A program made the translations under genes and the position numbers. A DNA stretch of 63,363 nucleotides from NCBI RefSeq assembly GCF_014281055.1, contig NZ_JACRSE010000008.1, positions 1 through 63,363 of the forward strand. The letters are read 5' to 3'. Every line of letters begins with the position of its first letter. Positions within the stretch are counted from its first letter, which is position 1. Of the stretch, positions 1-63,363 are shown in pieces. Source of the DNA: Fluviispira vulneris. GTDB lineage: Bacteria; Bdellovibrionota_B; Oligoflexia; Silvanigrellales; Silvanigrellaceae. The notes under the pieces were generated by a model that saw nothing but the letters and a program-made list of their open reading frames with translations, ran no database searches and was not told the origin of the DNA.

Positions 1-324
1 GGGGTAAAACCTTACACGGTTATTGAACATCCTACGCAATCAAATCAGCGTCACAATTCAGGACACCTGCAACAAGGAATTAATTACGGGATCTTGATCG
101 GCGTACTCCAATATTTTGAATATGATTATAGAGAAATATACCCGATTAGCTGGACATCAAAATATTTTAAAGGAATGGACAAAAATCTTAAAAAAGAGCG
201 TGGTATTTTAGTTGCATCAAGATTAACAAAAAAAGAAAATCTAATTTTGCCACGAGCTAGAACACCACACGATGGAATCGCTGACGCAATTTGTATTGCA
301 ATGTATGCACTCCAATATTTGTAA
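1..324 (+). CDS. RuvC-like Holliday junction resolvase, C-terminal part (partial)
   Basis: The reading frame is open from base 1 and carries the C-terminal part of a RuvC-like nuclease. It begins GVKPYTVIEHP, with the second acidic residue of the RNase H fold in IEHP, then a glutamine-rich HLQQGINYGILIGVL helix, and ends with the typical HDGIADAICIAMYAL helix containing the last acidic active-site residues. Phage enzymes of this family cleave branched DNA before packaging or during recombination. The missing N-terminus is at the other end of the window (63242-63363), so the molecule was cut inside this gene. An internal ATG at 94 is not the true start. Confidence 0.8.
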   Translation, partial: GVKPYTVIEHPTQSNQRHNSGHLQQGINYGILIGVLQYFEYDYREIYPISWTSKYFKGMDKNLKKERGILVASRLTKKENLILPRARTPHDGIADAICIAMYALQYL

Positions 325-330
325 AAATCA

Positions 331-350
331 ACCATCATTTGATGGGTAAA
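331..350. repeat. 20-bp repeat with palindromic core, copy 1
   Basis: ACCATCATTTGATGGGTAAA contains CCATCA-TT-TGATGG. An identical 20-bp copy lies at 16095-16114, where it sits between divergent genes. Here it follows the resolvase stop. There is no T-run, so an operator is more likely than a terminator. Confidence 0.6.
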
Positions 351-360
351 ATTTTAAAAT

Positions 361-389
361 TTGACTTTGAGTATGTTTGTAATTATTCT
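361..389 (+). promoter_or_regulatory. sigma70-like promoter for a candidate ncRNA
   Basis: TTGACT (361-366) is followed after 17 bp by TATTCT (384-389). No ORF of note follows; transcription would start near 396 and run to the terminator at 550-580. Confidence 0.45.
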
Positions 390-395
390 ACGTTT

Positions 396-580
396 TACTG
401 AACTAGGCTGAGATCTAAAAATAAAATTTAGGTTCAGGAGGCTGAGAGTTCAATAAAAGCTCGCTTCTAGTTTTAGAGGTAACACTACAACATGGGTACC
501 TATATGTAGTTATTTAAAATAAGCTCATCTGCCTAGAGTAGAAAGAGATAGCCCTGCGCTCCGCCTAGGGCTTTTTTTTT
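396..580 (+). ncRNA. candidate small RNA of about 185 nt
   Basis: The segment has a promoter in front (361-389) and a strong intrinsic terminator at its end, but no credible reading frame. Near its 5' end CTGAAC pairs with GTTCAG, and further on CTACA pairs with TGTAG around the segment near 490-510. I do not recognise the family and it is not a tRNA. It lies between the resolvase gene and the leftward HigBA operon, which ends at 582. It could instead be an untranslated tail of the resolvase transcript. Confidence 0.4.
550..580 (+). terminator. rho-independent terminator
   Basis: AGCCCT (550-555) pairs with AGGGCT (567-572), with an inner GCG/CGC extension, and is followed by a run of nine T. 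It ends the rightward transcript just before the stop codon of the leftward HigA gene. Confidence 0.8.
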
Positions 581-581
581 A

Positions 582-950
582 TTAAAACATTGATTCATAG
601 GGTATTTTAAATTTCTCGTGTATTTTTTTCATGAGATCTTTTGATAAATCTCGTGTTCCCTTTAATATTCCGTTAATATTTGGTTGTTTAACTCCTAAAT
701 ATTCAGCTAATTGTGTTTGTGAAAATCCATTGTCTTCTAGTAAAAACTGTATTAAATCTTTGGGTGTAAAATAATATTTGGGGTTAATATATTTATCATC
801 ATAGTATCCCATTAATTCCAACAATATTTTAAAAAGTTTGCTCTCCTCATCATTTAACGAATGATGATCTAAATTGTCCACAAAATTTTCAGCTTCTGTA
901 TATTCGCCATCATTTCTGATTGGTTTGATTTCAAATCCCCTTAAATACAT
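582..950 (-). CDS. higA: HigA-type antitoxin with XRE helix-turn-helix
   Basis: 122 aa. The C-terminal half holds a helix-turn-helix (LIQFLLEDNGFSQTQLAEYLGVKQPNINGILKG), typical of HigA antitoxins that bind and neutralise a RelE-fold mRNA interferase and repress their own promoter. The toxin-like gene lies just upstream (973-1287), so the order is toxin first, as in higBA. Two palindromic operators overlap the promoter at 1329-1367. On an extrachromosomal element this would act as an addiction module. Confidence 0.8.
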   Translation of the reverse strand: MYLRGFEIKPIRNDGEYTEAENFVDNLDHHSLNDEESKLFKILLELMGYYDDKYINPKYYFTPKDLIQFLLEDNGFSQTQLAEYLGVKQPNINGILKGTRDLSKDLMKKIHEKFKIPYESMF

Positions 951-972
951 AAATAACCTCTCTTTCTCGCTG

Positions 973-1287
973 CTATAATTTATAAATTTTCAGATTAACT
1001 TTAGAATACTCAGCATGAGTCCAAAAAGCCTTTAAATAAATTACCTGATACTCAAAACTTATGTGTGTAATCATTCTGTACTTATTACCCTTTACATCAA
1101 ATACAATGCGAGAATCTTTTGTAGTATCCGTCGCTATCAAGTCAGACTGAGGAAAATCTTTTTTAAGATCTGCAAATGAAGCCCATTTTGCTTTGTTTGT
1201 AATCAGCTTAAAGCTCTGAAGCCATTTTTTTGAGTCGGGATATTGCTCAGCATACTCATTTAACCGTCCTGTAGTAATGATCCTCAC
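973..1287 (-). CDS. higB: HigB-type mRNA interferase toxin
   Basis: 104 aa, the usual size of HigB toxins. The sequence has the family pattern: an N-terminal helix with W(L)QSFKLITNKAKWASFADLK, then the strand DSRIVFDVKGNKYRMITHISFEYQVIYLKAFWTHAEY, whose final WTHAEY segment is characteristic. The family cleaves ribosome-bound mRNA. It is followed after 22 bp by the antitoxin gene. Confidence 0.8.
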   Translation of the reverse strand: MRIITTGRLNEYAEQYPDSKKWLQSFKLITNKAKWASFADLKKDFPQSDLIATDTTKDSRIVFDVKGNKYRMITHISFEYQVIYLKAFWTHAEYSKVNLKIYKL

Positions 1288-1328
1288 GTGAAGCCCTCCT
1301 TAGCTATCGCTCTTCAATAAATAAACTT

Positions 1329-1367
1329 TATATCAAAATGATATAGCTGTCAATATCAAAATGATAT
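1329..1367 (-). promoter_or_regulatory. HigBA promoter with two palindromic operators
   Basis: Two copies of ATATCAAAATGATAT (1330-1344 and 1353-1367), each a perfect 6-bp-arm palindrome, sit 23 bp apart. On the minus strand TTGACA (1348-1353) and a TATAAA-like box lie inside the repeats, so antitoxin binding would cover the promoter. This fits autoregulation of higBA. Confidence 0.7.
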
Positions 1368-1632
1368 AATTTTTTAGACGATATAATAACAACGAAGCCC
1401 TATACCAACCCTATTTAAGTGTAAAAATAACATTTAAAAGGATGATTTTTCACACATCATAATGCAGGTTATCATAAGTGAAATCAATATGTTACATTTT
1501 CGGGCAGTTTTTAGCTACAGATTTTGTTGTTAGAATGTCCAAAAGGGTTGGCTAAAGTTTTTTGTTCTGCAAATTTTTAACGCTACAATCAATATTGAAG
1601 ATAAATATACTTTTATGAATCAGGAAAAATAA
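1368..1632. other. non-coding stretch without recognised elements
   Basis: Together with the operators this forms a gap of about 345 bp between higB and the membrane protein gene. I see no ORF with a ribosome site, no terminator and no repeat. It must hold the promoter of the 1633 gene, which I cannot place with confidence. Confidence 0.4.
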
Positions 1633-2040
1633 ATGAATGACAACATTAAAGAAAAAAATAGAGCATTATCTAATGATCTTAATAAAGAAGTGCTTAAAAT
1701 TCAGCTTAGATATGATTTTGGGATAGTTCTTATAGGATTTTCTGCTTTAAGTTTTAGCATACAGTTCTCAAATAAAAGTAATGATATATATAATATTTTG
1801 CTTATCCTTTCTTGGTTATCTATTTTATTTAGCGAAATTGTACTCGCTTTTAGGGTTCATTATATAATTAAATCATTAAAATTGAATATTAATCTTATTG
1901 AAAATAAAGAAGACAAAAGTTTAATAAATAAATATAATAAAAACAATTATTGTTTAAGCGCCTTATTTATTACATACCATGTTTTTATTTTTATAGGATT
2001 TATTTTATTTATTATTCATAAATTTATAAATATTCTTTAA
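1633..2040 (+). CDS. small integral membrane protein, unknown function
   Basis: 135 aa with three likely membrane segments (about residues 29-47, 56-76 and 109-132) and a charged cytoplasmic N-terminus. It stands alone on the plus strand and meets the leftward 2037 gene tail to tail with 4 bp overlap. Single membrane proteins next to toxin-antitoxin modules on phages are sometimes superinfection-exclusion factors, but nothing in this sequence proves it. Confidence 0.55.
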   Translation: MNDNIKEKNRALSNDLNKEVLKIQLRYDFGIVLIGFSALSFSIQFSNKSNDIYNILLILSWLSILFSEIVLAFRVHYIIKSLKLNINLIENKEDKSLINKYNKNNYCLSALFITYHVFIFIGFILFIIHKFINIL

Positions 2041-2327
2041 AAAAATAAACTCTGTAATATTAAATCAGAGGATTTAATATCATTATTTATTTTTTTATTT
2101 AAATTATCAAGCCTTTCAATTTGCAAACTAAAGCGAAATATAGATTTATGTCCGTTAAAGTTATTTTTGAAGTGTGTTAATTCACTAATAATACTAATTA
2201 AAACTTCTTTATCAGTAGGATCATTCAACATGAGGACTCCTAAGACGAATTTGATTTCTAAATCAAGTAGCAATGTATCATTTTCTTTACAGGCTATACA
2301 TTGTTGGATGGGTTGAAACTCTAACAT
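2037..2327 (-). CDS. hypothetical protein
   Basis: 96 aa from the ATG at 2327, chosen because AAAGG lies 5 nt upstream; a TTG at 2351 gives a longer alternative. No domain recognised; contains CIAC and is mostly helical. It overlaps the gene upstream, so the three leftward genes between 2037 and 2803 probably form one operon. Confidence 0.45.
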   Translation of the reverse strand: MLEFQPIQQCIACKENDTLLLDLEIKFVLGVLMLNDPTDKEVLISIISELTHFKNNFNGHKSIFRFSLQIERLDNLNKKINNDIKSSDLILQSLFF

Positions 2328-2553
2328 TAAAACCTTTGCAAACTCCTTCAAAATTTAATTTTAAACTATTTGCATATTCCAAAGCTTCAGATTTTTGATC
2401 ACGTTTAAAAGTTTTTAAAGCTTCTTGATTTACATGCGAATATTTACGCTTTCCATCATTGTCGAATTCATATGATTCAATATAAACATTATAAGTATAA
2501 TCTTCATTAAAATTATCATACATGATACCATTATTTATTATCTGCTCTTTCAT
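2287..2553 (-). CDS. hypothetical protein
   Basis: 88 aa from the ATG at 2553, which has AAGGAG close upstream; the frame extends further to 2592. The middle part resembles small phage or plasmid proteins made of beta strands (YNVYIESYEFDNDGKR). No function recognised. Middle gene of the leftward operon. Confidence 0.5.
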   Translation of the reverse strand: MKEQIINNGIMYDNFNEDYTYNVYIESYEFDNDGKRKYSHVNQEALKTFKRDQKSEALEYANSLKLNFEGVCKGFNVRVSTHPTMYSL

Positions 2554-2557
2554 TTTA

Positions 2558-2803
2558 TTAAACTCCTTCGTTATGATCATGACAATATTCAATCCGTCTC
2601 TCTATTTCTTCTATCTCACGCTCTAAAAAAATTTGATGACGCAAAAATGGGCGAAACCTAAGCAACGAAAAATCAAATTTGTTACATTTTTTTCTTCTTT
2701 TTTTTGATTTCTCTATTTTTAAATGCTCTAAATAACTATTTAAATGAGTATTATAGTCGTTGTTATGGTCTACGCAGGCCGATACATTAGTCTCTAATAA
2801 CAT
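2558..2803 (-). CDS. small basic hypothetical protein
   Basis: 81 aa, with a basic stretch KIEKSKKRRKKCNK near residues 29-42 and a charged helical end (EREIEEIERRIEY). First gene of the leftward operon, preceded by AGGAGG. The basic patch suggests nucleic-acid contact, but no family is recognised. Confidence 0.5.
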   Translation of the reverse strand: MLLETNVSACVDHNNDYNTHLNSYLEHLKIEKSKKRRKKCNKFDFSLLRFRPFLRHQIFLEREIEEIERRIEYCHDHNEGV

Positions 2804-2902
2804 TTGTTGCCTCCTTTTATCAAAATTTTAATCTCTTTTTCTATAATTTCAACCATTTTTTACTGCTCTCATGAAGTCTAGGCAGACGCTCGCTTTCTCA
2901 TG

Positions 2903-3016
2903 TTTTTGCAAAATGCACACAAAAACCTTAGTTTTGCAAAAATATGCAAAAATATGAGAATTAAAACACTTTAAAAATATGGATAACTATTTTTCTGTTT
3001 TTGCACATGCAAAAAC
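2903..3016. repeat. cluster of TGCAAAAA boxes with a 20-bp palindrome
   Basis: The non-coding gap between the leftward operon and the 3087 gene holds repeated TTTTGCA/TGCAAAA boxes: 2903-2913, 2932-2938, a tandem TGCAAAAATA pair at 2935-2954, and the palindrome GTTTTTGCACATGCAAAAAC at 2997-3016, followed by a T-run. This looks like an array of regulator sites; the last palindrome could also end transcription weakly. Confidence 0.5.
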
Positions 3017-3086
3017 TTTTTTTTATTTAATAAAGATCTTATTAATATATTGTTGGTTATGTCTATTAAAAATATTGGAGCTATAA

Positions 3087-3263
3087 ATGAATTTACTAGA
3101 TAAAAAAAAAGAAAAATGTACCGATTTATTAATGTTTATTTCTCAAAATATTTATAAATATAAACGAAATATTTTTTCATTAATTCTATTTATTCTGGTT
3201 TTAAAATTGATAATGCTAGAAGCTATTTTTAAGATAACTCTAGACTTTACAATTAGATATTGA
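3087..3263 (+). CDS. short single-pass membrane protein
   Basis: 58 aa. It has a basic N-terminus, a hydrophobic helix near residues 30-46 (IFSLILFILVLKLIML) and a short tail. TTGGAG lies upstream of the ATG and a strong terminator follows (3275-3297), which supports a real unit. Function unknown; size and shape would suit a type I toxin, or a holin- or exclusion-type peptide. Confidence 0.5.
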   Translation: MNLLDKKKEKCTDLLMFISQNIYKYKRNIFSLILFILVLKLIMLEAIFKITLDFTIRY

Positions 3264-3274
3264 ATACTTTATTT

Positions 3275-3297
3275 AGCCGCACTTATGCGGCTTTTTT
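3275..3297 (+). terminator. rho-independent terminator
   Basis: AGCCGCA (3275-3281), loop CTTA, TGCGGCT (3286-3292), then six T. It ends the small gene at 3087 and overlaps the last codons of the leftward acidic-protein gene. Confidence 0.85.
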
Positions 3298-3711
3298 GTT
3301 GTTATTAATTGCGTTTAATAGAGTATAGCGTTTATTGTCGTCATATAAATCTGACACGTCGTGAAACTCGTAGCTATCACCATTATCTAAAAATATCTCA
3401 ACATTATTGTATGTGGTTTCGTCGTCGATACATGTGTATTCTGAGTATACAATATCTATAATATATGATGACAAATCCTCGTATATATCAATGCAGTCTG
3501 GAGCGTTAAAATCGTTTTCAGAGTAGCTATAATGTTGGTCTTCGGAATACGTTTCAAACACATACAAAGTTTGTAAATTTTTAGATAGAAAAAATGTTTT
3601 GTAAATATCAGATTTGTTGAATGGTTTGTAGTGTGTTTCGTCAATCTCAATCAATGTTGAACTGTCGTTTGCATAGCAATTATCAAAATAGCGTTCACTA
3701 TAATGTGTCAT
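3283..3711 (-). CDS. highly acidic early protein, possible DNA mimic
   Basis: 142 aa with about 29 Asp/Glu against 9 Lys/Arg by my count, and many Tyr, spread over the whole chain. Phage and plasmid anti-restriction proteins (ArdA, Ocr) are acidic mimics of DNA, and this gene has the right size, charge and early position, but no family motif is recognised. It is driven by the leftward half of the divergent promoter at 3714-3871 and uses the shared AATCCCAAAGCGGAGAC leader directly before its ATG. Confidence 0.55.
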   Translation of the reverse strand: MTHYSERYFDNCYANDSSTLIEIDETHYKPFNKSDIYKTFFLSKNLQTLYVFETYSEDQHYSYSENDFNAPDCIDIYEDLSSYIIDIVYSEYTCIDDETTYNNVEIFLDNGDSYEFHDVSDLYDDNKRYTLLNAINNNKKAA

Positions 3712-3713
3712 GT

Positions 3714-3871
3714 CTCGTCTCCGCTTTGGGATTTAGTTGCCATCACCTTGATGACAAGGGTACTTTACAGTACGAACAAAATATTGTCAACTTACAAAAA
3801 TTAAAAATAATAACATGATATACTTGACAATGTTTATTTTACATGTACGATCAAAATGTTCATAGTGAACA
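3714..3871. promoter_or_regulatory. bidirectional early promoter with three operators, copy A
   Basis: Leftward promoter: TTGACA (3785-3790, minus) and TAAAGT (3762-3767), 17 bp apart. Rightward promoter: TTGACA (3824-3829) and TACGAT (3846-3851), 16 bp apart. Operators: TGCCATCA/TGATGACA (3738-3756), GTACTTTACAGTAC (3760-3773) covering the leftward -10 box, and TGTTCA-TAG-TGAACA (3857-3871) just after the rightward -10 box. The same arrangement is found inverted at 48491-48624. Confidence 0.75.
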
Positions 3872-3900
3872 CAAGCAATCCTCAAAATGGAGACCAGACT

Positions 3901-4185
3901 ATGTATAGCTACATCGCACGCAATTTTGAATTAAGAAAAATGATTTTTAGTTTGCACGAGAGAGTTACAATCGAATCTAGACTACGCAACATACGCATGA
4001 ACAAATCAGATGTTAAAATTCTAAACGAAATGGGCAAATGCAACGAGTTTGCAGATTTTAGCGATGATGATCTATATTACGTTTATCTAGTTTTAAAACA
4101 TTCTAACATAAATACATCAGAACAAATAAAAGCACATCTTGAATTAATTGATAACAAATTAATTGAGTTCACAGAGCCGAACTAA
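3901..4185 (+). CDS. hypothetical early protein
   Basis: 94 aa from the ATG at 3901, chosen because the shared leader with GGAGAC lies directly in front; the frame starts upstream at 3856. It looks helical (ELRKMIFSLHERVTIESRLRNIRM). First gene of the rightward early operon. Function unknown. Confidence 0.6.
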   Translation: MYSYIARNFELRKMIFSLHERVTIESRLRNIRMNKSDVKILNEMGKCNEFADFSDDDLYYVYLVLKHSNINTSEQIKAHLELIDNKLIEFTEPN

Positions 4186-4214
4186 TAGCTCTGTGCTTTA
4201 TATTTGGAGTATTT

Positions 4215-4397
4215 ATGAGTGCGTTAAAACTATTTAATATTTCATACAAATATATTGATGATCAGTTTGATTCAAATGTTATTATTTATGCAAAATCTGA
4301 ACTAGATGCTAAAAAAGTTTTTTATGAATTGATAGATTTGGGTTATTTTTTCGATGATAGTATTATTTATTCTGTAATAAATAAGGAAATGCAATGA
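4215..4397 (+). CDS. hypothetical protein
   Basis: 60 aa, short alpha-beta sequence with pattern YKYIDDQFDSNVIIYAKSELDAKKVFYEL. TTGGAG precedes the ATG. It overlaps the next gene by 4 bp, so the two are probably translated together. Confidence 0.5.
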   Translation: MSALKLFNISYKYIDDQFDSNVIIYAKSELDAKKVFYELIDLGYFFDDSIIYSVINKEMQ

Positions 4398-4621
4398 TAG
4401 TAAATGAAATTACAACAGAATGTGAAGACGGTAGCATCAAAATTGAAATTATAATAGATGATAAAAAAATGTTTTCTTTAAAAAATAGCGACCTAGATTC
4501 GTGGTCGCTAAATGATAATTTTGATGACTGCTACATAATAACACACATGATGGAATTAGCATATAATGCTGGAAAAAATGGAGAAAAATTAATAATTACA
4601 AAAGAAGAAAACGAGGAATAA
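4394..4621 (+). CDS. hypothetical protein
   Basis: 75 aa acidic protein, start overlapping the previous stop as ATGA. No domain recognised. It directly precedes the exonuclease gene by 3 bp. Confidence 0.5.
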   Translation: MIVNEITTECEDGSIKIEIIIDDKKMFSLKNSDLDSWSLNDNFDDCYIITHMMELAYNAGKNGEKLIITKEENEE

Positions 4622-4624
4622 AAT

Positions 4625-5338
4625 ATGAAAGCACTAATTTTAGATGTTGAGACAACAGGATTAGATTGTAAAAAAGATTCAATTATTGAGGTTGCAGCAA
4701 TTGTTGTTGATCTAGAAAGCAAAATAATTGAAGCAGAGAGATCTTCTTTAATATATGCGGTAACAAATCAAGATTCAGAAAAAATCACGGGCATAACACA
4801 GGATATGTTAGACGGAGTTAAAAACTCATTTGCTGATCCGTTTGATTTAATTAAAACATACGCACAGCGATGTGTATGCGTGATTGCGCATAATGCTGAA
4901 TTTGATAAATCTTTTGTCGAGCAAAGCGGAATAATTTTAAAGAATAGCGACAATCAAATTTTGGAATGGATCTGCTCGTATCGCGATATCACGTATGACG
5001 TACAAACAATAAATAAAAAATTAACTACGATTGCAGACACGTACGGCATTGTTGCTGATGGTGCTCACAGAGCATTAGCAGATGTGACTATGTTAGCTCA
5101 AATTCTGTTTAAATTACCAAATTCAATTGATCAAATTACTCGAGCAATTGAAGAAAAGAAAAAACCAGAAATTAAAATAATATCGTTAGCTAAATTTGAG
5201 CAAAAAGAGGACGTAAAAAAAGCTGGGTTTAGGTGGAACCCTGCGGATAAAATTTGGTGGAAAAATGTACGATCTGCAAACGATTCTGAGTTACAGAGTA
5301 TCATCAAATCATTTGCATTTGACGTGAGAATTGCCTAG
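4625..5338 (+). CDS. DnaQ-like 3'-5' exonuclease with C-terminal DUF5710-like domain
   Basis: 237 aa. The N-terminal part is a DEDD exonuclease: ExoI motif DVETTGL at residues 7-13, ExoII HNAEFD near residue 98, ExoIII GAHRALAD near residue 155 with the histidine of the DEDDh class. The C-terminal 60 residues (AKFEQKEDVKKAGFRWNPADKIWW) resemble DUF5710, a small domain found fused to phage and plasmid nucleic-acid enzymes. The enzyme would remove nucleotides from DNA or RNA 3' ends during replication, repair or host takeover. Confidence 0.8.
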   Translation: MKALILDVETTGLDCKKDSIIEVAAIVVDLESKIIEAERSSLIYAVTNQDSEKITGITQDMLDGVKNSFADPFDLIKTYAQRCVCVIAHNAEFDKSFVEQSGIILKNSDNQILEWICSYRDITYDVQTINKKLTTIADTYGIVADGAHRALADVTMLAQILFKLPNSIDQITRAIEEKKKPEIKIISLAKFEQKEDVKKAGFRWNPADKIWWKNVRSANDSELQSIIKSFAFDVRIA

Positions 5339-5405
5339 CATGTTTGCAATAGTCTAGAGTAATAGCTAGACATATTTAATATAAAATTCATGAGAGGTTT
5401 ATAAA

Positions 5406-6053
5406 TTGCAAACATATCTAATAATAATCAGCTATAAAAAAGAGAAATATCCTCCTAGAGACTACGATTGGGAAAATAACGCAATAGTTTATCAATCAAA
5501 ATTGTTACAAAATAAAATTAAAGCAGTAGCTAAAGATTTTTTTATTAGTAAATATAAAGAAGAAAACATAGATAAACTAACTATTTATATACGTTATGTT
5601 TACAAAGATAAAACACTGGGTAACGTTAAAAAATATAAACTTTGGTCAGAGTTAATTTTTAATTGTGAAGAAGAATCTTTTGATTCTGTTGAAAATGCAT
5701 CAAGAACAACAAAAATAATGCGCAATTTATCAGAGGAAAAGAGAGAGAAATATATTTACAAAAATCGCGTTAATCGTCCGCATAAAAAAACAGGCTCGAA
5801 AGCTCCAGCGTGGTTTGTCGCGTTATTGGAGCTTCCAAAAGGTGAATATTTAGCTAGGGAAATTGCTGAAAAATTAGGTATATCACACATCAATTTAAAA
5901 ATTGTTTTAAAATCTCGTGGCATTGAGCCACTCGGAACGAAACGAATCAAGGGTAGCACGAGAAGCTTTGTTTACTACAATACGTCACAGTTTAAGGCTA
6001 TTTCTAAAGAGGAAATTGAGGAAGCACGAGTAAAATTAAAAGAGGAAAAATAA
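5406..6053 (+). CDS. hypothetical protein with C-terminal helix-turn-helix
   Basis: 215 aa. The start appears to be TTG at 5406, with GAGAGG 8 nt upstream. The C-terminal third has a helix-turn-helix-like pattern (PKGEYLAREIAEKLGISHINLKIVLKSRGI) followed by a basic wing (GTKRIKGSTRSFVYY). The N-terminal 110 residues are strand-rich and unrecognised. Probably a DNA-binding early protein. Confidence 0.55.
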   Translation: MQTYLIIISYKKEKYPPRDYDWENNAIVYQSKLLQNKIKAVAKDFFISKYKEENIDKLTIYIRYVYKDKTLGNVKKYKLWSELIFNCEEESFDSVENASRTTKIMRNLSEEKREKYIYKNRVNRPHKKTGSKAPAWFVALLELPKGEYLAREIAEKLGISHINLKIVLKSRGIEPLGTKRIKGSTRSFVYYNTSQFKAISKEEIEEARVKLKEEK

Positions 6054-6128
6054 AATTGTAGTACTTTTTTGACTCGTTTTCTCTATTATTTTGTGTTATG
6101 TTAGTTCTGAATTAAAGAGGAGATCATC

Positions 6129-6365
6129 ATGCAAAATTTAGTTAATATTGATTTGTTTGGTATGAGCGCTCTAGTAAGAAAAGTTTCAGACTCATTCATT
6201 TATGAATCAAAATATTTTATAGAGTACGTTAATGGCCTTTATTTTTGCTATGTTCAGAGAAGAAAAGCAAAGGGGAGATGGTCTAAAAAAACGATTGTGG
6301 AAAAATCTAACAATAGAATTTTCATTGATTATGCAGATAGTGAGCTGGGAGTAATGCTAAAATGA
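6129..6365 (+). CDS. hypothetical protein
   Basis: 78 aa, basic in the middle (YVQRRKAKGRWSKKTIVEKS). AGAGGAG precedes the ATG. It overlaps the next gene by 4 bp. No family recognised. Confidence 0.5.
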   Translation: MQNLVNIDLFGMSALVRKVSDSFIYESKYFIEYVNGLYFCYVQRRKAKGRWSKKTIVEKSNNRIFIDYADSELGVMLK

Positions 6366-6634
6366 CACAGATTTATCACTCGAGAATAATTCTAATATCT
6401 GCAATTATATCTAGTATAATTTCGTTAGTATATTATGTAATTAAAACCGTAGATATAAATTTTAATATTAATGTATATTTTAACTCAAATAATAGTTCAA
6501 GTATTTTTTTGTTGTTATTAATAGTGTTTATTACTACTGTTTTATCTATGTATTTATTTGTGTTTATATCAAATAAACATAGAAATAAAATGATTTTAAA
6601 GGCTAAAAAAGAATTCGATGAATTTTATAAATGA
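6362..6634 (+). CDS. two-helix membrane protein
   Basis: 90 aa with two likely membrane segments (about residues 9-28 and 48-69) and a basic C-terminal tail. Start overlaps the previous stop (ATGA). Function unknown. Confidence 0.5.
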   Translation: MTQIYHSRIILISAIISSIISLVYYVIKTVDINFNINVYFNSNNSSSIFLLLLIVFITTVLSMYLFVFISNKHRNKMILKAKKEFDEFYK

Positions 6635-6644
6635 AGGAATAAAA

Positions 6645-6884
6645 ATGAGTATATTTTATATATCCGTCATGGCTCATTATAATTATAAGGACACGCTAGA
6701 ATTTTATTTTGATAACGAAGAAATCGCTGGGAAATATATAATGGATATTATAACTAGATTAAAAAAAGAGCACGATGATATAAATGTTAAAAAATATGAC
6801 ATTGAAAAATCCTGTCATGTTTATAACGGAAAAAGCATAAACCATGTATATAAAATACATGAGCTAAAAAAGTTTGAGGCTTAA
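6645..6884 (+). CDS. hypothetical protein
   Basis: 79 aa from the ATG at 6645, which has a GAAGGA-like ribosome site; the frame extends upstream to 6618. The sequence begins MSIFYISVMAHYNYKDTLEFYFDNEE, a pattern of small phage alpha-beta proteins. Function unknown. Confidence 0.5.
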   Translation: MSIFYISVMAHYNYKDTLEFYFDNEEIAGKYIMDIITRLKKEHDDINVKKYDIEKSCHVYNGKSINHVYKIHELKKFEA

Positions 6885-6886
6885 AT

Positions 6887-7471
6887 ATGACAAATCACAC
6901 GGGCGCATACATTGCATTTAATAATTTTGATTATAAATCTATTTGCACATGGCCTGACAGGACTATTTTAATACCAAACAGAGATGATGTTTATAACGAA
7001 ACGTTAAATGAATTTTTTCCGCGTGGGTTTTATTTTGAGATATATTCAAAAAATCCAGACTCATATTTTTTAAGTCCAACCGTGCCTACTCTTGAAGAAT
7101 CTGAAAAACTAGGTTATAAAATGCTCTTAATTTATTCCAATTGTCCTAATCATGAATTTGAGCGCAGAAAATACACTAGTAATTCTGGATTTTGTAAACA
7201 TTGCGGTTTGTTTAGTCTGAATCCATTTCCTCTTAGATTTAAATGCAGTATATGTAGTATTGCTACAGAATACTGTAAAAATGATGATAATGTTTATTTT
7301 TGCGAGAAACATCGAGAGAATAATATTTCATACGATAACGAGGTATTTTTAAACAATAAACGATATTCTAAGCGCGTAAATATCAGAATGCTCAGAGAAA
7401 ATATTGATAAAAAATATTTTTGTAATATTGAAAACATGTTTGAATTGAAATTTGAATACAATTTATATTAA
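6887..7471 (+). CDS. cysteine-rich, probably zinc-binding protein, paralogue 1
   Basis: 194 aa. The first half (MTNHTGAYIAFNNFDYKSICTW) is shared with the next gene. The second half has metal-site pairs: CKHC, CSIC and CEKH with spacing typical of zinc ribbons. It is one of two adjacent paralogues made by tandem duplication. No enzyme motif is visible; a binding or regulatory role is more likely. Confidence 0.6.
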   Translation: MTNHTGAYIAFNNFDYKSICTWPDRTILIPNRDDVYNETLNEFFPRGFYFEIYSKNPDSYFLSPTVPTLEESEKLGYKMLLIYSNCPNHEFERRKYTSNSGFCKHCGLFSLNPFPLRFKCSICSIATEYCKNDDNVYFCEKHRENNISYDNEVFLNNKRYSKRVNIRMLRENIDKKYFCNIENMFELKFEYNLY

Positions 7472-7494
7472 ATATTAATTTATGAGGCTCTAAT

Positions 7495-8058
7495 ATGACA
7501 AATTACGCGGGCGCAAAAATTGCATATAATTATTACAATTATGGATCGATTTGTGAATGGAGTTCGGGCGTAACTCTGGTTCCACATGACGACGACGAAC
7601 GATTAGAAAACGGTGAATATAAATTTGTTGGTTTTTATTTTGAAGTTTATTTAGATAATCCAAAAACGTATTATTGTAGTTCTGTAGCGCTTACGCTTGA
7701 AGAAGCAGAGAAAAATGCATTTGATAAATATCAGTCATATTTAAATTGTAGTGGCCATGAATATGAGCGTAGGAACTACAAAAATGGCGTGGGTTTCTGC
7801 AAACATTGCAATCTATTTAAATCAAAAGCATTTCTGCCTTTAACGCTGTGCGTTGTGTGTCAAAATCCCACGCAATTTTGTCGTGATAAAAATGAGAACT
7901 ATTATTGTGAAATGCATGAGTCCAGTAATAATGATGAGCATTACCTTAGCAGAAAAAAGGCACGTGAGAACATGCGTAACAGAAAAATTGACACTGAGAA
8001 ATTTAAAAAAACATTAGAAATTGTTGTAAATAGCATTGCAAAAGAAAAGAATATTTGA
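7495..8058 (+). CDS. cysteine-rich, probably zinc-binding protein, paralogue 2
   Basis: 187 aa. It matches the previous protein along its length: MTNYAGAKIAYNYYNYGSICEW at the start, then CKHC, CVVC and CEMH. The tail is basic and longer. The two genes lie 23 bp apart and are clearly diverged, so the duplication is not recent. Confidence 0.6.
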   Translation: MTNYAGAKIAYNYYNYGSICEWSSGVTLVPHDDDERLENGEYKFVGFYFEVYLDNPKTYYCSSVALTLEEAEKNAFDKYQSYLNCSGHEYERRNYKNGVGFCKHCNLFKSKAFLPLTLCVVCQNPTQFCRDKNENYYCEMHESSNNDEHYLSRKKARENMRNRKIDTEKFKKTLEIVVNSIAKEKNI

Positions 8059-8173
8059 GTTCAATTTTATTATTTCATCCACACTAGACAACCAAATGAT
8101 TTAATAATATAAAACTTCTATATTTTTGAATGCAATGATTTTCAGAAATTTATTTTCACATGAAGGGATCATT

Positions 8174-8950
8174 ATGACTGATGTATTTTTTTTCATATGC
8201 TTTATTTTTCTATTACTATCATTTTTTTCAATATTTGGAATAATTTACCCTAAATTAACTTTATTTAAATACTTGAAAAGTAAAAAGAGAAAATTCTTTA
8301 TTTATTCTTTTTTAATATTTTCTCTTGCTTTTTTATTTTTAGCACCTCATGCTGTTGATAAAAATAAAGTTCAAAATATTGATGCTAAGGTTGACAATAG
8401 TGTTAAAAACAATACAGATAATATAATGTTAAATGAAACTTTAGTTGAAAAAAATACTGATAATAAAGCATTAAGTAGTAACGAAAATATAGCCAATATT
8501 GATAATGTAATTGATTTTAATGATTTTAAAAAAAGATATAACGAAATAGCAAAATCATCTAAACTACTTAAGACAATTGATAAGCTATCCATTTACCCAC
8601 AAGAACCTAATAGCAAAATTTTTACAAAAAATGTTTGTTGCTCTATAATATTTGAATTTGCTAATGACTCATCTCTTAATAAAATAAAAGTGTTAGCTCA
8701 ACGTAATGAAGACTATGAACGGAGTGCTAAAATAGTTGTTAATTTTACCGCAGCTATTTATGCCACTGATTTAAATCTTGAAAAGAAAGAAGCTTTTGAA
8801 ATTTATAATGAACTTTTTGAAAAAACCAAGCTTAATAAGGTTAACGGAGTCGATTTAAGCTATTATAGTTTAAATGGAATTAATTATGAATTTTACATGA
8901 AAGACAGTGATGTTGGATTGGTTATTTATAAAAGTAAAGATAAATCATAA
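8174..8950 (+). CDS. membrane-anchored hypothetical protein
   Basis: 258 aa from the ATG at 8174, chosen for GAAGGG just upstream. It has two membrane helices near the N-terminus (about residues 4-27 and 37-56), a low-complexity Asn/Asp/Lys linker, and a mixed alpha-beta C-terminal domain of about 150 residues that would lie in the periplasm. No family recognised; a surface or exclusion role is possible. Confidence 0.5.
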   Translation: MTDVFFFICFIFLLLSFFSIFGIIYPKLTLFKYLKSKKRKFFIYSFLIFSLAFLFLAPHAVDKNKVQNIDAKVDNSVKNNTDNIMLNETLVEKNTDNKALSSNENIANIDNVIDFNDFKKRYNEIAKSSKLLKTIDKLSIYPQEPNSKIFTKNVCCSIIFEFANDSSLNKIKVLAQRNEDYERSAKIVVNFTAAIYATDLNLEKKEAFEIYNELFEKTKLNKVNGVDLSYYSLNGINYEFYMKDSDVGLVIYKSKDKS

Positions 8951-9016
8951 TAGTTTTATAAGATATTTACTGAAATACTCAGATTGATAAATCCAGCATT
9001 ATAGAAAGGCTGATAT

Positions 9017-9562
9017 ATGGAATTATCAGAAATTATTAGAGAAATAAGATTAAATGCAGGATTAAGCAAAACAGAAGCTGCTTACATCATACGAAAAAGC
9101 CAAAGTGTTTGGAGAGATTGGGAAAACGGAAAAAAGAAACCACGTTTAAATGATCTAAGAAGATTTTGTGAAGAGACAAAACAAGATTTTGGGATTATAC
9201 GTAGTAAATTCTCTGATATTCATGTTCAAAATAAGCTAAAAAAAACTACCCCTAGTATTAACAAAAAAGAAACTGATGGAGTGTTTTTAATTGCCGATAA
9301 AATCACAAACGATATTTTATATGAAAAAAGTGAAACTAGATTTTACTCAAAATTTTGCAAACTAGAACACATCGATGGTGAAATATTAATCACTAGATGG
9401 GGTGATAATTCAAAATTTACTAAAACAAAATTTGATATAAACATTAAATTAGCTGATAAAATACTACTAACCGATAAAGCAATTAAAGAGCAAGTTGTTA
9501 TATTTTTATTAAAATGTAAAGAATTGGGTCTTGAATTAAAGTATGGGCTTTATAATTTCTAA
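9017..9562 (+). CDS. Cro/XRE-like regulator with extra C-terminal domain
   Basis: 181 aa. Residues 3-50 form a helix-turn-helix (IIREIRLNAGLSKTEAAYIIRKSQSVWRDWENGKKKP). The remaining 120 residues are unrecognised and strand-rich. It closes the early rightward operon and could be the early-gene repressor that acts on the operators at 3738-3871. Confidence 0.65.
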   Translation: MELSEIIREIRLNAGLSKTEAAYIIRKSQSVWRDWENGKKKPRLNDLRRFCEETKQDFGIIRSKFSDIHVQNKLKKTTPSINKKETDGVFLIADKITNDILYEKSETRFYSKFCKLEHIDGEILITRWGDNSKFTKTKFDINIKLADKILLTDKAIKEQVVIFLLKCKELGLELKYGLYNF

Positions 9563-9730
9563 ATCCGTTTCTTCTATGAATATTTTGTCAGATTCTTTGC
9601 GCTTTAACTCACCATTTTCATTAAAATCAGCTATTGATTCAAAAATTTCATTAGTTTTTTTATTTTTAATAGTTATTTTATCCCCTTTTTTTATTTCTAA
9701 TTTTTCACTCACCCATTTAATTTCATTCAT
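9536..9730 (-). CDS. small hypothetical protein
   Basis: 64 aa, very charged, with a KOW- or SH3-like strand pattern (KKGDKITIKNKKTNEIFESIADFNENGEL). A GGGGAT ribosome site lies upstream of the ATG. It converges on and overlaps the end of the 9017 gene by 27 bp, which lowers confidence. Confidence 0.45.
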   Translation of the reverse strand: MNEIKWVSEKLEIKKGDKITIKNKKTNEIFESIADFNENGELKRKESDKIFIEETDLEIIKPIL

Positions 9731-9848
9731 TTAATCCCCAGCGTCTTCATGATGATCTGCGCCACGACTTTGCTTTTTGTTAGTCTTTTTGAAATTCAAT
9801 TTCTTTTTGCCTTGATGATGGAGACGCTTTAGTCATAGTATCAAAAAA

Positions 9849-9864
9849 GGGGAACGCGTTCCCC
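9849..9864. promoter_or_regulatory. parS: parS-like centromere site, copy 1
   Basis: GGGGAACGCGTTCCCC is a perfect 16-bp palindrome 70 bp upstream of parA. An identical site, with matching flanking bases, lies inside the 3' end of parB (11505-11520). Identical palindromes at both ends of parAB are what one expects of ParB binding sites. An inverted pair (AGCGTCT near 9730, AGACGCT near 9822) flanks the region to its left. Confidence 0.7.
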
Positions 9865-9933
9865 CAAACTATTGACTCTAACTAATATGCAAAATTTTTA
9901 ATAGAATATTTTTATTTAAATAGGAGACAATAA

Positions 9934-10809
9934 ATGGGAAAGATTTTGACTGTAACAATCCAAAAAGGGGGCTCGGGAAAAACAACGTGCGCTGTTAACC
10001 TAGCCTCATGTCTTGCTTATTCTGGAAAAAAAGTTCTTTTGGTGGACCTTGATTATCAAGCAAATGCTACTGAATTGTTGAATGTTCGTAGTCGTGAATT
10101 AAAATCAGAACAATCTGTAGCTAATGCAATTTTAAAAAAAGTTAATTTTAAAAAGTTTGCAGTGAAAACAAATGTAGAGAATTTAGATTTACTACCAAGT
10201 TCGACAGCTTTAGAGGAAATAGTTTTACGTCATACAGGAAAGCCTGAACAGCTTTTCTTATTGGCAGATGTTTTAAATGATGTTCGGAATAGTTATGATT
10301 TTGTCATCATTGATACAAATCCGAATCCTGATTGCCTTTTTCAGTCAGCACTTCGTGAGAGTGATTTTTACTTGGTCCCAATGTTTGCTGAAAACGACGT
10401 GATTGACGGGCTAGCAATGGTTGTTGGCAATGCCGAAAAAATAAAACAATACTACAATTCAAATCTAAAAATGCTTGGATGTGTAATTCAGAAATTCGAT
10501 AAAAAAAGCGCATTCCAATTAGCAGGTGAAAAGCTTCTAAGAAAAATAGGTAATGAAAATGATATCCACATTTTTGAAACTATTATTCCATTTTCTCAAA
10601 TGATTTATGGCGCATCGATGAAACATCAAGCACTAATTATTTATAAAGAAAAAAGCCCAATTTCAAAAGCATATTTGAGCCTAGCTGAAGAAGCTCAAAA
10701 ACAGATTGATTTAGCACAGAAAGAAATTACAGGAGCAACTTCTAAATTAGAAATTAAGAAAGAAAATTACAGTTTAAATTCTATCGAAATAGAGGATCTT
10801 GAAATATGA
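9934..10809 (+). CDS. parA: ParA partition ATPase
   Basis: 291 aa. Deviant Walker A motif KGGSGKTT near residues 10-17, then LLVDLDYQANAT (A') and VIIDTNPNPD (Walker B). This is the MinD/ParA family ATPase that moves plasmid copies apart on the nucleoid together with ParB. AGGAGA lies before the ATG and the stop overlaps the parB start (ATGA), so the two are translationally coupled. There is no N-terminal DNA-binding extension, so it is of the short type, and the promoter would be repressed by ParB through the parS site upstream. Confidence 0.92.
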   Translation: MGKILTVTIQKGGSGKTTCAVNLASCLAYSGKKVLLVDLDYQANATELLNVRSRELKSEQSVANAILKKVNFKKFAVKTNVENLDLLPSSTALEEIVLRHTGKPEQLFLLADVLNDVRNSYDFVIIDTNPNPDCLFQSALRESDFYLVPMFAENDVIDGLAMVVGNAEKIKQYYNSNLKMLGCVIQKFDKKSAFQLAGEKLLRKIGNENDIHIFETIIPFSQMIYGASMKHQALIIYKEKSPISKAYLSLAEEAQKQIDLAQKEITGATSKLEIKKENYSLNSIEIEDLEI

Positions 10810-11636
10810 GTACTATTAGTCAAGCGATTGAAGCTGAAAAATTAAGTAGATTTGCTAGCGTTGTTTCTAATTCTGATAGACTAAATACTGTTTTACTTTA
10901 TGAAAAAGCTGCTGAAGAAAATAAAACGGTGGCTTTAAATGTAAATCAGATAAAATTAAATGAAAATATTAGAAACAGAATTGATATTAGTAAACCTGAA
11001 TTTTTGGATTTAAAGAATAGTATTGCAAGTGAGGGAGTGATCCAGCCAGTTCTAGTTGAGGTTAGGAGAAACATTGATGGTGATGATTTTGAACTAATCG
11101 CTGTCGCTGGTCATAGAAGAATCTTAGCATGCAAAGAACTTGGTATTGAAAAAATTAAAGCTAATCTTAAAGTTTACTCATCTAATTCTTCAAAACGAAC
11201 TGAACATGCTTTAATTGAAAATTTACTACGTGAAGACTTGCATCCTATTGATGTAGCTGAGGGCTACGCTGATCTAGTTGCGCAAGGATGGGATGCTGAC
11301 GACATAGCGAAAAAATTTAGTCGAGATAAAAAATATATTAAAAATATAATAAAAGTTGGTCAGTGGCCAATAAAAGCAAGAGAGTTAATCAAAGAGTTCC
11401 CTGAAAAATTCAGCCTGCGTTCTCTTTGCAATATTTCCAAAAAAAAGTGGGATAGTGAAGAAAAGCTTTTAGACGAGCTTAAATTTATTTGCGGTTTAGT
11501 AAAAGGGGAACGCGTTCCCCCAAGACAAAAAATTACGAGTGAGAAATTTAGTAAATATATTTCTGAAAATAAAATAAGCGATTATGAAAAAAACTTAATA
11601 GAAAACGCGTTAAAATTTTTTGGGTTTAAATTTTAA
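10806..11636 (+). CDS. parB: ParB partition DNA-binding protein
   Basis: 276 aa. An N-terminal ParB/Srx domain (VNQIKLNENIRNRIDI, GVIQPVLVEV, AVAGHRRILACKELGI), the conserved ENLLREDLHPIDVAEGY box near residue 140, and a helix-turn-helix (WDADDIAKKFSRDKKYIKNIIKV). ParB proteins bind parS and stimulate ParA. A parS-like palindrome lies inside its own coding sequence. The gene stops 4 bp before the convergent terL stop, with no terminator visible between them. Confidence 0.92.
   Translation: MSTISQAIEAEKLSRFASVVSNSDRLNTVLLYEKAAEENKTVALNVNQIKLNENIRNRIDISKPEFLDLKNSIASEGVIQPVLVEVRRNIDGDDFELIAVAGHRRILACKELGIEKIKANLKVYSSNSSKRTEHALIENLLREDLHPIDVAEGYADLVAQGWDADDIAKKFSRDKKYIKNIIKVGQWPIKARELIKEFPEKFSLRSLCNISKKKWDSEEKLLDELKFICGLVKGERVPPRQKITSEKFSKYISENKISDYEKNLIENALKFFGFKF
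11505..11520. promoter_or_regulatory. parS: parS-like centromere site, copy 2 inside parB
   Basis: Same GGGGAACGCGTTCCCC palindrome as at 9849-9864, here encoding part of KGERVPPRQ in ParB. The identity extends to flanking bases on both sides. Confidence 0.7.
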
Positions 11637-11640
11637 TTTG

Positions 11641-13068
11641 TTAACCAACGAGAGCGCGCAATTGTTCTAGCCCGCCGTTGTTTAATTGTATTACAGCTAA
11701 TGCAGTGCAATCAAACTGATCATCATATTTTGCTTTCGGAAATTTGCTCATTTCAGCAACATATTCATCGACCCACGGGTTCGTGCGAGGATTTGGAAGA
11801 TATATATTTCCAGCCTGCTGAAAGGGTTGCACAACTAAACCACGGTTGAATTTTTCAGTTTTAGGATTGAACGGAATTAATCCTGAAATTTTATTTTTCA
11901 ACATTGAAATAACAGCGCTACCGTTCGCCTTATCTTCAATATATTTCGCATGTGCTAACGGGTATTTACGGGATAGCATTTTCACTTGTTCGATTTGCTG
12001 TGGGAAATCCCAGTGACCACGTACTTGATCAAGCAAATAAAGATTAACTCCTTTTTTGCCCCAAACTTGCCCGACGGTAAAATCGTTATCTTCCGATCCT
12101 TTGAAAGAAAAATCCCACGTTTGAATAATGCGGTCATAAAAACTGAATGACTGATCGTAATATCGCCAATCCTCTCTTTTGAATAAAGTACCGCTTGCTG
12201 GTAACGGATCCTGTTGGTATTGAGCGTTCCAGTTGTATTCACCAATTGTTTCTTTAATGTCTGCAAGCTCATTTAAATCATAAAGCTCAGGAAATAACGC
12301 TTCCCCTCTTTTTCTATATATTTCATTCTCTGTTGCTATGGCAGGATAACAAACGACCTGCCATTTATGAGGTTCTGTTCTTAATAAATAACCACTCAAA
12401 TCGTCTTCATGCCAACGGGTTTGTATTATTAAAATTCCAGCACCTTTGCGACGCCTAGTATAAACCGTGGACTTATACCAATTAATGACCTTATTTCTCA
12501 TTGTATCCGAGAGAGCTTCCTGCCCATTTTTATGAGGGTCATCAATGGAAATTATGTGACCGCCTTTGCCAGTAATCCCAGAATCCACACTGCCAGCTAT
12601 AAAAGATCCGCCATAAGTCGTGCGCCATTTTTGTAATGATTTACAGTCTTTTTTAAGATTAAATTTCGGGTAAATCTCTCGGATCCAGTCCTCTTTAATT
12701 AAATCCCTGCATTTTCCTGAGAACTCCTCAGATAATGTTTGCCCGTACGATGTAGAAATGTATTCGCCTTTAGGATATTTACCCAGAAACCACGCGGGAA
12801 ATCTCTCACTAAAATGAAATGATTTTCCATGGCGAGGAGGCATGAACATCATGAGACGAGGTGATTTTTTATCAATTACATCCTGCGCAAATTTCTCTAA
12901 TCTTCTGCATATATCAACATGTACCCAGCCAGGAATATAATCAGAAAAACTTTTTTTGCAGAAATTTAAAAAGTCATCTTGCTCATGTTTTCTTTCATTA
13001 ATTTCTCTTAATCTCTCAAGTATTTTAATACGTTCTTTAATATCAATTGTCATTTTTGTTATCTTCAA
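11641..13068 (-). CDS. terL: terminase large subunit
   Basis: 475 aa. ATPase domain: Walker A PPRHGKS at residues 77-83, Walker B IISIDDP at 172-178, motif III QTRWHEDDL near 216. RNase H-like nuclease domain with TWDFSF near 317-322 (catalytic Asp) and further acidic residues. It packages DNA into the prohead and cuts it. The gene overlaps terS by 26 bp. It is transcribed leftward, opposite to the portal and capsid genes. Confidence 0.93.
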   Translation of the reverse strand: MKITKMTIDIKERIKILERLREINERKHEQDDFLNFCKKSFSDYIPGWVHVDICRRLEKFAQDVIDKKSPRLMMFMPPRHGKSFHFSERFPAWFLGKYPKGEYISTSYGQTLSEEFSGKCRDLIKEDWIREIYPKFNLKKDCKSLQKWRTTYGGSFIAGSVDSGITGKGGHIISIDDPHKNGQEALSDTMRNKVINWYKSTVYTRRRKGAGILIIQTRWHEDDLSGYLLRTEPHKWQVVCYPAIATENEIYRKRGEALFPELYDLNELADIKETIGEYNWNAQYQQDPLPASGTLFKREDWRYYDQSFSFYDRIIQTWDFSFKGSEDNDFTVGQVWGKKGVNLYLLDQVRGHWDFPQQIEQVKMLSRKYPLAHAKYIEDKANGSAVISMLKNKISGLIPFNPKTEKFNRGLVVQPFQQAGNIYLPNPRTNPWVDEYVAEMSKFPKAKYDDQFDCTALAVIQLNNGGLEQLRALVG

Positions 13069-13510
13069 TTAAAGATTTTCTGAGTTCATTCTCGTAAGCT
13101 TCAAGCTCCTCTCGTGTCATCTCAGTCACAGATTTATTGTTATTTTGATTGTTAGAATTAAATATATTTATTGAAGAAGTATCTCCGTAATCATCACGAA
13201 AACGTTTTGACATCTGATACTGAATTTGATTCCCATTTCCTTTTGCGGTTTTTGCATTATTTAATGCTAGACTTTCCCAATATGCCTGCGATGCAGTGGT
13301 GGCAATTTCAAATGATTCTTTAAACTCTGGATTTTCTCTAATCCAATTATAAACTGTTTGTTTTGAAACTTTTATTTTTGATGCGAAATAGTTAACTGAG
13401 TAGCCCTTGCTCATGTGCTCTATAATTTCATCATGAAATTTTTCATGAAATGCTGTTTTGCGACCCGCTCCACGGGGGTTTCTTTTTGGTTTTTGTGTTT
13501 GTCGTAACAT
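13043..13510 (-). CDS. terS: terminase small subunit
   Basis: 155 aa. Helix-turn-helix near residues 33-55 (MSKGYSVNYFASKIKVSKQTVYNWIRE), followed by an oligomerisation segment with AYWESLALNNAKTAKGNGNQIQYQMSKRF, as in other small terminases. It recognises the packaging site. A copy of the late-gene motif lies upstream at 13544-13561 in the matching orientation. Confidence 0.85.
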   Translation of the reverse strand: MLRQTQKPKRNPRGAGRKTAFHEKFHDEIIEHMSKGYSVNYFASKIKVSKQTVYNWIRENPEFKESFEIATTASQAYWESLALNNAKTAKGNGNQIQYQMSKRFRDDYGDTSSINIFNSNNQNNNKSVTEMTREELEAYENELRKSLIEDNKNDN

Positions 13511-13543
13511 AGTCTTACCTCCTCATGTATTAAACAGAGGAGA

Positions 13544-13561
13544 TAACGGACTGTCTAAATT
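13544..13561 (-). promoter_or_regulatory. late-gene motif upstream of terS
   Basis: On the minus strand AATTTAGACAGTCCGTTA, 34 bp before the terS ATG. It matches motifs at 16696, 19006 and 35210 in 16-17 of 18 positions. Confidence 0.6.
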
Positions 13562-13605
13562 GCGATGTGAGGGTTTTGTTGGTAAGATGTCAGTTCTACA
13601 AAATA

Positions 13606-14211
13606 TTAATTAAACATGTGGCCAGTTTCTTTAATATTTTTATCCATATCTAATTTTAATCTACGCATACATTCAACTGGATCATGTTTAAATTCATCGA
13701 GAATAACTCTTCGTTCTGGCGTGTCAGGAGGTAAAACTTTAAGTATTAATGTCGCCATGTTGTTCATATTTCCTTCCAGTGTATTTACTTTTTCTTCTAA
13801 CACCGAAACGTTTTCTTCCAACTTTATTACTCGCTCCTCATCTGCTTTTGAGTCCATTTTTTCGTGAATTGACATTTTTAGTTCTGATTCAATATATTTT
13901 TTAATTTTAGACCCATATTTGAACATCCCAGCTTTAAAATTTACATCTTTTGTTTTCATTTCTTCCTTAGTAGCCATGCAAATCAATGCACCTTTTTGTA
14001 TCATTTCTTCTCGCCATATTGAAAATGTAACGAAATGGATGCCGTACTCTTGAAGATCTTTGATGCTAATTGATTGCCAGTCTGTAGGTTTTAAAGATTT
14101 AGTGTATTTGTCAAAAAAAAGTCGGGAATTTTTGCTTGCGCATGAAATATTGAGATTTCTATCTAAATATTTTCTCATGTTTTCATAGTTTTTTGATTTA
14201 GAAACAGCCAC
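13606..14211 (-). CDS. DNA-binding-like coiled-coil protein next to the TGTCCCA array
   Basis: 201 aa starting at GTG 14211 with GGAGGA just upstream. Residues 30-80 may form a winged helix (KPTDWQSISIKDLQEYGIHFVTFSIWREEMIQKGALICMATKEE); residues 115-155 are a coiled coil (VIKLEENVSVLEEKVNTLEGNMNNM). Its upstream region is the double array of TGTCCCA repeats, so it likely binds them and controls itself. A partition adaptor, replication control protein or packaging protein are all possible. Confidence 0.55.
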   Translation of the reverse strand: MAVSKSKNYENMRKYLDRNLNISCASKNSRLFFDKYTKSLKPTDWQSISIKDLQEYGIHFVTFSIWREEMIQKGALICMATKEEMKTKDVNFKAGMFKYGSKIKKYIESELKMSIHEKMDSKADEERVIKLEENVSVLEEKVNTLEGNMNNMATLILKVLPPDTPERRVILDEFKHDPVECMRRLKLDMDKNIKETGHMFN

Positions 14212-14278
14212 CGATTCCTCCGTGAATTTTCGATTGTCCGTGAAACTTTTATATTTTATATGTACACATTATGTCAAA

Positions 14279-14465
14279 TGTCCCATTTTTGTCCTATTCA
14301 TTGATCCACGCTTTGTCCCAAATTTGTCCCAGATTTGTCCCAACGGACATGTCCCAAGCCAAAAAAATATACTTTGTAACATGCTAATATCGTTAATCCA
14401 CATGTCCCAAATTTGTCCTAAATTTGTCCCAAATTCTGTCCCACGTTTGTCCCACGTTTGTCCCA
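14279..14465. repeat. twelve TGTCCCA repeats in two 11-bp-spaced clusters
   Basis: TGTCCCA (two copies TGTCCTA) starts at 14279, 14290, 14314, 14325, 14336, 14350 and then at 14403, 14414, 14425, 14437, 14448, 14459. Most steps are 11 bp, one helical turn, with a 53-bp step between the two groups of six. The gap contains a TATATT-like -10 sequence on the minus strand. The layout is like the parC centromere of plasmid R1, where two groups of 11-bp repeats flank the par promoter. It is not a CRISPR array. Confidence 0.85.
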
Positions 14466-14598
14466 AATTCAGATATTAAATATTTGATATTATTAAATTA
14501 AAACTCAAAAATCTTACCTTATAGTATATCTATTCTCTAACTACCTCTGTGAAAAGCAAAAACTACGTTAAACAACATCGCCTCTGGCTCGTTGTTGT

Positions 14599-14629
14599 AA
14601 TCGCTGAAAAAAACTTTTTTTCAGCGATT
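14599..14629. terminator. long hairpin, probable bidirectional terminator
   Basis: AATCGCTGAAAAAAA (14599-14613) and TTTTTTTCAGCGATT (14615-14629) are perfect 15-nt arms around a single base. A T-run follows on the plus strand. No gene reads into it from the left on the plus strand, so the transcript it ends is unclear. Confidence 0.6.
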
Positions 14630-14950
14630 ATTTTTTAGACAGTGCTAATAAAATAATTTTGATATATACGATATTTTTGTTATTTATATAAATTATATCA
14701 ATATATTGTCTCTTAAAGACTAAAAAAGCTTCACTTCTGAGTCAGCGTTAATATTTGTGTGTTCAGACATTTCAGATCCGAGGTCACGATAGCCCCAAAT
14801 TTTTATTTTCCTCTTCATTTTAAGCCAGCGTTTCAAAAAATAGGTACAAACATAGCCCCAGCATTTTAAAATGTTTTAGAAGGGCTTAAAATGATTATGC
14901 TTTTTTTTGTAGCACAATATAAAAGAATCTTGTCTTTTCTTCTTATTTAA
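14630..14950. other. non-coding stretch upstream of the Phd-VapC locus
   Basis: I see no ORF with a ribosome site here. There is an incomplete copy of the late motif (TTTAGACAGT at 14635-14644), a weak hairpin with AGCCC at 14854-14858 and GGGCT at 14882-14886, and long AT runs. Confidence 0.4.
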
Positions 14951-14967
14951 GCTAAACTTAGTTTAGC
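14951..14967. promoter_or_regulatory. palindromic operator of the Phd-VapC locus
   Basis: GCTAAAC-TTA-GTTTAGC, a perfect 7-bp-arm palindrome 27 bp before the antitoxin ATG. Phd-type antitoxins repress their own promoters through such sites. Confidence 0.6.
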
Positions 14968-14993
14968 CGATAGGACGGCAGGAGGAATATGAT

Positions 14994-15236
14994 ATGCACG
15001 TAATTAATATGCACGAAGCAAAAACAAATTTATCTAGATTGATTGAAGAGGCGATAACCGACGGAGTTGGGTTTATTATAGCTAAAGCCGGGAAACCTTT
15101 AGTGACCGTGGAACCAATTAAAGAAGAAAAGCGCAAAATAGTTTACGGATTAATGAAGGGAAAAATTAAAATCTCTGATGATTTTGATGCACCATGTGAT
15201 GAAATTAATAACATGTTCTATGGTGACTATAAATGA
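14994..15236 (+). CDS. Phd/YefM-type antitoxin
   Basis: 80 aa. Begins MHVINMHEAKTNLSRLIEEA, the Phd/YefM DNA-binding domain, followed by GFIIAKAGKPLVTVEPI. The C-terminal tail (VYGLMKGKIKISDDFDAPCDEINNMF) matches antitoxins paired with PIN toxins. AGGAGG lies upstream, and the stop overlaps the toxin start. Confidence 0.85.
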   Translation: MHVINMHEAKTNLSRLIEEAITDGVGFIIAKAGKPLVTVEPIKEEKRKIVYGLMKGKIKISDDFDAPCDEINNMFYGDYK

Positions 15237-15610
15237 AGATTTTGTTAGACACGCATATAATAATTTGGATTTTAGAAGACTCAGAAAAATTATCAAAAAA
15301 AGCGCGCAAAATTCTTGATAATGCTGACGAAGTTTTTATTAGTTCAGTTTCAGTCTGGGAAATGATGATAAAAATGAATTTGGGAAAATTAGATATAGAA
15401 ATAGACGATATAAAAAGCATATTTAAAAAGACAAATTTTATTGAGCTACCTTTAAAATTTGATCATATTCTGTCATTAAACGGATTACCCGATATACACA
15501 GAGATCCATTTGATCGAATACTAGTTGCTCAAGCTCTATCTGAACCATTGAGACTAATAACAGCAGATCCTTTAGTTAAAAAATATTCTGATTTAGTTGA
15601 GTTAGTTTAA
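15233..15610 (+). CDS. vapC: VapC-like PIN-domain ribonuclease toxin
   Basis: 125 aa. PIN domain with acidic sites in MKILLDTHIIIWILED (Asp6), SVWEMMIK (Glu), and the DPFDRILVAQAL and ITADPLV motifs. PIN toxins cleave tRNA or rRNA. Start overlaps the antitoxin stop by 4 bp. With its antitoxin it would keep the element in the host population. Confidence 0.88.
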   Translation: MKILLDTHIIIWILEDSEKLSKKARKILDNADEVFISSVSVWEMMIKMNLGKLDIEIDDIKSIFKKTNFIELPLKFDHILSLNGLPDIHRDPFDRILVAQALSEPLRLITADPLVKKYSDLVELV

Positions 15611-15643
15611 TATTAATTATTAAAAAATATTTTTAAATAACTC

Positions 15644-16069
15644 TCATTTTTTCTGCAACGTCAACTGCCATTCGTAGCCCAATACATTCAAAATATCTGT
15701 AAATTTCCCCAGCGACGGCTCACGTTTTCCTTCTTCATACTGTGCATATGAATTTTGTCCCGAGCCCAATTCTAACGCTACACGAGACTGAGTTAAACGC
15801 TCATTTTTTCGTAATTTTTTAAACAATAATGCAGTTACATAACGAGGTTCAAAGAATTTTACTGAGAAATTATTGTCATCAAAAATCTCAATGCTAAAAT
15901 CGTCGTCAGTTGCTTTTTCTTTTGAAACTAATTTCAAAATATCCAGTATTTGATTGTTCAATTTTAAAAATAATTCTTCTTTAGTTTTTGCAATCTCTCT
16001 GATGTCTAGCAATTCTAATTTACAAATCCAAACATCGCTCTCAAAACCGTAGAATCCTGATATTTTCAT
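15644..16069 (-). CDS. orphan XRE/HicB-like antitoxin
   Basis: 141 aa from the ATG at 16069 (AGGAGG 5 nt upstream; a GTG at 16075 is an alternative). The N-terminal half resembles the HicB partial RNase H fold (MKISGFYGFESDVWICKLELL); the C-terminal half is an XRE helix-turn-helix (LRKNERLTQSRVALELGSGQNSYAQYEEGKREPSL). No toxin gene lies beside it, so it may be a free regulator or an anti-addiction factor. Confidence 0.65.
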   Translation of the reverse strand: MKISGFYGFESDVWICKLELLDIREIAKTKEELFLKLNNQILDILKLVSKEKATDDDFSIEIFDDNNFSVKFFEPRYVTALLFKKLRKNERLTQSRVALELGSGQNSYAQYEEGKREPSLGKFTDILNVLGYEWQLTLQKK

Positions 16070-16094
16070 AATCACCTCCTATTCTAAAAATTCT

Positions 16095-16114
16095 ACCATC
16101 ATTTGATGGGTAAA
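16095..16114. repeat. 20-bp repeat with palindromic core, copy 2
   Basis: Identical to 331-350. It lies between the leftward HicB-like gene and the rightward 16185 gene, in the position of an operator. Confidence 0.6.
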
Positions 16115-16184
16115 TAAACAGTCAATCAAAAAAATTGTAATCGTTAAAAATCTTTGCAATCATATTAAGCGCAAGGAGAAAATT

Positions 16185-16472
16185 ATGAATGATGAAATTT
16201 TAATCAACGATGTTGATATTGAAAACGTGAAAAAAGAGTTTGAGATTTATATAAACAAAATAGCGACAGTTAATCAGTATTTAAAAAACGAGTTGGAAGC
16301 ATCATTTGTGCTGTTATCAGCCGCGCGGAAAAATATTGATATTATATGTGACAAATATGAAGAGCATTATCCTGATTTGTCAGAGCTATATCAAAAATTT
16401 TCTGATGATATTAACTCGTTTGAGAATGAACTAGCGAGTCATTTAGCAGCGCGAAATGTGAGTGAGACATGA
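16185..16472 (+). CDS. hypothetical helical protein
   Basis: 95 aa, acidic and almost entirely helical (VKKEFEIYINKIATVNQYLKNELEASFVLLSAARKNID). AAGGAG lies upstream. It overlaps the next gene by 4 bp. No family recognised. Confidence 0.55.
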   Translation: MNDEILINDVDIENVKKEFEIYINKIATVNQYLKNELEASFVLLSAARKNIDIICDKYEEHYPDLSELYQKFSDDINSFENELASHLAARNVSET

Positions 16473-16693
16473 GCGAGAGCTGGAAAGATCACAGAGATAG
16501 TCAAACTTGTATGAAAACAAGCGATAACAAATACTGTGTTAAAGTGTATTCATATAATAATAAAACAGTTTATAGAATATTTGAATGCGATAATCCTATT
16601 GAAGAAAGTTCTGATAAATACAATACTATTAACGAATGCAAAAAAAAGTTAATTGAATTAGGATATAATGAATCTCAAATAATAAAGATCTAA
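16469..16693 (+). CDS. hypothetical protein
   Basis: 74 aa, start coupled to the previous gene by ATGA. Strand-rich, polar (DNKYCVKVYSYNNKTVYRIFECDNP). The late motif begins 3 bp after its stop, so this gene belongs to the unit before the portal. Confidence 0.5.
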   Translation: MSESWKDHRDSQTCMKTSDNKYCVKVYSYNNKTVYRIFECDNPIEESSDKYNTINECKKKLIELGYNESQIIKI

Positions 16694-16695
16694 TA

Positions 16696-16713
16696 AATTT
16701 AGACAGTCTGTTC
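16696..16713 (+). promoter_or_regulatory. late-gene motif upstream of the portal
   Basis: AATTTAGACAGTCTGTTC, 31 bp before the portal ATG, followed 10 bp later by the AT-rich TAATTTTTATTTA. One of a family of similar motifs before late gene blocks. Confidence 0.6.
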
Positions 16714-16744
16714 AAATCCTTCTAATTTTTATTTAGGGGGATTT

Positions 16745-18148
16745 ATGACAAAGGCTCAACTCAAAAAACAAGCACAATTAAAAAATCAAACTAAAATAAC
16801 AAATTTAGATGGTTGGCAAGACGTAAAGCGTGGACTCGGATCATTTAAAGACAAACGTACAACAGCACATATATCATCAACAAATATAAATAATACAATT
16901 GCAGATCAACTCTACAGATTTGATGATATTGCAAAAAAAGTTGTTAATGATCTCGTTGATGACTCTCTCAGGGAGGGATTTAATTACGTTTTAAAAAGCA
17001 AAAAATTATCGGAGCAATTTAACAGAGAATTTAAAAAGCTTAGCTTGAGAAATCACATTGAAAAATCATGGAAAGATGCACGGAAATACGGCGGTTCAGT
17101 TCTGCTATTCGGATTTGATGATGGTCAAACAATTGATCAACCGCTAAATATTAATAGAGTTAGAGCTATTAAATGGGTAATTTCATTTAACAGGTATCAA
17201 ATTTCGGCTGAGGAAATTGACACAGATATAACATCTAAAAATTTTGGGAAACCATTGTTTTATAAATTTAACTCTACAAATAATTATACAGATGGATTTA
17301 AAAAAGTTGAGCTGTTTCATGCCTCTCGATGTATTCGTTTTGAAGGATCGGATATAGGGGAAGACGATTTTAAACGAAATAGTTATTGGCACGGTAGTGT
17401 TTTTGAATCGCTTTATACTCCACTCAGAGATTTTAATATCGCACATGAAAACGTGGCTGCAGCGTTTCCTGAAATCTGGCAGGGCATATATAAAATACCA
17501 ACATTTATAGACGCAATAGCAACAAATAATGTTGAGTTAGTTCAAAAAAGAATTTCAGCTATGGATGATATGCGCTCAAATTTTAGAGCTATTGTTCTCG
17601 GTGGAGATGAAGAATTCGATAGAAAATCATTACAGCTAAGCGGAATTCCTGAGTTACTCGACCGTGTTACAAATAGATTAGTTGCTGCAAGCGGAATGCC
17701 TCACTCAAAATTGCTAGGAGAGGGTAGCCAAGGAAATACATCTGGACGCACGGAACAGAGCGAGTGGTACGATATTGTATCACATAAACAGGAGCAATAT
17801 TTGCAACCGATACTTGAACAAATTGGCGAGTTTTTTAGCTATTATTTAAATAAAAATAGTGATGAAGAAATTGCGATAGAGTTTGCGTCCCTCTATCAAC
17901 AGGATCCGCTAAAAGAAGCACAGGTCAGACTACAAAACGCTCAGGCAGATAATTTATACATAAATAATCAAACATTGGATCCAGAGGAAGTGGCGGAATC
18001 TCGGTTCGGTGGCCTAAAATATGGAGAAAAAATAGTGCTGGATCAAAAAATAAGACGTGCAAATCGTGAGGCTGCAAATTTTGAACGCGAAAATATTGAG
18101 CAAGAAAATGAGTCAGATTTAGAAAATGAATCGGAAGATTTGCTATGA
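16745..18148 (+). CDS. phage portal protein (DUF1073 / Acb1-like family)
   Basis: 467 aa. Family features: FDDIAKKVVNDLVDDSLREGF near residue 60, a helical core, and GMPHSKLLGEGSQGNTSGRTEQSEWYDIVSHKQEQYLQPILEQI near residues 318-362, typical of DUF1073 portals. The portal is the dodecameric DNA gateway and docking site for terminase and neck. GGGGG precedes the ATG and the gene overlaps the next by 4 bp. Confidence 0.9.
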   Translation: MTKAQLKKQAQLKNQTKITNLDGWQDVKRGLGSFKDKRTTAHISSTNINNTIADQLYRFDDIAKKVVNDLVDDSLREGFNYVLKSKKLSEQFNREFKKLSLRNHIEKSWKDARKYGGSVLLFGFDDGQTIDQPLNINRVRAIKWVISFNRYQISAEEIDTDITSKNFGKPLFYKFNSTNNYTDGFKKVELFHASRCIRFEGSDIGEDDFKRNSYWHGSVFESLYTPLRDFNIAHENVAAAFPEIWQGIYKIPTFIDAIATNNVELVQKRISAMDDMRSNFRAIVLGGDEEFDRKSLQLSGIPELLDRVTNRLVAASGMPHSKLLGEGSQGNTSGRTEQSEWYDIVSHKQEQYLQPILEQIGEFFSYYLNKNSDEEIAIEFASLYQQDPLKEAQVRLQNAQADNLYINNQTLDPEEVAESRFGGLKYGEKIVLDQKIRRANREAANFERENIEQENESDLENESEDLL

Positions 18149-18996
18149 AATTCATTGAATACGCAAACAGAAAATCAAAACCAAATAATCGAGTTAAAAT
18201 ACAGGCAGAGCCTCCAATCAATTTAGAGCGTCAATTTCAAAGAGAATTATTTTACATATTAGAGCCAGCTATCGCAGAAATAAATAAATTAGTGCTTAAA
18301 AAACTACCAGTATGGCTCGACTATTACAGCATGAATACCGACGGATTTTTTGATCAAAACGAGAGTGACGAAAATAATACAGAGGTATCATCTTGGTTTG
18401 ATAAAATCAAATTAATGCTTGGGTTATATTTAACATACAAAGGCATAAAATCAATAATTAAAAAATACTCAGACAAAATTGTTAAATATTCAAAAGTCAA
18501 GCTTGATAATCAAATAATAAAAAAATACAAGATGAATCCATATTACTCCGAGGATAACATTGAGAAATCAAAACTATTATGGATCGATAGAAACATAAAT
18601 AGCGTCAACGATATTGCTAATAATTACGTCAACAAAATTCAGGCACATGTAAATAACGTAATTACAAAGAGCAGAGCATCTGAAAATAAAACAGATCATA
18701 TCAATGAGTTTAAAGCAACGGTTGATGTTCACGCGCAAAAAATTGAGGGGAACATTGCAAACCTCGCACGTGATCAGGTTTCAGGTTTCGACGGCGAGAC
18801 AACAATGATATTGCAAAATGAAATAGGTGTTAAAAAATTTATTTGGCAAACATGCAGAGATGAACGTGTGAGACCTACGCATCGCGAGCTAGAGGGACGT
18901 GAATGTGATTGGAATGATTTACCAAAAATTGCGGGCGAAACTGTATGGCCAGGCTCACAGTACAATTGCAGATGCACAGCAAAGCCTATTTTTTAA
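18145..18996 (+). CDS. minor head / head morphogenesis protein (MuF-like)
   Basis: 283 aa. The C-terminal 60 residues carry the MuF signature: KKFIWQTCRDERVRPTHRELEGRECDW, then GETVWPGSQYNCRCTAKPIF. These proteins sit inside the head near the portal and may be ejected with the DNA. Coupled to the portal by a 4-bp overlap. Confidence 0.88.
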   Translation: MKFIEYANRKSKPNNRVKIQAEPPINLERQFQRELFYILEPAIAEINKLVLKKLPVWLDYYSMNTDGFFDQNESDENNTEVSSWFDKIKLMLGLYLTYKGIKSIIKKYSDKIVKYSKVKLDNQIIKKYKMNPYYSEDNIEKSKLLWIDRNINSVNDIANNYVNKIQAHVNNVITKSRASENKTDHINEFKATVDVHAQKIEGNIANLARDQVSGFDGETTMILQNEIGVKKFIWQTCRDERVRPTHRELEGRECDWNDLPKIAGETVWPGSQYNCRCTAKPIF

Positions 18997-19005
18997 TCAT
19001 TTTAC

Positions 19006-19023
19006 AATTTAGACAGTCCGTTC
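19006..19023 (+). promoter_or_regulatory. late-gene motif upstream of the 19088 gene
   Basis: AATTTAGACAGTCCGTTC, 64 bp before the next ATG, followed by TATTTTAAT as a possible -10 region. Confidence 0.6.
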
Positions 19024-19087
19024 TCGCATCATTATTTTAATGCTGATTCAGGAAAATTAATTTCTGAATATATGGAGTATTTTGATA

Positions 19088-20191
19088 ATGGGTTTTGAGA
19101 TTTCTACAACTAATAGCGGACGCAGGATTGCAAATAGTGCGTTTGACGCAGGTAATGCTGAATCAGTAAATTTACAGGTTTTTAAATTTGATTACGATGA
19201 ATTACAATTTACTATATCAGTAAACGGTAAAATAGAACGAGCTATCAAAAAAATTTCGCAAAATTCATTTTGGTTTGAATCAGAGTCTTTAAAAATTTCG
19301 CCTGATTATTTAAAATATAAAACGAATATGATAATAGAGAATATTACAAATAAAACTATTTCTTTTATTATTTATGTTCAGCCCTGGATTGACCCTTACG
19401 ATAATATTATTAACGATATTTACGAGAAAATTAATAATATAACACCAGTAATTAAAGACAAAATTTTTCCAGTTATTGAGTTCTCTCCGACACTAAATCA
19501 GGCAACATCATTTACTCACAATTTAGATATAGCAACAGCAGATTTGAGTATTAAAATTATCGATTATTCTGATGCTAAATATTTAAAACACTCTGTGTTG
19601 GCTAAATTTTCTGGCAATGAATACAAATATGAAAATATTGTAATTGCTGGAAACAAGGCAAATCCAAAAAACTTTATAGATATTAAATTTATTGGAGAGA
19701 AAAGCCCAAAATATTGTCAAGCTAAAATTGAAGGAAAGACCTTTGTTCTTGAAATTATGGATTCCTCAAATAAGGAGTTTAAATATAAAAAAGCACTATT
19801 AAAAGAAGGAGAATCTGAGGAGGTTCAACACAATATTGAAACTGATTTCTCAAAAATTGATGTATTTGTCAAAATCGAATATTTGGTTGCTGGAAGAGCA
19901 ATTCATGTTCCAGGTAACGTTCCACGCAAAACATCATTTACAAAAATTCTAAATAAACAATTTTTGAATGTGTTTAATGATGTAGTGGTAGGGGAAGGCA
20001 ATCTTTCTGTATCAGTAAATGACACAAATAATCTAGTTTTCTCTAACACGGTTGATCAAAAAGCAAACCATTTTGACGCGATTGGCTATAGCGTCGAGTT
20101 AACAACATCTAAATTAGAATTGACTGCACATATCGAATTGTCACAGCTATCACGAAGTGCGCGTAGCGTTAACTACAAATATATTGATTAA
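19088..20191 (+). CDS. possible structural protein, strand-rich
   Basis: 367 aa from the ATG at 19088 (GGAG about 10 nt upstream; a TTG at 19082 is in frame). The sequence is beta-rich throughout, with no signal peptide and no known enzyme motif. Position between head genes and its own late motif suggest a virion component, perhaps a head fibre or decoration protein. Confidence 0.5.
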   Translation: MGFEISTTNSGRRIANSAFDAGNAESVNLQVFKFDYDELQFTISVNGKIERAIKKISQNSFWFESESLKISPDYLKYKTNMIIENITNKTISFIIYVQPWIDPYDNIINDIYEKINNITPVIKDKIFPVIEFSPTLNQATSFTHNLDIATADLSIKIIDYSDAKYLKHSVLAKFSGNEYKYENIVIAGNKANPKNFIDIKFIGEKSPKYCQAKIEGKTFVLEIMDSSNKEFKYKKALLKEGESEEVQHNIETDFSKIDVFVKIEYLVAGRAIHVPGNVPRKTSFTKILNKQFLNVFNDVVVGEGNLSVSVNDTNNLVFSNTVDQKANHFDAIGYSVELTTSKLELTAHIELSQLSRSARSVNYKYID

Positions 20192-20208
20192 TATAAAAGG
20201 AAAAATAA

Positions 20209-20700
20209 ATGAAATCAGTCGAAAATCTCACACGTGGTTATACGGAATCAGTAAACTCTGAGTTTGAGTTAGTTAAAAATAAGATCGATTTAAACGCTAC
20301 TGAATCAAAAGATAGCGATAAAAAAATCGTTGAACAGTTTGAAAAAACCAACTCAGAATTGCGTCATTTCATTGAGAGTGATGTAAAAGAGAAATTGGAT
20401 TCTACTACTAAATTACAAGAAAAAGTTAATAGTGAATTTACAAATAAGATTGGTGATTTGGAAAAAGGCTTTTATGAAAAATTAGACTCAAATACAAAAT
20501 TGCAGGAAAAAATTAATAACGAATTTAGCACTAAGGTTTCAGATTTGGAAAAAAGCCTAAATGATAAAGTGCTAAAAAATATTAGTGATATCGACGGGAA
20601 ATATAGCGAAATAGTAAACGAAATTAAAAAAAGCACTGATGATTTAAAATCAGAAATTGAACAAATTAAAAATAAGCTAAAAGAAATAATTGAGGGATAA
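20209..20700 (+). CDS. coiled-coil protein with internal repeats
   Basis: 163 aa, helical over the full length. A segment of about 30 residues occurs twice: LDSTTKLQEKVNSEF and LDSNTKLQEKINNEF, each followed by a K-I/V-x-DLEK stretch. It resembles a trimeric stalk and is probably a fibre shaft or a scaffold-like part working with its neighbours. Confidence 0.55.
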   Translation: MKSVENLTRGYTESVNSEFELVKNKIDLNATESKDSDKKIVEQFEKTNSELRHFIESDVKEKLDSTTKLQEKVNSEFTNKIGDLEKGFYEKLDSNTKLQEKINNEFSTKVSDLEKSLNDKVLKNISDIDGKYSEIVNEIKKSTDDLKSEIEQIKNKLKEIIEG

Positions 20701-20703
20701 TTT

Positions 20704-21504
20704 ATGACAAAATTATACGAATTAATAAGCAGTAGCGTAAAATCTTTAAATGAATTTATTAATACTCCTGTAACTTTATCATTTACAGATGAAAAAGAAT
20801 TTTATTTACCTTTCGACGGTGAAATATTTGTTACAGCATACAGAACAGGAAAAATACCGAAATTAGATTTAAAATTAGGCCAAACTGTAATTGAAGGTAT
20901 TGATCTATATATGGTCGATAATCAATTGTTTGATATATATTATAATAAAACTCAAAGCGCATCATATTTACCAGATTTTAGAAAATTTAGTATAAAGAAG
21001 GGCGATAAAATATCGGTAAATAGTGAACAAGATCCATGGGGAATAATGACTAGCGATAAAAAAATTAATCTTCCTTATTTAATTTTTAATGATAATATAA
21101 ACAAAAAAGAAAGGTTTAGTTTTTCTGATTTAAACAATATTGGTATAACAAACATGTGTCTATATTTTAACAATAAACACATGGGATTTCATTATGCAAA
21201 TGGTTCAATTAATGATGCTGTTTGTAAGTATAAAAATAAAAACGGCCAATTTCCTGGAGACGGAGGAAAGCCAGGTAATGCAAGAATAAAATACATTAGA
21301 ATGGAGAAAGTTGAGGAATCTGTTTGGGGATTTACAGTTACTAAATGTAGGCATCATCTAGATATAATGCATATAGATAATCCTGGAGATCCATATCCTA
21401 ACGGCTCAGTTGACATCGAGATAATACCAGATGAAAAAAACAAAATAAATTTTGACACTGAAATAAGAAATCTATTGGAGGGTTTTATTAATGAAATCAA
21501 TTAA
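20704..21504 (+). CDS. hypothetical protein, possibly virion-associated
   Basis: 266 aa, no signal peptide. Beta-rich N-terminal half (TPVTLSFTDEKEFYLPFDGEIFVTAYRTGK) and a glycine-rich GQFPGDGGKPGNARIKYIRMEKVEE stretch near residue 180. A carbohydrate- or collar-type structural protein is possible; no family is recognised. Confidence 0.45.
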   Translation: MTKLYELISSSVKSLNEFINTPVTLSFTDEKEFYLPFDGEIFVTAYRTGKIPKLDLKLGQTVIEGIDLYMVDNQLFDIYYNKTQSASYLPDFRKFSIKKGDKISVNSEQDPWGIMTSDKKINLPYLIFNDNINKKERFSFSDLNNIGITNMCLYFNNKHMGFHYANGSINDAVCKYKNKNGQFPGDGGKPGNARIKYIRMEKVEESVWGFTVTKCRHHLDIMHIDNPGDPYPNGSVDIEIIPDEKNKINFDTEIRNLLEGFINEIN

Positions 21505-21790
21505 CGAAATAAGAACAAATACATATATTAAAATCAATGAAAGCATTGAAGTTTTAAATAATTTAAACAGAATAATATATGATGGAAGCGATAATGCTCC
21601 TAAAAAAATTCGTGACGTTTTAGAAGACAAGGGGAAAATATCCCTATCATATTTAAAAAACAGCCTCGAATATTTAGAAAAAATATTAGAAGAAATAAGC
21701 AAAAGAAACAAATATTTAGAATATATGATTGATAAAAAAAATGAATGTGTCAACACGTTGAATACAATTATAGAAATGAGGAATTTATGA
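21491..21790 (+). CDS. small helical protein
   Basis: 99 aa, helical with heptad-like pattern (LKNSLEYLEKILEEISKRNKYLEYM). It overlaps its upstream neighbour by 14 bp and the downstream gene by 4 bp. Function unknown. Confidence 0.45.
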   Translation: MKSINEIRTNTYIKINESIEVLNNLNRIIYDGSDNAPKKIRDVLEDKGKISLSYLKNSLEYLEKILEEISKRNKYLEYMIDKKNECVNTLNTIIEMRNL

Positions 21791-22422
21791 GTCTAAATTT
21801 AAAACAAATTAATGAAAATTATGAAAAGATAATTGACATAGCAAGTAATAATTTATCGAAATCAAAAGAGCTTATAAAATTATCATCAAATTTAAAAGAT
21901 GATATAGAAAAATTCCAATTAAATTTATTTAATGTAACAAGAAATGTAGTATATACGGATAAAAAATCTCCTCAATTTTTGCTAGATAAGATGCATTCAA
22001 AAAAAGATTTTGCAAAAAATGTGGAATGCATGAAAAAAAATGCTTATACTATTTACTCTGTATTTAAAAATGAACTCACGATAGGGGGAGATATAAGTCG
22101 TGATTTTTATGAGTTAAGATTTATCCCTCTTTTTAATCATGTAGAGATGTCAAATATTTATTCATTAATAAAAGGAATAGTAAGCGAGTATAAAAGTGGA
22201 TATCTAAGCTCATATTACATTGATATGTATAAATTGCTAGAAGGCATTCATAATTCATTTTCAGAGGAATTGCGTCGCAAATTAATCGGAGAATTAAAAA
22301 TTAACGGCGCAGATGATTCATCTATTGAATTTATACTTGAATATCTGCGCCTTCTTTGTAAAATATTTGAATTACTTAATAAATACACATATGATTTTAC
22401 AAAAGATTTTATAGCAAATTAG
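21787..22422 (+). CDS. hypothetical helical protein
   Basis: 211 aa from the ATG at 21787, preceded by GAGG and overlapping the previous stop; an upstream in-frame ATG at 21745 lacks a ribosome site. Helical throughout, with no recognised motif. It ends 4 bp before the convergent lipoprotein gene. Confidence 0.5.
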   Translation: MSLNLKQINENYEKIIDIASNNLSKSKELIKLSSNLKDDIEKFQLNLFNVTRNVVYTDKKSPQFLLDKMHSKKDFAKNVECMKKNAYTIYSVFKNELTIGGDISRDFYELRFIPLFNHVEMSNIYSLIKGIVSEYKSGYLSSYYIDMYKLLEGIHNSFSEELRRKLIGELKINGADDSSIEFILEYLRLLCKIFELLNKYTYDFTKDFIAN

Positions 22423-22426
22423 CATT

Positions 22427-23293
22427 TTATTTTTGCGTGTAATATCTTAGATCAAAACCGTGAAAGATATTACATGTGTTAATATTTGAGCATTCTCCCT
22501 TTGAATAAAATCTAAATCCATAAACACGCATTAAAATGAAATCGTCTAATTTAATCGCAGAAAATTCATTATTTTTCAAACGTTTATTTAGTAAATCGCA
22601 GGTTTCATTCTTTTTATTATCGTCAGTATTTACTATAAAATCTAAATATGAATCCTTATTTTTTCCAGTTTTATAGCATATTGTATATGCCACGCCTTCC
22701 TTAACATTCCCTAAAGCACCCCAAATAGAAATTGTTACATTATAATTACCAGATTTAGGGCTACCCGCCGTTGATTTATCCTTATCAAATTTTATAACCT
22801 GTGGAATTTCAATGTATGAGTATTTATCCACGGGAAATAGTGAGGATTTATATCCGTATACAGGATCTGATTGATATGAGTCATAAAATGAACTTTTTAA
22901 AAATTTATTATTATAATCAAATTCTCCGTTTATTGGATTTTCAATTTTATATCCGCCAGTTTTATTATTAATAACAATTTTACCGCTTTTTCCTAAATAA
23001 ATATTTGATTCATTCTCATTAATTGGAACAGGATCAATAGGTTTAATTGGATCCACAGGTTTTGGATCGGGTTTCGGAGTAGGCTCTGGTGTAGGGTCAG
23101 GTTTTGGATCGGGTTTCGGATCCACGGGTTTTACTGGATCTTCTGGTTGCGGAGCAGGATCAACAGGTTTAACTGGTGTTGGATCTTCTGGTTTAGGCTT
23201 TTGCTCAGTGACATTATTATTGTTGTTACTCTTGTCTCCACACGATGCAACTAAAAGCGATATAACAGGCAATAAAACAAAAATTTTTTTCAT
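22427..23293 (-). CDS. proline-rich surface lipoprotein (cargo gene)
   Basis: 288 aa. Lipoprotein signal peptide at residues 1-18 with lipobox LVASC, a short Asn-rich linker, then about 60 residues of Pro-Lys/Glu-Asp-Pro repeats (KPVDPKPDPKPDPTPEP), then a beta-rich domain of about 190 residues. The repeat would act as a stiff spacer holding the domain off the membrane. It is transcribed against the late operon, as expected of a gene expressed in the lysogen. A phage-binding decoy, exclusion factor or host-interaction protein are possible. Confidence 0.75.
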   Translation of the reverse strand: MKKIFVLLPVISLLVASCGDKSNNNNNVTEQKPKPEDPTPVKPVDPAPQPEDPVKPVDPKPDPKPDPTPEPTPKPDPKPVDPIKPIDPVPINENESNIYLGKSGKIVINNKTGGYKIENPINGEFDYNNKFLKSSFYDSYQSDPVYGYKSSLFPVDKYSYIEIPQVIKFDKDKSTAGSPKSGNYNVTISIWGALGNVKEGVAYTICYKTGKNKDSYLDFIVNTDDNKKNETCDLLNKRLKNNEFSAIKLDDFILMRVYGFRFYSKGECSNINTCNIFHGFDLRYYTQK

Positions 23294-23362
23294 TTAAATT
23301 TCCTCAAAATAATTTAGCTAATAAAACTCTGCAATAGTAACATAATTTTAAATAGTTAGCAA

Positions 23363-23704
23363 CTATTCTAAGTTTTTTTTAAACAGATCTTTGTCTTTGA
23401 TAGATGAGTATTTGAGAAACAATTCAACTTTTTTCATGAATATTTTTTGACAAAATGGGCGCATTGTTTTTCCTTTTTCTAATTTGAATATAACATCATT
23501 TATATTATATAAAGCATATTTTTTTCTACCATTTTTCAAATAATCACATGGTTTAATATTCCACCTAGCAAAATATAGGTTCATTGCTTTTGGAGTTCTT
23601 TTTGTATAAAAACTTAATTCATTTAAAGACCAATTTTTATTTCTATCTAATTTATATAGACTATTAATCCATGCTGAACGAGGCCTGCTCAATTCTAATG
23701 ACAT
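23363..23704 (-). CDS. helix-turn-helix-like protein, paralogue of the 23664 gene
   Basis: 113 aa. RSAWINSLYKLDRNKNWSLNELSFYTKRTPKAMNLYFARWNIKPCDYL aligns with the next gene's product. The pattern suggests a small DNA-binding domain of the kind that checks a helix against a target. The start overlaps the upstream gene by 41 bp. Confidence 0.55.
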   Translation of the reverse strand: MSLELSRPRSAWINSLYKLDRNKNWSLNELSFYTKRTPKAMNLYFARWNIKPCDYLKNGRKKYALYNINDVIFKLEKGKTMRPFCQKIFMKKVELFLKYSSIKDKDLFKKNLE

Positions 23705-24086
23705 CGCGAAGATCCTTTTTAAAATTCGGATTAATTTTCAACTGTAATGCAAAAAATAGGTTCAGTTTAATTTCTAATCGTGATTTATATTTTGCGATAA
23801 TTTTAGTAAGCTCAATTATTTCTTTTTCAACATAATCAGGCTCAAGCAAAAGTTTTCGTTTAAATCCTAATGTAATATCTTTGCCTCTAAAAAATGCCCG
23901 TCTTGAAAATTTGCTAGCCTTTAAATAAAAGCTAGGTTTTATATTTAAATTTCTAATTTGTCCTTCTGCTGCGTCATTTGTTTTGCTAAATAATCTGGAA
24001 ATTTCTTCGATCGAATAATTATGGTCAGGGTTTAAATACGTGAGGTTAGCAGTCCATGCCGCCATTCGTCGTCCGCGTTTTTTCAT
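23664..24086 (-). CDS. helix-turn-helix-like protein
   Basis: 140 aa from the ATG at 24086. This start is chosen because the shared AATCCCAAAGCGGAGAC leader lies directly upstream; the frame is open back to 24134. It contains MAAWTANLTYLNPDHNYSIEEISRLFSKTNDAAEGQIRNLNIKPSFYL, matching its neighbour. The leader links it to early genes such as 3283-3711. Confidence 0.55.
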   Translation of the reverse strand: MKKRGRRMAAWTANLTYLNPDHNYSIEEISRLFSKTNDAAEGQIRNLNIKPSFYLKASKFSRRAFFRGKDITLGFKRKLLLEPDYVEKEIIELTKIIAKYKSRLEIKLNLFFALQLKINPNFKKDLRDVIRIEQASFSMD

Positions 24087-24188
24087 CTCTGTCTCCGCTT
24101 TGGGATTTGTCACGAGCAGACCGTGAGAATTCAAATGTAGTTTCGTCGGTCTGCTATTACGCTTTTATATTGCGCAACAGGAGGCGCA

Positions 24189-25355
24189 ATGTCAAATTGC
24201 TACAATATCGTAAAGATAAAAACAGAAAAACCTCACATTACCGACCAGGGTTTTCTTCGTTGTTTAGTATCCGCAACGCGGACGGGCGTTTTTCCTTACG
24301 TTGATAGCACTGGAAAAATACGCCGAGAATTGCGTCTCCCTGAAGAAGTGTTCAAAAAAGAGAGTATGGAATCATTGGCGAACATTCCATTCACTGATGA
24401 TCATCCCTGTGAGGCAGTCACTAGTGAAAACGCAATTAAATACACACGTGGATTAACAGGCTCACGAGTGTGGCAAAATAATGATTTACTAGAAACAGAA
24501 TTACTAGCGTTTGACAGTAACACTATAAATAAAATCTCGAATGGCAAAATTGAGGTTTCACTTGGGTATAACGCGGATAAGGAATTTGCGTCTGGCATAT
24601 ATAATGGCCAACCTTACGACTGCATTCAGCGCAACATTCGCTACAATCATTTGGCTCTCGTACCAAGCGGCAGAGCAAATATAAATGATCATCTCAGACG
24701 CGTAAAATTAAACTTAGACCACGACACTGACGTATCAGTAGAAATCGAAGACCAAAATCAAATTTTAAATAATGATTCACAAACAGAAAAGGACAGTACA
24801 TTTATGAAATTAAATTTGGATGGCATGGAACTAGAATTTGCAGATGCAAGCACAGCTATTGCAATAAAAAATAAATTAATTCAAGACGCGCTAAAAATTG
24901 AGGAAGAAAAAAAATTAAATTCAGAACTAAAAAAGCAATTGGACACAATTACAGCTCAGAAAGACTCGCTAGCGGTGAATCTTGACTCAGCAACTAGAGA
25001 AATTGAACAATTAAAAAGCGCACCAAAATTAGACAATAAAGCAATTCAAAATTTAGCAAGCGAGCTAATCGAGGTTAGGGAATTTGTAAAAACAAATGCT
25101 CCTAAACTTACAATTGATGGATTATCTAGCGACGAAATTAAAAAAATATTTGTGTCAGAAAAGCTTGGTAACGAGAGCATTAAAGACAAATCAAACGACT
25201 ATATTAACGCAGCATTTGATACATTTAAACAAATTAACATTGTTTCAAATGTCGATAACGATGCAAAATTTGTTTCAAAAGTTAAAAATACTGATGGAGA
25301 AAAATTATCGGCTAGAGAAATTTATATGAAAAATATTCAAAACAGAAATAAATAA
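24189..25355 (+). CDS. DUF2213 prohead protease-scaffold protein
   Basis: 388 aa. The N-terminal 170 residues match DUF2213: ITDQGFLRCLVSATRTGVFPY, IPFTDDHPCEAVTSEN, VSLGYNADKE and NHLALVPSGRA. The C-terminal half (about 225-290) is a coiled coil typical of scaffolds. In related myophages it precedes the capsid gene and shapes and matures the prohead. GGAGG lies before the ATG. An in-frame ATG at 24804 may start a separate scaffold. Confidence 0.85.
   Translation: MSNCYNIVKIKTEKPHITDQGFLRCLVSATRTGVFPYVDSTGKIRRELRLPEEVFKKESMESLANIPFTDDHPCEAVTSENAIKYTRGLTGSRVWQNNDLLETELLAFDSNTINKISNGKIEVSLGYNADKEFASGIYNGQPYDCIQRNIRYNHLALVPSGRANINDHLRRVKLNLDHDTDVSVEIEDQNQILNNDSQTEKDSTFMKLNLDGMELEFADASTAIAIKNKLIQDALKIEEEKKLNSELKKQLDTITAQKDSLAVNLDSATREIEQLKSAPKLDNKAIQNLASELIEVREFVKTNAPKLTIDGLSSDEIKKIFVSEKLGNESIKDKSNDYINAAFDTFKQINIVSNVDNDAKFVSKVKNTDGEKLSAREIYMKNIQNRNK
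24804..25355 (+). CDS. possible internally started scaffold (nested in DUF2213 gene)
   Basis: 183 aa, in frame with the larger protein. The ATG at 24804 has AAAGGA about 10 nt upstream and begins just before the coiled-coil part. This resembles lambda Nu3 inside C. The ribosome site spacing is long, so this is only a candidate. Confidence 0.3.
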   Translation: MKLNLDGMELEFADASTAIAIKNKLIQDALKIEEEKKLNSELKKQLDTITAQKDSLAVNLDSATREIEQLKSAPKLDNKAIQNLASELIEVREFVKTNAPKLTIDGLSSDEIKKIFVSEKLGNESIKDKSNDYINAAFDTFKQINIVSNVDNDAKFVSKVKNTDGEKLSAREIYMKNIQNRNK

Positions 25356-25371
25356 TAGGAGGGAAATTAAT

Positions 25372-26178
25372 ATGGCAGATTATAGCATATATATGGATGA
25401 GGGGTCGGCGGGTCAAGTTTATGATTTACATCAGAGTATTATTCGTTCATTTATGACAAAATCTGATTTAAATATTCAGTATGGAACCGCAGTAACAAAA
25501 GTTCAGGGCACCGAGTGTCAAGTAAAACCTCTACAAAATCCTACCGAGGAAATATTAGGAATAGTGGTTAATTCTGTGGTTGATATAAATAATGGCATTG
25601 CCGGAATTCCAAGTGGTAAATCAATTTCAGTTTTAAATTTTGGATCAATATATGTAAATGTTGAAACTGATGTACTTTCAGGACAAAGCGTTTACGTTCG
25701 TTATTCAACAGCCGCAAATGCTGGATCCTTTAGAAAAGACAACGATGGCGGCAAAGCTATAAGGTTACCAAATGCAAAATTTATTAAAAATGCCTCGGCA
25801 GGCGGCCTTTCTGTAATTGAAATTACAGGAAATTCGGAGAGCCCTATTGCTACAAGCTCAATCGATTTTGATTCAACAGAAGGAAACCATGCATTAACAG
25901 CATCATTTAATAATATTTTATTACAAAATATCTATTTTATTTCACCTGTTGATGTAGCCTCAAACACATCAAACAACGTAGTAATTAACATTAATAACGG
26001 AACTAGTAAAATTTCAACATTATCAACAGCAGTAACAGCAATTAAAGCTGGGGCTATTAATAAACTATCATTTAACCCTGTTTTGGTTCCATCGGGAACT
26101 CCTTTAATTGCCAATGTTGCGGTTGCTGGTACAGGAGCTTTAAAAGGACAATTTTTTATTGAATATAAGGTTATTTAA
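25372..26178 (+). CDS. capsid decoration or cement protein
   Basis: 268 aa, beta-rich. The segment GIPSGKSISVLNFGSIYVNVETDVLSGQSVYVRYS near residues 80-120 is typical of the head cement/DUF2190-like proteins found between the DUF2213 protease and the DUF2184 capsid protein. GGAGGG precedes the ATG. Confidence 0.7.
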   Translation: MADYSIYMDEGSAGQVYDLHQSIIRSFMTKSDLNIQYGTAVTKVQGTECQVKPLQNPTEEILGIVVNSVVDINNGIAGIPSGKSISVLNFGSIYVNVETDVLSGQSVYVRYSTAANAGSFRKDNDGGKAIRLPNAKFIKNASAGGLSVIEITGNSESPIATSSIDFDSTEGNHALTASFNNILLQNIYFISPVDVASNTSNNVVININNGTSKISTLSTAVTAIKAGAINKLSFNPVLVPSGTPLIANVAVAGTGALKGQFFIEYKVI

Positions 26179-26219
26179 TTATTTATTATAAAGATTTTTA
26201 TTTCCAAATGGAGACAGAG

Positions 26220-27143
26220 ATGCACAAATTAACGAATCAAGACGCGGATGCGTCGCTATTTCTAGAATCTCAATTGACAGTGATTGAGAATAAAGCGTTT
26301 GAAGTTCCCCACCCTGATTTAAAATCAAAAACATTATTTGATGTTGATTATTCGTTAGGAGATGGAATTGATAAATATACATGGATTTCTTTTGATAAAA
26401 AGGGGACATCTAAAATATTATCGACATATTCTGTTAGAGATCTACCTCGTGCAGATGCGAGTGCTAAATCAAATTCGGTCGATATTTATGATGGTGGAAA
26501 TAGTTTCGCATATACAATTAAGGAAATACGAGCTGCATTACGTAATGGAACTCAATTAGAGCAAAAAAGGGCAAATACAGCTCTAAGAGCTAATAATGAA
26601 TTAATTGAGAGAGTAACATTTTATGGCGACAAAGAGCGAGGAATACCTGGTTTATTAAATCATCCAAATATTCCAAGAACTACCGCATCAGCGGTTGGGA
26701 GCTCTAAGGAAACTACGTGGGATAAAAAAAATTCAGAACAAATTCTCCAAGATTTGTATGACATGTACAATTCACAGAAAAATTTAACGTCTGACATGGA
26801 AGAGCCAAATACATTATTAGTATCTCCACGAATGCATGGAATCCTGACTCAAAAAACATTTTCTGACAAAGAATCTACAAAATTAATTACCATATTTAAA
26901 GATACATTTTCTAATATTAAAATTGAACGAGTTCAGCAATTATCAAAGTCTGGCGCAAATAATACAGATGTTGCGGTGATGTATAATGATAGTGCTGAAA
27001 AAGTAAAACTATGTATACCAGTTGAAACTGAATTCTTCCCACCGCAACCCGATGGTCTACAATTTATTGTGCCAACACGTTTCAGATTAGCTGGATTAAT
27101 TGTGTACTTACCTATGTCATTAATAATTAGCGAAGGATTTTAA
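26220..27143 (+). CDS. major capsid protein (DUF2184 family)
   Basis: 307 aa from the ATG at 26220, with GGAGAC upstream; the ATG at 26208 would lie on top of that ribosome site. The DUF2184 pattern is visible: a short N-arm, EIRAALRNGTQLEQKRANTALRANNELIERVTFYGDKERGIPGLLNHPNI, and PVETEFFPPQPDGLQFIVPTRFRLAGLIVYLP at the end. HK97-fold shell protein. Confidence 0.85.
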   Translation: MHKLTNQDADASLFLESQLTVIENKAFEVPHPDLKSKTLFDVDYSLGDGIDKYTWISFDKKGTSKILSTYSVRDLPRADASAKSNSVDIYDGGNSFAYTIKEIRAALRNGTQLEQKRANTALRANNELIERVTFYGDKERGIPGLLNHPNIPRTTASAVGSSKETTWDKKNSEQILQDLYDMYNSQKNLTSDMEEPNTLLVSPRMHGILTQKTFSDKESTKLITIFKDTFSNIKIERVQQLSKSGANNTDVAVMYNDSAEKVKLCIPVETEFFPPQPDGLQFIVPTRFRLAGLIVYLPMSLIISEGF

Positions 27144-27145
27144 TA

Positions 27146-27508
27146 ATGCAAATTATATCTAATTTATCATATGTAACATTTTTTGAGGGTATTAGAATTT
27201 TGCCAGGATCCTCAAAATTAAGCGAAGAAGACTATGAAAAATTTAAAGAACATCCAATTTTTATATCTAAAAAATTAGATGGATACTTTCAGGTTGAAGA
27301 AAAATTTTCTTCTTTGTCTGAGATGACACCGAAAAATGCGATTGATTTTGTTAAAAATTCAATTGACTTAGATTTTTTAACATCTGAACTAAGTAAGGAA
27401 AAAAGAAAAGCCGTTAAATCTGAAATTGATAAACGTTTATTTGAGCTTAATTTAGATAGCGAATCCAGCGAATTTTCAAATGATACAGAAGAAAAGAAAA
27501 GCGCGTAA
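27146..27508 (+). CDS. small head-region protein
   Basis: 120 aa. The first half (ILPGSSKLSEEDYEKFKEHPIF) is shared by small proteins located after capsid genes; the second half is charged and helical. Probably a head-completion or assembly accessory protein. Confidence 0.5.
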   Translation: MQIISNLSYVTFFEGIRILPGSSKLSEEDYEKFKEHPIFISKKLDGYFQVEEKFSSLSEMTPKNAIDFVKNSIDLDFLTSELSKEKRKAVKSEIDKRLFELNLDSESSEFSNDTEEKKSA

Positions 27509-27858
27509 TGCAATTAACAGCTGAAAATTTTAAATCGCTATTTCCAGAATTTACTGCATACGATGATAAAAGAATTGAGTTCTTTTTCTCGTTTAATGCA
27601 AATAAATTAAGCCAAAATTATTTTAAATATGACTTTGAATTAGCAGTTTTTTATATTTCAGCTCATCAAATGTTGTGTGCAGACAGAGGCTCTAAAGCTA
27701 AAAATGCGCTCACGTCAGAGACTGTAGGTCCTGTAACTGAATCGTATCAAACAATAACAGCGACGAATAACGATCAATATTATTTAAGCACAGTATATGG
27801 CGTTGAGTATTTAAGATTAAAAAAAGAGCATGCTTCAATGAATTGGATTGTTTTATGA
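27508..27858 (+). CDS. DUF4054 head-tail connector protein
   Basis: 116 aa. Begins MQLTAENFKSLFPEFTAYDDKRIEFFFSFNANKL, the usual start of DUF4054, followed by YISAHQMLCADRG and the GPVTESYQ and YYLSTVYGVEYL segments. This family forms the ring under the portal. It overlaps the next gene by 4 bp. Confidence 0.8.
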   Translation: MQLTAENFKSLFPEFTAYDDKRIEFFFSFNANKLSQNYFKYDFELAVFYISAHQMLCADRGSKAKNALTSETVGPVTESYQTITATNNDQYYLSTVYGVEYLRLKKEHASMNWIVL

Positions 27859-28373
27859 GTGTAAAAATTACGGATAAAATAAATATCGATATTAAAAAAA
27901 AGCTCGAAGAGTTAGCTAATTTAAAAGCGCTTGTTGGTATAAATAAAAACGATGCTCAGAAAAAAAAGCTGTATTACTACAAGACAAAAAAAAGCGGGAG
28001 ACGTTTAAAAAAATCTGACACGACACTGGGTGAAGTTGCCGCTACTCACGAGTTTGGAGATCCGAGTCGTAATATACCAGAACGATCTTTTCTGAGACAG
28101 ACAATTGTTGAACGACAAAGCAAAATAAAGAAGCACATTACAGATCAAATCGATATAGCATTGCGCACTAAATTAAATATGCATGGCGCAGTAGGAAACA
28201 TTTCTAAAAGCGTTTTAAGCCACGTACAAGAGAGAATACTAGACGGGATAGAGCCAACACTATCTAAACAAACAATCGCGCGCAAAGGGCACGATCTGCA
28301 ACTCGTAGATACTGAGCAATTGTTTGATGCAATTAAAGCAAGCGTAGTGAAAGCTGGAGGTCAGCATGATTGA
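27855..28373 (+). CDS. minor tail / neck protein
   Basis: 172 aa from ATG 27855 (ATGA overlap). The pattern LKALVGINK, GEVAATHEFGDPSRNIPERSFLRQTI is typical of HK97 gp10-like or Mu gpG-like neck proteins that join head and tail. Confidence 0.75.
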   Translation: MSVKITDKINIDIKKKLEELANLKALVGINKNDAQKKKLYYYKTKKSGRRLKKSDTTLGEVAATHEFGDPSRNIPERSFLRQTIVERQSKIKKHITDQIDIALRTKLNMHGAVGNISKSVLSHVQERILDGIEPTLSKQTIARKGHDLQLVDTEQLFDAIKASVVKAGGQHD

Positions 28374-28707
28374 TCTCGATGACATGTTGCCTGAGTTCCA
28401 GACTGAATTGCTAGTTGTGCGAGCAGGTGTTGGGAAAATGATTAAGGGCAAGTATGACAAAGGAAAGCCCACAGAATTTAAAATACGCGGTTTTTGCGCT
28501 CCAACTGTCAACAACTCAAATGCTACTGAGCAGGGGATATATTCATTTTCACATATAGATATTTATACATCAACTGAGCTATTGCTAGATAATAATCCAT
28601 CAAAAGAAGCCGATAGAATTATTTACAACGGTAAAAAATATCGTATTGTAGCGTCTAGTTCATTTTATTCTTTCTATTTATCCATGGGAGAATTAGAAAA
28701 TGAGTAA
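28366..28707 (+). CDS. neck / tail-completion protein
   Basis: 113 aa. A small beta-barrel-like protein ending with DRIIYNGKKYRIVASSSFYSFYLSMGELEN, a pattern of head-tail joining proteins. Overlaps neighbours on both sides by 8 bp. Confidence 0.65.
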   Translation: MIDLDDMLPEFQTELLVVRAGVGKMIKGKYDKGKPTEFKIRGFCAPTVNNSNATEQGIYSFSHIDIYTSTELLLDNNPSKEADRIIYNGKKYRIVASSSFYSFYLSMGELENE

Positions 28708-29176
28708 AATAAACGAAGTTGTTTACGACTGGCTCAGTAATTTTGCAACAACTGTGTATGCAAATCAGTCAATTAAAATGCCAAAATATCCATTCATTAT
28801 TTACAAAATTAGCAACTATTCTAAGCAAGGATTTGACCAAAATATTTACAATTTAACAGATGATGAAATTATAAATTTTGGCAATCGCACATGCCAAATA
28901 AGCATTGATGTTTACGACAAAGAGAATGGCATTGCAGATGAAATATCTCAGAATATAATTGATTCAATAGAGACAAGAAAAACTCTGAATCATTTTAAAA
29001 ATAATAATATTTATTTGAGTGGTGATGCTAAAAGCATTGATTTAACTCAATTTATAAAATCAAAATTTGAGCAACGATTCCACATTGATATACATGTAAA
29101 TTTAACAACAGAAAGTAAAGAAATGATTGAAACAATTAAAGCGAACGAAATTGCAGTTAAAGGAGAAATTAAATGA
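28700..29176 (+). CDS. neck terminator-like protein
   Basis: 158 aa. Contains KMPKYPFIIYKISNYSKQGFDQNIY and TCQISIDVYDKENG. The position between the neck protein and the tail sheath matches the tail terminator of related myophages. The 4-bp overlap with the sheath gene suggests coupling. Confidence 0.7.
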   Translation: MSKINEVVYDWLSNFATTVYANQSIKMPKYPFIIYKISNYSKQGFDQNIYNLTDDEIINFGNRTCQISIDVYDKENGIADEISQNIIDSIETRKTLNHFKNNNIYLSGDAKSIDLTQFIKSKFEQRFHIDIHVNLTTESKEMIETIKANEIAVKGEIK

Positions 29177-30258
29177 CGTCAGTTGATAATGTTGTCGAAG
29201 TTAATATCACTAAACAATCATCATTCGTAAAGGAAAAAAGTTTTAATATTCCGTTAATTTTAGGATTTAATTCTTTGCCGGTTTTTACAACTGATAATCC
29301 AGTTTTAACATTCTCAGAGCCGAGTGAGTTGTTAGATACAAAAATCGGTTTTAAATCAACAGATAAAGAGTATCTAATTGCGCAAAATATTTATGCACAA
29401 AGTCCATCTATATCGCAATTTATGGTTGGTAAACGCTGTGTTAGTTCTATTAATTCAGATCCTACTAAATCAGTTTATAAAATAAACGACGATTTAGAAC
29501 TGATTAATAAAGCTAACAATTCTTGGTATGCTCTATTTTTAGCTGATTTTGACGAAGAAAAAGATTTGCTCTTAGCTGCAAAATGGATTGAGGCTAGCAA
29601 AAATAAAATTGCATCGTTCAGAACTACAAACAGAGATATTTTAGACGCAACTAAATTAACAGATATATCAAATAAATTATCTAATATTGGATTTAATAGA
29701 TCTATGTTGACGTATCATACGACAGCAAACGAGTTTCCTGATGCTGCAATTCTAGGAAAATATCTATCTAAAAAAGCTGGGACATATTGTCTAGCACATA
29801 AAGGTCTTGAAAGCATATCTGCGCAGAGTTTGATAGAAAAAGAATTTAAATCGTTGCAGGCGGCAAATTGTAATGTTTATACAGATATTTTAGGAGTAAA
29901 CTCATATCAAGACGGTCGAGTTTTGCATAAAACAACAAATTTTATTGATAATACTATCGCCGAGGACTATCTAAAATCTGAATTACAGTCTCGAATTTTT
30001 GGAGCATTAAAGTCTGAAGACGGAAAAATTTCTTTTGATGATGATGGCCTTGAAATCATCGCAACACAAATTAAATCAGTTCTAAGCCAATTTGAAAAAG
30101 ATAAAATAATTCTTAAAAACTGGGATGTAAATGTACCAAAATTAAATGAAATATCAAAAATTGATAGACCAAAAAGAGAATTAAAAAATGTTAAATTTAA
30201 CGCTGTTTTAAATGGCGCAATACAAAAAGTTGTAATTAACGGAACATTATCTCAATAA
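29173..30258 (+). CDS. tail sheath protein (DUF3383)
   Basis: 361 aa. Begins MTSVDNVVEVNITKQSSFVKEKSFNIPLILG and contains the DUF3383 features KEYLIAQNIYAQSPSISQFMVGKR and WYALFLADFDEEKD, with a final KNVKFNAVLNGAIQKVVINGTLS strand. This family makes the contractile sheath, so the phage should be a myovirus. Confidence 0.85.
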   Translation: MTSVDNVVEVNITKQSSFVKEKSFNIPLILGFNSLPVFTTDNPVLTFSEPSELLDTKIGFKSTDKEYLIAQNIYAQSPSISQFMVGKRCVSSINSDPTKSVYKINDDLELINKANNSWYALFLADFDEEKDLLLAAKWIEASKNKIASFRTTNRDILDATKLTDISNKLSNIGFNRSMLTYHTTANEFPDAAILGKYLSKKAGTYCLAHKGLESISAQSLIEKEFKSLQAANCNVYTDILGVNSYQDGRVLHKTTNFIDNTIAEDYLKSELQSRIFGALKSEDGKISFDDDGLEIIATQIKSVLSQFEKDKIILKNWDVNVPKLNEISKIDRPKRELKNVKFNAVLNGAIQKVVINGTLSQ

Positions 30259-30274
30259 TTAAAGGAAAAATTAA

Positions 30275-30733
30275 ATGGCATTTAATACATATTCTCCTAA
30301 AGATGTGCTCGTAGTTGTAGGCGTAGTCCCAATCACTGGATATGCAGACGGAAGTTTTGTCGAGGTAGATTATAATGAAGAGGCGTATAAATTAGTTATT
30401 GGCGCTGATGGCGAGGCTACACGTGTAAAAAACGCAAACGAATCGGGAAAAATAACGATCAAATTAACGCAATCGTCGATGTGTAATGATTTGCTTTCTG
30501 CAATTCACATCGCAGATAGAGCGACGGGAAATGGAATTGTGCCAATTTTAATTAAAGATAAGCTTGGTACATCTACAATGTTTGCGGCTGAATGTTATAT
30601 AGAAAAAGCTCCGAAATTGTCTTATGGAAAAGATATGGAAACGAGAGAATGGGTATTTGTTGCTGCAAAAATAACGGAACATATTGGTGGAAATAACGTG
30701 ATTGGACAACTATATGATGGGATTAAAAAATGA
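30275..30733 (+). CDS. tail tube protein (DUF3277)
   Basis: 152 aa. Features: YSPKDVLVVVGVVPITGYADGSFVEVDYNEEAYKLVIGADGEATRVKNANESGKITIKLTQSS, which is the DUF3277 tube pattern. Forms the inner tube. AAAGGA precedes the ATG. Confidence 0.88.
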   Translation: MAFNTYSPKDVLVVVGVVPITGYADGSFVEVDYNEEAYKLVIGADGEATRVKNANESGKITIKLTQSSMCNDLLSAIHIADRATGNGIVPILIKDKLGTSTMFAAECYIEKAPKLSYGKDMETREWVFVAAKITEHIGGNNVIGQLYDGIKK

Positions 30734-31355
30734 AAAATAAAATAATTAGTGATGTTGTTGATAGTATTTATGTAGATAATGAGGAATATTTTGTTTATGT
30801 CTGGAGTTCATCTAAAGCATTAAAATGGGTTCGTAGGTGCCAAGAATTTCTTTTAAAACCTCTCGCAGCAGGTCTTGGTAGTAATATTTCATCAGTTATG
30901 GACGGTAATTTATCTTCATTAAATATTGATTTAGAGCGTGGTGTAAACACATTTTTAGAGTCTCTCGATGAAAATAACTATGTTAATTACATGAAAGATT
31001 TGTTTGTCGGCGTCGTTCATGGAAATTCAGAAATAAATTTCGAGACACATTTTAAACGAAAAATGCTTCATATGCACAAGCTTGCATATAAAATACTTGA
31101 GTATCAATTAGCGGATTTTTTCGAAGGCGCGAGAGGCGCCGCATCTCAATTCCTCTCTCCAGTCACGAAGAGCGAATCAGTCGAATAGATCAGGGAAATG
31201 TAGACTGGACTATCTGGCGAATTGTTTTAGCAAAAATCGCACAGCCTAATGAGATTCAGAATAACTGGAGCATAAATCAGTTATTTGATGCTCATGAAGC
31301 ACTAGACATAAAAGAAGAATCTGAACATATAGCTAACGAGAGTTTAAATAAATGA
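30730..31355 (+). CDS. tail assembly chaperone with probable -1 frameshift
   Basis: The zero frame ends at 31188 (152 aa). The -1 frame is open from 31101 to 31355 and encodes a conserved-looking segment (WTIWRIVLAKIAQPNEIQ, then WSINQLFDAHEALDI) that has no start codon. A slippery heptamer TTTTTTC with codons T-TTT-TTC lies at 31116-31122. Slippage there would give a 208-aa fusion, as for lambda G and GT. The -1 stop overlaps the tape measure ATG (31352) as ATGA. Both products guide tail assembly around the tape measure. Confidence 0.8.
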
Positions 31356-34300
31356 CAGTAATTCAAGATTTACAAATACAAATCGATTTTAAAATAAACG
31401 ATAAACATTTAAAAAATCTCCAAAAATTATTGCATAATGTTAAAGTTGAGGCAAAATCACTGGGTATATCAGCAGATGACGTTAATAAAAAAATGGCGTC
31501 GTCAGCGAAGGAATTTATTAAAACTATTGGCATACAAAAAACTCAAATAGATAATCTTAAAACACTGCTAAAGCAAAAAGCACTTTCTATTAATATAAAC
31601 AATAGAGAGATTAAAACAGAGAATAAAAAATCTGATGTAATTGATAAAAACATAGAAAAAAAGAAAAAAGAACTAGATTTAAACAAACAAATCAACACAA
31701 CTCAAACATCAAATCAAAAAAATATTGTACCAAAAAATAGCAATAAAAAGCCAGTTCCCGACAAACATAAACAAGAAATACAACAAGTATACAAAAATGT
31801 TACAATAAAAAATCCAAATATAAATATTGATGAAGTCGTTAAAAACATAAATGCAAAAAAATCAAATCAGAATATTCATTCCGTTTCACTGGGTAAATCA
31901 TCTAATTTAAATCAAAATATTCCAAATTATTCAGCAAATTTAAACGACGCTATCAATAAATATAAAGTGCTAATTAAACAAGCAGAGGACTATAAAAAAC
32001 TAACTGCTTCTGATAAATACAAAAAAGAATTTGCTGCTAATGCTCCAAAATTAAATACAAATAACATTAATAATGCAGCTATATGCATGGGTAATGTTTA
32101 CAAAATAACGAAAGATGCTACGCAGGCATGGGATCAATACAAAGCAGCGCTTGCTCAGGGGCTAAAATTTAAATCGTTTGATGAGTTTAGACAGCTAGAT
32201 AAAATGTACAGAGATATGCATAGAGACGGGTTGAAATTTGGATCATTTACAGATTTTAACACGCATATTGATATGTATAAAGATTTAATCTCTCAGGGTG
32301 CAAAATTTAACTCATTCAAAGATTATGCATCTATAGCGTTAAAACAAGAGAAAAAAGATCAGGATGCAATCAATACCTCGCTAATAAAAAAAGAATTATT
32401 ATTAAAACGTAATGCAGAATTGGCTGAAAAATTAGGGCAAAAATTAAATGTTAATAATAATTCACAGAAAAACGCAATAAATAACACAAACGAATCGCTC
32501 TCAAAATTAGCAGTTAAAAGCAAAGCGGCTGGCGCAAATATTAATTCGTTTACTGATCATATGCGCATGTTAACGTCGCAAATTTTGTTTGTTAACCCAG
32601 CATTTTTAAGCGCCGCATTTGCTGTGCAGGGTTTCGGGCAATTATTTAAAAGCCTCGCTGCTAGCGTTAATAGCAGCACAAATTCAATGGCTAAATCAAT
32701 TTCTACATTAAAAGCCGTTACTGTTGTATTAACGGGCGCGATCGTGGCTGCTGGTTCCGCTGTTGGATATTTAGCATTTTCAACTGCAAAATATGCAGAA
32801 GAAGTGCACAAAAATGCAGAAATAATCGGCATGGCTACAGATGAATATCAGCGATTAGCATATGCTGCGAAAATTTCAGGCATAAATCAGCAAGAGATGG
32901 CTAGTTCTCTCGGTAGTCTGTTTCAAACATTAAAAGACTCAAAAGATGGGAAATTAAGCGAGACCCAAGAACAGTTTAAAAAACTCGGAATTGCATTAAA
33001 AGATAGTCACGGCCAATCGAGAAAAGTATCAGATATATTGAGTGATGTAAGTGATCGGTTTGCAAAAATTGAGTCGCCGATTAAAAGAGCAGCGCTTGCG
33101 AGTGCATTATTTGGAGATAGTGGCAGAAAAATGTTGCCTTTTTTGCGTGAAGGTTCTGCACATCTACGCGCATTAGGAGACGAAGCACAACGTTCGGGTA
33201 ATGTGCTGAGTGACAATCAAATAAAACGTTTAACAGAAATGAACGAAAATTTTCGCAGATTAACATCTATGCTGAACGGATTAAAACTATCGATCGGCAT
33301 GGTATTGCTACCATTCATGAACAAATTAATTCTCAGAATAACTGATTGGTATGAAAAAAACGAGGCGTTAATAAGGCAGGGCATAGAAAAATTTTTTAAA
33401 GGCGTGACCGATGGGCTAGAAATATTTGTGCAAATAATATCTACATCATATAGAATATTAACTGGATTTATTAAAATATTAGATGACATGGGTATATCAT
33501 TAAATACGTTAGCATTAATATTAGGACTATTTGCGACGTGGAAAATATTTGGAGTTTTAGGCAATATAATACTAGGAAAAGGAGGAAAAGTTGGCGTATT
33601 TGGAAAAATTGGACAAAGTCTAGGAAAATTAAAATCAAAATTTGTCGGATTTTTTGCGTATTTGCTTAAATTTGGCCGAGTATTAATGAGAGTATTCGGA
33701 GGCCGAGGACTAGGCGGAGCATTTAGATTAATTGCTCGAGCTATCGCTGGGCTAGTTGGACTAATCGGTGGATGGGCAGTGTTAATCGGTGCGGCGCTTG
33801 TTGGAGTTTTTCTTTTAATCGATGATTTTTTAGTCTGGATGCGTGGAGGCGATTCGCTGCTAGGCAGAATGTTTGGAGATTATAAAGCGGTAGAAAAAAA
33901 AGTACTCGAATTTCTGGGTAATGTTAAACAATATTTTATAGAAATGTGGGATAGTGTATGTAAATATTTTAATACAAATGTATTTAATCCGATATCGGAA
34001 CATGGACTCGTCGGAATATTTGAAGCAATAAACAATATGATTAATACATTCGTCGAATATTTTAAAAAAATTGGCATAAAATTTGATGAAATGCTTGGAT
34101 ATGTAGAAAGAAAAATAGAAGAATTCTTTAGTTATTTAATTAAAAATGCTCCAATATGGTTTGCCAAGTTTTGGGACGGATTTAAAGATATTTGCAGTAA
34201 AACAATAGAATTCTTAAAACCGTATATTCTAAAATTTATTGATTGGTTTATCTATAAAACGTGGGCTGGGCTTAAACATGTGGGTAAAAACTTTTGGGAC

Positions 34301-34645
34301 TGGAGCAAAAATTTATTCGGGTTTGATAATGAACTAGGCGAAACAAAAGGCAAAATTTTGTACGAGAATAGTGTTGAAGAACTTGATTCAAAAAATTTAA
34401 AAAACAAAAATAAAACAATAGGAAGTGCTAGTTTTAATAACTCTCTAATTCCAAATTTTACGCCAAACACTCAAACAAAAAATGATACAAAAAATATTAC
34501 ATATTCAATTAGTTCTCCAATCAACGTAAATGTATCATCACAGAGTAATCCGCAAGAAATCGCTAGCGCCATGAATAAAAATTTAAATGAATTTTGGAAT
34601 TCTCAAATGCGTGCAGCTAAACAAAATATTTACGGAGCAACATAG
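31352..34645 (+). CDS. tail tape measure protein
   Basis: 1097 aa, the longest gene. Long helical N-terminal part with Asn/Lys-rich linkers, hydrophobic segments near residues 410-475, then EMASSLGSLFQTLKDSKDGKLSETQEQFKKLGIAL and FDRFAKIESPIKRAALASALFGDSGRKMLPFLREG-type tape measure repeats, hydrophobic stretches near 810-830, and a C-terminal domain. It sets tail length and is probably ejected with the DNA. It follows the chaperone as usual. Confidence 0.9.
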   Translation: MTVIQDLQIQIDFKINDKHLKNLQKLLHNVKVEAKSLGISADDVNKKMASSAKEFIKTIGIQKTQIDNLKTLLKQKALSININNREIKTENKKSDVIDKNIEKKKKELDLNKQINTTQTSNQKNIVPKNSNKKPVPDKHKQEIQQVYKNVTIKNPNINIDEVVKNINAKKSNQNIHSVSLGKSSNLNQNIPNYSANLNDAINKYKVLIKQAEDYKKLTASDKYKKEFAANAPKLNTNNINNAAICMGNVYKITKDATQAWDQYKAALAQGLKFKSFDEFRQLDKMYRDMHRDGLKFGSFTDFNTHIDMYKDLISQGAKFNSFKDYASIALKQEKKDQDAINTSLIKKELLLKRNAELAEKLGQKLNVNNNSQKNAINNTNESLSKLAVKSKAAGANINSFTDHMRMLTSQILFVNPAFLSAAFAVQGFGQLFKSLAASVNSSTNSMAKSISTLKAVTVVLTGAIVAAGSAVGYLAFSTAKYAEEVHKNAEIIGMATDEYQRLAYAAKISGINQQEMASSLGSLFQTLKDSKDGKLSETQEQFKKLGIALKDSHGQSRKVSDILSDVSDRFAKIESPIKRAALASALFGDSGRKMLPFLREGSAHLRALGDEAQRSGNVLSDNQIKRLTEMNENFRRLTSMLNGLKLSIGMVLLPFMNKLILRITDWYEKNEALIRQGIEKFFKGVTDGLEIFVQIISTSYRILTGFIKILDDMGISLNTLALILGLFATWKIFGVLGNIILGKGGKVGVFGKIGQSLGKLKSKFVGFFAYLLKFGRVLMRVFGGRGLGGAFRLIARAIAGLVGLIGGWAVLIGAALVGVFLLIDDFLVWMRGGDSLLGRMFGDYKAVEKKVLEFLGNVKQYFIEMWDSVCKYFNTNVFNPISEHGLVGIFEAINNMINTFVEYFKKIGIKFDEMLGYVERKIEEFFSYLIKNAPIWFAKFWDGFKDICSKTIEFLKPYILKFIDWFIYKTWAGLKHVGKNFWDWSKNLFGFDNELGETKGKILYENSVEELDSKNLKNKNKTIGSASFNNSLIPNFTPNTQTKNDTKNITYSISSPINVNVSSQSNPQEIASAMNKNLNEFWNSQMRAAKQNIYGAT

Positions 34646-34647
34646 CT

Positions 34648-35211
34648 ATGTCTTTTATGAGTTTTTTTAAAACTGGCGAGCCTTGTTTGCAATTTCAAAA
34701 TATAAAAATTGATGTTTCTATGTCAGAGACTCATTCGTACGAAGCAAATGCAACAAAAAATCCAGTCGAGGAGGGATCTAGTATTACTGATAATATAGTG
34801 CTAAATCCTCCAAAAATTAATATAAAAGGGATTTGTAGTCCATTAAAATTAGAAATACTCGGAGGTTTAAAACTAACAACATCTGAGGGTTTTGTTAAAA
34901 ATAAATGGAGAGAATTGGTTGATTTATTTAAAGCAAAAGAACCAATGTATTTATACACAGGTTTAGCGAATTATTCAGATATGGTGATGACATCATTGAC
35001 AGCAAATCGAGATATATCAAACGCAAATCATTTAGAATTTGAAGCAACGTTTGAGAAAAAAATCACGGTGCCCGTAGAATATACGATGGTATTAACGAGT
35101 GGATTACCAAAAGTTCCTGCTGCTGGAGCGTTAAATGCAGCAACAAAATCGGCAGGTGGGGCTAAAAATCCGATCTCAAAAGACAGATCAATTTTAGATC
35201 ACATTTTTTAA
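34648..35211 (+). CDS. Dit-like baseplate protein
   Basis: 187 aa. GEPCLQFQNIKIDVSMSETHSYEAN, NPPKINIKGICSP, FKAKEPMYLYTG and LEFEATFEK are the N-terminal features of Dit-like phage tail proteins of myophages. Forms the hub ring between tube and baseplate. Confidence 0.75.
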   Translation: MSFMSFFKTGEPCLQFQNIKIDVSMSETHSYEANATKNPVEEGSSITDNIVLNPPKINIKGICSPLKLEILGGLKLTTSEGFVKNKWRELVDLFKAKEPMYLYTGLANYSDMVMTSLTANRDISNANHLEFEATFEKKITVPVEYTMVLTSGLPKVPAAGALNAATKSAGGAKNPISKDRSILDHIF

Positions 35212-35227
35212 TTTAGACAGTCCGTTC
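35210..35227 (+). promoter_or_regulatory. late-gene motif upstream of the baseplate block
   Basis: AATTTAGACAGTCCGTTC starts at the last base of the Dit stop codon and lies 34 bp before the next ATG. Confidence 0.6.
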
Positions 35228-35231
35228 TGAA

Positions 35232-35254
35232 CTCTCTAAAACTAATTTAGAGAG
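35232..35254 (+). promoter_or_regulatory. leader hairpin that covers the ribosome site
   Basis: CTCTCTAAA and TTTAGAGAG form a perfect 9-bp stem with a 5-nt loop. The right arm is the ribosome binding site (GAGAGG) of the gene starting at 35262, and a run of six T follows. The hairpin could limit translation or act as a weak attenuator. Confidence 0.5.
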
Positions 35255-35261
35255 GTTTTTT

Positions 35262-35582
35262 ATGACTACGTTTCTAATACCTGTGCTTACAAACAACCAC
35301 TATTTTGAAATATCAGTGCCATTGGACGGGATTGTTTATAATTTAGAATTTTATTGGAACATTAGGGCGCAACGCTTTTTTCTCAGCCTCTATGATTCTA
35401 ACAATAATTTAATTATTTCTAGCGTCCCTATTATTTTAAATTTTCCTTTATTTTATCAATACAAAAATTCAAATTTGCCAAAAGGTTTTTTATATGCAGT
35501 AGATACTACTGGCAAATCAATTCCACCGAAATTAGAAGATTTTGGAACACGAGTACAACTATATTATGACGGAGTTATTTAA
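35262..35582 (+). CDS. baseplate plug-like protein (DUF6983)
   Basis: 106 aa. Pattern TNNHYFEISVPLDGIVYNLEFYWNIRAQRFFLSLYDSNNNLIISSVPI matches baseplate plug proteins of this myophage type. Small beta protein at the tube end. Confidence 0.7.
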   Translation: MTTFLIPVLTNNHYFEISVPLDGIVYNLEFYWNIRAQRFFLSLYDSNNNLIISSVPIILNFPLFYQYKNSNLPKGFLYAVDTTGKSIPPKLEDFGTRVQLYYDGVI

Positions 35583-35584
35583 TA

Positions 35585-36427
35585 ATGTCATTAATACCAA
35601 AAGAACCCCAACAATTTATTAGAGCCGCACGAGTGACTATTGCACCCGAAATCGGAGGAATCGGACTCGCATTTTCTGAGCATCGAATAGCTTTTGAAGT
35701 GCAAAAATCTAATGAAAAAAAAGTGCAAAATAGCGCAAAAATATCTATTTATAATATGAGCGATAAATCGTTTAATTTTTGCACACAAAAAAACATGGCA
35801 GTTACAATTGAAACAGGTTGGGGATATTCTGCAAATAAATTGTTATTTTACGGGAAAATAGTTAGAGCAGTTAGAGAAAAAAAAGATGCAGATTGGATTG
35901 TAAAAATAGAGTCTGGCGATGGAAATGAGGCTTATAATAAATCATCAATGAGCAAATCATTTCCTGAGAAAACTCCGCATAATGCAGTTTTTTCAGCCGC
36001 AACAGCAACACTATTAAAAGATAAAGTTATTAAAGGTGTAAAAGGATTATTTGCAGCTCCCAACACATTTAAAAAGGGCTATACCGCTCACGGAAGCGCA
36101 ACAAAAATTTTAGACGATATTCTAACTATTAATAATTATGAATGGCAAATACACAACGGAATGCTGGAAATACAAAAAAAAGGAGTTGTGACAAATATCG
36201 TTAGATTAAGCTCTGCGAGCGGATTAATTGGCTCACCAGAGGTTACGTCCAATGGAATTAAAGGAACGTGTTTATTACAACCCGACATTGCACCTATGCA
36301 AAAATTATTTTTAGACAGTGTTTATTTAAAGGGTTTATATACTCCCACAAAAGTAACTCATACGGGCGATACACACGAAGGCGATTGGCATACAACATTC
36401 GAAACTGAAGAGAAAAAATTATTATGA
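35585..36427 (+). CDS. baseplate hub protein
   Basis: 280 aa. Features: IAFEVQKSNEKKVQNSAKISIYNMSDKSFNF, ETGWGYSANKLLFYGKIVRAVREKKDADWIVKIESGDG, and YEWQIHNGMLEIQKKG, typical of the Mu gp44-like / phage protein D fold that forms the central hub carrying the spike. It overlaps the spike gene by 4 bp. Confidence 0.8.
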   Translation: MSLIPKEPQQFIRAARVTIAPEIGGIGLAFSEHRIAFEVQKSNEKKVQNSAKISIYNMSDKSFNFCTQKNMAVTIETGWGYSANKLLFYGKIVRAVREKKDADWIVKIESGDGNEAYNKSSMSKSFPEKTPHNAVFSAATATLLKDKVIKGVKGLFAAPNTFKKGYTAHGSATKILDDILTINNYEWQIHNGMLEIQKKGVVTNIVRLSSASGLIGSPEVTSNGIKGTCLLQPDIAPMQKLFLDSVYLKGLYTPTKVTHTGDTHEGDWHTTFETEEKKLL

Positions 36428-37197
36428 CCACACCTTCTTTTTCACAAATTATTTTTGATGCAATTGAAAAAAGAATTGATGGTATTCATACAGCAATGCC
36501 TGCATTAATCACTGCATATGATGAAAAATTCCAGAAAGCAGATGTTCAGCCGTGTTTTATGGAACGAGTTGAGGACGAGTTAATTCCAATTCCTATTCCG
36601 ACTCCATTACCCATAATTCAGGCCGTACCTGTTATTTTCCCTCGTACTAAATTATCGTTTATCCATATGCCTGTTAATGTTGGCGACTATGTATTATTAA
36701 TATTTAACGAAAAATCAATAGACACATTTTCACAAATCGGAGGATTAGTTGATCACGATGATATGCGAAAACATGCATTGACTGACGCAGTTGCATTGCC
36801 TGGTTTCTATCCTTTTTTAATGCCTATTCTTGGCGTAGATAGTAATGCAATACAAATAGCAAATACATTATCACAAATTAAATTATCACCAGACGGGAAA
36901 ATTTATTTCTCTGCCCGTGGCTCTGTCGCAACTGAATTACTCTCTCCCGATGAGCCCATGGTACTAGGTAACACATTAATTAAATTTGCAGATACATTAA
37001 TTGAGTCACTCAACAATATAACAGAAGCATTACAAAAGAATATCGGCGTGGGAAACATGGGTTCGCCCGTTCCTGCTTCTCCTTCTCTCATTGCAGAATT
37101 AAAAAAAATTCAAATTGAATTAAAGAAAAATAAACAGATTTATTTAGATAATCCATTGACAAATATAACATCTAATCATTTTTATGGAGAACGTTAA
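36424..37197 (+). CDS. baseplate spike protein (Gp138/gpV-like)
   Basis: 257 aa. FEKRIDGIHTAMPALITAYD-like start, VQPCFMERVEDELIPIPIPTPLPIIQAVPVIFPR, then FIHMPVNVGDYVLLIFNEKSID with an OB-fold pattern, and a C-terminal strand region. This matches the Gp138 N-terminal/spike family that pierces the outer membrane. Confidence 0.8.
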   Translation: MTTPSFSQIIFDAIEKRIDGIHTAMPALITAYDEKFQKADVQPCFMERVEDELIPIPIPTPLPIIQAVPVIFPRTKLSFIHMPVNVGDYVLLIFNEKSIDTFSQIGGLVDHDDMRKHALTDAVALPGFYPFLMPILGVDSNAIQIANTLSQIKLSPDGKIYFSARGSVATELLSPDEPMVLGNTLIKFADTLIESLNNITEALQKNIGVGNMGSPVPASPSLIAELKKIQIELKKNKQIYLDNPLTNITSNHFYGER

Positions 37198-37430
37198 TGC
37201 CCTATTCATCATCAATTGGAAAGCAAATTTATAAAAAAAATCTTTTATCTGCATTAAACATGACAGATAAAGACGCAAATATGTTGATACTAGATAAACA
37301 GGCAGAAGCATTTGCGAAATCAATAGACGAAATATTGCCCTTATTAATTGTTACGGTTCCAAGCACTGGATTAAATGCGCCGTCATCTGGTGGTCCTGTA
37401 ATTGGAGTTGCCACAGGTACAATCAAATGA
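37197..37430 (+). CDS. small baseplate-region protein
   Basis: 77 aa. Helical N-terminus (LLSALNMTDKDANMLILDKQAEAFAKSIDEIL) and glycine-rich end. Start and stop overlap its neighbours in the baseplate operon. Probably a minor baseplate component. Confidence 0.5.
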   Translation: MPYSSSIGKQIYKKNLLSALNMTDKDANMLILDKQAEAFAKSIDEILPLLIVTVPSTGLNAPSSGGPVIGVATGTIK

Positions 37431-37801
37431 TCGATATTAAATTAGATTACAATGGAGATTTAGAATTTAATCACACGGGCGATCTTGTTTTAACGACAAA
37501 TAATTTAGATTATTATGCGCAAAAAATAAAAATAACTCTGAAAACAATATATGGAGAATGGTTTCTAGATCCATCTATTGGATTAACATGGTTTAACATG
37601 CTCGCAAATAAAGATTTCGACGAAGAACGATTAGCTATCTACATTAAAGACCAAATAATGCAAATAAAAGGCATTAAAACAGTCACATGTGAGACAAAAA
37701 AACTAGATCGTAAAAATCGAATTGCTGAATTTAAAATACACGCAGTAACTAATTACGGAGATATTAAATTAGATAATACTAGACTGGGTGAGATATTATG
37801 A
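37427..37801 (+). CDS. baseplate wedge protein (gp25/W-like)
   Basis: 124 aa. Pattern LEFNHTGDLVLTTNNLDYYAQKIKITLKTIYGEWFLDPSIGLTWFNML matches the gp25-like lysozyme-fold wedge family. It joins wedges to the hub and sheath start. Overlaps gpJ by 4 bp. Confidence 0.8.
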   Translation: MIDIKLDYNGDLEFNHTGDLVLTTNNLDYYAQKIKITLKTIYGEWFLDPSIGLTWFNMLANKDFDEERLAIYIKDQIMQIKGIKTVTCETKKLDRKNRIAEFKIHAVTNYGDIKLDNTRLGEIL

Positions 37802-38961
37802 AAAAATATGGCATCACAAATGAAGGATTTGTATCAAAAGATTTTAATACTTGTAGAGAAGAAATTGTCGAGAGTTTTAAAAATAAAATAAACCAAAATA
37901 TTGATGATTCTCCTACATCTGTAATTGGAAATATAACAACAATCACAGCAGAAAAACAATCTCTATTGTGGGACGCATTACAGGAAGTTTTCGTATCTTT
38001 TTTTCCAAATACGTCAACAGGAATTCCTTTTCAAAACTCGATTAGTTTGAATGGAATTAAAATGCTAAGCGCCACTGCATCAAGAGTTTTGCTTACGTTT
38101 AAAGGTAAAGCTGGAACAAAAATACCAGCACAAACATGTGTGGGAATCGTGGGAACGTCGTATCAATTTGCAACGAAGGAAAATGCAATAATTGGTGACA
38201 ATGGAGAAGTAGAAACAGAAGCAGAATGCACAACACTGGGCAATATAAAAGCATTATCAGGCACAATTAATAAAATTTTAAATCCAATTTATGGGATTGA
38301 CTCATGCACAAACAAATTAGATGCGATAGCAGGGCAGGACGAAGAGACAGAGAGTGATACTCGAATCAGACGTTTACAGCTATTACAACGAGCGGGATCA
38401 GCGACAACAAAAGGAATCGTCGGAGCAATTAAAAAAAATTTGGGTGTTACTGCTGTTATATTGTTAAATCCTGACGACTCAAATTTAATACCAAACGGAC
38501 ACATTCAAATTTTTGTCGAGGGCGGGAAACCTGAAGAGATCGCTTACGCAATTGTAAATAGCCGTGGCGGTGGAATTAAAACATTCTCAGAAAAGGAAAC
38601 AGGAATATTTTTAAAAGTCAGGGATTCGGAGGGAATTATGCGTGAGGTCTCATTCTCAAGACCTCGAGAAAAACTTATTTATCTAGAAATATCGATACAA
38701 ACTACATCAGAATTTCCCGCAGATGGACACGAATTAATAAAGAAATCACTCTTAGAATACGCAAACAAAAATCTAGGAATCGGTAAATCTGTTATCAACT
38801 CCTCGCTATATGTGCCTATTAATAGCGTTGCAGGAATAGTTGGAATTAAAATAAATCAAGGCACAAATCCTAACCCTACGTCAAGCGCAAACATTCAAAT
38901 CCAGCCAATCGAATATGCAAAATTTGACTCAACTCGAATCACATTTAAGGCGTGGGATTAA
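37798..38961 (+). CDS. baseplate J-like protein
   Basis: 387 aa. Begins GITNEGFVSKDFNTCREEIVESFKNKI and contains DAIAGQDEETESDTRIRRLQLLQRAGSATTKGIVGAI, the Baseplate_J signature. Forms the wedge that couples fibres to sheath contraction. Confidence 0.9.
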   Translation: MKKYGITNEGFVSKDFNTCREEIVESFKNKINQNIDDSPTSVIGNITTITAEKQSLLWDALQEVFVSFFPNTSTGIPFQNSISLNGIKMLSATASRVLLTFKGKAGTKIPAQTCVGIVGTSYQFATKENAIIGDNGEVETEAECTTLGNIKALSGTINKILNPIYGIDSCTNKLDAIAGQDEETESDTRIRRLQLLQRAGSATTKGIVGAIKKNLGVTAVILLNPDDSNLIPNGHIQIFVEGGKPEEIAYAIVNSRGGGIKTFSEKETGIFLKVRDSEGIMREVSFSRPREKLIYLEISIQTTSEFPADGHELIKKSLLEYANKNLGIGKSVINSSLYVPINSVAGIVGIKINQGTNPNPTSSANIQIQPIEYAKFDSTRITFKAWD

Positions 38962-38963
38962 AG

Positions 38964-39539
38964 ATGGAAAAAATTGATAATCACATTGATTTATCTATAA
39001 AAAGGCTGCTGAAACAATTTCAAAACAAACCTAAATTTAAAGCCTTGATTGAATCAAATATTAGTGGGTTTCAGGATATAGAAAACGTTATTTGGGAACT
39101 CTACAATCTAAAATACAGAGATTCAACAGGATTTACACTCGATAAATATGGGGAAATTCTTGGAATTGAGCGTCAAGGTCTCAGTGATGAGCAATATATA
39201 CAGGTAATAGATGCGACAATTTGTGAAAATATTTCCGAGGGATTGATTGAAGACTTAATCCAGATTTTTAGATTATTAACAAATCCGAAAAAAGTTTTTT
39301 TATTCGAGCCTGATCCTTTCGTTATTTGCATTGCTGCACAAAATCCAAGTCCATTATCTAAACCTGCGCATGTTTTAAAAGCGCTCAAGAGCGCAAAACT
39401 CGCTGGTACTCGTTTAAACGCATTTTATATTTTAGACAGTCCGTTCATGTTTGCAGAAAATGAATTAATCAAACCGCGCGGGTTCGGAATTGAAGAGAAT
39501 CCAGAAACTGGCGGACGTTTTGCTTTTGAATTGGAGTAA
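38964..39539 (+). CDS. baseplate protein (DUF2612, gpI-like position)
   Basis: 191 aa from the ATG at 38964; a GTG at 38952 is in frame. Contains DIENVIWELYNLKYRDSTGFTLDKYGEILGIERQGLSDEQYIQVI, the DUF2612 pattern. Located after baseplate J as in related phages. A copy of the late motif lies inside its 3' part (39431-39446), encoding LDSPF. Confidence 0.8.
   Translation: MEKIDNHIDLSIKRLLKQFQNKPKFKALIESNISGFQDIENVIWELYNLKYRDSTGFTLDKYGEILGIERQGLSDEQYIQVIDATICENISEGLIEDLIQIFRLLTNPKKVFLFEPDPFVICIAAQNPSPLSKPAHVLKALKSAKLAGTRLNAFYILDSPFMFAENELIKPRGFGIEENPETGGRFAFELE
39431..39446 (+). promoter_or_regulatory. late-like motif inside the DUF2612 gene
   Basis: TTTAGACAGTCCGTTC matches the late motif exactly over 16 bp although it is coding. 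It would be placed to feed the fibre and lysis genes about 98 bp downstream. Confidence 0.4.
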
Positions 39540-39543
39540 TTAA

Positions 39544-40245
39544 ATGACAGAAAGACCAGCAGAATTTCCAGAATGGGCGAGTAATGCGGATTCATTAATT
39601 AAGGCACCCAGCATAGAGAAAAGAAAAATTGGATATTCTATAGATACTACTACAGGATTAACAGATATTCCGTCACTACGTGGCGAAAATTGGTTCAGGA
39701 ATTTAGTGTATAAATGGATCAAATATTTAGACGAAAAAATTTCTAGCATTAATACAAACATTTCTTATTTGTCAATTTCAGACAAAGAAAAACAATTAGA
39801 ACTAAACAAATGGCATGATTTAAAATCATTTGTTGTGCCCAAAGGAAGATGGTTTTTTACTATTACATTCAGGCAATCAATTTCAAACCGAGATGTTCAA
39901 CTAGAAAACAAATTTCAATCCCCAATTTTTGTTTGCGGAATAACGCCGATTAAAGGCTCGCTAGCTGAATTTTCTGATAATTTAAATGAGCAAAATGTAA
40001 AAAAAATTCTTGCTTCCGAGGGAGTTGGAAACAATTTATACAGTTCCTTTTTAGCAAAAGAATATGAGCAGGGAAATCTAGGAACTGCAGTTGAAAATGT
40101 CGGTTATTCATGCGTAATTGATGTTCCAGTAGACACAAATTACTACGTTAAAGATTTATGTTTTACAATTCCATACATCAGAAATGACACAGCTATAGAT
40201 TTATACAAAGTATTTTATCAAATTAACGCAATAAAAATAGGATAA
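39544..40245 (+). CDS. tail fibre / receptor-region protein
   Basis: 233 aa. Begins ERPAEFPEWASN, a pattern common at the start of tail fibre proteins that dock on the baseplate, followed by GENWFRNLVYKWIKYLDEKISSI. The rest is beta-rich. It is short for a fibre, so it may be a docking or tip protein. Confidence 0.6.
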   Translation: MTERPAEFPEWASNADSLIKAPSIEKRKIGYSIDTTTGLTDIPSLRGENWFRNLVYKWIKYLDEKISSINTNISYLSISDKEKQLELNKWHDLKSFVVPKGRWFFTITFRQSISNRDVQLENKFQSPIFVCGITPIKGSLAEFSDNLNEQNVKKILASEGVGNNLYSSFLAKEYEQGNLGTAVENVGYSCVIDVPVDTNYYVKDLCFTIPYIRNDTAIDLYKVFYQINAIKIG

Positions 40246-40259
40246 AAAAAAGGAGAAAT

Positions 40260-40640
40260 ATGACAGATTTAAAAGATGAAATAGCAGGAACAGGAAAGCA
40301 GTTGGTAAATAGTTTATCAAATAACCACGCGTCTCCGTTTTTACTAATGTTTTTATTAGTTTTATTAAGTGTAGGTTTTTCTAGTCTATTAACATATTTA
40401 GTATTTCAAAATTCAGGACAGAGTAACAAATATTATTCTGATTCACTCACTACGCAGCTTCAAGTTGCAAATCAACAGGTCAAACAATTTAATGAAAATA
40501 TAACAGTAACTAATGCAGCATTAACACAATTAAAAGAACAGTTTTCAGATTTTAAAATCATGCAAGCTGATTTACAAAATTCAATTAAAGACCACGAGAG
40601 AAGGCTTATTAAAATTGAAGTAAAAGGAAAAATTAGATGA
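40260..40640 (+). CDS. holin-like membrane protein with coiled coil
   Basis: 126 aa. One hydrophobic segment at about residues 27-50 followed by a periplasmic coiled coil (LQVANQQVKQFNENITVTNAALTQLKEQF). It overlaps the endolysin gene by 4 bp, which fits a holin or spanin role in lysis. Confidence 0.6.
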   Translation: MTDLKDEIAGTGKQLVNSLSNNHASPFLLMFLLVLLSVGFSSLLTYLVFQNSGQSNKYYSDSLTTQLQVANQQVKQFNENITVTNAALTQLKEQFSDFKIMQADLQNSIKDHERRLIKIEVKGKIR

Positions 40641-41059
40641 ATTTATCAGAACATTTTTCACTATATGAGTTTGAATATTCTGACACTGCAATAAAAAATA
40701 ACATTACAAATAAAGCAAATGATGATGTTATTAAAAACCTATCAATTTTGTGTGAAAACCTGCTGGAACCTATTCGTTTAAAACTGGGAAAACCTATTCA
40801 AATTTTGTCAGGTTATCGCTGTGAATCTTTAAACAAATTAGTCGGCGGTGTAAATAATTCACAACATAAATCGGGTCATGCTGCTGACATTACGGTTGAA
40901 AATATGAGTCATCCTGACCTTTTCAATTTTATAAAAAATAATTTTAAATTTGATCAATTAATATTAGAGCACGTTAAAAAAGATAACGAATTTTCTGGCT
41001 GGGTGCACGTATCATACAATCATGCAGGCAATAGGAAACAATGTTTAAAAATCGGATAA
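40637..41059 (+). CDS. endolysin, M15-family peptidase
   Basis: 140 aa. M15 zinc peptidase motifs: SGYRCESLNKLVGG, HKSGHAADI (His and Asp zinc ligands) and GWVHVSYN (last His). Such enzymes cut peptidoglycan peptide bonds. No signal peptide, so it depends on a holin. Coupled to genes on both sides. Confidence 0.88.
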   Translation: MNLSEHFSLYEFEYSDTAIKNNITNKANDDVIKNLSILCENLLEPIRLKLGKPIQILSGYRCESLNKLVGGVNNSQHKSGHAADITVENMSHPDLFNFIKNNFKFDQLILEHVKKDNEFSGWVHVSYNHAGNRKQCLKIG

Positions 41060-41607
41060 ATTCTAAAACAAATTATATTCTGATTACTGCAATAGCTGCA
41101 ACATCATTTATTGTTGCACGGAAAACAGTGTCTAAAATTCCTGCTGAAATAAAAATTGAACGTGTAATTGATATAGAGGCTACTCGATTAGCAATAGAAC
41201 ACGAGCGTTTAAAATTACGCTCAGAATTTAATCAAATTAGAACACGTGACATTATTAAAACTAAAAATGGTACGCTAAAAGTGCACGAAAAAGTGCAAAT
41301 GCAAAAATCAGTCGTTTCCGAGGCTGTGGCTGAAAAAATAGATATCTCGCAGGAAAACATACATGCCACTGAAAAAATCGAGCTTAAAACAGCGTTAAAA
41401 AAATTTAGTTTTGAGGCTGAATCGAGTTTAAAAAATGAGGTTCCGAATTTTTCTGCCATTCCTAAAATTAATCCAGATTTAAATATTGCGCTAAAATTAG
41501 GCTACAGATTGGATAGTAATTTATGGATTTTTTTAGGACTTGATCATGAGTTAAGAAAAAACAATAATCAATTCAAACTCGGTGCTACGTATCGATTAGA
41601 ATTTTAA
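41041..41607 (+). CDS. possible spanin-like envelope protein
   Basis: 188 aa, starting inside the endolysin gene. One N-terminal hydrophobic helix (about 11-28), a charged helical middle, and a C-terminal beta-hairpin-like part ending in YRLEF, similar to the terminal strand of outer-membrane proteins. An inner-membrane anchor plus outer-membrane-facing end is the design of a one-gene spanin. No lipobox is present. The role is inferred from layout. Confidence 0.5.
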   Translation: MFKNRINSKTNYILITAIAATSFIVARKTVSKIPAEIKIERVIDIEATRLAIEHERLKLRSEFNQIRTRDIIKTKNGTLKVHEKVQMQKSVVSEAVAEKIDISQENIHATEKIELKTALKKFSFEAESSLKNEVPNFSAIPKINPDLNIALKLGYRLDSNLWIFLGLDHELRKNNNQFKLGATYRLEF

Positions 41608-41620
41608 TTACGAGGATCAA

Positions 41621-42304
41621 ATGGATTTGATTTTAAAAAAGGAAATAGAATTAGAAAATAATTATATTTTTAATGACGTATTTAAGAACGGGATTTTAGA
41701 TAAATATTCGATTGAAAAAGTTGATGTTGATACTTATTGGGATATTTATTATCGAGAATTTATTGATCATTACCCCAATGAAATGTTTTTTACTAGAGAA
41801 GAATTGTTAGATGAAAAGCAAAAAAAATTGCGTCTAAAATTGGCTCTGACTAGTGAGTCAAATAACATTTGCAATAATTTAGTTGTCCGAGATAAAAATA
41901 AAATCATCGCTCTTTTTAGGGGCGAACAAAAAGACATTGATGTTTATTATATGCGTAATTCTGTTGTACATTCTGATTACAGAAACAAAGGACTATACTC
42001 TGATTACCTGAAAAAAATAATTGAGTATTGCAAACGCATGGGATTTGTAGAAATAATTAGCTGTCACACACCATGCAATAATAAAATAATTCAAGCAAAA
42101 CTAAAAAAAGATTTCTACATAAAAGGCTTAGAAACACACACTGAATATGGTCTAAATTTATGGCTATCTCATTTTTTAAACGAAGATCTTAAAAAAGCAT
42201 TTTTCTTTCGTTGCGGAATGGTAGAATATACTAAAAAAATGTTTCAAAATTCCGAGGGTAATTCTAAAAAGCTGTTAGATAAATTAAATAATGTTTCTGT
42301 TTGA
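41621..42304 (+). CDS. GNAT-like acetyltransferase
   Basis: 227 aa. NSVVHSDYRNKGLYSDYLKKIIEYCKRMGFVEIISCHTPCNN (about residues 109-150) matches the acetyl-CoA binding segment of GNAT enzymes, with R/Q-x-x-G-x-G/A replaced by YRNKGLY. The target is unknown. It follows the lysis genes after 13 bp and may be a late cargo gene. Confidence 0.6.
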   Translation: MDLILKKEIELENNYIFNDVFKNGILDKYSIEKVDVDTYWDIYYREFIDHYPNEMFFTREELLDEKQKKLRLKLALTSESNNICNNLVVRDKNKIIALFRGEQKDIDVYYMRNSVVHSDYRNKGLYSDYLKKIIEYCKRMGFVEIISCHTPCNNKIIQAKLKKDFYIKGLETHTEYGLNLWLSHFLNEDLKKAFFFRCGMVEYTKKMFQNSEGNSKKLLDKLNNVSV

Positions 42305-42397
42305 TAATATTTTAAAATTAAGAAAATAATAGCAACGAGCTTTTGAAAAAATAAATTAAAATTGTGTTTGATTATATTGACTTTTTTTAAATAATTT

Positions 42398-42442
42398 GAT
42401 TACCTCAATTAGTTTTATTCAATAACAACAAACGAGGTAATC
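42398..42442 (+). promoter_or_regulatory. leader inverted repeat that covers the ribosome site
   Basis: GATTACCTC (42398-42406) and GAGGTAATC (42434-42442) are perfect 9-nt arms ending right at the ATG of the 42443 gene. The right arm holds its ribosome binding site. A TTGACT -35-like box lies at 42378-42383. It may be a regulatory hairpin or an operator. Confidence 0.5.
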
Positions 42443-42844
42443 ATGAAAAAATTTTTACTACCACTTTTAATGATTTCGTCCTCTGCTTTTGCTTCTGTTG
42501 ATTTTAATTTAAATAAGGTATCTGAAGGTGGAAATGCAGATTCTTTAGCGTTTACAGAAGATAAAGTTCTTGCAAATCCTGAAAAATATATAGGCAAAGA
42601 AGTAATTGCCACAGTTTCTCATTGTAATATTAAAAAATTAAATGGGCTTAATTTAAAGAGAGATAAGATTGAATTCGAAGGCGTTTATTGTTCAGCTTCA
42701 AATACTTTTATAGGCTTAGTATTAGATTTAAAACAAAGAGAAATGGCTTCTTCAGGTGAGATAAAAAGAATTCAAGGTAAAATAGTTGCTGTTTCTGACA
42801 GCACTCTTCATTCAATTATTATTATGCCAGAAAAGATTAATTAA
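42443..42844 (+). CDS. secreted protein with signal peptide
   Basis: 133 aa. Signal peptide MKKFLLPLLMISSSAFA with a likely cut after residue 17. The mature part has ANPEKYIGKEVIATVSHCNIKKLNG and IKRIQGKIVAVSDSTLHSIIIMPEKI, an OB-fold-like pattern, with two Cys that could pair. It would be periplasmic. A cargo gene with its own promoter region. Confidence 0.7.
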   Translation: MKKFLLPLLMISSSAFASVDFNLNKVSEGGNADSLAFTEDKVLANPEKYIGKEVIATVSHCNIKKLNGLNLKRDKIEFEGVYCSASNTFIGLVLDLKQREMASSGEIKRIQGKIVAVSDSTLHSIIIMPEKIN

Positions 42845-42874
42845 ATATTTATAACTATAATTAAGGATTTATAA

Positions 42875-43084
42875 ATGACAATTATTTTTGATAAGAATAA
42901 AGGTTTTATTTGTAATAAATGTGGCAATAATAAATGTATAGAATCAAAAGGTATTTACACTTGCCCTGTATGTAATGATGAATTAGACCATTTTAAAGAA
43001 ATGAATAATAATTTAAAAGGAGAAATAATTAATGATAAAATAAATGAAGCATTAAGAGAAAAACTCTTTCCAAATAAGGATTGA
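42875..43084 (+). CDS. small zinc-ribbon protein
   Basis: 69 aa. Two Cys pairs, CNKC and CPVC, give a zinc ribbon (FICNKCGNNKCIESKGIYTCPVCNDEL), followed by a charged helix. Function unknown. It ends 24 bp before the convergent ParR-like gene. Confidence 0.6.
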   Translation: MTIIFDKNKGFICNKCGNNKCIESKGIYTCPVCNDELDHFKEMNNNLKGEIINDKINEALREKLFPNKD

Positions 43085-43107
43085 AGTTTGTTTTCCTGAG
43101 TTTTATT

Positions 43108-43386
43108 TTACTTCAGTAAAGATAGAAAATCATTCTTATCTTTTATTACCTCTTGCTTCATATTATCTGCCGTACTAGCACCCTCGACTTTATTTTCTCT
43201 CGACAACATATCTAGCGCATAATTCATTAACCAAATTGCACGGTCTGCCTGAGATTTTTGACCTCTCGGAAAATTAATTTTTGAGCTATTGAACGATGTT
43301 TTAGCATTCTTAATAAAATTTAATACGTCAGAGTTTTCTTCCGAGTCGGGTAGTCTCATTTGATAAAATTTTTTTTCTTCACTCAT
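43108..43386 (-). CDS. ParR-like partner of the actin-like protein
   Basis: 92 aa. It starts within the ParM-like stop codon (ATGA), the order found in parMRC operons. Contains FYQMRLPDSEENSDVLNFIKNAK and RGQKSQADRAIWLMNYALDML, compatible with a small helical or ribbon-helix-helix DNA binder, then a polar tail that could touch the filament. Assignment rests mainly on position and size. It would bind the upstream TGCATAAATA repeats. Confidence 0.6.
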   Translation of the reverse strand: MSEEKKFYQMRLPDSEENSDVLNFIKNAKTSFNSSKINFPRGQKSQADRAIWLMNYALDMLSRENKVEGASTADNMKQEVIKDKNDFLSLLK

Positions 43387-44381
43387 ACAACTGCTACCTT
43401 CACGCTCGAGTTGCCGATATCGATGCTTACATGTTTGTAGTTTGATTTTAGCTTAGAAAGTCCTAAAACAACACTAAACGTATGATCTAAATCTTCAACC
43501 AGCTCGGTCATCAAAATAATGCTATATCCGTTACCTTTTGCGATCTCTTTTAATACTGACATAAATACATGATCTTTTGCTGCTCCCCCAGAGACTACAA
43601 TATTTTTTGCTCTGTCTTTGTAGCGAGCGTTTTTATTTAAAAGCTCGCCAATTACAGAACGTATAAATTGCCTTGCCGCTGTTTCTTTTTCTTTTAAGCA
43701 ATCAATTCTTTTACCGTTCATTCCATTCTTTTCTGGCATGGTTCCTAGCTGCCACGAATTAATCGCTTCACTTGAAGATAAATTTTGTTGATCAGAAAAA
43801 ACTTGGATAGCCCCTGTAAGTCCTTCTACTCGCGCGTACGAATCGGGTAGGTTTTTGCCATCTACTTTACTTGCTTGTTGCCAGTCACCATGGCCTATGT
43901 GCCAGTATAAAAATGTTTTTGCATCAAGTGGAATGTTAAGCATAGACGCTAAAAACTCATACGCAATTGTTGGTTCCTCTTGGATAATAATTTCACAACT
44001 TTTCCAATTTGAGTCCGTAGCTTTGTCTTTAAAACGGATGTTTGCAACTGTTTCTTTAAGGAGGGCTAATTTATTTCTTGCGAGGGTATTATCGCCTACC
44101 TGGTCTCTAAATTGATCCATAAACTGGAAAGGCACGCTCATAGCAAGCGAAACAACATGCGTCCCTTCTCCCAAAGCGCGAGCAAGTCCTGCTTTTAACA
44201 ATGTCTGATAGTGGTCACTCTCTAAAGTACCACCAAAAATGCGTGGGCTATGAGGATTCAGGGTTTGCGCTAACTCTCCGACCACAGTTTCAATTCCCTT
44301 GTCATCAATTACTATTGATTGTTTATTTAGCAATTCCTTTTCTTTAGGTGCTGAGCAGATAAAACTAGGTAGAAATTCCAT
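43383..44381 (-). CDS. parM: circularly permuted ParM/Alp-type actin-like segregation protein
   Basis: 332 aa. Residues 1-95 match the part of ALP/ParM proteins that normally follows the first strand pair (EFLPSFICSAP, TVVGELAQTLN, LAMSVPFQFMDQFR). Connect-1 is EEPTIAYEFLAS (135-146), a phosphate-2-like loop is LYWHIGHGDW (158-167), the adenosine motif is IVVSGGAAKD (261-270). The phosphate-1 motif SIDIGNSSVKVAVV, normally at the N-terminus, is the last 14 residues (319-332). AAAGGAG lies 5 nt before the ATG and an in-frame TAA lies upstream, so no N-terminal copy is lost. The usual Asp of phosphate-2 seems replaced by His161. Likely forms filaments with ATP for segregation. Confidence 0.85.
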   Translation of the reverse strand: MEFLPSFICSAPKEKELLNKQSIVIDDKGIETVVGELAQTLNPHSPRIFGGTLESDHYQTLLKAGLARALGEGTHVVSLAMSVPFQFMDQFRDQVGDNTLARNKLALLKETVANIRFKDKATDSNWKSCEIIIQEEPTIAYEFLASMLNIPLDAKTFLYWHIGHGDWQQASKVDGKNLPDSYARVEGLTGAIQVFSDQQNLSSSEAINSWQLGTMPEKNGMNGKRIDCLKEKETAARQFIRSVIGELLNKNARYKDRAKNIVVSGGAAKDHVFMSVLKEIAKGNGYSIILMTELVEDLDHTFSVVLGLSKLKSNYKHVSIDIGNSSVKVAVV

Positions 44382-44403
44382 AACATCTCCTTTGTGTATT
44401 AAA

Positions 44404-44539
44404 GCATAAATATTTTAGCTTTAAAGTGTAAAATCTGTTTATTGCATAAATAAACAATAATAAAAGCATAAATATTTATTCTTATAAACATAAATAAATT
44501 TAATTGCATAAATATAGATTTTATATTTATGCATAAATA
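44404..44539. repeat. parC: six TGCATAAATA-type repeats, candidate parC centromere
   Basis: GCATAAATA starts at 44404, 44444, 44466, 44506 and 44531, with a variant ACATAAATA at 44488; spacing is mostly 18-25 bp. The last copy lies in the palindrome TATTTATGCATAAATA (44524-44539). The array is directly upstream of the ParM-like gene, the place of parC in R1-type systems, and probably also covers the promoter. Confidence 0.7.
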
Positions 44540-44650
44540 ATGTAACAGCAATTTTTGAAGTGAGCAAACGTGGGTCAAATTTTTTATATTTTTTGCCCAT
44601 CAATTGATTGTAAAAATAAAAGAAATACGACTTAAAAGCTTTACTTATAG

Positions 44651-44681
44651 CCCTTTATGTTGTATAGTACAACATAAAGGG
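44651..44681. promoter_or_regulatory. promoter inside a long palindromic operator
   Basis: CCCTTTATGTTGTA and TACAACATAAAGGG are perfect 14-nt arms around TAG. The -10 box TATAGT (44663-44668) lies in the centre, with TTTACT 17 bp upstream (44640-44645). The right arm ends just before the GTG start at 44688. Strong evidence for autoregulation of the following pair. Confidence 0.75.
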
Positions 44682-44687
44682 GGTTTT

Positions 44688-44975
44688 GTGAAACTTACAG
44701 AAGCAAGGATGCTATTTAACAGTCTAAGATCACAAGGTAAAATATCTCTTTCTCTTCACGTGCAAAATGATCATAAAGATAGATTATTCACTAATTCAGA
44801 GATAATTTATTTAATTCAGCACACTAAGGGACGTCTTTCTGACAACAATAAGTTTCCAAGCTCAGTAAAAGGAAGTTTCTTATATGAGTGCAAAGATGAA
44901 CTTAAAAGAGATGTACAAGCAGCTATTATATTAAAAAATGATATTCTAGTTATACATATTTTTAGGAGAGTATAA
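44688..44975 (+). CDS. putative type II toxin (DUF4258/RelE-fold-like)
   Basis: 95 aa from GTG 44688, with AAAGGGGG upstream; the in-frame ATG at 44604 would start before the promoter. Pattern HVQNDHKDRLFTNSEIIYLI and VQAAIILKNDILVIHIFRR resembles DUF4258 or MqsR-like toxins. The gene precedes a DNA-binding partner, the toxin-first order known for higBA, mqsRA and brnTA. Confidence 0.55.
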   Translation: MKLTEARMLFNSLRSQGKISLSLHVQNDHKDRLFTNSEIIYLIQHTKGRLSDNNKFPSSVKGSFLYECKDELKRDVQAAIILKNDILVIHIFRRV

Positions 44976-44976
44976 A

Positions 44977-45411
44977 ATGAAAATTAAAAAAAATTATGAA
45001 TATATAAGCTTACTCGGCAGAATAAATACAGATGTGAAAATTGAGATTATAGATGATATAGAAACAATTAGTTATAATGAAGTTAATCGTCTAGAACGAA
45101 TTGTTGCTTATAAATTTTATGTTAAGACGCAGAAAAAAGATATTTTAACATCTGAAGAGGTAAAGGGAATAGTTTATTTTCTTGGAGTAAATATGAATAA
45201 ATTATCATCGTATTTAAAAATTGATAGAAGCACATTAACAAATGTTATAAAAGGAAGAAAGCCTAGTAAAATGCTGTGTTATCTATTACTTGATGCTGTA
45301 AAAACTGAGTTATTATTCCCAAATTTTTATAAATCAAGATTTGAAAAGGCAATCAATTGCGATCTTGATAAAGAATATTTTGAATTGCTTATTAGGAATA
45401 AAGCAGCATGA
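44977..45411 (+). CDS. putative antitoxin with C-terminal helix-turn-helix
   Basis: 144 aa. The C-terminal half has a helix-turn-helix (TSEEVKGIVYFLGVNMNKLSSYLKIDRSTLTNVIKGRKP), as in MqsA- or HigA-type antitoxins; the N-terminal half would hold the toxin. It begins 1 bp after the previous stop. Confidence 0.6.
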   Translation: MKIKKNYEYISLLGRINTDVKIEIIDDIETISYNEVNRLERIVAYKFYVKTQKKDILTSEEVKGIVYFLGVNMNKLSSYLKIDRSTLTNVIKGRKPSKMLCYLLLDAVKTELLFPNFYKSRFEKAINCDLDKEYFELLIRNKAA

Positions 45412-45508
45412 AATTTAAAAATGATATACAAAAAAATGAAAAAATTACTTCAGAACTTGCTAAATTTAGAGTTCCATCTACTCAGCCTCCAAAGCGCCCA
45501 AGGCTCCT

Positions 45509-46273
45509 TTAAGACAAAGAAGACATCAGCCCGTATTCCGAGAAAAGCTCGATGCAAGGCAATCCAAATTCTAGGTACTTTTTTGGAAAATTTTTATCAT
45601 AGAATCCATAGTAGCCCATTACCCACCCAATTTGTACACAAATTTGATTGATAACAAATAACATCGAAAGCCGATCTCGCCATTCTTTTTTTAATACTTT
45701 TGATTGTTTCTTCATTAAATTAAGAAATAAATTTGGAGGGCAAAAAATTTTATTTTTGTCATAAGAAAAAGAATTAGATTTGAGTATATCAATTGAATCA
45801 ATAATGTCTCTACCTAATCGAAGGGTTTGAGCAACAATGCTGCTGGGCGTGTTATTTCGTAACTCAGAAAATTGTTTTTCTTTTTCTTCTTTGCTTTTAC
45901 TATGATGATCTATTAAATACTTTGAAAATATTTGATATGATTTCTCTGCTTCAGATTCAATAAGTTTGTGAATTTGAGGAATTAACTCTGGAGATTTTTT
46001 AGGATTAATGCTCGCCGATGTTAAATATCCTAGATAAGAACACAGGTGAGCGATCATAATTTCTGGACTCTGAACCATTTTCTCTTGATTTAAAATTTTC
46101 GTTAACTCATCTACAAAATGATATAAATGATCCATTGTGCCATATTCTAAGTCAACAATATTGCAAGAAAAAAAATTAGGATTTTCTAATTCATTATAAT
46201 CAATTTCAGGCAACATGTTTTTTGGATATATTGGTTTAAGTTCAGAAGTCATTTTATTTTCACTATTGTTCAT
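45509..46273 (-). CDS. hypothetical protein
   Basis: 254 aa, helical, starting directly after the upstream gene. No recognised motif. Conserved-looking parts include MIAHLCSYLGYLTSASINPKKSPELI and FVINQICVQIGWVMGYYGFYD. It is the last gene of the leftward operon that starts at 48461 and meets the antitoxin gene tail to tail. Confidence 0.5.
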   Translation of the reverse strand: MNNSENKMTSELKPIYPKNMLPEIDYNELENPNFFSCNIVDLEYGTMDHLYHFVDELTKILNQEKMVQSPEIMIAHLCSYLGYLTSASINPKKSPELIPQIHKLIESEAEKSYQIFSKYLIDHHSKSKEEKEKQFSELRNNTPSSIVAQTLRLGRDIIDSIDILKSNSFSYDKNKIFCPPNLFLNLMKKQSKVLKKEWRDRLSMLFVINQICVQIGWVMGYYGFYDKNFPKKYLEFGLPCIELFSEYGLMSSLS

Positions 46274-46894
46274 TTACGTCGCTTTCCTCTCCCTAATAAT
46301 CCGCTTTTGTTCATGCCCCTTCCCCTGACACTTTAAAAAAATAGAACGATGAAAATATCCCTGCTCATAATATTCTGGCTCAAAAATCAGTTTAAAAAGT
46401 TTTTCTGGAGACTCATTAAACGCAGCTACGGCCTTTTCTTTCCCCATCGCTTTTAATGCTCCACAAGCATGAGCTACAAAAGCAGGATGAGCTTCTCTTG
46501 GATTTTTAAGGCATTTTATTAGCAATTTTATTGTCCAAAATCCTATTCTTTTTTTAATATGATAGATTAGAAAATTTGGAACATGAATTAATTTTTTGTT
46601 ATTCCCACGTTTTTTATTATAATGTTTTTTAGTTTTATCTATAATATGAGCAATCTGTTTCTCTGCAAAATCTGCGTCATTAATTTTTTCCGCTTTTATG
46701 AGCATTATAGCAAGGCCGCGTTTCTGGCTTTCAGATAAACGATCCCCATCTTTAAACGTAGCAATTATGCTTGCAACAGTTTCCACAAACTGCGGATCTA
46801 GTTGTTTCACAGTCAGCGGAAGTTTCAGCATTCTCAATTCGCGTTGTAGATTAGCATCCTGATTTTTGAGATACAGAGATTTATTATTGCTCAT
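46274..46894 (-). CDS. hypothetical protein
   Basis: 206 aa, basic and helical. KNPREAHPAFVAHACGALKAMGKEKAVAAF is a notable segment. No family recognised. The stop lies next to the start of the following gene. Confidence 0.5.
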   Translation of the reverse strand: MSNNKSLYLKNQDANLQRELRMLKLPLTVKQLDPQFVETVASIIATFKDGDRLSESQKRGLAIMLIKAEKINDADFAEKQIAHIIDKTKKHYNKKRGNNKKLIHVPNFLIYHIKKRIGFWTIKLLIKCLKNPREAHPAFVAHACGALKAMGKEKAVAAFNESPEKLFKLIFEPEYYEQGYFHRSIFLKCQGKGHEQKRIIRERKAT

Positions 46895-46910
46895 ATTTTA
46901 GTCATTTCTA

Positions 46911-47363
46911 TTAGAATTGGCCTTCATCACACTGTAAACATACAAGTCCCAGTTTTCGCCATGCATCAACAACCTGTTTACGATCATCAATACAAAAAAG
47001 CACGTCAAATCGTGGCTGAATGTGCAGTTTGTAGATTTCTTCCTTCACAAGCGCATCTTGTCGATAATCATCGTTTTTTCTCATTAAGAGCAAATCGTAG
47101 TGCTGATCATTATTAGCTAGCCATTCCTTTGTTATAGCACGCGTAAACTCATTACGACCAGTGACCAATATTATTTTGTGAGATGATTTAAATTTTTCAA
47201 TGATAGTCGCGCACCACACATTCAGTTTATCTTGAATAATATTTTCGTCCCTTAAAAACGATTTCCAATCTTTTTTACCGCCAGTTATAAACTGTTTTCT
47301 GTGTTCGCAGTCTGCTAGAGTTCCATCTAGATCTACAATTATTGCTTTTTGCTTCATATCCAT
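46911..47363 (-). CDS. polynucleotide kinase-type 3'-phosphatase domain (HAD)
   Basis: 150 aa. HAD motif I VDLDGTLADCEHR, LVTGRNEFTRAITKEWL, and CIDDRKQVVDAWRKLGLVCLQCDEGQF, the pattern of the phosphatase half of T4 polynucleotide kinase. The kinase half is absent. It would remove 3'-phosphates from nicked DNA or RNA ends. Part of the leftward recombination operon with SSB. Confidence 0.85.
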   Translation of the reverse strand: MDMKQKAIIVDLDGTLADCEHRKQFITGGKKDWKSFLRDENIIQDKLNVWCATIIEKFKSSHKIILVTGRNEFTRAITKEWLANNDQHYDLLLMRKNDDYRQDALVKEEIYKLHIQPRFDVLFCIDDRKQVVDAWRKLGLVCLQCDEGQF

Positions 47364-47422
47364 GCTCTCGTTTAAGAATTTTTTATTTAATTAATATATA
47401 ATTGAGCGAATTTTCAGTCCAC

Positions 47423-47848
47423 TCAGAACGGTATATCGTCGTCAATCGGCTGCGAATTTTCGCTAAACGAAACCTGATTTTCATACTGCTCATTTACATA
47501 ATCGCTGCTCTTATTTGAAGACCCACCCTCAAGAAATTGCATAGCTGTAGCCACAATTTCAGTCGTATATCGTTTCTGTCCTTGCTGGTCTTGCCAAGAG
47601 CGTGTTTGTAACTTGCCTTCAATGTAAACCATGCGCCCCTTTTTTAAATACTTATGCGCATTCTCAGCCTGTCTTCCCCAAAGAACAACACGGTGCCATT
47701 CTGTTCTTTCTTCTTTATTGCCATCTTTTATCCATGACTCACTGGTCGCCAAACTTAAAGTGCAGACCTGTTGTCCTCCTGCTGTACTTCTAATTTCTGG
47801 CTCTTGCCCAAGTCTACCAATAAGAATCACTTTATTAACACCTGACAT
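47423..47848 (-). CDS. ssb: single-stranded DNA-binding protein
   Basis: 141 aa. OB fold start [72 protein letters not shown], and the acidic partner-binding tip DDDIPF. Coats ssDNA in replication and in RecT-mediated annealing. Confidence 0.95.
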
Positions 47849-47885
47849 ATTTTTTTCCTTTTTATATCAAAATATTTATTTAAAA

Positions 47886-48461
47886 TTAAACAATTTTTAA
47901 AATTTCTTCACGACCAGCTTTTTCTCCGCACTCAAGATTTTCACCTTTTCTGATCGCGTCAGAGAGGCTTTTTTTATTCACTACGTAAACCGTTTTCTCT
48001 TCAACGTATTCCGCTGGAATTAAGGACAATTGATCTTCTGAAATTATATTCTTTTCATCCTTAAATTCAACGTTCCAGTTGATCGCCTCTGCGCCTGCTT
48101 TTTGCTTAATTTTAAAAGATTTTACTGTGCCATTAATTTCTAAAATATTGTTATTTTTCATTACTGTGAGCGCTTTATTATAAATTTTATCTTTCTCTTT
48201 ATTAAGCCTATTTTGTTTTTCTTTAATAGATTTGATAAGCTCATCATAATAGTTAATTTGATTTTCAAATGCTTCTATTACGTATATACATCTGTCTGCG
48301 CTAGCTTGTGCTGTAAGTTCAATGCTGTTTACAGTAGGAATTAATTCGTCAGGGATCTCACCATCCATTATATCTATATACTCGAGATATTCAGAGAGGA
48401 TCTTTTGAGATTCAGCAAGAGGAATTTTTGCGATAGCAAGATCAGGCGTTTTTTTAGCCAT
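47886..48461 (-). CDS. Gp157-like phage protein
   Basis: 191 aa from the ATG at 48461, placed by the GGAGAC leader; the frame starts at 48497. Central coiled coil (YYDELIKSIKEKQNRLNKEKDKIYNKALTVMKNNN) and SFKIKQKAGAEAINWNVEFKDEKNI, PAEYVEEKTVYVVNKKSLSDAIRKGENLECGEKAG: the Gp157 pattern seen next to recombination genes. First gene of the leftward operon. Confidence 0.8.
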   Translation of the reverse strand: MAKKTPDLAIAKIPLAESQKILSEYLEYIDIMDGEIPDELIPTVNSIELTAQASADRCIYVIEAFENQINYYDELIKSIKEKQNRLNKEKDKIYNKALTVMKNNNILEINGTVKSFKIKQKAGAEAINWNVEFKDEKNIISEDQLSLIPAEYVEEKTVYVVNKKSLSDAIRKGENLECGEKAGREEILKIV

Positions 48462-48490
48462 GTCAGCGTCTCCATTTAAAGGATTGTGTT

Positions 48491-48624
48491 TGTTCACTAT
48501 GAACTTTTTTATCGTACACTTAAAAATGACTTTGTCAAGTATATAAGTAAATTATTTTTATAACTTGTAAGTTGACAACATTTTGTTCGTACTGTAAAGT
48601 ACCACTGTCATCATAGTGATGACA
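48491..48624. promoter_or_regulatory. bidirectional early promoter with three operators, copy B
   Basis: Leftward: -35 TTGACA (48533-48538, minus) and TACGAT (48511-48516), 16 bp apart. Rightward: TTGACA (48572-48577) and TAAAGT (48595-48600), 17 bp apart. Operators: TGTTCA/TGAACT (48491-48505), GTACTGTAAAGTAC (48589-48602) and TGTCATCA-TAG-TGATGACA (48606-48624). This is the mirror image of 3714-3871. Confidence 0.8.
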
Positions 48625-48653
48625 CTTCCAGAACGGAAAACGAGGAGACAGTT

Positions 48654-49679
48654 ATGACTAACGTAGTAGTTCGCAAAGAAAATTCAGTTGTTAAAAAAAA
48701 TGATGGTTCAGTGAGTTATTTTACAAAAGAGGAAGAGACTGTAATTAAAGGCTTAATATCGCCGAAAGCAACTGATGCAGAATTTAAACTATTTTTATAT
48801 GTATGTGCCCGCACAGGATTAGATCCATTTTCACGCCAAATTTATTTAATACACAGATGGAGCACTAAGGACGAAAAAGAAATTGGCACTATTCAAACAT
48901 CGATTGATGGATTTAGAACAATAGCAGCGCGAAATCCTGATTACGCGGGACAAACCACGACGTTGTTCTGCGGTAGGGATGGTGTATGGACTGAAATATG
49001 GACATCAAAGGATTACCCGTACGCTGCAAAAGTCGGCGTGTACCGCAAGGGATATAGTGCTCCCACGTATGCAATAGCAAAATGGGATTCGTACGTGCAA
49101 ACATATAAAGACAAAAAAACCCAAAAATTTTATGTTTCGGCGATGTGGGAAAAATTCCCTGAATTAATGTTAGGAAAATGCGCAGAATCTCAGGCATTAC
49201 GCAAAGCATTTCCAAACGATCTTTCGGGTCTGTATACTACAGATGAGATGGCTCAAGCACAGAATGAAGCAATAGAAGCTCCAGTAATTAAGGAAGAAAC
49301 TAAAAAAATTGAGCCTGTTAAAAATGAAATAGTTGAACAAAAAGTAGACCCAAAAAAACCCGCTGTACAACAAAAAATAGTCGCAAATAAAATTGCACAA
49401 TCGCAAAAAGTTTTGGATAAAATGCCTGAGCAAAAATCGGTTGATGCTGAATTAGTTGATGACGAACAGTACAACAATGAGAATGAAAATCATCGCGCTA
49501 TTTTTAAATCAATTATGAAAGCGCTTGAATCAATCAAATCATTAGATCAAAAAGACATCAAAAATTTAGTCGCGGTATACAAACAATATAGCAATTTATG
49601 CCTCGGAGTTCCTCTAAATAAATTAGAATCACACATCAAAAATCTAGAAAAGGAATTTGCAAAAGAAACCGCCGCATAA
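48654..49679 (+). CDS. bet: RecT/Bet-type single-strand annealing recombinase
   Basis: 341 aa. The N-terminal 200 residues match Bet/RecT: VIKGLISPKATDAEFKLFLYVCARTGLDPFSRQIYLIHR, TIQTSIDGFRTIAARN, and GKCAESQALRKAFPNDLSGLYTTDEM. The C-terminal part is a Lys/Glu-rich linker and helical tail. It anneals complementary strands, working with SSB from the divergent operon. Confidence 0.93.
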   Translation: MTNVVVRKENSVVKKNDGSVSYFTKEEETVIKGLISPKATDAEFKLFLYVCARTGLDPFSRQIYLIHRWSTKDEKEIGTIQTSIDGFRTIAARNPDYAGQTTTLFCGRDGVWTEIWTSKDYPYAAKVGVYRKGYSAPTYAIAKWDSYVQTYKDKKTQKFYVSAMWEKFPELMLGKCAESQALRKAFPNDLSGLYTTDEMAQAQNEAIEAPVIKEETKKIEPVKNEIVEQKVDPKKPAVQQKIVANKIAQSQKVLDKMPEQKSVDAELVDDEQYNNENENHRAIFKSIMKALESIKSLDQKDIKNLVAVYKQYSNLCLGVPLNKLESHIKNLEKEFAKETAA

Positions 49680-50087
49680 TCAGTTAAATTTATCAATAAA
49701 TTTTTGCGTCAAATGTATTAACTGTTTCTGTAGCTCCGAATTATTTTCTAACAACCGCTCATTATGCTGAATTAATTTCTCGTTGAATTTTGTAATAATT
49801 AATAGTTTTTCTTTTAATTCAGCATTTTCTTGCTTATATATTTCAATAAAACTTTTTAACTCTTGCACACTCTCAACAAGTAAATCCTTGTCAGAATATA
49901 TCTGTGTATTTAGCAAAGGCCTTTTCTCTAAGAATTCTTTTAATTCTTTTTCATCTATTTTCCATTCCAATTTTTTCCCGACTTGTTTTGATTTAGCTTG
50001 CAATTTTCCTTCATCGATCCAGCGTTTAACGCTTGTTACAGATACATTTGAATATTTTGATGCTTGTAGCAAATTTAGCATTCTCAT
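49680..50087 (-). CDS. MerR-like DNA-binding protein with coiled coil
   Basis: 135 aa from the ATG at 50087 (GAGGA upstream); the frame runs to 50168. Residues 3-50 are a MerR-type helix-turn-helix (LLQASKYSNVSVTSVKRWIDEGKLQAKSKQVGKKLEWKIDEKEL); the rest is a long coiled coil. Resembles excisionase- or KfrA-like regulators. The palindrome at 50127-50141 upstream is its likely operator. Confidence 0.65.
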   Translation of the reverse strand: MRMLNLLQASKYSNVSVTSVKRWIDEGKLQAKSKQVGKKLEWKIDEKELKEFLEKRPLLNTQIYSDKDLLVESVQELKSFIEIYKQENAELKEKLLIITKFNEKLIQHNERLLENNSELQKQLIHLTQKFIDKFN

Positions 50088-50126
50088 ATGAAATCCTCGC
50101 GTAAATATTTTAAAAATATCGCAATC

Positions 50127-50141
50127 ATTGCAAATTGCAAT
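50127..50141. promoter_or_regulatory. palindromic operator upstream of the MerR-like gene
   Basis: ATTGCAA-A-TTGCAAT, a perfect 15-bp palindrome 40 bp before the leftward ATG at 50087. Confidence 0.55.
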
Positions 50142-50172
50142 ACAGCTCGCTCGAATCATGTGTCTCATAACT

Positions 50173-50255
50173 ATTGGTAATTTAACAACCTCTCAAAAAT
50201 TTATATAAATAATGCCTATTTTAAAAATATACATAATATATAATAGATTACCAAT
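50173..50255. promoter_or_regulatory. inverted operator pair in the repressor control region
   Basis: ATTGGTAAT (50173-50181) and ATTACCAAT (50247-50255) face each other in the divergent region before the repressor gene. A promoter for the repressor can be read as TTACAG followed after 18 bp by TATAGT near 50325. Confidence 0.45.
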
Positions 50256-50348
50256 AATAATATTAATACTTAGATTGATAAAAATATTATTTTACAGTAA
50301 AATTTTTTATTAGACTATAGTTTAATCTTTTTCAATAAAAGGAGTTTT

Positions 50349-50999
50349 ATGAGTGATGCTTCAAAAAGATTAAAATTTTTGCGCGATGAAATTTTTAATC
50401 TTAGTCTAAAGGATTTTTGTAATAAATTTAACCTTTCCTACAATTACATGCGAAACATTGAATGCGGAGAAAAATCTTTACCAAGAAACAAATCAATAGA
50501 AATAACAAAAAAAATTCAAGAATATGGATTTAATATATCGGATGAATGGATAGAAACAGGTAGAGGTTCATGCCCAATTAGCTCTTTTTCTGTATTAAAG
50601 ACAAATAAATATATTAATTTTGATGACACTAATAATGAACAAAGGCAATGGCTAAAAACAATTTTAACAAGAATATTTCCCTACAAATACGCTTGCATAT
50701 CATCAAATGAAATGATGCCATTTTTAAAAAATGGAGACATTGTTTTTGGTGTAAAAGGCGACCCAGTTAAAAATCTAACAAGACTAAATAATGAAATAGT
50801 AATAGCGAGAATTGATGATAACTACACTTATGTTAGGAGGTTAAAAGTTTATGAAAATGATATTTTTTTAGTCGCAGACAACAAGGAAGGAACTGATGAT
50901 CCAATAATTAAAGTCAATAAAATAAATTGGATTTCTGGAATTATAATTCACAAAAAACATGTTGGAAAAATTGAACTTTTGGAGAATGAAAATGATTAA
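50349..50999 (+). CDS. CI-like repressor with non-catalytic S24 domain
   Basis: 216 aa. N-terminal helix-turn-helix (about residues 4-50) and a LexA/S24-like C-terminal domain. In the normal G-D-S-M motif this protein reads SNEMMPFLKNGD, so the catalytic Ser is Glu; the catalytic Lys position reads TYVRRL, with Arg. Self-cleavage therefore seems lost. AAAGGAG precedes the ATG. It is probably the immunity repressor or a plasmid regulator, and it is cotranscribed with the transporter gene. Confidence 0.75.
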   Translation: MSDASKRLKFLRDEIFNLSLKDFCNKFNLSYNYMRNIECGEKSLPRNKSIEITKKIQEYGFNISDEWIETGRGSCPISSFSVLKTNKYINFDDTNNEQRQWLKTILTRIFPYKYACISSNEMMPFLKNGDIVFGVKGDPVKNLTRLNNEIVIARIDDNYTYVRRLKVYENDIFLVADNKEGTDDPIIKVNKINWISGIIIHKKHVGKIELLENEND

Positions 51000-52014
51000 A
51001 ATAAGATATATTTATCTGGGAGCTTTTATTGAAGCATTTGATTTTTGCGTTTATCTTGTATTTTCTCACGAGCTTTCAAAATTTCTGCTCGGAAAAGAAA
51101 GTCTATTTTTATCAATATTAATTTTTTCAATCTCCTATATAGCAAGACCTTTTGGGTCATTATTTTTTGGAATGATAGCCAAGAATCAAAAAAACGGAAT
51201 CACAACATTTTTAAGAAACTCCCCTCTCTGGATTGCAATTCCTACATTTATTATAGCATTTTGTCCACGAAATGATTTTGGAATTTATTTGTTATTAATC
51301 TGTAGATTTATGCAAGGTTTTATATTTGGCGGAGAGAGCGGTTTAAGTTTTGTTTTTGCATATTTAAACGTTACAAAATACAAGAATACTGCAATTGCTG
51401 CATTTTTAACAAGTGGAGCAGTAGCAATGGCAGCTTGTTTTATACTTATACCTCTAATTCCCTCTTTATTTAATTTAGAATCTTGGCGATTAGCTTTTAT
51501 TATATCAGGTATTCTTAGTTTATTATTTGTCATTATCAGGTCAAGGATTCCAAAAACGTGCAACGAAGTTTTTGATACAAATTCGAAAAATGTAAGCATT
51601 TTTAAAGCGATCTCTTATATAATTATTTATGCTGCTATGTTTAATACAGTTCTTGCTTTTCTAACATCTGGTCAAAAATATATAAGCTTACCAATTGCTA
51701 TGTTAAGTATTTCTTTTTTCTCAATTCTTTTTGGATTTATTTTTGACAACGTAAACATTTTTAAATTTTTAAAAATAATAAACACTATAGCAATTGTCTT
51801 TTTAATGTTTTTCATATATTTTAATCAAGATTTGTTAGCATTTTTTACAGCATTTATAATGTGCTGTGCTCTAGGTGGAATTTCGATATCATCTGCTATT
51901 AAATATTTAGCAAATAGCACGAATTTATATCCCAGTTTCGGATTAGTTTATAATGTTGTAATGGGAGTAATGGGGGCATTAGTGCCCATAATTAGAGAGG
52001 TATTTAAATCATGA
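50992..52014 (+). CDS. MFS transporter (MHS / phagosomal-transporter-like)
   Basis: 340 aa from the ATG at 50992 (GGAG 7 nt upstream), overlapping the repressor stop by 8 bp. About ten to eleven hydrophobic segments. Family signs: GAFIEAFDFCVYLVFSHEL in helix 1, SYIARPFGSLFFGMIA in the loop 2-3 motif, and RFMQGFIFGGESGLSF in helix 4. It resembles metabolite:H+ symporters and Pht-type carriers of intracellular bacteria. It is shorter than the usual 400-430 aa, so some helices are missing. Substrate unknown. Confidence 0.75.
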   Translation: MIKIRYIYLGAFIEAFDFCVYLVFSHELSKFLLGKESLFLSILIFSISYIARPFGSLFFGMIAKNQKNGITTFLRNSPLWIAIPTFIIAFCPRNDFGIYLLLICRFMQGFIFGGESGLSFVFAYLNVTKYKNTAIAAFLTSGAVAMAACFILIPLIPSLFNLESWRLAFIISGILSLLFVIIRSRIPKTCNEVFDTNSKNVSIFKAISYIIIYAAMFNTVLAFLTSGQKYISLPIAMLSISFFSILFGFIFDNVNIFKFLKIINTIAIVFLMFFIYFNQDLLAFFTAFIMCCALGGISISSAIKYLANSTNLYPSFGLVYNVVMGVMGALVPIIREVFKS

Positions 52015-52583
52015 AAACTGCACCTCGCAAGGCGATTTTAAATCCAATCGATAAAATGATTGAGTTCACTCATTTGTTTAACTCAACAATTGATAAAGAA
52101 AAAAAACTCGGTTTAAATGTTAATATGTTCACAGTTGCAGTAAATGATGGCGAGAATAATATAATACTTACCAATGCTGAACAATTAGCTAGCATTTTTA
52201 CGAATAGGGAAATGCATCTTTATTGTCCAAAATATAAAAAATTTGATCATGATAATAAATCCTCACTTTTGCTTAGTTTGGAAGAAATAACTGTTTCTAA
52301 CAAAAAAGAAGCGGAAGCAATACATGCTAGACAAAACTTTGATCAAACTATCAGGCCACGCACAACATTTTTTGCAATGTATAACCAATATAGCAAAATT
52401 TTAAAGCGAAATATACAGGCTTCGTTTACAATCGGGTTATCAAAATCTGATATAGATAAAAATGAATTTTTTTATAAAAATATTATGAACATTCACGAAG
52501 TCTTTAATAGTAGTCTAAACATAGCTTTAAATATAGATAAGTTGAAAAGAAAAAACGTATTAAATACGTTAGATATAATTTAA
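52011..52583 (+). CDS. hypothetical protein cotranscribed with the transporter
   Basis: 190 aa, coupled to the MFS gene by ATGA overlap. Alpha-beta sequence with no recognised motif. Its constant linkage to repressor and transporter would suggest a shared unit, perhaps a sensor or partner protein. Confidence 0.55.
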   Translation: MKTAPRKAILNPIDKMIEFTHLFNSTIDKEKKLGLNVNMFTVAVNDGENNIILTNAEQLASIFTNREMHLYCPKYKKFDHDNKSSLLLSLEEITVSNKKEAEAIHARQNFDQTIRPRTTFFAMYNQYSKILKRNIQASFTIGLSKSDIDKNEFFYKNIMNIHEVFNSSLNIALNIDKLKRKNVLNTLDII

Positions 52584-52585
52584 AA

Positions 52586-52603
52586 AGGTGACATTTGTCA
52601 CCT
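52586..52603 (-). terminator. minus-strand terminator hairpin
   Basis: AGGTGACA-TT-TGTCACCT, perfect 8-bp stem. On the minus strand it is followed by five T. It lies 3 bp after the stop of the 52011 gene. Confidence 0.55.
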
Positions 52604-52636
52604 CGGTTACTATTGCTGTTTTATAACGGCAGGGGT

Positions 52637-52671
52637 AAAAAAAAAGAGGTGCTCTTTGGTCGGAGCACCTC
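52637..52671 (-). terminator. strong minus-strand terminator
   Basis: GAGGTGCTC (52646-52654) and GAGCACCTC (52663-52671) form a 9-bp stem; the nine A at 52637-52645 become nine T in a leftward RNA. No leftward gene lies to its right, only the rep leader, so it should end an RNA antisense to that leader. Confidence 0.75.
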
Positions 52672-52833
52672 AATTGAATTGATTGTTTAATTCTTCGCTA
52701 AGATCTTGCAGGAAATATGCGAAGAATCCCACAAAAATATAGGTCTGTGCGGTTTTAAAACGCTAGCACTATACGTAATCAATGCTAGCATAAATAAAAA
52801 ATTCGCACAAGATCACGAGTCAAGGATGATTTT
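52672..52833 (-). ncRNA. candidate antisense RNA controlling rep
   Basis: A leftward RNA ending at 52637 would cover this segment, which is the leader of the rep gene at 52837. The segment is full of inverted repeats: ATTCTTCGC/GCGAAGAAT (52690-52698, 52719-52727), GCTAGCA/TGCTAGC (52762-52768, 52783-52789), GATCTTG/CAAGATC (52702-52708, 52808-52814). A minus-strand TTGACT -35 box lies at about 52819-52824; the -10 box is weak. This fits antisense copy-number control but is inferred. Confidence 0.45.
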
Positions 52834-52836
52834 GTG

Positions 52837-54375
52837 ATGACAAATTATGCATATTTCAAACTAAAAGCTGATTACAGTTCTCCAAAAAATCAAATAAAAC
52901 AAACAATAATAGAGCAAAACAAACAACGTGATGAGTCAAAAATAGTATCGGGACTACCCTCCGAATTGCTCGCCGTGTTCCTGTTATCTCAATCAAATCG
53001 AGATTGTGAATTGCAATTTAATTCACAGGGGAAATTCCATAGTATACAACTGCAAAATATAGATAAATTAGGCCGAAAATTCGCGGATGTTTTGATCGGC
53101 GTTGAGCTTAACGAGCATGTTGTCACACGAGAGATGCAGCTGCTGAATTCTCAAGTCATCAGGGCTCGAGGTGCGCCTTTAAAAAAATGCGCGATAGACG
53201 TTCTCGTGAAATCGTATGCGACGTTTCGTGAATGGTTTGTCAGATCAAAATCAGAAAAAATGAGTTTGAGAGATTTAATTTCTGCAATTAATAAAGATAA
53301 CTCAGCAAACGGCAAACAGAATTTGAATGTATTAATGCAATTATTACTGTTATCAAAAGTTGAGTTGTATTCGTCTCAAGATGACAAAATATTATTACCA
53401 ATGTCCCGTTTGTTTACTGTTGTATCTAGTGAGGCAGACGCTCAGGAGGCACTCAGATCGTTGATTAGAGAGGCTAGAGACAAGAGCGAATCAAAAAAAA
53501 GAGGCGGTATAAAAAGCGGCAGACTAATGGACGTTTGCAAAAATATTTTTGTAGATTTTTCTGGCAGTGCATATGAGCGACTTTTTTTAGCGCACACTAA
53601 AATGACAAAGAAAGGGCTTGTAGCGACAGGTTCATTCTTTAGATATGATTTGTCCCTCGGTAATGCAGAAGCCCGTCTCTGCGCTCTGCTAGACATGCAT
53701 AGGCCATATCTTCGAGAGCACAACACTGACGGATCAATCACACAGCTCACACTCGCGAAAACGTTTTCTCTAAATTCTATTGTTGCGCTCACAGGACAAA
53801 CTACTGAATCAAAAAAGGATCCACGTCGTTTTAAAGAAACATGCAGGGTTGCTGCTTCAACATTTGGCGCAATTGCTTATAGTATTAGCAATTTTTCTAT
53901 TGAGTATCAAAAATTTATAGACCCTACCCAAAAATCAACATCAGAACCTTTTGCGGAAAATATAGGGGGGGATCAGAACCTTTTGCGGAAGAACTCAGAA
54001 CCTTTTGCGGAAGAAAATGATAAAACTCAGAACCTTTTGCGGAGCTTTTCAGAACCTTTTGCGGAAACAGCCCCAAAATGTTCAACTCTAACAACAACAA
54101 AAAAGCCTTTAGTATATATAAGTAATCTTAATATAGTAACTACTAGTATCCCAAAAATTTCAGATCAGCAGTCCGAAGACTCAAAACCTCAACTTTCAGA
54201 AGACATCAAAAAATTCATCGACTCATTTCCGCCAGTCCCCAAAAGACGTGAATACGCCCGTATTAGAAAACTCGATTCTTTTGATGAATACGAAAAAGAA
54301 ATTCGATCATCACCTGGATTTTTTAATTTCACGCGCAAATCATCATTAAAAAACAGCATAGCGTCTAAAAATTAG
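52837..54375 (+). CDS. putative plasmid replication initiator with in-gene iterons
   Basis: 512 aa from ATG 52837 (GTG 52834 also possible; AAGGA upstream). The first 370 residues are a mixed helical domain with no family I can name with certainty; FVDFSGSAYERLFLAHTKM and AEARLCALLDMHRPYLREHNTDGS are notable. Then five iterons (53941-54065) are translated as SEPFAE or QNLLR, followed by an AT-rich region and a basic helical end. Position, upstream control region and internal iterons point to the plasmid replication initiator. Confidence 0.65.
   Translation: MTNYAYFKLKADYSSPKNQIKQTIIEQNKQRDESKIVSGLPSELLAVFLLSQSNRDCELQFNSQGKFHSIQLQNIDKLGRKFADVLIGVELNEHVVTREMQLLNSQVIRARGAPLKKCAIDVLVKSYATFREWFVRSKSEKMSLRDLISAINKDNSANGKQNLNVLMQLLLLSKVELYSSQDDKILLPMSRLFTVVSSEADAQEALRSLIREARDKSESKKRGGIKSGRLMDVCKNIFVDFSGSAYERLFLAHTKMTKKGLVATGSFFRYDLSLGNAEARLCALLDMHRPYLREHNTDGSITQLTLAKTFSLNSIVALTGQTTESKKDPRRFKETCRVAASTFGAIAYSISNFSIEYQKFIDPTQKSTSEPFAENIGGDQNLLRKNSEPFAEENDKTQNLLRSFSEPFAETAPKCSTLTTTKKPLVYISNLNIVTTSIPKISDQQSEDSKPQLSEDIKKFIDSFPPVPKRREYARIRKLDSFDEYEKEIRSSPGFFNFTRKSSLKNSIASKN
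53941..54065. repeat. five 17-bp iterons inside rep, candidate oriV
   Basis: TCAGAACCTTTTGCGGA at 53941, 53973, 53995, 54027 and 54049. Spacing is 32, 22, 32, 22 bp, that is about three and two helical turns. Copies 1, 3 and 5 are read in frame as SEPFAE, copies 2 and 4 in another frame as QNLLR, so selection is on the DNA. The following 54075-54160 is AT-rich and could melt. Confidence 0.85.
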
Positions 54376-54385
54376 GGGTTATTTT

Positions 54386-54553
54386 ATGTCTGAAACAATT
54401 GAGGATCAAAAAAAGCGAGGACGTAAAAAAATGACTGAAGCAGAGAAAATTGAGAGAGACGAAAAAAGACGGAGTCTTAAAAAACTGAGAAATCGAGCTT
54501 ACTACGTAACAAAAACTATTTTTAAACGTCGCGAAAAAAAGTCAGCCAATTAA
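54386..54553 (+). CDS. short basic protein
   Basis: 55 aa, MSETIEDQKKRGRKKMTEAEK at the start; helical with many Arg/Lys. AGGGG lies upstream of the ATG and it follows rep after 10 bp. A nucleic-acid-binding or copy-control peptide is possible. Confidence 0.5.
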   Translation: MSETIEDQKKRGRKKMTEAEKIERDEKRRSLKKLRNRAYYVTKTIFKRREKKSAN

Positions 54554-54626
54554 ATAGACTATCATTTTTTTTTATTTTAGATTTCATGTGAACTGAGTTT
54601 AATCCCAAAGTGGAGACGAGATATAT

Positions 54627-55058
54627 ATGCTACGCATTACTATTATTAATACGTCAAATAATGACGTTTTTTACGCAACTGAAAAATCTGTTGGATTTGA
54701 TATACCGTCAAATCAATCTATCATTTTATTACCGTTTCAAACTAAAATTATTAAAACTGGGCTATCCTTTAAAGTAGAAGACAAATCGTCGTTTAATAAC
54801 ATACGTTTTGAACTACAAATTAGACCTCGCAGCTCCTCATTAATTAAAGAAAATCTCTATATTCAGTTAGGCACTATTGATCAAGATTACACGGGAGAAA
54901 TCCACGTAATCGTTAAAAATCTTTCACCACTCCCCAAGCGAATTAAAAAAGGCCAGCGCATTGCGCAGGGCGTTATTAGCTCAGTTTATATTGCTGATAA
55001 CGTCATAAACAAAAATAAAAAACGCAATAATTCAGGATTTGGGAGTACTGGAAAATGA
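54627..55058 (+). CDS. dut: dUTPase
   Basis: 143 aa. Five motifs: SVGFDI, RPRSSS, GTIDQDYTGEI, RIAQGVI and SGFGSTG. Cleaves dUTP to dUMP and keeps uracil out of DNA. Uses the AATCCCAAAGTGGAGAC leader. Coupled to the next gene by 4 bp. Confidence 0.93.
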   Translation: MLRITIINTSNNDVFYATEKSVGFDIPSNQSIILLPFQTKIIKTGLSFKVEDKSSFNNIRFELQIRPRSSSLIKENLYIQLGTIDQDYTGEIHVIVKNLSPLPKRIKKGQRIAQGVISSVYIADNVINKNKKRNNSGFGSTGK

Positions 55059-55339
55059 AAGCAAAAAAATATAATCCGTCAGCTCAAAAAATTGTTAGTT
55101 ATACACAACAACAAATTGATGAATTAAAAGCATACGAAGACCAATTGCACAAAGACATGATTTACATAATCGACAACGACATCACACGTGCATATGCTGA
55201 TATGAAAAAACACATACGCAAAAATTTAGACAGCAAACGCATTATACACAACAGAAATATATACACTGCATTAATAAATCTTAAAAAATCAGCTCAATTA
55301 CTAATCAAAAAATATGAGGAGAATTTTGATGCAAATTAA
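55055..55339 (+). CDS. hypothetical helical protein
   Basis: 94 aa, helical and basic. SYTQQQIDELKAYEDQLHKDMIYIIDNDITRAYADMKKHIRKNL. No family recognised. Overlaps neighbours on both sides. Confidence 0.5.
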   Translation: MKAKKYNPSAQKIVSYTQQQIDELKAYEDQLHKDMIYIIDNDITRAYADMKKHIRKNLDSKRIIHNRNIYTALINLKKSAQLLIKKYEENFDAN

Positions 55340-55607
55340 AGACGATGTGAAAACTGAGGTTGAAAACCCTCAAAATTTAACAACTGAAGAAACAGTTCAG
55401 TTAAAAAGATATGACATTGGCATGTCATATTACGTCACGAATAATTTAGATGACATGAATAAAGCCAGAGAATTATTAGGATTAAGTCCGCTTAAAAACA
55501 AAAAGAAAAAATGCTTGAGATGTAACAGTTATTTTAAATCCGCTGAGTATCGTTTGTGTGCAAATTGCAGAAATTTTGCAAATAGTAATAATTCTAGTTT
55601 TTTATGA
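55329..55607 (+). CDS. zinc-finger protein
   Basis: 92 aa from ATG 55329, with GAGGAG upstream; 55314 is in frame. The C-terminal half has CLRC and CANC pairs, a short zinc ribbon (KCLRCNSYFKSAEYRLCANC). Probably binds nucleic acid or a protein. Confidence 0.6.
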   Translation: MQIKDDVKTEVENPQNLTTEETVQLKRYDIGMSYYVTNNLDDMNKARELLGLSPLKNKKKKCLRCNSYFKSAEYRLCANCRNFANSNNSSFL

Positions 55608-55619
55608 GAGGAAATATGC

Positions 55620-55907
55620 ATGAAAACAAAAAATATCAGTGATTATATTGACGAAATAAACGCATTGAGAATTGAGAATGAATTGTTGAAACGAGATAAA
55701 AAAACTCTCGTTGAAGCTGTGGAAAAAATGGCTTCTGATGCTCGAAATCAACTACATAATTTAGAAAAAACATTGGATTTATTTAGAATTATAAACAGAA
55801 ATGTGCGTACTGTAAATAATAAACAAAGCCCACCACCCGAGGGTGTAAAACGTCCCGTGGGTAGTATTGATGGCTCAAACATTATGATTAAATCTTGGAG
55901 TAAATAA
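55620..55907 (+). CDS. coiled-coil protein
   Basis: 95 aa; heptads in the first 60 residues (EINALRIENELLKRDKKTLVEAVEKM), then a polar tail. GAGG precedes the ATG. Function unknown. Confidence 0.5.
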   Translation: MKTKNISDYIDEINALRIENELLKRDKKTLVEAVEKMASDARNQLHNLEKTLDLFRIINRNVRTVNNKQSPPPEGVKRPVGSIDGSNIMIKSWSK

Positions 55908-56107
55908 TGAATAAAAATATATATAATCTAAAAACTATTGAAGCGCTAAAATTAATGCTAGACGGGAAAAAAGTTAAATGCGAAGACGGAACTATTTTTC
56001 AAATTAATTTCGAAAAAGAATTGGTTGTAACAGATCAAAATGATGAATTTAAAATTCATGATTTTTTAAAATCAGACCCTTATAAATTTAAAGAAATTTT
56101 GGAGTAA
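55907..56107 (+). CDS. small protein of a three-member family, copy 1
   Basis: 66 aa. The pattern EALKLMLDGKKVKCEDGTIFQI, followed by a strand and an F-L segment, recurs at 58707 and 62763. The gene starts in the previous stop and is followed by the defective ImmA-like gene. Function unknown. Confidence 0.6.
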   Translation: MNKNIYNLKTIEALKLMLDGKKVKCEDGTIFQINFEKELVVTDQNDEFKIHDFLKSDPYKFKEILE

Positions 56108-56110
56108 ATA

Positions 56111-56536
56111 ATGTCTGAAATTGAGCTGTTTAAAACATCTGTACCCAAAAAAATAAAAAGATTTGCAATCAATAATTTTGGAGTCGAAATAATTGTAGCA
56201 GAGAGTTTGAAAAAAGCAGGTATATATTCAGATGATAAAAAATCAAATAACGCAGATGTTGTTTATATTAATAACATAGTATTTGTAAAAAAATATACAA
56301 AACATAAAGCAGATGACTTGAGCTTTTTAATACTAAAATGCCTTGGCCTTGCAGTTATACATCATTTTAAATATCAGAATTTAAAAATAACTAAAATAAA
56401 TGAGGAGATTCAGGCTATAGGTATTGCTTTTTCTTTAGCTGTTTTTCTTAAAATTAGGGTTTCAAAAATGATGATTAGAAATTTAAATAGATTGATTTCC
56501 GTTGATGATAGTAAACAATTTTTTTTAGAATTTTAG
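56111..56536 (+). CDS. ImmA/IrrE-like protein without the zinc motif
   Basis: 141 aa. It aligns with the 59009 protein: IIVAESLKKAGIYSDD matches IRVADSLKDANINWLDD, and EEIQAIGIAFSLA matches EEISANCIAFTLA. Where the paralogue has LHEVGHAFIQHH this one has LKCLGLAVIHH, so the HExxH zinc site is lost. It may bind the same partner without cutting it. Confidence 0.6.
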   Translation: MSEIELFKTSVPKKIKRFAINNFGVEIIVAESLKKAGIYSDDKKSNNADVVYINNIVFVKKYTKHKADDLSFLILKCLGLAVIHHFKYQNLKITKINEEIQAIGIAFSLAVFLKIRVSKMMIRNLNRLISVDDSKQFFLEF

Positions 56537-56544
56537 GAGATAAT

Positions 56545-56886
56545 ATGACTATATATCATTTAGAAAATGATAAAACAGAGGATCTTTTTCACAAACTTAC
56601 TAGCGAGGGTCGACAAAAAGCGTATGAAATTTCACGCACTAATGACAAAAATATTACATATAAAATAGTGCAAAAAATATATATTGATGAAATATTTTCT
56701 GAAGGTATAAGTGAAAAATCAATCATAATTTGCACACAAATAAGAAATAAATTTAAAGAATTAGCTGGTTTACTTGTAGATAATATCAAAGATGAGCACA
56801 AATTAGAAATTGCACTAACAAATCTGGAAAGCGCAATGCTTTTTGCAGAAGCTGGAATTAATAAAAATTTAGGAGAAAATAAATGA
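56545..56886 (+). CDS. possible Acb2-like anti-CBASS protein
   Basis: 113 aa. The C-terminal 50 residues (TQIRNKFKELAGLLVDNIKDEHKLEIALTNLESAMLFAEAGINKN) follow the pattern of Acb2-type proteins, which bind cyclic oligonucleotides and block CBASS. The N-terminal half is unlike those I know. Fold and role need testing; the call rests on sequence pattern, size and early position. Confidence 0.45.
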   Translation: MTIYHLENDKTEDLFHKLTSEGRQKAYEISRTNDKNITYKIVQKIYIDEIFSEGISEKSIIICTQIRNKFKELAGLLVDNIKDEHKLEIALTNLESAMLFAEAGINKNLGENK

Positions 56887-57479
56887 CAACATTAGCTACA
56901 AAAAACGAAAGTGAGGCGCTGCAAATATTAATGTCAAATTTAGACGATTCAAAATTTATAACAGATGAATTTCTCGCTGAATTTGCAGGAGTCAGAAAAG
57001 ACAATTTCAATTGCAAAGCTGAGCAGCTAAAAAAATGCGGAATACTGGATAATTTTTATAAAATAACAATAGATAATTTTAATAATATTGGAATAGTCAA
57101 TCAAAAAATAATTATTAAATATAAATTATCAGATGTTATCCTTATTTTAAGCCAATATGAGAATAGTCACCAAAGAAGGGCTTTGAAATTATGCAAGCGA
57201 GCGTTAGATATGTTTGTAGATGACGCTATTATGAACTATGAAAATTTTATAGAATCTAATTTAATGCACATTCAAAAAACATTATCAGGATTGCAAGAAA
57301 AACATTCAAAATTCAGTAACGAATTAATTCAGATTAAAAATTCAAAATTGAATAAAAATTCTCAAGAGAAATTAATACATATTCAAAAAACAATTGCTGG
57401 ATTAAAGAAAAAACATACTAAATTTAGCGACGAATTAATGCAGATTAAAAACTCAAAATTAAACAAAATTAGGCCATAA
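56883..57479 (+). CDS. DNA-binding-like protein with a tandem C-terminal repeat
   Basis: 198 aa. The first 120 residues have a BRO- or KilA-like feel (FLAEFAGVRKDNFNCKAEQLKKCGIL) but are not certain. The last 70 residues are two copies of one 33-36 aa unit, each with HIQKT-(L/I)-(S/A)-GL and KFS-(N/D)-EL-(I/M)-QIKNSKLNK, a recent tandem duplication. Coupled to the previous gene by ATGA. Confidence 0.5.
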   Translation: MTTLATKNESEALQILMSNLDDSKFITDEFLAEFAGVRKDNFNCKAEQLKKCGILDNFYKITIDNFNNIGIVNQKIIIKYKLSDVILILSQYENSHQRRALKLCKRALDMFVDDAIMNYENFIESNLMHIQKTLSGLQEKHSKFSNELIQIKNSKLNKNSQEKLIHIQKTIAGLKKKHTKFSDELMQIKNSKLNKIRP

Positions 57480-57487
57480 ACAGGAGC

Positions 57488-57507
57488 GGCCAAACAAATG
57501 TTTGGCC
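57488..57507. promoter_or_regulatory. palindrome at the first start of the O-like gene
   Basis: GGCCAAACA-AA-TGTTTGGCC is a perfect 9-bp-arm inverted repeat that contains an ATG at 57498. It would hide that start in RNA or serve as an operator. No T-run follows. Confidence 0.5.
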
Positions 57508-57596
57508 TACCGACGAATACGAGACGTATTAGCTACGCATCAGCTCAGAGCGTAGCACAAGGATTAGGAATTGCAACAGCAAATAAAGGAGTGGCT

Positions 57597-58643
57597 ATGT
57601 CATCAGGATCGTTTATAAAACTATCATACCCCCTCAGTAGAAAATTAGGAATCCCAAAATCTTTGGTATTACAGAAAATAATTGATTGGGTTTCTGTAAA
57701 TAAAAACAAATCAAACATGAAAAAAGGGAATGCTGTCTGGGTAAAACGTTCTGCGCAGGAGTTAGCTCAGGATTTAGACGGCAATATGTCAGCGCGTAGT
57801 ATTGAGCGCCATTTGTCTGAGCTTGCAAACGAAGGTTGGATCATAAAAGAGAATTTTAACAGAAATAGTTTTGATAGGACTACGTGGTACACAGTTAACG
57901 GGCGTTTAGTAAGCATTGCGTTAAAAGAATGGAACGCAGAACAGAGCGACAAAATGTCGTCTTCAGATAACGATCAACTGTCGGAATCTGAAACCGACAA
58001 ATTGTCGAAAAATTTAAATTCATGTGCCGACAATCGATCGGAATCTGAAACCGACAATCTGAGTGCAGTCGGTACGCAAATTGGCGAATCAGAATTACGC
58101 AACAGTTACGATTCTCCCAACAATATAGTAATAGATAAAGAATATAAAAAAAGAATAGATGAAGAACAGATAAATATTACAGAAAATTTTTTAGACTTAA
58201 AAAAGACAAAAATCAGAGTTGTGAAAACCAATGAGAAAAAATTAGACGAAAGATCGGCTCAATTACTCAAATCTGGAATTGACGCATACGTAAAAGCGTA
58301 CGAGCAACGCTACAAAGCAAAGTTCCTAGATTTCGCAACTCTCAATCGTTCAATACAGCAAATAATAAAAAAAATGGGCAAATCGTTTTCTGAACAAAAT
58401 TTAATTGATTGCGTGAATTGCTATATGCGCTCGCAAAATTCGTGGCATTTGACTAAAGGCCACTCTCCAATCTACCTCGCTGGTGACATTCAAAATATTT
58501 TTGCAGCAACACAAAATAAAAACGTCATCAAAACACAAACGCAGGCTCGTCACAGCGATTTATCAAGTGCGATTGATCAGTCTATCGCAAATGCAATGGA
58601 AGCTCTTAGAGACGAAAAGAACAGTGATATTTTTGATGTTTAA
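57597..58643 (+). CDS. lambda O-like replication initiator
   Basis: 348 aa from ATG 57597 (AAAGGAG upstream; an in-frame start at 57498 has AGGAG but lies in a palindrome). Winged helix at about 40-100 (VWVKRSAQELAQDLDGNMSARSIERHLSELANEGWI), then a polar linker whose DNA holds CGACA repeats, then a C-terminal domain (AKFLDFATLNRSIQQIIKKMGKSFSEQNLIDCVNCYM). Like lambda O it would bind an origin inside its own gene and load helicase. Probably the lytic initiator. Confidence 0.7.
   Translation: MSSGSFIKLSYPLSRKLGIPKSLVLQKIIDWVSVNKNKSNMKKGNAVWVKRSAQELAQDLDGNMSARSIERHLSELANEGWIIKENFNRNSFDRTTWYTVNGRLVSIALKEWNAEQSDKMSSSDNDQLSESETDKLSKNLNSCADNRSESETDNLSAVGTQIGESELRNSYDSPNNIVIDKEYKKRIDEEQINITENFLDLKKTKIRVVKTNEKKLDERSAQLLKSGIDAYVKAYEQRYKAKFLDFATLNRSIQQIIKKMGKSFSEQNLIDCVNCYMRSQNSWHLTKGHSPIYLAGDIQNIFAATQNKNVIKTQTQARHSDLSSAIDQSIANAMEALRDEKNSDIFDV
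57947..58057. repeat. CGACA/TGTCG cluster inside the O-like gene, candidate lytic origin
   Basis: Seven CGACA or TGTCG boxes in 111 bp: CGACA-AAA-TGTCG (57947-57959), TGTCGG and CCGACA (57979-57999), CGACAA-A-TTGTCG (57995-58007), and CGACA at 58028 and 58052. TCGGAATCTGAAACCGACAA occurs twice (57981, 58038). This is the place of ori in lambda O. Confidence 0.6.
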
Positions 58644-58706
58644 ACTTTGATTAAATTAGAGGCATAACATGATTTTTTATTTTGAATTTTTCAAAACAGA
58701 GGATTT

Positions 58707-58979
58707 ATGATCAACAAAGAAGATTACAAATTTGATTCAAAAGAGGCATTTAAACGTTTGCTGGATGGAAAATCAATTATATCTAAATTCGGTATTGTAT
58801 ATAAAATAAAAGGAAAATCTATTCAAACAAGCACAGAAAAAATATGCTCATTTGCTGAGTTTTTAAATTATGACAATGAATATTTATTTAAAGAATTTAT
58901 TAAAGGTAAAGACTATATTTTTGTTTATAATAAAAAATTAAGAACTTTTGAAAAAATTTTAGAATTTGATTTTATTTAA
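58707..58979 (+). CDS. small protein of a three-member family, copy 2
   Basis: 90 aa. EAFKRLLDGKSIISKFGIVYKIKGKSIQT matches copy 1 (55907) and copy 3 (62763). Like copy 1 it stands directly before an ImmA/IrrE-like gene, which suggests a duplicated two-gene cassette. Confidence 0.6.
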   Translation: MINKEDYKFDSKEAFKRLLDGKSIISKFGIVYKIKGKSIQTSTEKICSFAEFLNYDNEYLFKEFIKGKDYIFVYNKKLRTFEKILEFDFI

Positions 58980-59008
58980 TTATTAAAATAAAAAGGAAAT
59001 TAAGTATA

Positions 59009-59404
59009 ATGAAAAAAACATACAAAACGGAAATTGACGAAAATATTTTAGAGCTGCTAAAAGAAACTGAAATAGAAATAAGAGTAGCTGACTCTTTAAA
59101 AGACGCAAATATTAATTGGTTAGACGATAAAGCCAATGAACATTTAGCGTTATATACAAACGGAATAATATTCGTAAAATCACAATCTGAATATAATTAC
59201 GATGAACTAAATTTAATTGTTTTACATGAAGTAGGACATGCTTTTATACAACATCATCAAATGCGTGGATTTAATATTGATAAAAAAACAGAGGAAATAT
59301 CAGCAAATTGTATAGCTTTTACATTAGCTAATTTAATTGGAATTGAAGTCAATGATTTTATGATAGGACAGTTTAATAAATATAATGATTTAATTTTTGA
59401 TTAA
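59009..59404 (+). CDS. ImmA/IrrE-like metalloprotease
   Basis: 131 aa. HEVGH zinc motif near residue 74 (IVLHEVGHAFIQHH) and the downstream EEISANCIAFTLANLIGI, with the Glu expected as third ligand. ImmA-type proteases cut phage or mobile-element repressors on induction. Size matches the family. AAAGGA precedes the ATG. Confidence 0.75.
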   Translation: MKKTYKTEIDENILELLKETEIEIRVADSLKDANINWLDDKANEHLALYTNGIIFVKSQSEYNYDELNLIVLHEVGHAFIQHHQMRGFNIDKKTEEISANCIAFTLANLIGIEVNDFMIGQFNKYNDLIFD

Positions 59405-59419
59405 ATATAAGGCATTCAA

Positions 59420-59689
59420 ATGTTGTTTATACTAAACGCATCGAAAGAAAAATGGTTCAAAAAATATAGAAGCTTCACTTGCACGCCTGAAATGTGTCCT
59501 GCATGCAAAATAACGGCGTGGGAAGATGCTGTATTCCAATATTGGATAACAAAAGATCATGTGGGCTTTTTTAGAACATGCGAAAAGTGCAGTAAATTTC
59601 AAACTGTATTAACTCCAAGAAATATCAAAGAACAACAAAAATTAAATCGATTGGTTTTTAATCTAACATGCGAATATAGGGAAATATAA
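59420..59689 (+). CDS. cysteine-rich small protein
   Basis: 89 aa with CTPEMCPAC and CEKC, likely one zinc site. Its stop overlaps the start of the terminase-like gene, so the two are probably coupled. Function unknown. Confidence 0.55.
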   Translation: MLFILNASKEKWFKKYRSFTCTPEMCPACKITAWEDAVFQYWITKDHVGFFRTCEKCSKFQTVLTPRNIKEQQKLNRLVFNLTCEYREI

Positions 59690-60345
59690 TGCTAAAATTC
59701 AATGAATATATGAATAATACTTTTAAAGACCTGCATGAACACAGCTTTTTAAGCGATTTATTTAGTAATTTAGACAATTTTAAAGATGATTTATTAAATA
59801 AAAAATCACCACGATTGATTGTGAATATGCCGCCAAGGCATTTAAAAACCAGAACGTTAGCGTTGGGATTTCCTTTGTTTTTAGAATCATTTAAGAAGCT
59901 AAAAATCGCTGTATTTACGCATAACTATCCAAATTCATGTTATCTTAAAAATATTAGTCTAGAAATATCAGAATATAATGAGGTTTATTATTATTTTATA
60001 GGGCATGAAATCGAGAAAGAAAAATTTGACTTAATTATTATAGATGATCCTTTTTATTTCTATAGTGCATATAAATGCGAATATATAAATAATTATGTTA
60101 GTAATTTATTAAATAAAAATTTAAATAAAAATGGCGGTTTTATTCTAGTTGAGTCAAGGTATTCTGTTAATGATTTAACTAGCTATCTACTTAAAAATTA
60201 TAATGATTTTAAACTATTAAAATATAGAGCACTTGATATAGCCGATCAGCATTTTTCTTTAGAACATTTTCACAGAATAAAAAATAATTGCAGGCAAATA
60301 TTTGAATCGCTTTATCAGCAAGAGCCAGTATGTGAGGAAAAATAA
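59689..60345 (+). CDS. orphan terminase-like ATPase without nuclease domain
   Basis: 218 aa. It aligns with the ATPase part of TerL (11641-13068): KKSPRLIVNMPPRHLKT (Walker A at 48-54, where TerL has PPRHGKS), FDLIIIDDP (Walker B near 113-121), VESRYSVNDLTSYLL (TerL: QTRWHEDDLSGYLL) and a final FESLYQQEP (TerL: NAQYQQDP). The RNase H nuclease domain is absent. It lies in the early region far from the packaging genes. It may be a motor for another step, or a decayed copy that is still intact as an ORF. Confidence 0.7.
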   Translation: MLKFNEYMNNTFKDLHEHSFLSDLFSNLDNFKDDLLNKKSPRLIVNMPPRHLKTRTLALGFPLFLESFKKLKIAVFTHNYPNSCYLKNISLEISEYNEVYYYFIGHEIEKEKFDLIIIDDPFYFYSAYKCEYINNYVSNLLNKNLNKNGGFILVESRYSVNDLTSYLLKNYNDFKLLKYRALDIADQHFSLEHFHRIKNNCRQIFESLYQQEPVCEEK

Positions 60346-60824
60346 TGCAAATAATAACAAACATAAGAGAAATTGAAGAAAAAATTTGTGGAACGGAATA
60401 CGCAGGATTTTTAATTGAGACAGAAAAAAAATACAGAATGCACGGTGAAAACAGGTGTGATAAAATTTACTACATTTGTGTTGTAGATAATGAAGAGCAA
60501 TGTTGCGAAGATTTTGGCTATTTATCAACTCCTGATGACTATAAATCATTCATTGGTGCTGAGTTTTATTCGTACGAGGTCATTGATGTTGAGGACTCAA
60601 AAAACAAATTTGATAAATTTGAGTATAGCGGTGAAGAGCAAAAACTAAACATTAAAACATCGCACGGAGACATTCAATTTTCTGCATATAATTATCACAA
60701 TGGATATTACGAACACAGAATTATTGTTCAAAAATTTGAAGACGAAACAATGAGTGATATACATTTTAAAAATGAATTTTATAATGAAATATTTAAGAAA
60801 ATCATCAATAATTTTGGAGTATAA
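60345..60824 (+). CDS. DUF7448-like protein
   Basis: 159 aa. VVDNEEQCCEDFGYLSTPDDYKSFIGAEFYSYEVID and FSAYNYHNGYYEHRIIVQKF follow the DUF7448 pattern (paired Cys, later NGYY). Common in phage genomes with unknown role. Start overlaps the previous stop. Confidence 0.6.
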   Translation: MQIITNIREIEEKICGTEYAGFLIETEKKYRMHGENRCDKIYYICVVDNEEQCCEDFGYLSTPDDYKSFIGAEFYSYEVIDVEDSKNKFDKFEYSGEEQKLNIKTSHGDIQFSAYNYHNGYYEHRIIVQKFEDETMSDIHFKNEFYNEIFKKIINNFGV

Positions 60825-60827
60825 AAT

Positions 60828-61067
60828 ATGTGGTACCCAGATATAAAAATAGATAGTTGGCTTAAAAAATATCCTGCATTGAAGGAAAAATACCCTAAAA
60901 TCTGTACCTGTGGCGAAATTAGAAACGAAGCTGTACCTTTTGTTTCTGATAATTGGGTAGGTTTAAAATATTCTCGTTGCAAATGTGGGAAACTCTCATC
61001 TAGAGCAAGCATACCTAGATCAGAAAAACTTAGAAAAGAGCTAATGGAAATAATTTTAAATCTTTAA
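60828..61067 (+). CDS. small cysteine-containing protein
   Basis: 79 aa. CTCGEIRNE and SRCKCGKLSS give four Cys in two CxC pairs, consistent with a zinc site. No further clue. Confidence 0.5.
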   Translation: MWYPDIKIDSWLKKYPALKEKYPKICTCGEIRNEAVPFVSDNWVGLKYSRCKCGKLSSRASIPRSEKLRKELMEIILNL

Positions 61068-61093
61068 AAATATTATCAACAGGAATAGCTGTA

Positions 61094-61420
61094 ATGAATA
61101 AAACAGATTTTAATGCGGAATATGTTAGAGAGTTAAGAGCGTCGCAAATACAAAAAGAAAAAGAAGAATCTGACATTGAATATGATAAATTAATTAATAT
61201 TTTAAAAGAATTAATACTAAAAAATTCAATAGAAAATAAAGAATATATTATAATAACAAATGATGATTATCCCGTATTTAATAACCTTATTAAAACTAAA
61301 AATTATTCTGAATATCTTGTTAATTATTTTAACGCATTGGGTTTTAAAACTGAATACACAGAAACACGTGAGAGATGTTTTAACGGTAAAACAACAGCTC
61401 AATTCAAAATTGAATGGTAG
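61094..61420 (+). CDS. hypothetical protein, related to the 62408 gene
   Basis: 108 aa. A helical first half and an end YLVNYFNALGFKTEYTETR followed by FKIEW. A similar end (EYFVKLGYKIEI, IIISW) occurs at 62408-62749, so they are probable paralogues. Similar small proteins are frequent in phages. Confidence 0.5.
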   Translation: MNKTDFNAEYVRELRASQIQKEKEESDIEYDKLINILKELILKNSIENKEYIIITNDDYPVFNNLIKTKNYSEYLVNYFNALGFKTEYTETRERCFNGKTTAQFKIEW

Positions 61421-61425
61421 AAATT

Positions 61426-61908
61426 ATGAATGATTTTGAAAAAAAATGTGCAATTATAATACGAGAAATTTGTCAACGTTCAGAGAGAAGCCTTTCAGAA
61501 AATTTTATAAAATCGTGGCTTAAAAGCTGCATAAAATTAGGCGAAAAAAAAGCGATGTATGCGCTGGGAGAGATATATAAAAAAGCAAAACAAGGCTATC
61601 AAATACCATCTATTTTTGAATTTGAGCAGTTAGCAGAATCAGAGACAGAGCCTAGCATGCAAATTGCTGAAAGAATTATAAAAGGCATGAGCACGATTGG
61701 TGCGTATAACAATGATAAAGCGAAAGAATTTATCGGAGATATTGGCTGGAAAATTGTACAAAAAAACGGTGGATGGCAAGAGCTGTGCTATAATACGAAT
61801 CTAAAATACATTAATTTATTTAAAAAAGACCTTCTAAAACAAATTAAACAACTGAAAAAAGAAGAGAAAATAGAAAACCAAAATTTGTTAAGCGAGGCTC
61901 AAATATGA
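61426..61908 (+). CDS. possible helicase loader / lambda P-like protein
   Basis: 160 aa from ATG 61426; 61414 is an alternative and neither has a strong ribosome site. Helical, with KAKQGYQIPSIFEFEQLAE and DIGWKIVQKNGGWQELCYNTNLKYINLFKKDLLK; the G-W-x-L/I-C pattern near the end is seen in P-like loaders. It follows the O-like initiator in the same operon, the usual O-P order. Confidence 0.45.
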   Translation: MNDFEKKCAIIIREICQRSERSLSENFIKSWLKSCIKLGEKKAMYALGEIYKKAKQGYQIPSIFEFEQLAESETEPSMQIAERIIKGMSTIGAYNNDKAKEFIGDIGWKIVQKNGGWQELCYNTNLKYINLFKKDLLKQIKQLKKEEKIENQNLLSEAQI

Positions 61909-62180
61909 AGAGAAGTGTTATAAATAGAAAAATTAAGAAAAATTCAATAGAGCACATTTTAGAGTCTGCATGTGTACAGTTAACAAAAGAGAATTTTAGT
62001 TTAAGAGCCGTTTTGTTCTCATTAATTAAAGAAAATAATAGCGAGATTGAAGACAAAAATATTTATGAGTGGATTAATCAAAGCATGAAAAAATGCCCAA
62101 AATTGTCTGAGGAGCAGGAATTGCATATTTTAAGACAGGTTGATCAATATAAATTTGGAAAAGGGAATAAGCATGAATAA
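61905..62180 (+). CDS. hypothetical protein
   Basis: 91 aa, basic, helical. RRSVINRKIKKNSIEHILESACVQLTK-like start. Coupled by 4 bp to the previous gene and overlapping the next by 8 bp. Confidence 0.5.
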   Translation: MKRSVINRKIKKNSIEHILESACVQLTKENFSLRAVLFSLIKENNSEIEDKNIYEWINQSMKKCPKLSEEQELHILRQVDQYKFGKGNKHE

Positions 62181-62430
62181 TGATGAAATATTTGGAGTAA
62201 TATCTGTTTATGTATTTTGCTTATTCGTATACAGAATTGTTTGCTTTATAGTTCTATTGAAGATTGAAGAAATAATTGGAATAAACAGACGATCAATAAT
62301 TAAAAAAATAACAAATTTTATAAACTATATGATAACGCCCGAGTATAAACTATTTGATTTACATGATGCATTATTAAGAGAAAAATTAAAGTCAAGATGG
62401 AGAAAATATGATATCAGCAAACGAAGCTAA
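62173..62430 (+). CDS. small membrane protein
   Basis: 85 aa from the ATG at 62173 (AAAGGGAA upstream; the frame starts at 62140). One hydrophobic stretch (about residues 6-30) and a basic tail. Function unknown. Confidence 0.5.
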   Translation: MNNDEIFGVISVYVFCLFVYRIVCFIVLLKIEEIIGINRRSIIKKITNFINYMITPEYKLFDLHDALLREKLKSRWRKYDISKRS

Positions 62431-62749
62431 AGAATTAACAAATAAAAATGAAATATTTTACAAAGAAAAAAATTTAAACTTGTCAGCAATTTTCAATGAT
62501 GATTTGAATACGGTTATAAATTTAATCAGTGACAAAATAAATGAACAAATTAAAAACTTAGATTTTGAGGCATTGATTGATTTAAAAAAAGAAGATGAAT
62601 TATTAAAAAAATTTTTATATAAGTGGGCTTATAAAGACAAGCTTATGTTATTTAAAGAGTATTTTGTAAAACTGGGATATAAAATTGAAATATATTGGTC
62701 GAGATCGTTATATTTTACGCCAGATTTAATAATTATTAGCTGGGAATAA
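62408..62749 (+). CDS. hypothetical protein, related to the 61094 gene
   Basis: 113 aa. Begins ISANEAKELTNKN, a start often seen in small phage proteins, and ends YFVKLGYKIEIYWSRS then IIISW like the 61094 protein. Confidence 0.5.
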   Translation: MISANEAKELTNKNEIFYKEKNLNLSAIFNDDLNTVINLISDKINEQIKNLDFEALIDLKKEDELLKKFLYKWAYKDKLMLFKEYFVKLGYKIEIYWSRSLYFTPDLIIISWE

Positions 62750-62762
62750 TGGAGTAAATAAA

Positions 62763-63146
62763 ATGGAATTAACAGAGAATAGTTTCAATTTGGATAAATA
62801 CAATGCGATTAAATTAATGAATGAGGGTAGCGCTGTTGTTTCAAATTTAGGTGGAATTTATCATATTAAAGATGGGGAATTGAGTGTAGAAAAAAATGGT
62901 TTTGAATCGAAAATAGAATGGAAAGAATTTTTATCTGACGAAAATAAAAAAATGTTTCGAGTTTATAAAGAAGAAACGGAGTGGGGCATTGCGATTGAAA
63001 TTGACAATGCAGAGGTAAGCACAATTACAAATGCGTTTAAATCTGTGACTGAACTTTTTTATAATGTAAACTACGCGAGAAATAGATATAAAAAGCATTT
63101 GATTAAAATTTCGTTTAACAGAATAGATCATAAAAATGATGATTAA
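62763..63146 (+). CDS. small protein of a three-member family, copy 3, extended
   Basis: 127 aa. NAIKLMNEGSAVVSNLGGIYHIKDGELSVEKNGFESKIEWKEFL matches copies 1 and 2; a further 55 residues are specific to this copy. No ImmA-like gene follows here. Confidence 0.55.
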   Translation: MELTENSFNLDKYNAIKLMNEGSAVVSNLGGIYHIKDGELSVEKNGFESKIEWKEFLSDENKKMFRVYKEETEWGIAIEIDNAEVSTITNAFKSVTELFYNVNYARNRYKKHLIKISFNRIDHKNDD

Positions 63147-63241
63147 GACACATGCTCTTAAATTGCGCAAATTTGGGTTAATTATTTGATTTGTAACTAA
63201 CTAATTTCATTTAATTTTTTTACCAATGAAGAGCTGGAAAA

Positions 63242-63363
63242 ATGAAAAAAAAATTTGTTATTGGGATAGATGCAGGGCTTCGGGGTGGTGTAGCGTTACT
63301 GTACGGCAACGAATCAAAACAGGAGTTACTAGCATATGCGAGTTTATCAACTAGCAGTATTGG
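63242..63363 (+). CDS. RuvC-like Holliday junction resolvase, N-terminal part (partial)
   Basis: 40 codons and 2 bases. FVIGIDAGLRGGVALL is the first RNase H strand with the catalytic Asp of the RuvC family. AGAGCTGG precedes the ATG. The gene runs off the window end and its C-terminal part is at 1-324. The direct join gives a stop (TAA at base 5), so bases are missing or miscounted at the junction. Confidence 0.75.
   Translation, partial: MKKKFVIGIDAGLRGGVALLYGNESKQELLAYASLSTSSI

Follow-up and report, generated by a model that had tools for sequence, protein, structure and literature searches.

A two-group array of 7-bp sites upstream of a coiled-coil protein gene in a phage-plasmid family: a candidate plasmid-maintenance site

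What binds a dense array of short direct repeats lying beside terminase genes and the gene for a small coiled-coil protein, and what is the array for? The question is raised by the 63,363-bp stretch of DNA analyzed here (the window), which is the entire contig C8 of its source genome and which holds 12 TGTCC[C/T]A sites within 187 bp, arranged as two groups of six. The initial annotation compared this arrangement to R1 parC and offered a centromere, a packaging site or a dense operator as its function. A replication origin was absent from those options, and it proves to be the main rival, close behind a centromere-like role.

The array and its promoter

Group 1, proximal to the gene at 13606–14211 (14279–14356, plus strand), has sites starting at 14279, 14290, 14314, 14325, 14336 and 14350; group 2, distal to it (14403–14465, plus strand), has sites at 14403, 14414, 14425, 14437, 14448 and 14459. 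Ten of these are exact copies of TGTCCCA, all on the one strand, and those at 14290 and 14414 complete the six plus six; the first description of two groups of six TGTCCCA repeats is right in its count, but these two sites read TGTCCTA. The steps between sites are 11, 24, 11, 11 and 14 bp in the left-hand group and 11, 11, 12, 11 and 11 bp in the right-hand group. With 7 of the 10 within-group steps at exactly 11 bp, the claim that all sites are 11 bp apart on a single face of the DNA holds for the right group but, for the left, only approximately. The 53-bp step separating the groups was confirmed, and the two-group, parC-like architecture holds up.

Outside the array, the sole other exact TGTCCCA in the 63 kb is at 29778, on the opposite strand; 2.78 copies would be expected in the window, and the largest count among 100 shuffles was 8. 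Coincidences of the same 6-mer at a lag of 11 numbered 27 in the region 14201–14600, where 2000 dinucleotide-preserving shuffles never exceeded 8 for any lag from 9 to 29, and runs of at least three identical 7-mers at 10–12-bp steps are, in the window, confined to the array. The array is real and not a product of chance. A coding repeat was rejected because an 11-bp period shifts the reading frame, and a non-coding RNA was rejected on an Rfam search of the window that gave no match at the gathering threshold.

The spacer between the groups (14357–14402) is 46 bp long and AT-rich (72%). The promoter-like sequence formerly assigned to this gap was not upheld, as scan matches there are no better than chance: the 1.7-kb region has nine promoter-scan matches against 7.3 ± 2.7 in shuffles, and the only match touching the gap, CGGACA-18-TATACT at 14344–14373 (9 of 12), begins before the last left-hand site. 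The presumed promoter of the 13606–14211 gene, read by eye and a better −35/−10 pair than that match, lies between the array and that gene (14248–14277, minus strand), with TTGACA at 14277–14272, 18 bp, and TATAAA at 14253–14248, one base past the most gene-proximal repeat; it is missing from the scan because the scanner demands a T at the last position.

A phage-plasmid family and its 201-residue protein

The window is a phage-plasmid. It encodes portal, terminase and head genes together with ParA and ParB, ParM-like, RecT-like and O/DnaD-like genes, and one reading frame stays open across the end-to-start join of the contig, as it would in a circle. A 218-aa ORF at 59689–60345, distant from the real TerL, matches terminase large subunit families. 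The majority of the window's genes are collinear with plasmid pGTC16762-2 of Pigmentibacter ruber (AP029161; 67,953 bp, circular) and with contig G010:C10 (67,601 bp); judged by this gene order, the three are one phage-plasmid family. The 140-kb plasmid pGTC16762-1 (AP029160), from the same P. ruber strain as pGTC16762-2, shares few window genes, among them an XRE gene, a relative of the 201-aa protein discussed below and a TerS fragment; it also has a type II cas1-cas2-cas9 set. A further phage-plasmid relative of the same clade, G007:C62 (62,907 bp, with a 15-bp terminal overlap), carries genes for TerS, TerL, ParA with a small partner, a ParM-like pair, portal and tail-type proteins, and a Cas3 I-F type gene at L055:15695-19228.

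The gene at 13606–14211 (minus strand) encodes a protein of 201 aa (P0001), with an N-terminal domain of about residues 1–118 that is presumed to be the repeat reader, a coiled coil and a conserved C-terminal tail. No meaningful match to it was found in Pfam, PHROG or NCBIfam. Pfam matches taken up to E 0.1, and up to E 1 for its relatives P0004–P0006, were at chance level only and included no KfrA family; the protein-family searches gave no Rep family match, and matches in the PDB were due to chance or mostly of coiled-coil type. AlphaFold models from two-row alignments are of low confidence (mean pLDDT 51.9 and 50.1) and helical after the N-terminal part.

Full-length relatives are encoded by pGTC16762-1 (P0004), pGTC16762-2 (P0005) and G010:C10. 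Shorter chromosomal relatives that lack the C-terminal part are found in G010:C4, G011:C3 and G013:C1, where by our reading they adjoin tRNA-like sequence, and G000:C1 has a relative read with one stop. The short chromosomal relatives (L032, L033 and L034, from G013, G011 and G010) have a conserved WKLRSxF C-terminal end and no array. Searching at class level revealed relatives in 4 of 58 genomes, all from one genus group, and the phylum-level search covered the same 58. The plasmid search returned only two P. ruber records, and among the viral contigs the only matches were G010:C10 and the contig of the window itself; the genome contigs collection yielded none, and the phage search gave none at E 0.01 with P0001 and one match at E 0.9 with P0005. 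In the literature searched on Silvanigrella plasmids and phages, phage-plasmid iterons and partition, 11-bp repeats, pSK1 and StbA, we did not find this array or protein family described.

Conservation of the array in related elements had been proposed as a check, with its absence from them as one half of a refuting condition, and the arrays are there: a two-group array with a period of about 11 bp lies directly upstream of the relative's gene in all three related replicons that carry a relative of the protein, and in none of the four chromosomal relatives. In the eight upstream regions, lag-11 six-mer coincidences number 22–71 in the four from plasmids or phage-plasmids and 0–3 in the four chromosomal ones. 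The pairing of array and coiled-coil protein, first seen in the window, thus extends to its relatives. The repeat words themselves all differ. In gene orientation, the window has TGGGACA at −254, −243, −232, −220, −209 and −198, then at −145, −131, −120, −109, −85 and −74. The word of pGTC16762-1 is [A/T]CTCACA, at −290, −279, −268, −256, −245 and −234, then at −181, −168, −157 and −80, an in-register list that omits other near-matches lying between, some of them inverted. TACTACG in pGTC16762-2 stands at −310, −299, −288 and −277, then at −220 and −209, and inverted at −188, −177, −156, −145 and −134; closer to the gene are copies that differ by one base. TGCTAAC in G010:C10 stands at −296, −285, −274 and −263, then at −206 and −195, inverted at −172, −161 and −140, then at −128 and −93. 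In all four replicons the presumed promoter has a repeat immediately upstream of it, either exact or with a single mismatch, and the promoter-like elements after the last repeat are similar in pGTC16762-1 and G010:C10 and weaker in pGTC16762-2.

Two geometries can be recognized in these positions. The window and pGTC16762-1 have in common the series 11, 11, 12, 11, 11 followed by a step of 53 bp, the window's group 2 being identical to the pGTC16762-1 series, and the spacers of the two align at the equal length of 46 bp; pGTC16762-2 and G010:C10 share steps of 11, 11, 11, then 57, then 11, followed by inverted sites. Over the N-terminal 118 residues of the protein, the window and pGTC16762-1 are 41% identical, pGTC16762-2 and G010:C10 49%, and all other pairs 24–31%; the pairs that share an array geometry are the pairs of highest N-terminal identity, in a comparison of four replicons with words and register picked by eye. 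Over the C-terminal remainder, identity is 70% between pGTC16762-1 and G010:C10, 49% between the window and pGTC16762-2, and 29–42% in the other pairs. By these identities the proteins are mosaics, their C-terminal halves shuffled relative to the N-terminal types. Since each N-terminal type goes with an equal series of steps in different words, which is the weightiest single finding here, the array appears tied to the protein and to its N-terminal part, and on this evidence it very probably belongs to the 13606–14211 protein and not to TerS.

In G010:C10, as in the window, such runs of 7-mers at 10–12-bp steps are confined to the array, and pGTC16762-2 has a single short run besides its array; pGTC16762-1 has extra runs, one a perfect TTCTACGGATC series on the upstream side of the array and another just upstream of its ParA gene. 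At L009:7391-7453, about 240 bp upstream of the second array, pGTC16762-1 carries six perfect TTCTACG units at 11-bp steps; TTCTACG is the word of pGTC16762-2 with one base changed, and the series may be the leftover of a recombined module. Next to the window array, at 14598–14630, is a perfect inverted repeat of 16 bp that contains A and T tracts, and pGTC16762-1 has a 15-bp inverted repeat resembling it (L009:7508-7538).

Packaging, partition, operator or origin

The TerS and TerL genes adjoin the array in the window, and a packaging (pac) site bound by TerS had been put forward. Packaging is disfavored by the position of TerS in pGTC16762-2, where the coiled-coil gene keeps the array beside it at a distance of about 4 kb from TerS, and by G007:C62, whose TerS and TerL are 63% and 77% identical to the window's and whose 62.9-kb contig yielded no such array, no relative of the 201-aa protein and no XRE homologue. 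The words differ, moreover, although the TerS proteins of pGTC16762-2 and G010:C10 share 70–71% identity with that of the window. A pac site was rejected because the array does not travel with TerS; we consider it highly improbable. What does accompany array and protein in all four replicons is an XRE-type HTH protein gene (HTH_3; 15644–16075, minus strand), and the three are jointly absent from G007:C62. The toxin–antitoxin pair (PIN toxin, Phd-type antitoxin) that lies between XRE and the array (14994–15610, plus strand), for which no counterpart was found in the three relatives, is probably outside the module.

Two partition-type loci stand elsewhere in the window. Genes for ParA and ParB, a separate ParABS (9934–11636, plus strand), have beside them a perfect 16-bp palindrome, GGGGAACGCGTTCCCC (copy 1 at 9849–9864, copy 2 at 11505–11520), which is a probable parS: it lies by the same genes in pGTC16762-2 (16101 and 17763) and has no copy in G010:C10 or pGTC16762-1, both without this ParB. 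The ParA of G010:C10 is a different one, and its partner gene encodes 107 aa. Between the window and pGTC16762-2, ParA is 99% and ParB 91% identical; since ParA is so much better conserved than most of the genes they share, the ParAB cassette has probably been exchanged recently. The array as a parS of ParB was rejected: the array words of the window and pGTC16762-2 differ despite the 91% identity of ParB, and ParB has its probable parS in GGGGAACGCGTTCCCC. At 43108–44381 (minus strand), a ParM-like gene (43383–44381) is followed downstream by a small ParR-like gene (43108–43386); relatives of this locus occur in G010:C10 and G007:C62, and pGTC16762-2 gave no match. Membership of the array in a ParMRC system was also rejected, the ParM-like gene having its own GCATAAATA repeats upstream, at 44404–44539. 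With ParABS and its palindromes and a ParM-like pair already present in the window, one more system for segregation would be superfluous.

The repeats could be a dense autoregulatory operator and no more, the many sites steepening self-repression with no role in segregation or replication. In its favor, a repeat adjoins the presumed promoter in four replicons of four, and only one exact site falls outside the array in the window. We nevertheless consider it unlikely: twelve sites over 187 bp, the most remote of them, in the distal group, 254 bp from the start codon, exceed what an operator needs, as does the kept length of the spacer, and the chromosomal relatives have no upstream array.

More weight attaches to a replication origin, in which the array would be the iteron set of the prophage-plasmid (or a handcuffing copy control) and the 201-aa protein its initiator or controller. 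The unit of XRE, array and protein is common to the four replicons while their partition genes differ, and the non-coding stretch between the XRE and protein genes is long (853 bp in pGTC16762-1, 710 bp in pGTC16762-2) and about 30% GC. The best evidence for an origin, which also speaks against a centromere-like role, comes from G007:C62, where the slot running from the portal side to TerS is taken up by three direct repeats of 22 bp, by the gene of a 708-aa primase-helicase (DnaG-zinc-finger/AAA_25) and by that of a 397-aa protein whose HTH_36 match is weak. In G010:C1 a primase-helicase 44% identical to this one is followed by a Rep_3 gene, so that the insert in G007:C62 has the look of a module for plasmid replication.

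Like theta-plasmid iteron origins, the array lies by the gene of a presumed DNA-binding protein, with an AT-rich region, in a plasmid replicon. Known iteron plasmids, however, have iterons of 17–22 bp and two-domain Rep proteins; the spacing here is about half the usual, no Rep family was matched and an exact DnaA box was not found in the region, and 11-bp spacing with a small coiled-coil protein better suits centromere-type or KfrA-type binding. The window also has other replication candidates. An O/DnaD-like initiator is encoded at 57498–58643, and TCAGAACCTTTTGCGGA repeats at 53941–54066 (five copies at steps of roughly 22 and 32 bp, four exact over 18 bp and one more identified by reading the sequence) lie inside an ORF of 513 aa at 52834–54375. 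This ORF has no family match, and no relatives were found in the replicons and plasmids searched; by our reading it sits where relatives carry a replication-type gene, and it looks like an initiator gene with internal iterons. Rep_3 is absent from G000, AP029160 and AP029161. When 55 proteins, of 151 annotated features, were searched in pGTC16762-1, no Rep family appeared among the 25 listed of 39 matched families, and the other large candidate there, a 665-aa protein near ParA, has weak primase matches only. We regard an origin as a real possibility, if on balance a doubtful one.

The core of the interpretation we consider likely: the array is the private site of the 201-aa protein, autoregulated, within a module that maintains the plasmid state. 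That the maintenance is centromere-like is, by analogy, our leading account, held tentatively and at slightly less than even confidence. The N-terminal domain would dock on each 7-bp site, once per helical turn, and the coiled-coil part would join neighboring and distant copies, so that the two groups and the spacer of roughly five turns could fold into one nucleoprotein complex. Such a complex would cover the gene's promoter, giving autorepression, and would serve as a maintenance site for the prophage in its plasmid state, with copies positioned or clustered in the centromere-like manner of R388 StbA-stbDR or RA3 KfrA; its own word would give each replicon its own identity. Of the three functions first offered, packaging falls away, and operator and maintenance site remain and probably both apply.

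A wider proposal, which we make a shade more cautiously still, is that the family could be a new plasmid-identity module with a swappable N-terminal reader, a swappable coiled-coil half, fixed spacing and a word rewritten in each lineage, working either as an NTPase-free segregation system beside ParABS and ParMRC or as a prophage replicon with 11-bp iterons. If this is true, words particular to each lineage would let sister prophages share a cell. Nature has in effect run a swap experiment in these four replicons (geometry kept, word changed, two reader types, tails exchanged), which would allow tests of how specificity shifts jointly in a DNA-binding protein and the repeat array it reads and of how related prophage-plasmids avoid incompatibility, pGTC16762-1 and pGTC16762-2 being from one strain; and they come from a bacterial group for which our literature search found little plasmid biology.

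Comparison with known maintenance systems

The array and its protein can be likened to the R388 StbA and RA3 KfrA systems by analogy, as a member of none of the systems compared here. In R1, parC consists of two repeat groups around a spacer, and the window array resembles parC/ParR in having two groups of 11-bp repeats flanking a spacer. The repeat unit of R1 parC is given as 11 bp (PMC9426499). Unlike R1 ParMRC, the window array has no ParM beside it or directly downstream, the ParM-like gene being at 43.4–44.4 kb.

The single-protein systems pSK1 Par, RacA and RocS offer a likeness in the protein, which shares with them a presumed DNA-binding domain, a probable coiled coil and the lack of an NTPase, as described for pSK1 Par and RacA (PMC11500499). 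They have a MerR-type winged helix and a disordered C-terminal part, which may set them apart from the 201-aa protein.

KfrA proteins (RA3 of IncU, IncP, R388) combine an N-terminal DNA-binding domain with a coiled coil, autoregulation through a repeat operator and a part in maintenance, as we propose here; that of RA3, in the account of PMC7783346, is an autoregulating alpha-helical protein which aids stability, and it uses five 9-bp repeats at its own promoter, of which three are direct and two face the other way. The mixed orientation resembles the arrays of pGTC16762-2 and G010:C10, and the RA3 repeats are five and overlap the promoter, against the window's 12 in two groups.

The stbDRs of R388 (IncW), like the window array, form two groups of direct repeats with an 11-bp period upstream of the binder's own gene; PMC3098194 describes five plus five sites at the stbABC operon and a requirement for them in plasmid stability. 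Measured on NC_028464 under that site definition with up to two mismatches, by which 8 of the 10 described sites were found, the steps are 11, 11, 11, then 52, then 11, 11, 22, and the last site starts 42 bp before stbA, the record naming only stbB and the stbA and kfrA genes being assigned by position and length. The word is a different one, TTGCATCAT, and StbA, of 141 aa, is not detectably related to the 201-aa protein: hhalign of the 201-aa family gave a probability of 0.1% against StbA and 0.3% against R388 KfrA, each a weak test of a small profile against a single sequence. The near-equal 11-bp period, and an inter-group step of 52 bp in R388 against 53 bp in the window, around proteins of no detectable kinship, suggest a shared physical design.

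Follow-up and report, generated by a model that had tools for sequence, protein, structure and literature searches.

A probable naturally permuted ParM-type actin and its putative segregation or positioning cassette on a phage-plasmid-like element

Is the ParM/actin-like gene described here one in which the actin chain has been naturally circularly permuted, and what would its product do? The gene, designated M, lies in the window (the whole 63,363-nucleotide stretch of DNA analyzed) and encodes 332 residues (Table 1). The phosphate-1 hairpin of M forms its C-terminus. The N-terminus reads MEFLPSF, in which FLPSF is residues 3–7, and residue 1 of M corresponds to about residue 25–30 of canonical ParM. 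Taken alone, the claim that M is a circularly permuted ParM-type actin is very likely to be correct. The whole reading, a permuted actin together with a ParMRC-like segregation or positioning cassette, is also likely (probability about 0.68), with the function being inferred.

Table 1. Positions in the window of M, its motifs and the neighboring candidate elements.
Feature	Position	Strand	Basis or remark
Permuted ParM-like protein M (P0001), very likely	43383..44381	-	ORF, homologues, AlphaFold model
Relocated phosphate-1 hairpin SIDIGNSSVKVAVV, residues 319–332 of M	43386..43427	-	Homologue alignment, rotation tests, sequence
Phosphate-2 loop HIGHGDWQQ, residues 161–169 of M, His for canonical Asp	43875..43901	-	Alignment, sequence
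Putative adenosine motif SGGAAKD, residues 264–270 of M	43572..43592	-	Taken to be such by position and family knowledge
Small ORF R, 92 residues (P0002), candidate ParR-like adaptor	43108..43386	-	Downstream of M, 4-nt overlap
GCATAAATA / TATTTATGC repeat cluster, candidate parC-like centromere/operator	44404..44539		Upstream of M; no binding data

The reading frame of M appears sound. AGGAGA is found 6 nt 5' of the ATG, and the open frame reaches just 11 codons further upstream before a stop (343 versus 332 residues). A remnant of the form D-x-G-x4-K/R is absent from every frame in the 700 bp upstream of M. M is under strong purifying selection, with dN of 0.05–0.12 among close relatives and dS >2 where it could be estimated. 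All ten aligned proteins share the permuted order, so it cannot be explained by a mis-called start or by an assembly error; together with the upstream stop, the missing remnant and the rotation tests described below, this also rules out a frameshift. The preliminary description, made from sequence alone, had placed the phosphate-1 strand pair at the C-terminus (residues 319–332) and EFLPSF at the start, and had noted a ribosome site and an in-frame upstream stop; each of these observations held. It had given no strand for the ORF, which is confirmed and lies on the minus strand. It had also stated that the permutation would be refuted by a sequencing error joining the tail to a lost N-terminus, which is not borne out, as the homologues come from separate records.

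Searches with native-order M revealed homologues with the same order. The first-lineage alignment comprises ten proteins, M included, that share 31–95% identity and come from Silvanigrellales, other members of the window's class and Aeromonas plasmids. The relatives include L002 from IMG/VR (95%), L003 from a Spirobacillus cienkowskii MAG (84%), a protein of the Pigmentibacter ruber plasmid pGTC16762-3 (41%), L012 from a viral contig (40%), L024 and L025 from two genomes of another family in the window's class (35%), and proteins of plasmids from Aeromonas hydrophila, A. caviae, A. allosaccharophila and A. media (~31%). D-[IV]-G-N-x3-K is located at or near the C-terminus in all ten, and all ten start approximately at the 'FPS' strand that comes after phosphate-1 in canonical proteins. 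L024 and L025 have an extra tail of ~30 residues beyond the hairpin. The search for homologues sharing the permuted order, which the preliminary description had suggested, therefore found that order in 10/10 aligned proteins, and it spans two phyla. Relatives of M in the plasmid collection, those on large Aeromonas plasmids among them, are annotated as 'hypothetical protein'. In the A. media plasmid pE31A (L009 1282–3618), the permuted actin gene is split by an ISAs1-family insertion sequence. INPHARED phage records contained no detectable relative of the first or second permuted lineage, and PDB sequences, searched with phmmer and with profiles, yielded no true relative; low-scoring receptor matches in the PDB searches were dismissed as chance. 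A BFVD fold search with M returned actin- and Hsp70-like viral proteins without alignment ranges, so their chain order is not shown.

Moving the tail to the front markedly improved agreement with canonical actins. When the ten-member alignment was compared by hhalign with four canonical ParMs, the score rose from 33.5 in native order to 54.2–54.4 in rotations that left the tail attached to the entire N-terminal region, versus a best score of 39.9 after shuffling of the tail columns (n=100). On Pfam ALP_N (PF17989; curated cut-off 26.3 bits), five members scored 18.1, 15.4, 16.0, 20.8 and 18.9 bits in native order and 26.9, 28.0, 32.3, 36.3 and 34.6 bits with the tail first, the match then beginning at profile position 1–2. 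M itself is the first of these, below the cut-off at 18.1 bits in native order and at 26.9 bits with its rotated N-terminal part. There was no ALP_N match with a shuffled tail. A sixth member, L024, reached only 19.3 bits when rotated, under the cut-off. One caveat is that the rotated ALP_N queries were trimmed to the N-terminal half, and thus their lengths were unequal to those of the native queries. The match of native-order M to PHROG 691, 'partition protein', spans profile positions 40 to 322 of 329.

The predicted structure of M agrees with a permuted actin in the body of the protein. An AlphaFold2 model, built as a monomer only with six sequences, has a pLDDT of 79.5 and a pTM of 0.74, with just two of five models above 70, and contains a C-terminal strand pair (316–322/327–331). 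The best Foldseek matches in the PDB were Alp7A, Ta0583, pCBH ParM and Alp12. VIA-align paired residues 5–316 of the model with 31–364 of Dh-cParM1 (Z 17.4, 3.6 A, 280 residues), 5–314 with 28–349 of pCBH ParM (Z 17.3) and 4–314 with 25–325 of Ta0583 (Z 16.6). The model thus has the bilobal actin (ASKHA) fold (Z ~17 over ~280 residues) and lacks the canonical chain order with an N-terminal phosphate-1. Based on the aligned ranges, the body of M runs from strand 3 through the last helix. For the first 24–30 residues of the canonical proteins there is no sequential counterpart in the model, and the hairpin of the model is left over. The placement of the hairpin in the first-strand position was not measured directly; it is inferred on the grounds of sequence homology and of the part of the chain omitted by the structural alignment. 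The termini of ParM are close together in space (PMC6695626). Sequence, homologues and model together show how the segments of M are ordered, that its body has an actin fold and that M is conserved.

The nucleotide site of M is conserved in part. Phosphate-1 residues D321, G323, N324 and K328 are invariant in all ten first-lineage members, as is the SGG of a motif that we take to be the adenosine motif. Phosphate-2 is HIGHGDW (residues 161–167) in M, and the first-lineage consensus is [HQ]-[ILV]-G-[HG]-G-D-[WKL]-Q, in which D166 is invariant and the canonical Asp is missing. The D-x-G expected at phosphate-2 is not met by any permuted form (HIGHGDW, QIGGGDW or SIGFGT); the Asp is replaced by His or Gln in the first lineage and by Ser in the second. 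ATP hydrolysis by M is uncertain because this Asp is missing. On another contig (C9), the window's own genome also encodes a canonical ParM (L027 1501–2460), followed by a small gene, and that ParM retains DIGSCTTD at phosphate-2. In summary of the earlier claims, homologues, rotation tests and the predicted structure of the body all support the circular permutation, and the odd phosphate-2 loop (HIGHGDW instead of D-x-G) was confirmed. The structure prediction and comparison with ParM and Alp proteins that had been proposed showed a ParM-like body from strand 3 to the last helix, with the placement of the hairpin remaining an inference. The label 'segregation protein' is likewise only inferred, from the small partner ORF and the upstream repeats; there are no functional data, and ParA and ParB are encoded by the same element.

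M resides on what is probably a phage-plasmid of a Silvanigrella-type bacterium, as judged from gene content: the window encodes portal, major head, protease, tail sheath, tape-measure, baseplate and replication-initiation-like genes. By inspection, the ends of the window (63363 / 1) each seem to carry one half of a RuvC-like resolvase gene, which suggests that the window is circular and nearly complete, although the join has no single uninterrupted frame as printed. The ParA and ParB genes (9934–11636) constitute a type I partition system. ParA-type genes are also present on sister contigs in genomes G011 and G008 and on Aeromonas plasmids, whereas neither ParA nor a canonical ParM was detected on the 44.8-kb Pigmentibacter plasmid. 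The Aeromonas homologues adjoin the conjugation genes mobI/mobH. On Aeromonas plasmid pMCR5_045096, the permuted pair is flanked by tra genes on one side and by mobI on the other; a canonical ParM was not detected on this plasmid. pAQU1 and SXT/R391 have their canonical parM/srpM loci in the same slot, albeit, in pAQU1, in a different orientation relative to mobI. The mobI regions of IncHI-type and other plasmids gave no further lead.

A small ORF is found directly 3' of the actin gene in every permuted locus read. The encoded proteins are very divergent, the small partners match nothing, and a family search with R found no recognizable family. The AlphaFold model of R is poor (pLDDT 62, pTM 0.43). 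Of 11 copies of GCATAAATA in the window, on both strands, six are within 260 bp upstream of M; in 11 kb each of L002 and L003, all copies (3/3 and 4/4, respectively) are in that same interval upstream of the M homologue. The repeat-bearing upstream region typical of ParMRC is therefore met in the window, L002 and L003, as presence only. L005 and L041 also have repeat pairs upstream, and in several distant permuted members the upstream repeats are weak or not clear. A gene for a small CxxC-CxxC (zinc-ribbon-like) protein (window 42875–43084) is convergent with the M-R operon and has a counterpart in L002.

We propose that M is a naturally permuted ParM/Alp-type actin in which the old N- and C-termini have been joined, so that the last helix would lead directly into strand 1, and in which the new termini would fall within the strand 2/strand 3 loop of subdomain IA. 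It is inferred that the C-terminal hairpin folds back to the first-strand position and supplies phosphate-1 to the nucleotide site, and that M polymerizes with nucleotide. R may bind the upstream GCATAAATA repeats, which would serve as a parC-like site and also as an operator, and may couple DNA to M filaments. M-R would thereby segregate or position a low-copy circular element. Taken alone, a DNA-segregation or positioning role for M-R is likely, again by inference, and is favored because the tra-mobI slot is shared with srpMRC/parM and because of the M-R-repeat layout. Partition is perhaps already served, since the element also has ParA and ParB.

Known systems provide the nearest comparisons. 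The ParM/Alp actins (R1, pSK41 and pCBH ParM, Dh-cParM1, Alp7A; PF17989; PHROG 691) resemble M in body fold, rotated sequence, small downstream ORF and plasmid carriage, but M differs by its C-terminal phosphate-1, the lack of the phosphate-2 Asp and a Pfam score below cut-off when unrotated. The srpMRC/parM loci of SXT/R391 and pAQU1 are like the permuted pair in slot, small adaptor-like partner and upstream repeats (srpC, PMC4489591); srpMRC of SXT/R391, by slot the closest analogue with a demonstrated function, stabilizes plasmids, and its SrpR protein binds DNA upstream of srpM (PMC4489591). However, pAQU1 ParM has canonical order, with LDIGYSNLKLAYG at its N-terminus, and the other orientation relative to mobI. 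It was considered whether the slot-sharing ParM/SrpM family is itself permuted, and this is ruled out for pAQU1 ParM only. AlpC-AlpA-alpS of prophage CGP3 of Corynebacterium combines an actin-like protein, a DNA-binding adaptor and promoter repeats on a phage genome (PMC4446434, PMC5539076). To our knowledge AlpC has not been described as permuted; its sequence was left out of the comparisons here. Like M, FtsA has an actin fold with a non-standard layout, and FtsA 1e4f is among the structural alignments of the M model. FtsA replaces a subdomain, and its first strand pair is not moved to the C-terminus.

The strongest alternative is that M-R transports phage DNA like AlpC-AlpA, moving excised or replicating phage DNA and leaving partitioning to ParAB. 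It is a real rival on the window's element because ParAB is present there; that element resembles a circular phage-plasmid, and AlpC-AlpA-alpS has the same three parts as M, R and the repeats, with the repeats in the promoter (PMC5539076). Nonetheless, this role is unlikely, given the M homologues on Aeromonas plasmids beside mobI/mobH and the homologue on the Pigmentibacter plasmid, where neither ParA nor a canonical ParM was detected. It is much less probable that the hairpin is donated to the next subunit, such that polymerization completes the nucleotide site. A free C-terminal hairpin could in principle be swapped, and a monomer-only model does not exclude this, but in the Aeromonas members only 2–3 residues separate the last helix from strand 1, favoring fold-back within the chain, and the termini of ParM are adjacent anyway (PMC6695626). 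There is similarly little reason to regard M as a degenerate ASKHA-fold protein without ATP hydrolysis that serves as a DNA-bound scaffold or a regulator. All permuted members have another residue in place of the phosphate-2 Asp, yet the phosphate-1 Asp/Gly/Lys, SGG and D166 are invariant in ten members, and purifying selection on the gene is strong between close relatives. Finally, an artefact in which an unrelated tail was fused to a protein that had lost its N-terminus has no supporting evidence and is all but excluded by the ten homologues, the upstream stop, the absence of a remnant and the rotation tests.

The preferred reading thus remains a permuted ParM-type actin with a putative segregation or positioning role. 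No description of a permuted actin or ParM was found in the open-access literature searched, and the preliminary description knew of no described permuted ParM; PMC6695626 concerns permuted fluorescent proteins fused to ParM. 'Undescribed' is provisional because subscription papers and preprints were outside the search. If confirmed, M would be, as far as we know, the first ParM-type actin described as naturally circularly permuted, and would offer a test, provided by nature, of the chain connections that are required for the actin fold and for its filaments. It would also show that domain models built on canonical order miss such genes, which are left as hypothetical proteins.

A second permuted lineage consists of two very divergent proteins with a C-terminal phosphate-1. 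L041 (1486–2499, genome G011 C1; G011 also has L002) starts with MDFFQFPS and ends with LIALDLGNHTTIGFYKEAQIKLN, and its 28% relative L047, from another genus of the family (genome G002 C464), ends with LIADFGNSNTVYSFMI. At phosphate-2 both read SIGFGT-[IV]-E, and each is followed by a small ORF. Plasmid records contained no detectable relative of this lineage. When rotated, L041 scores 30.2 bits on ALP_N, against 22.8 bits in native order and 24.2 bits in the shuffled control; the contrast is less marked than for the first lineage. Even after rotation, the match between the two lineages is weak (probability 40%), and both match canonical ParM better (91–95%), in shallow alignments; independent permutation is therefore allowed, not proven. 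It is possible, as a bolder reading, that actin-like segregation proteins were permuted at least two times independently at the same strand 2/strand 3 loop, once in the HIGHGD lineage and once in the SIGFGT lineage, with loss of the phosphate-2 Asp each time. If true, this would suggest that relocation of the phosphate-1 hairpin is accompanied by an altered nucleotide site and by a filament cycle of another kind. Genome G026 (C991) harbors two neighboring canonical-order ParM-like genes, L049 and L050, with a gene for a small charged protein nearby.
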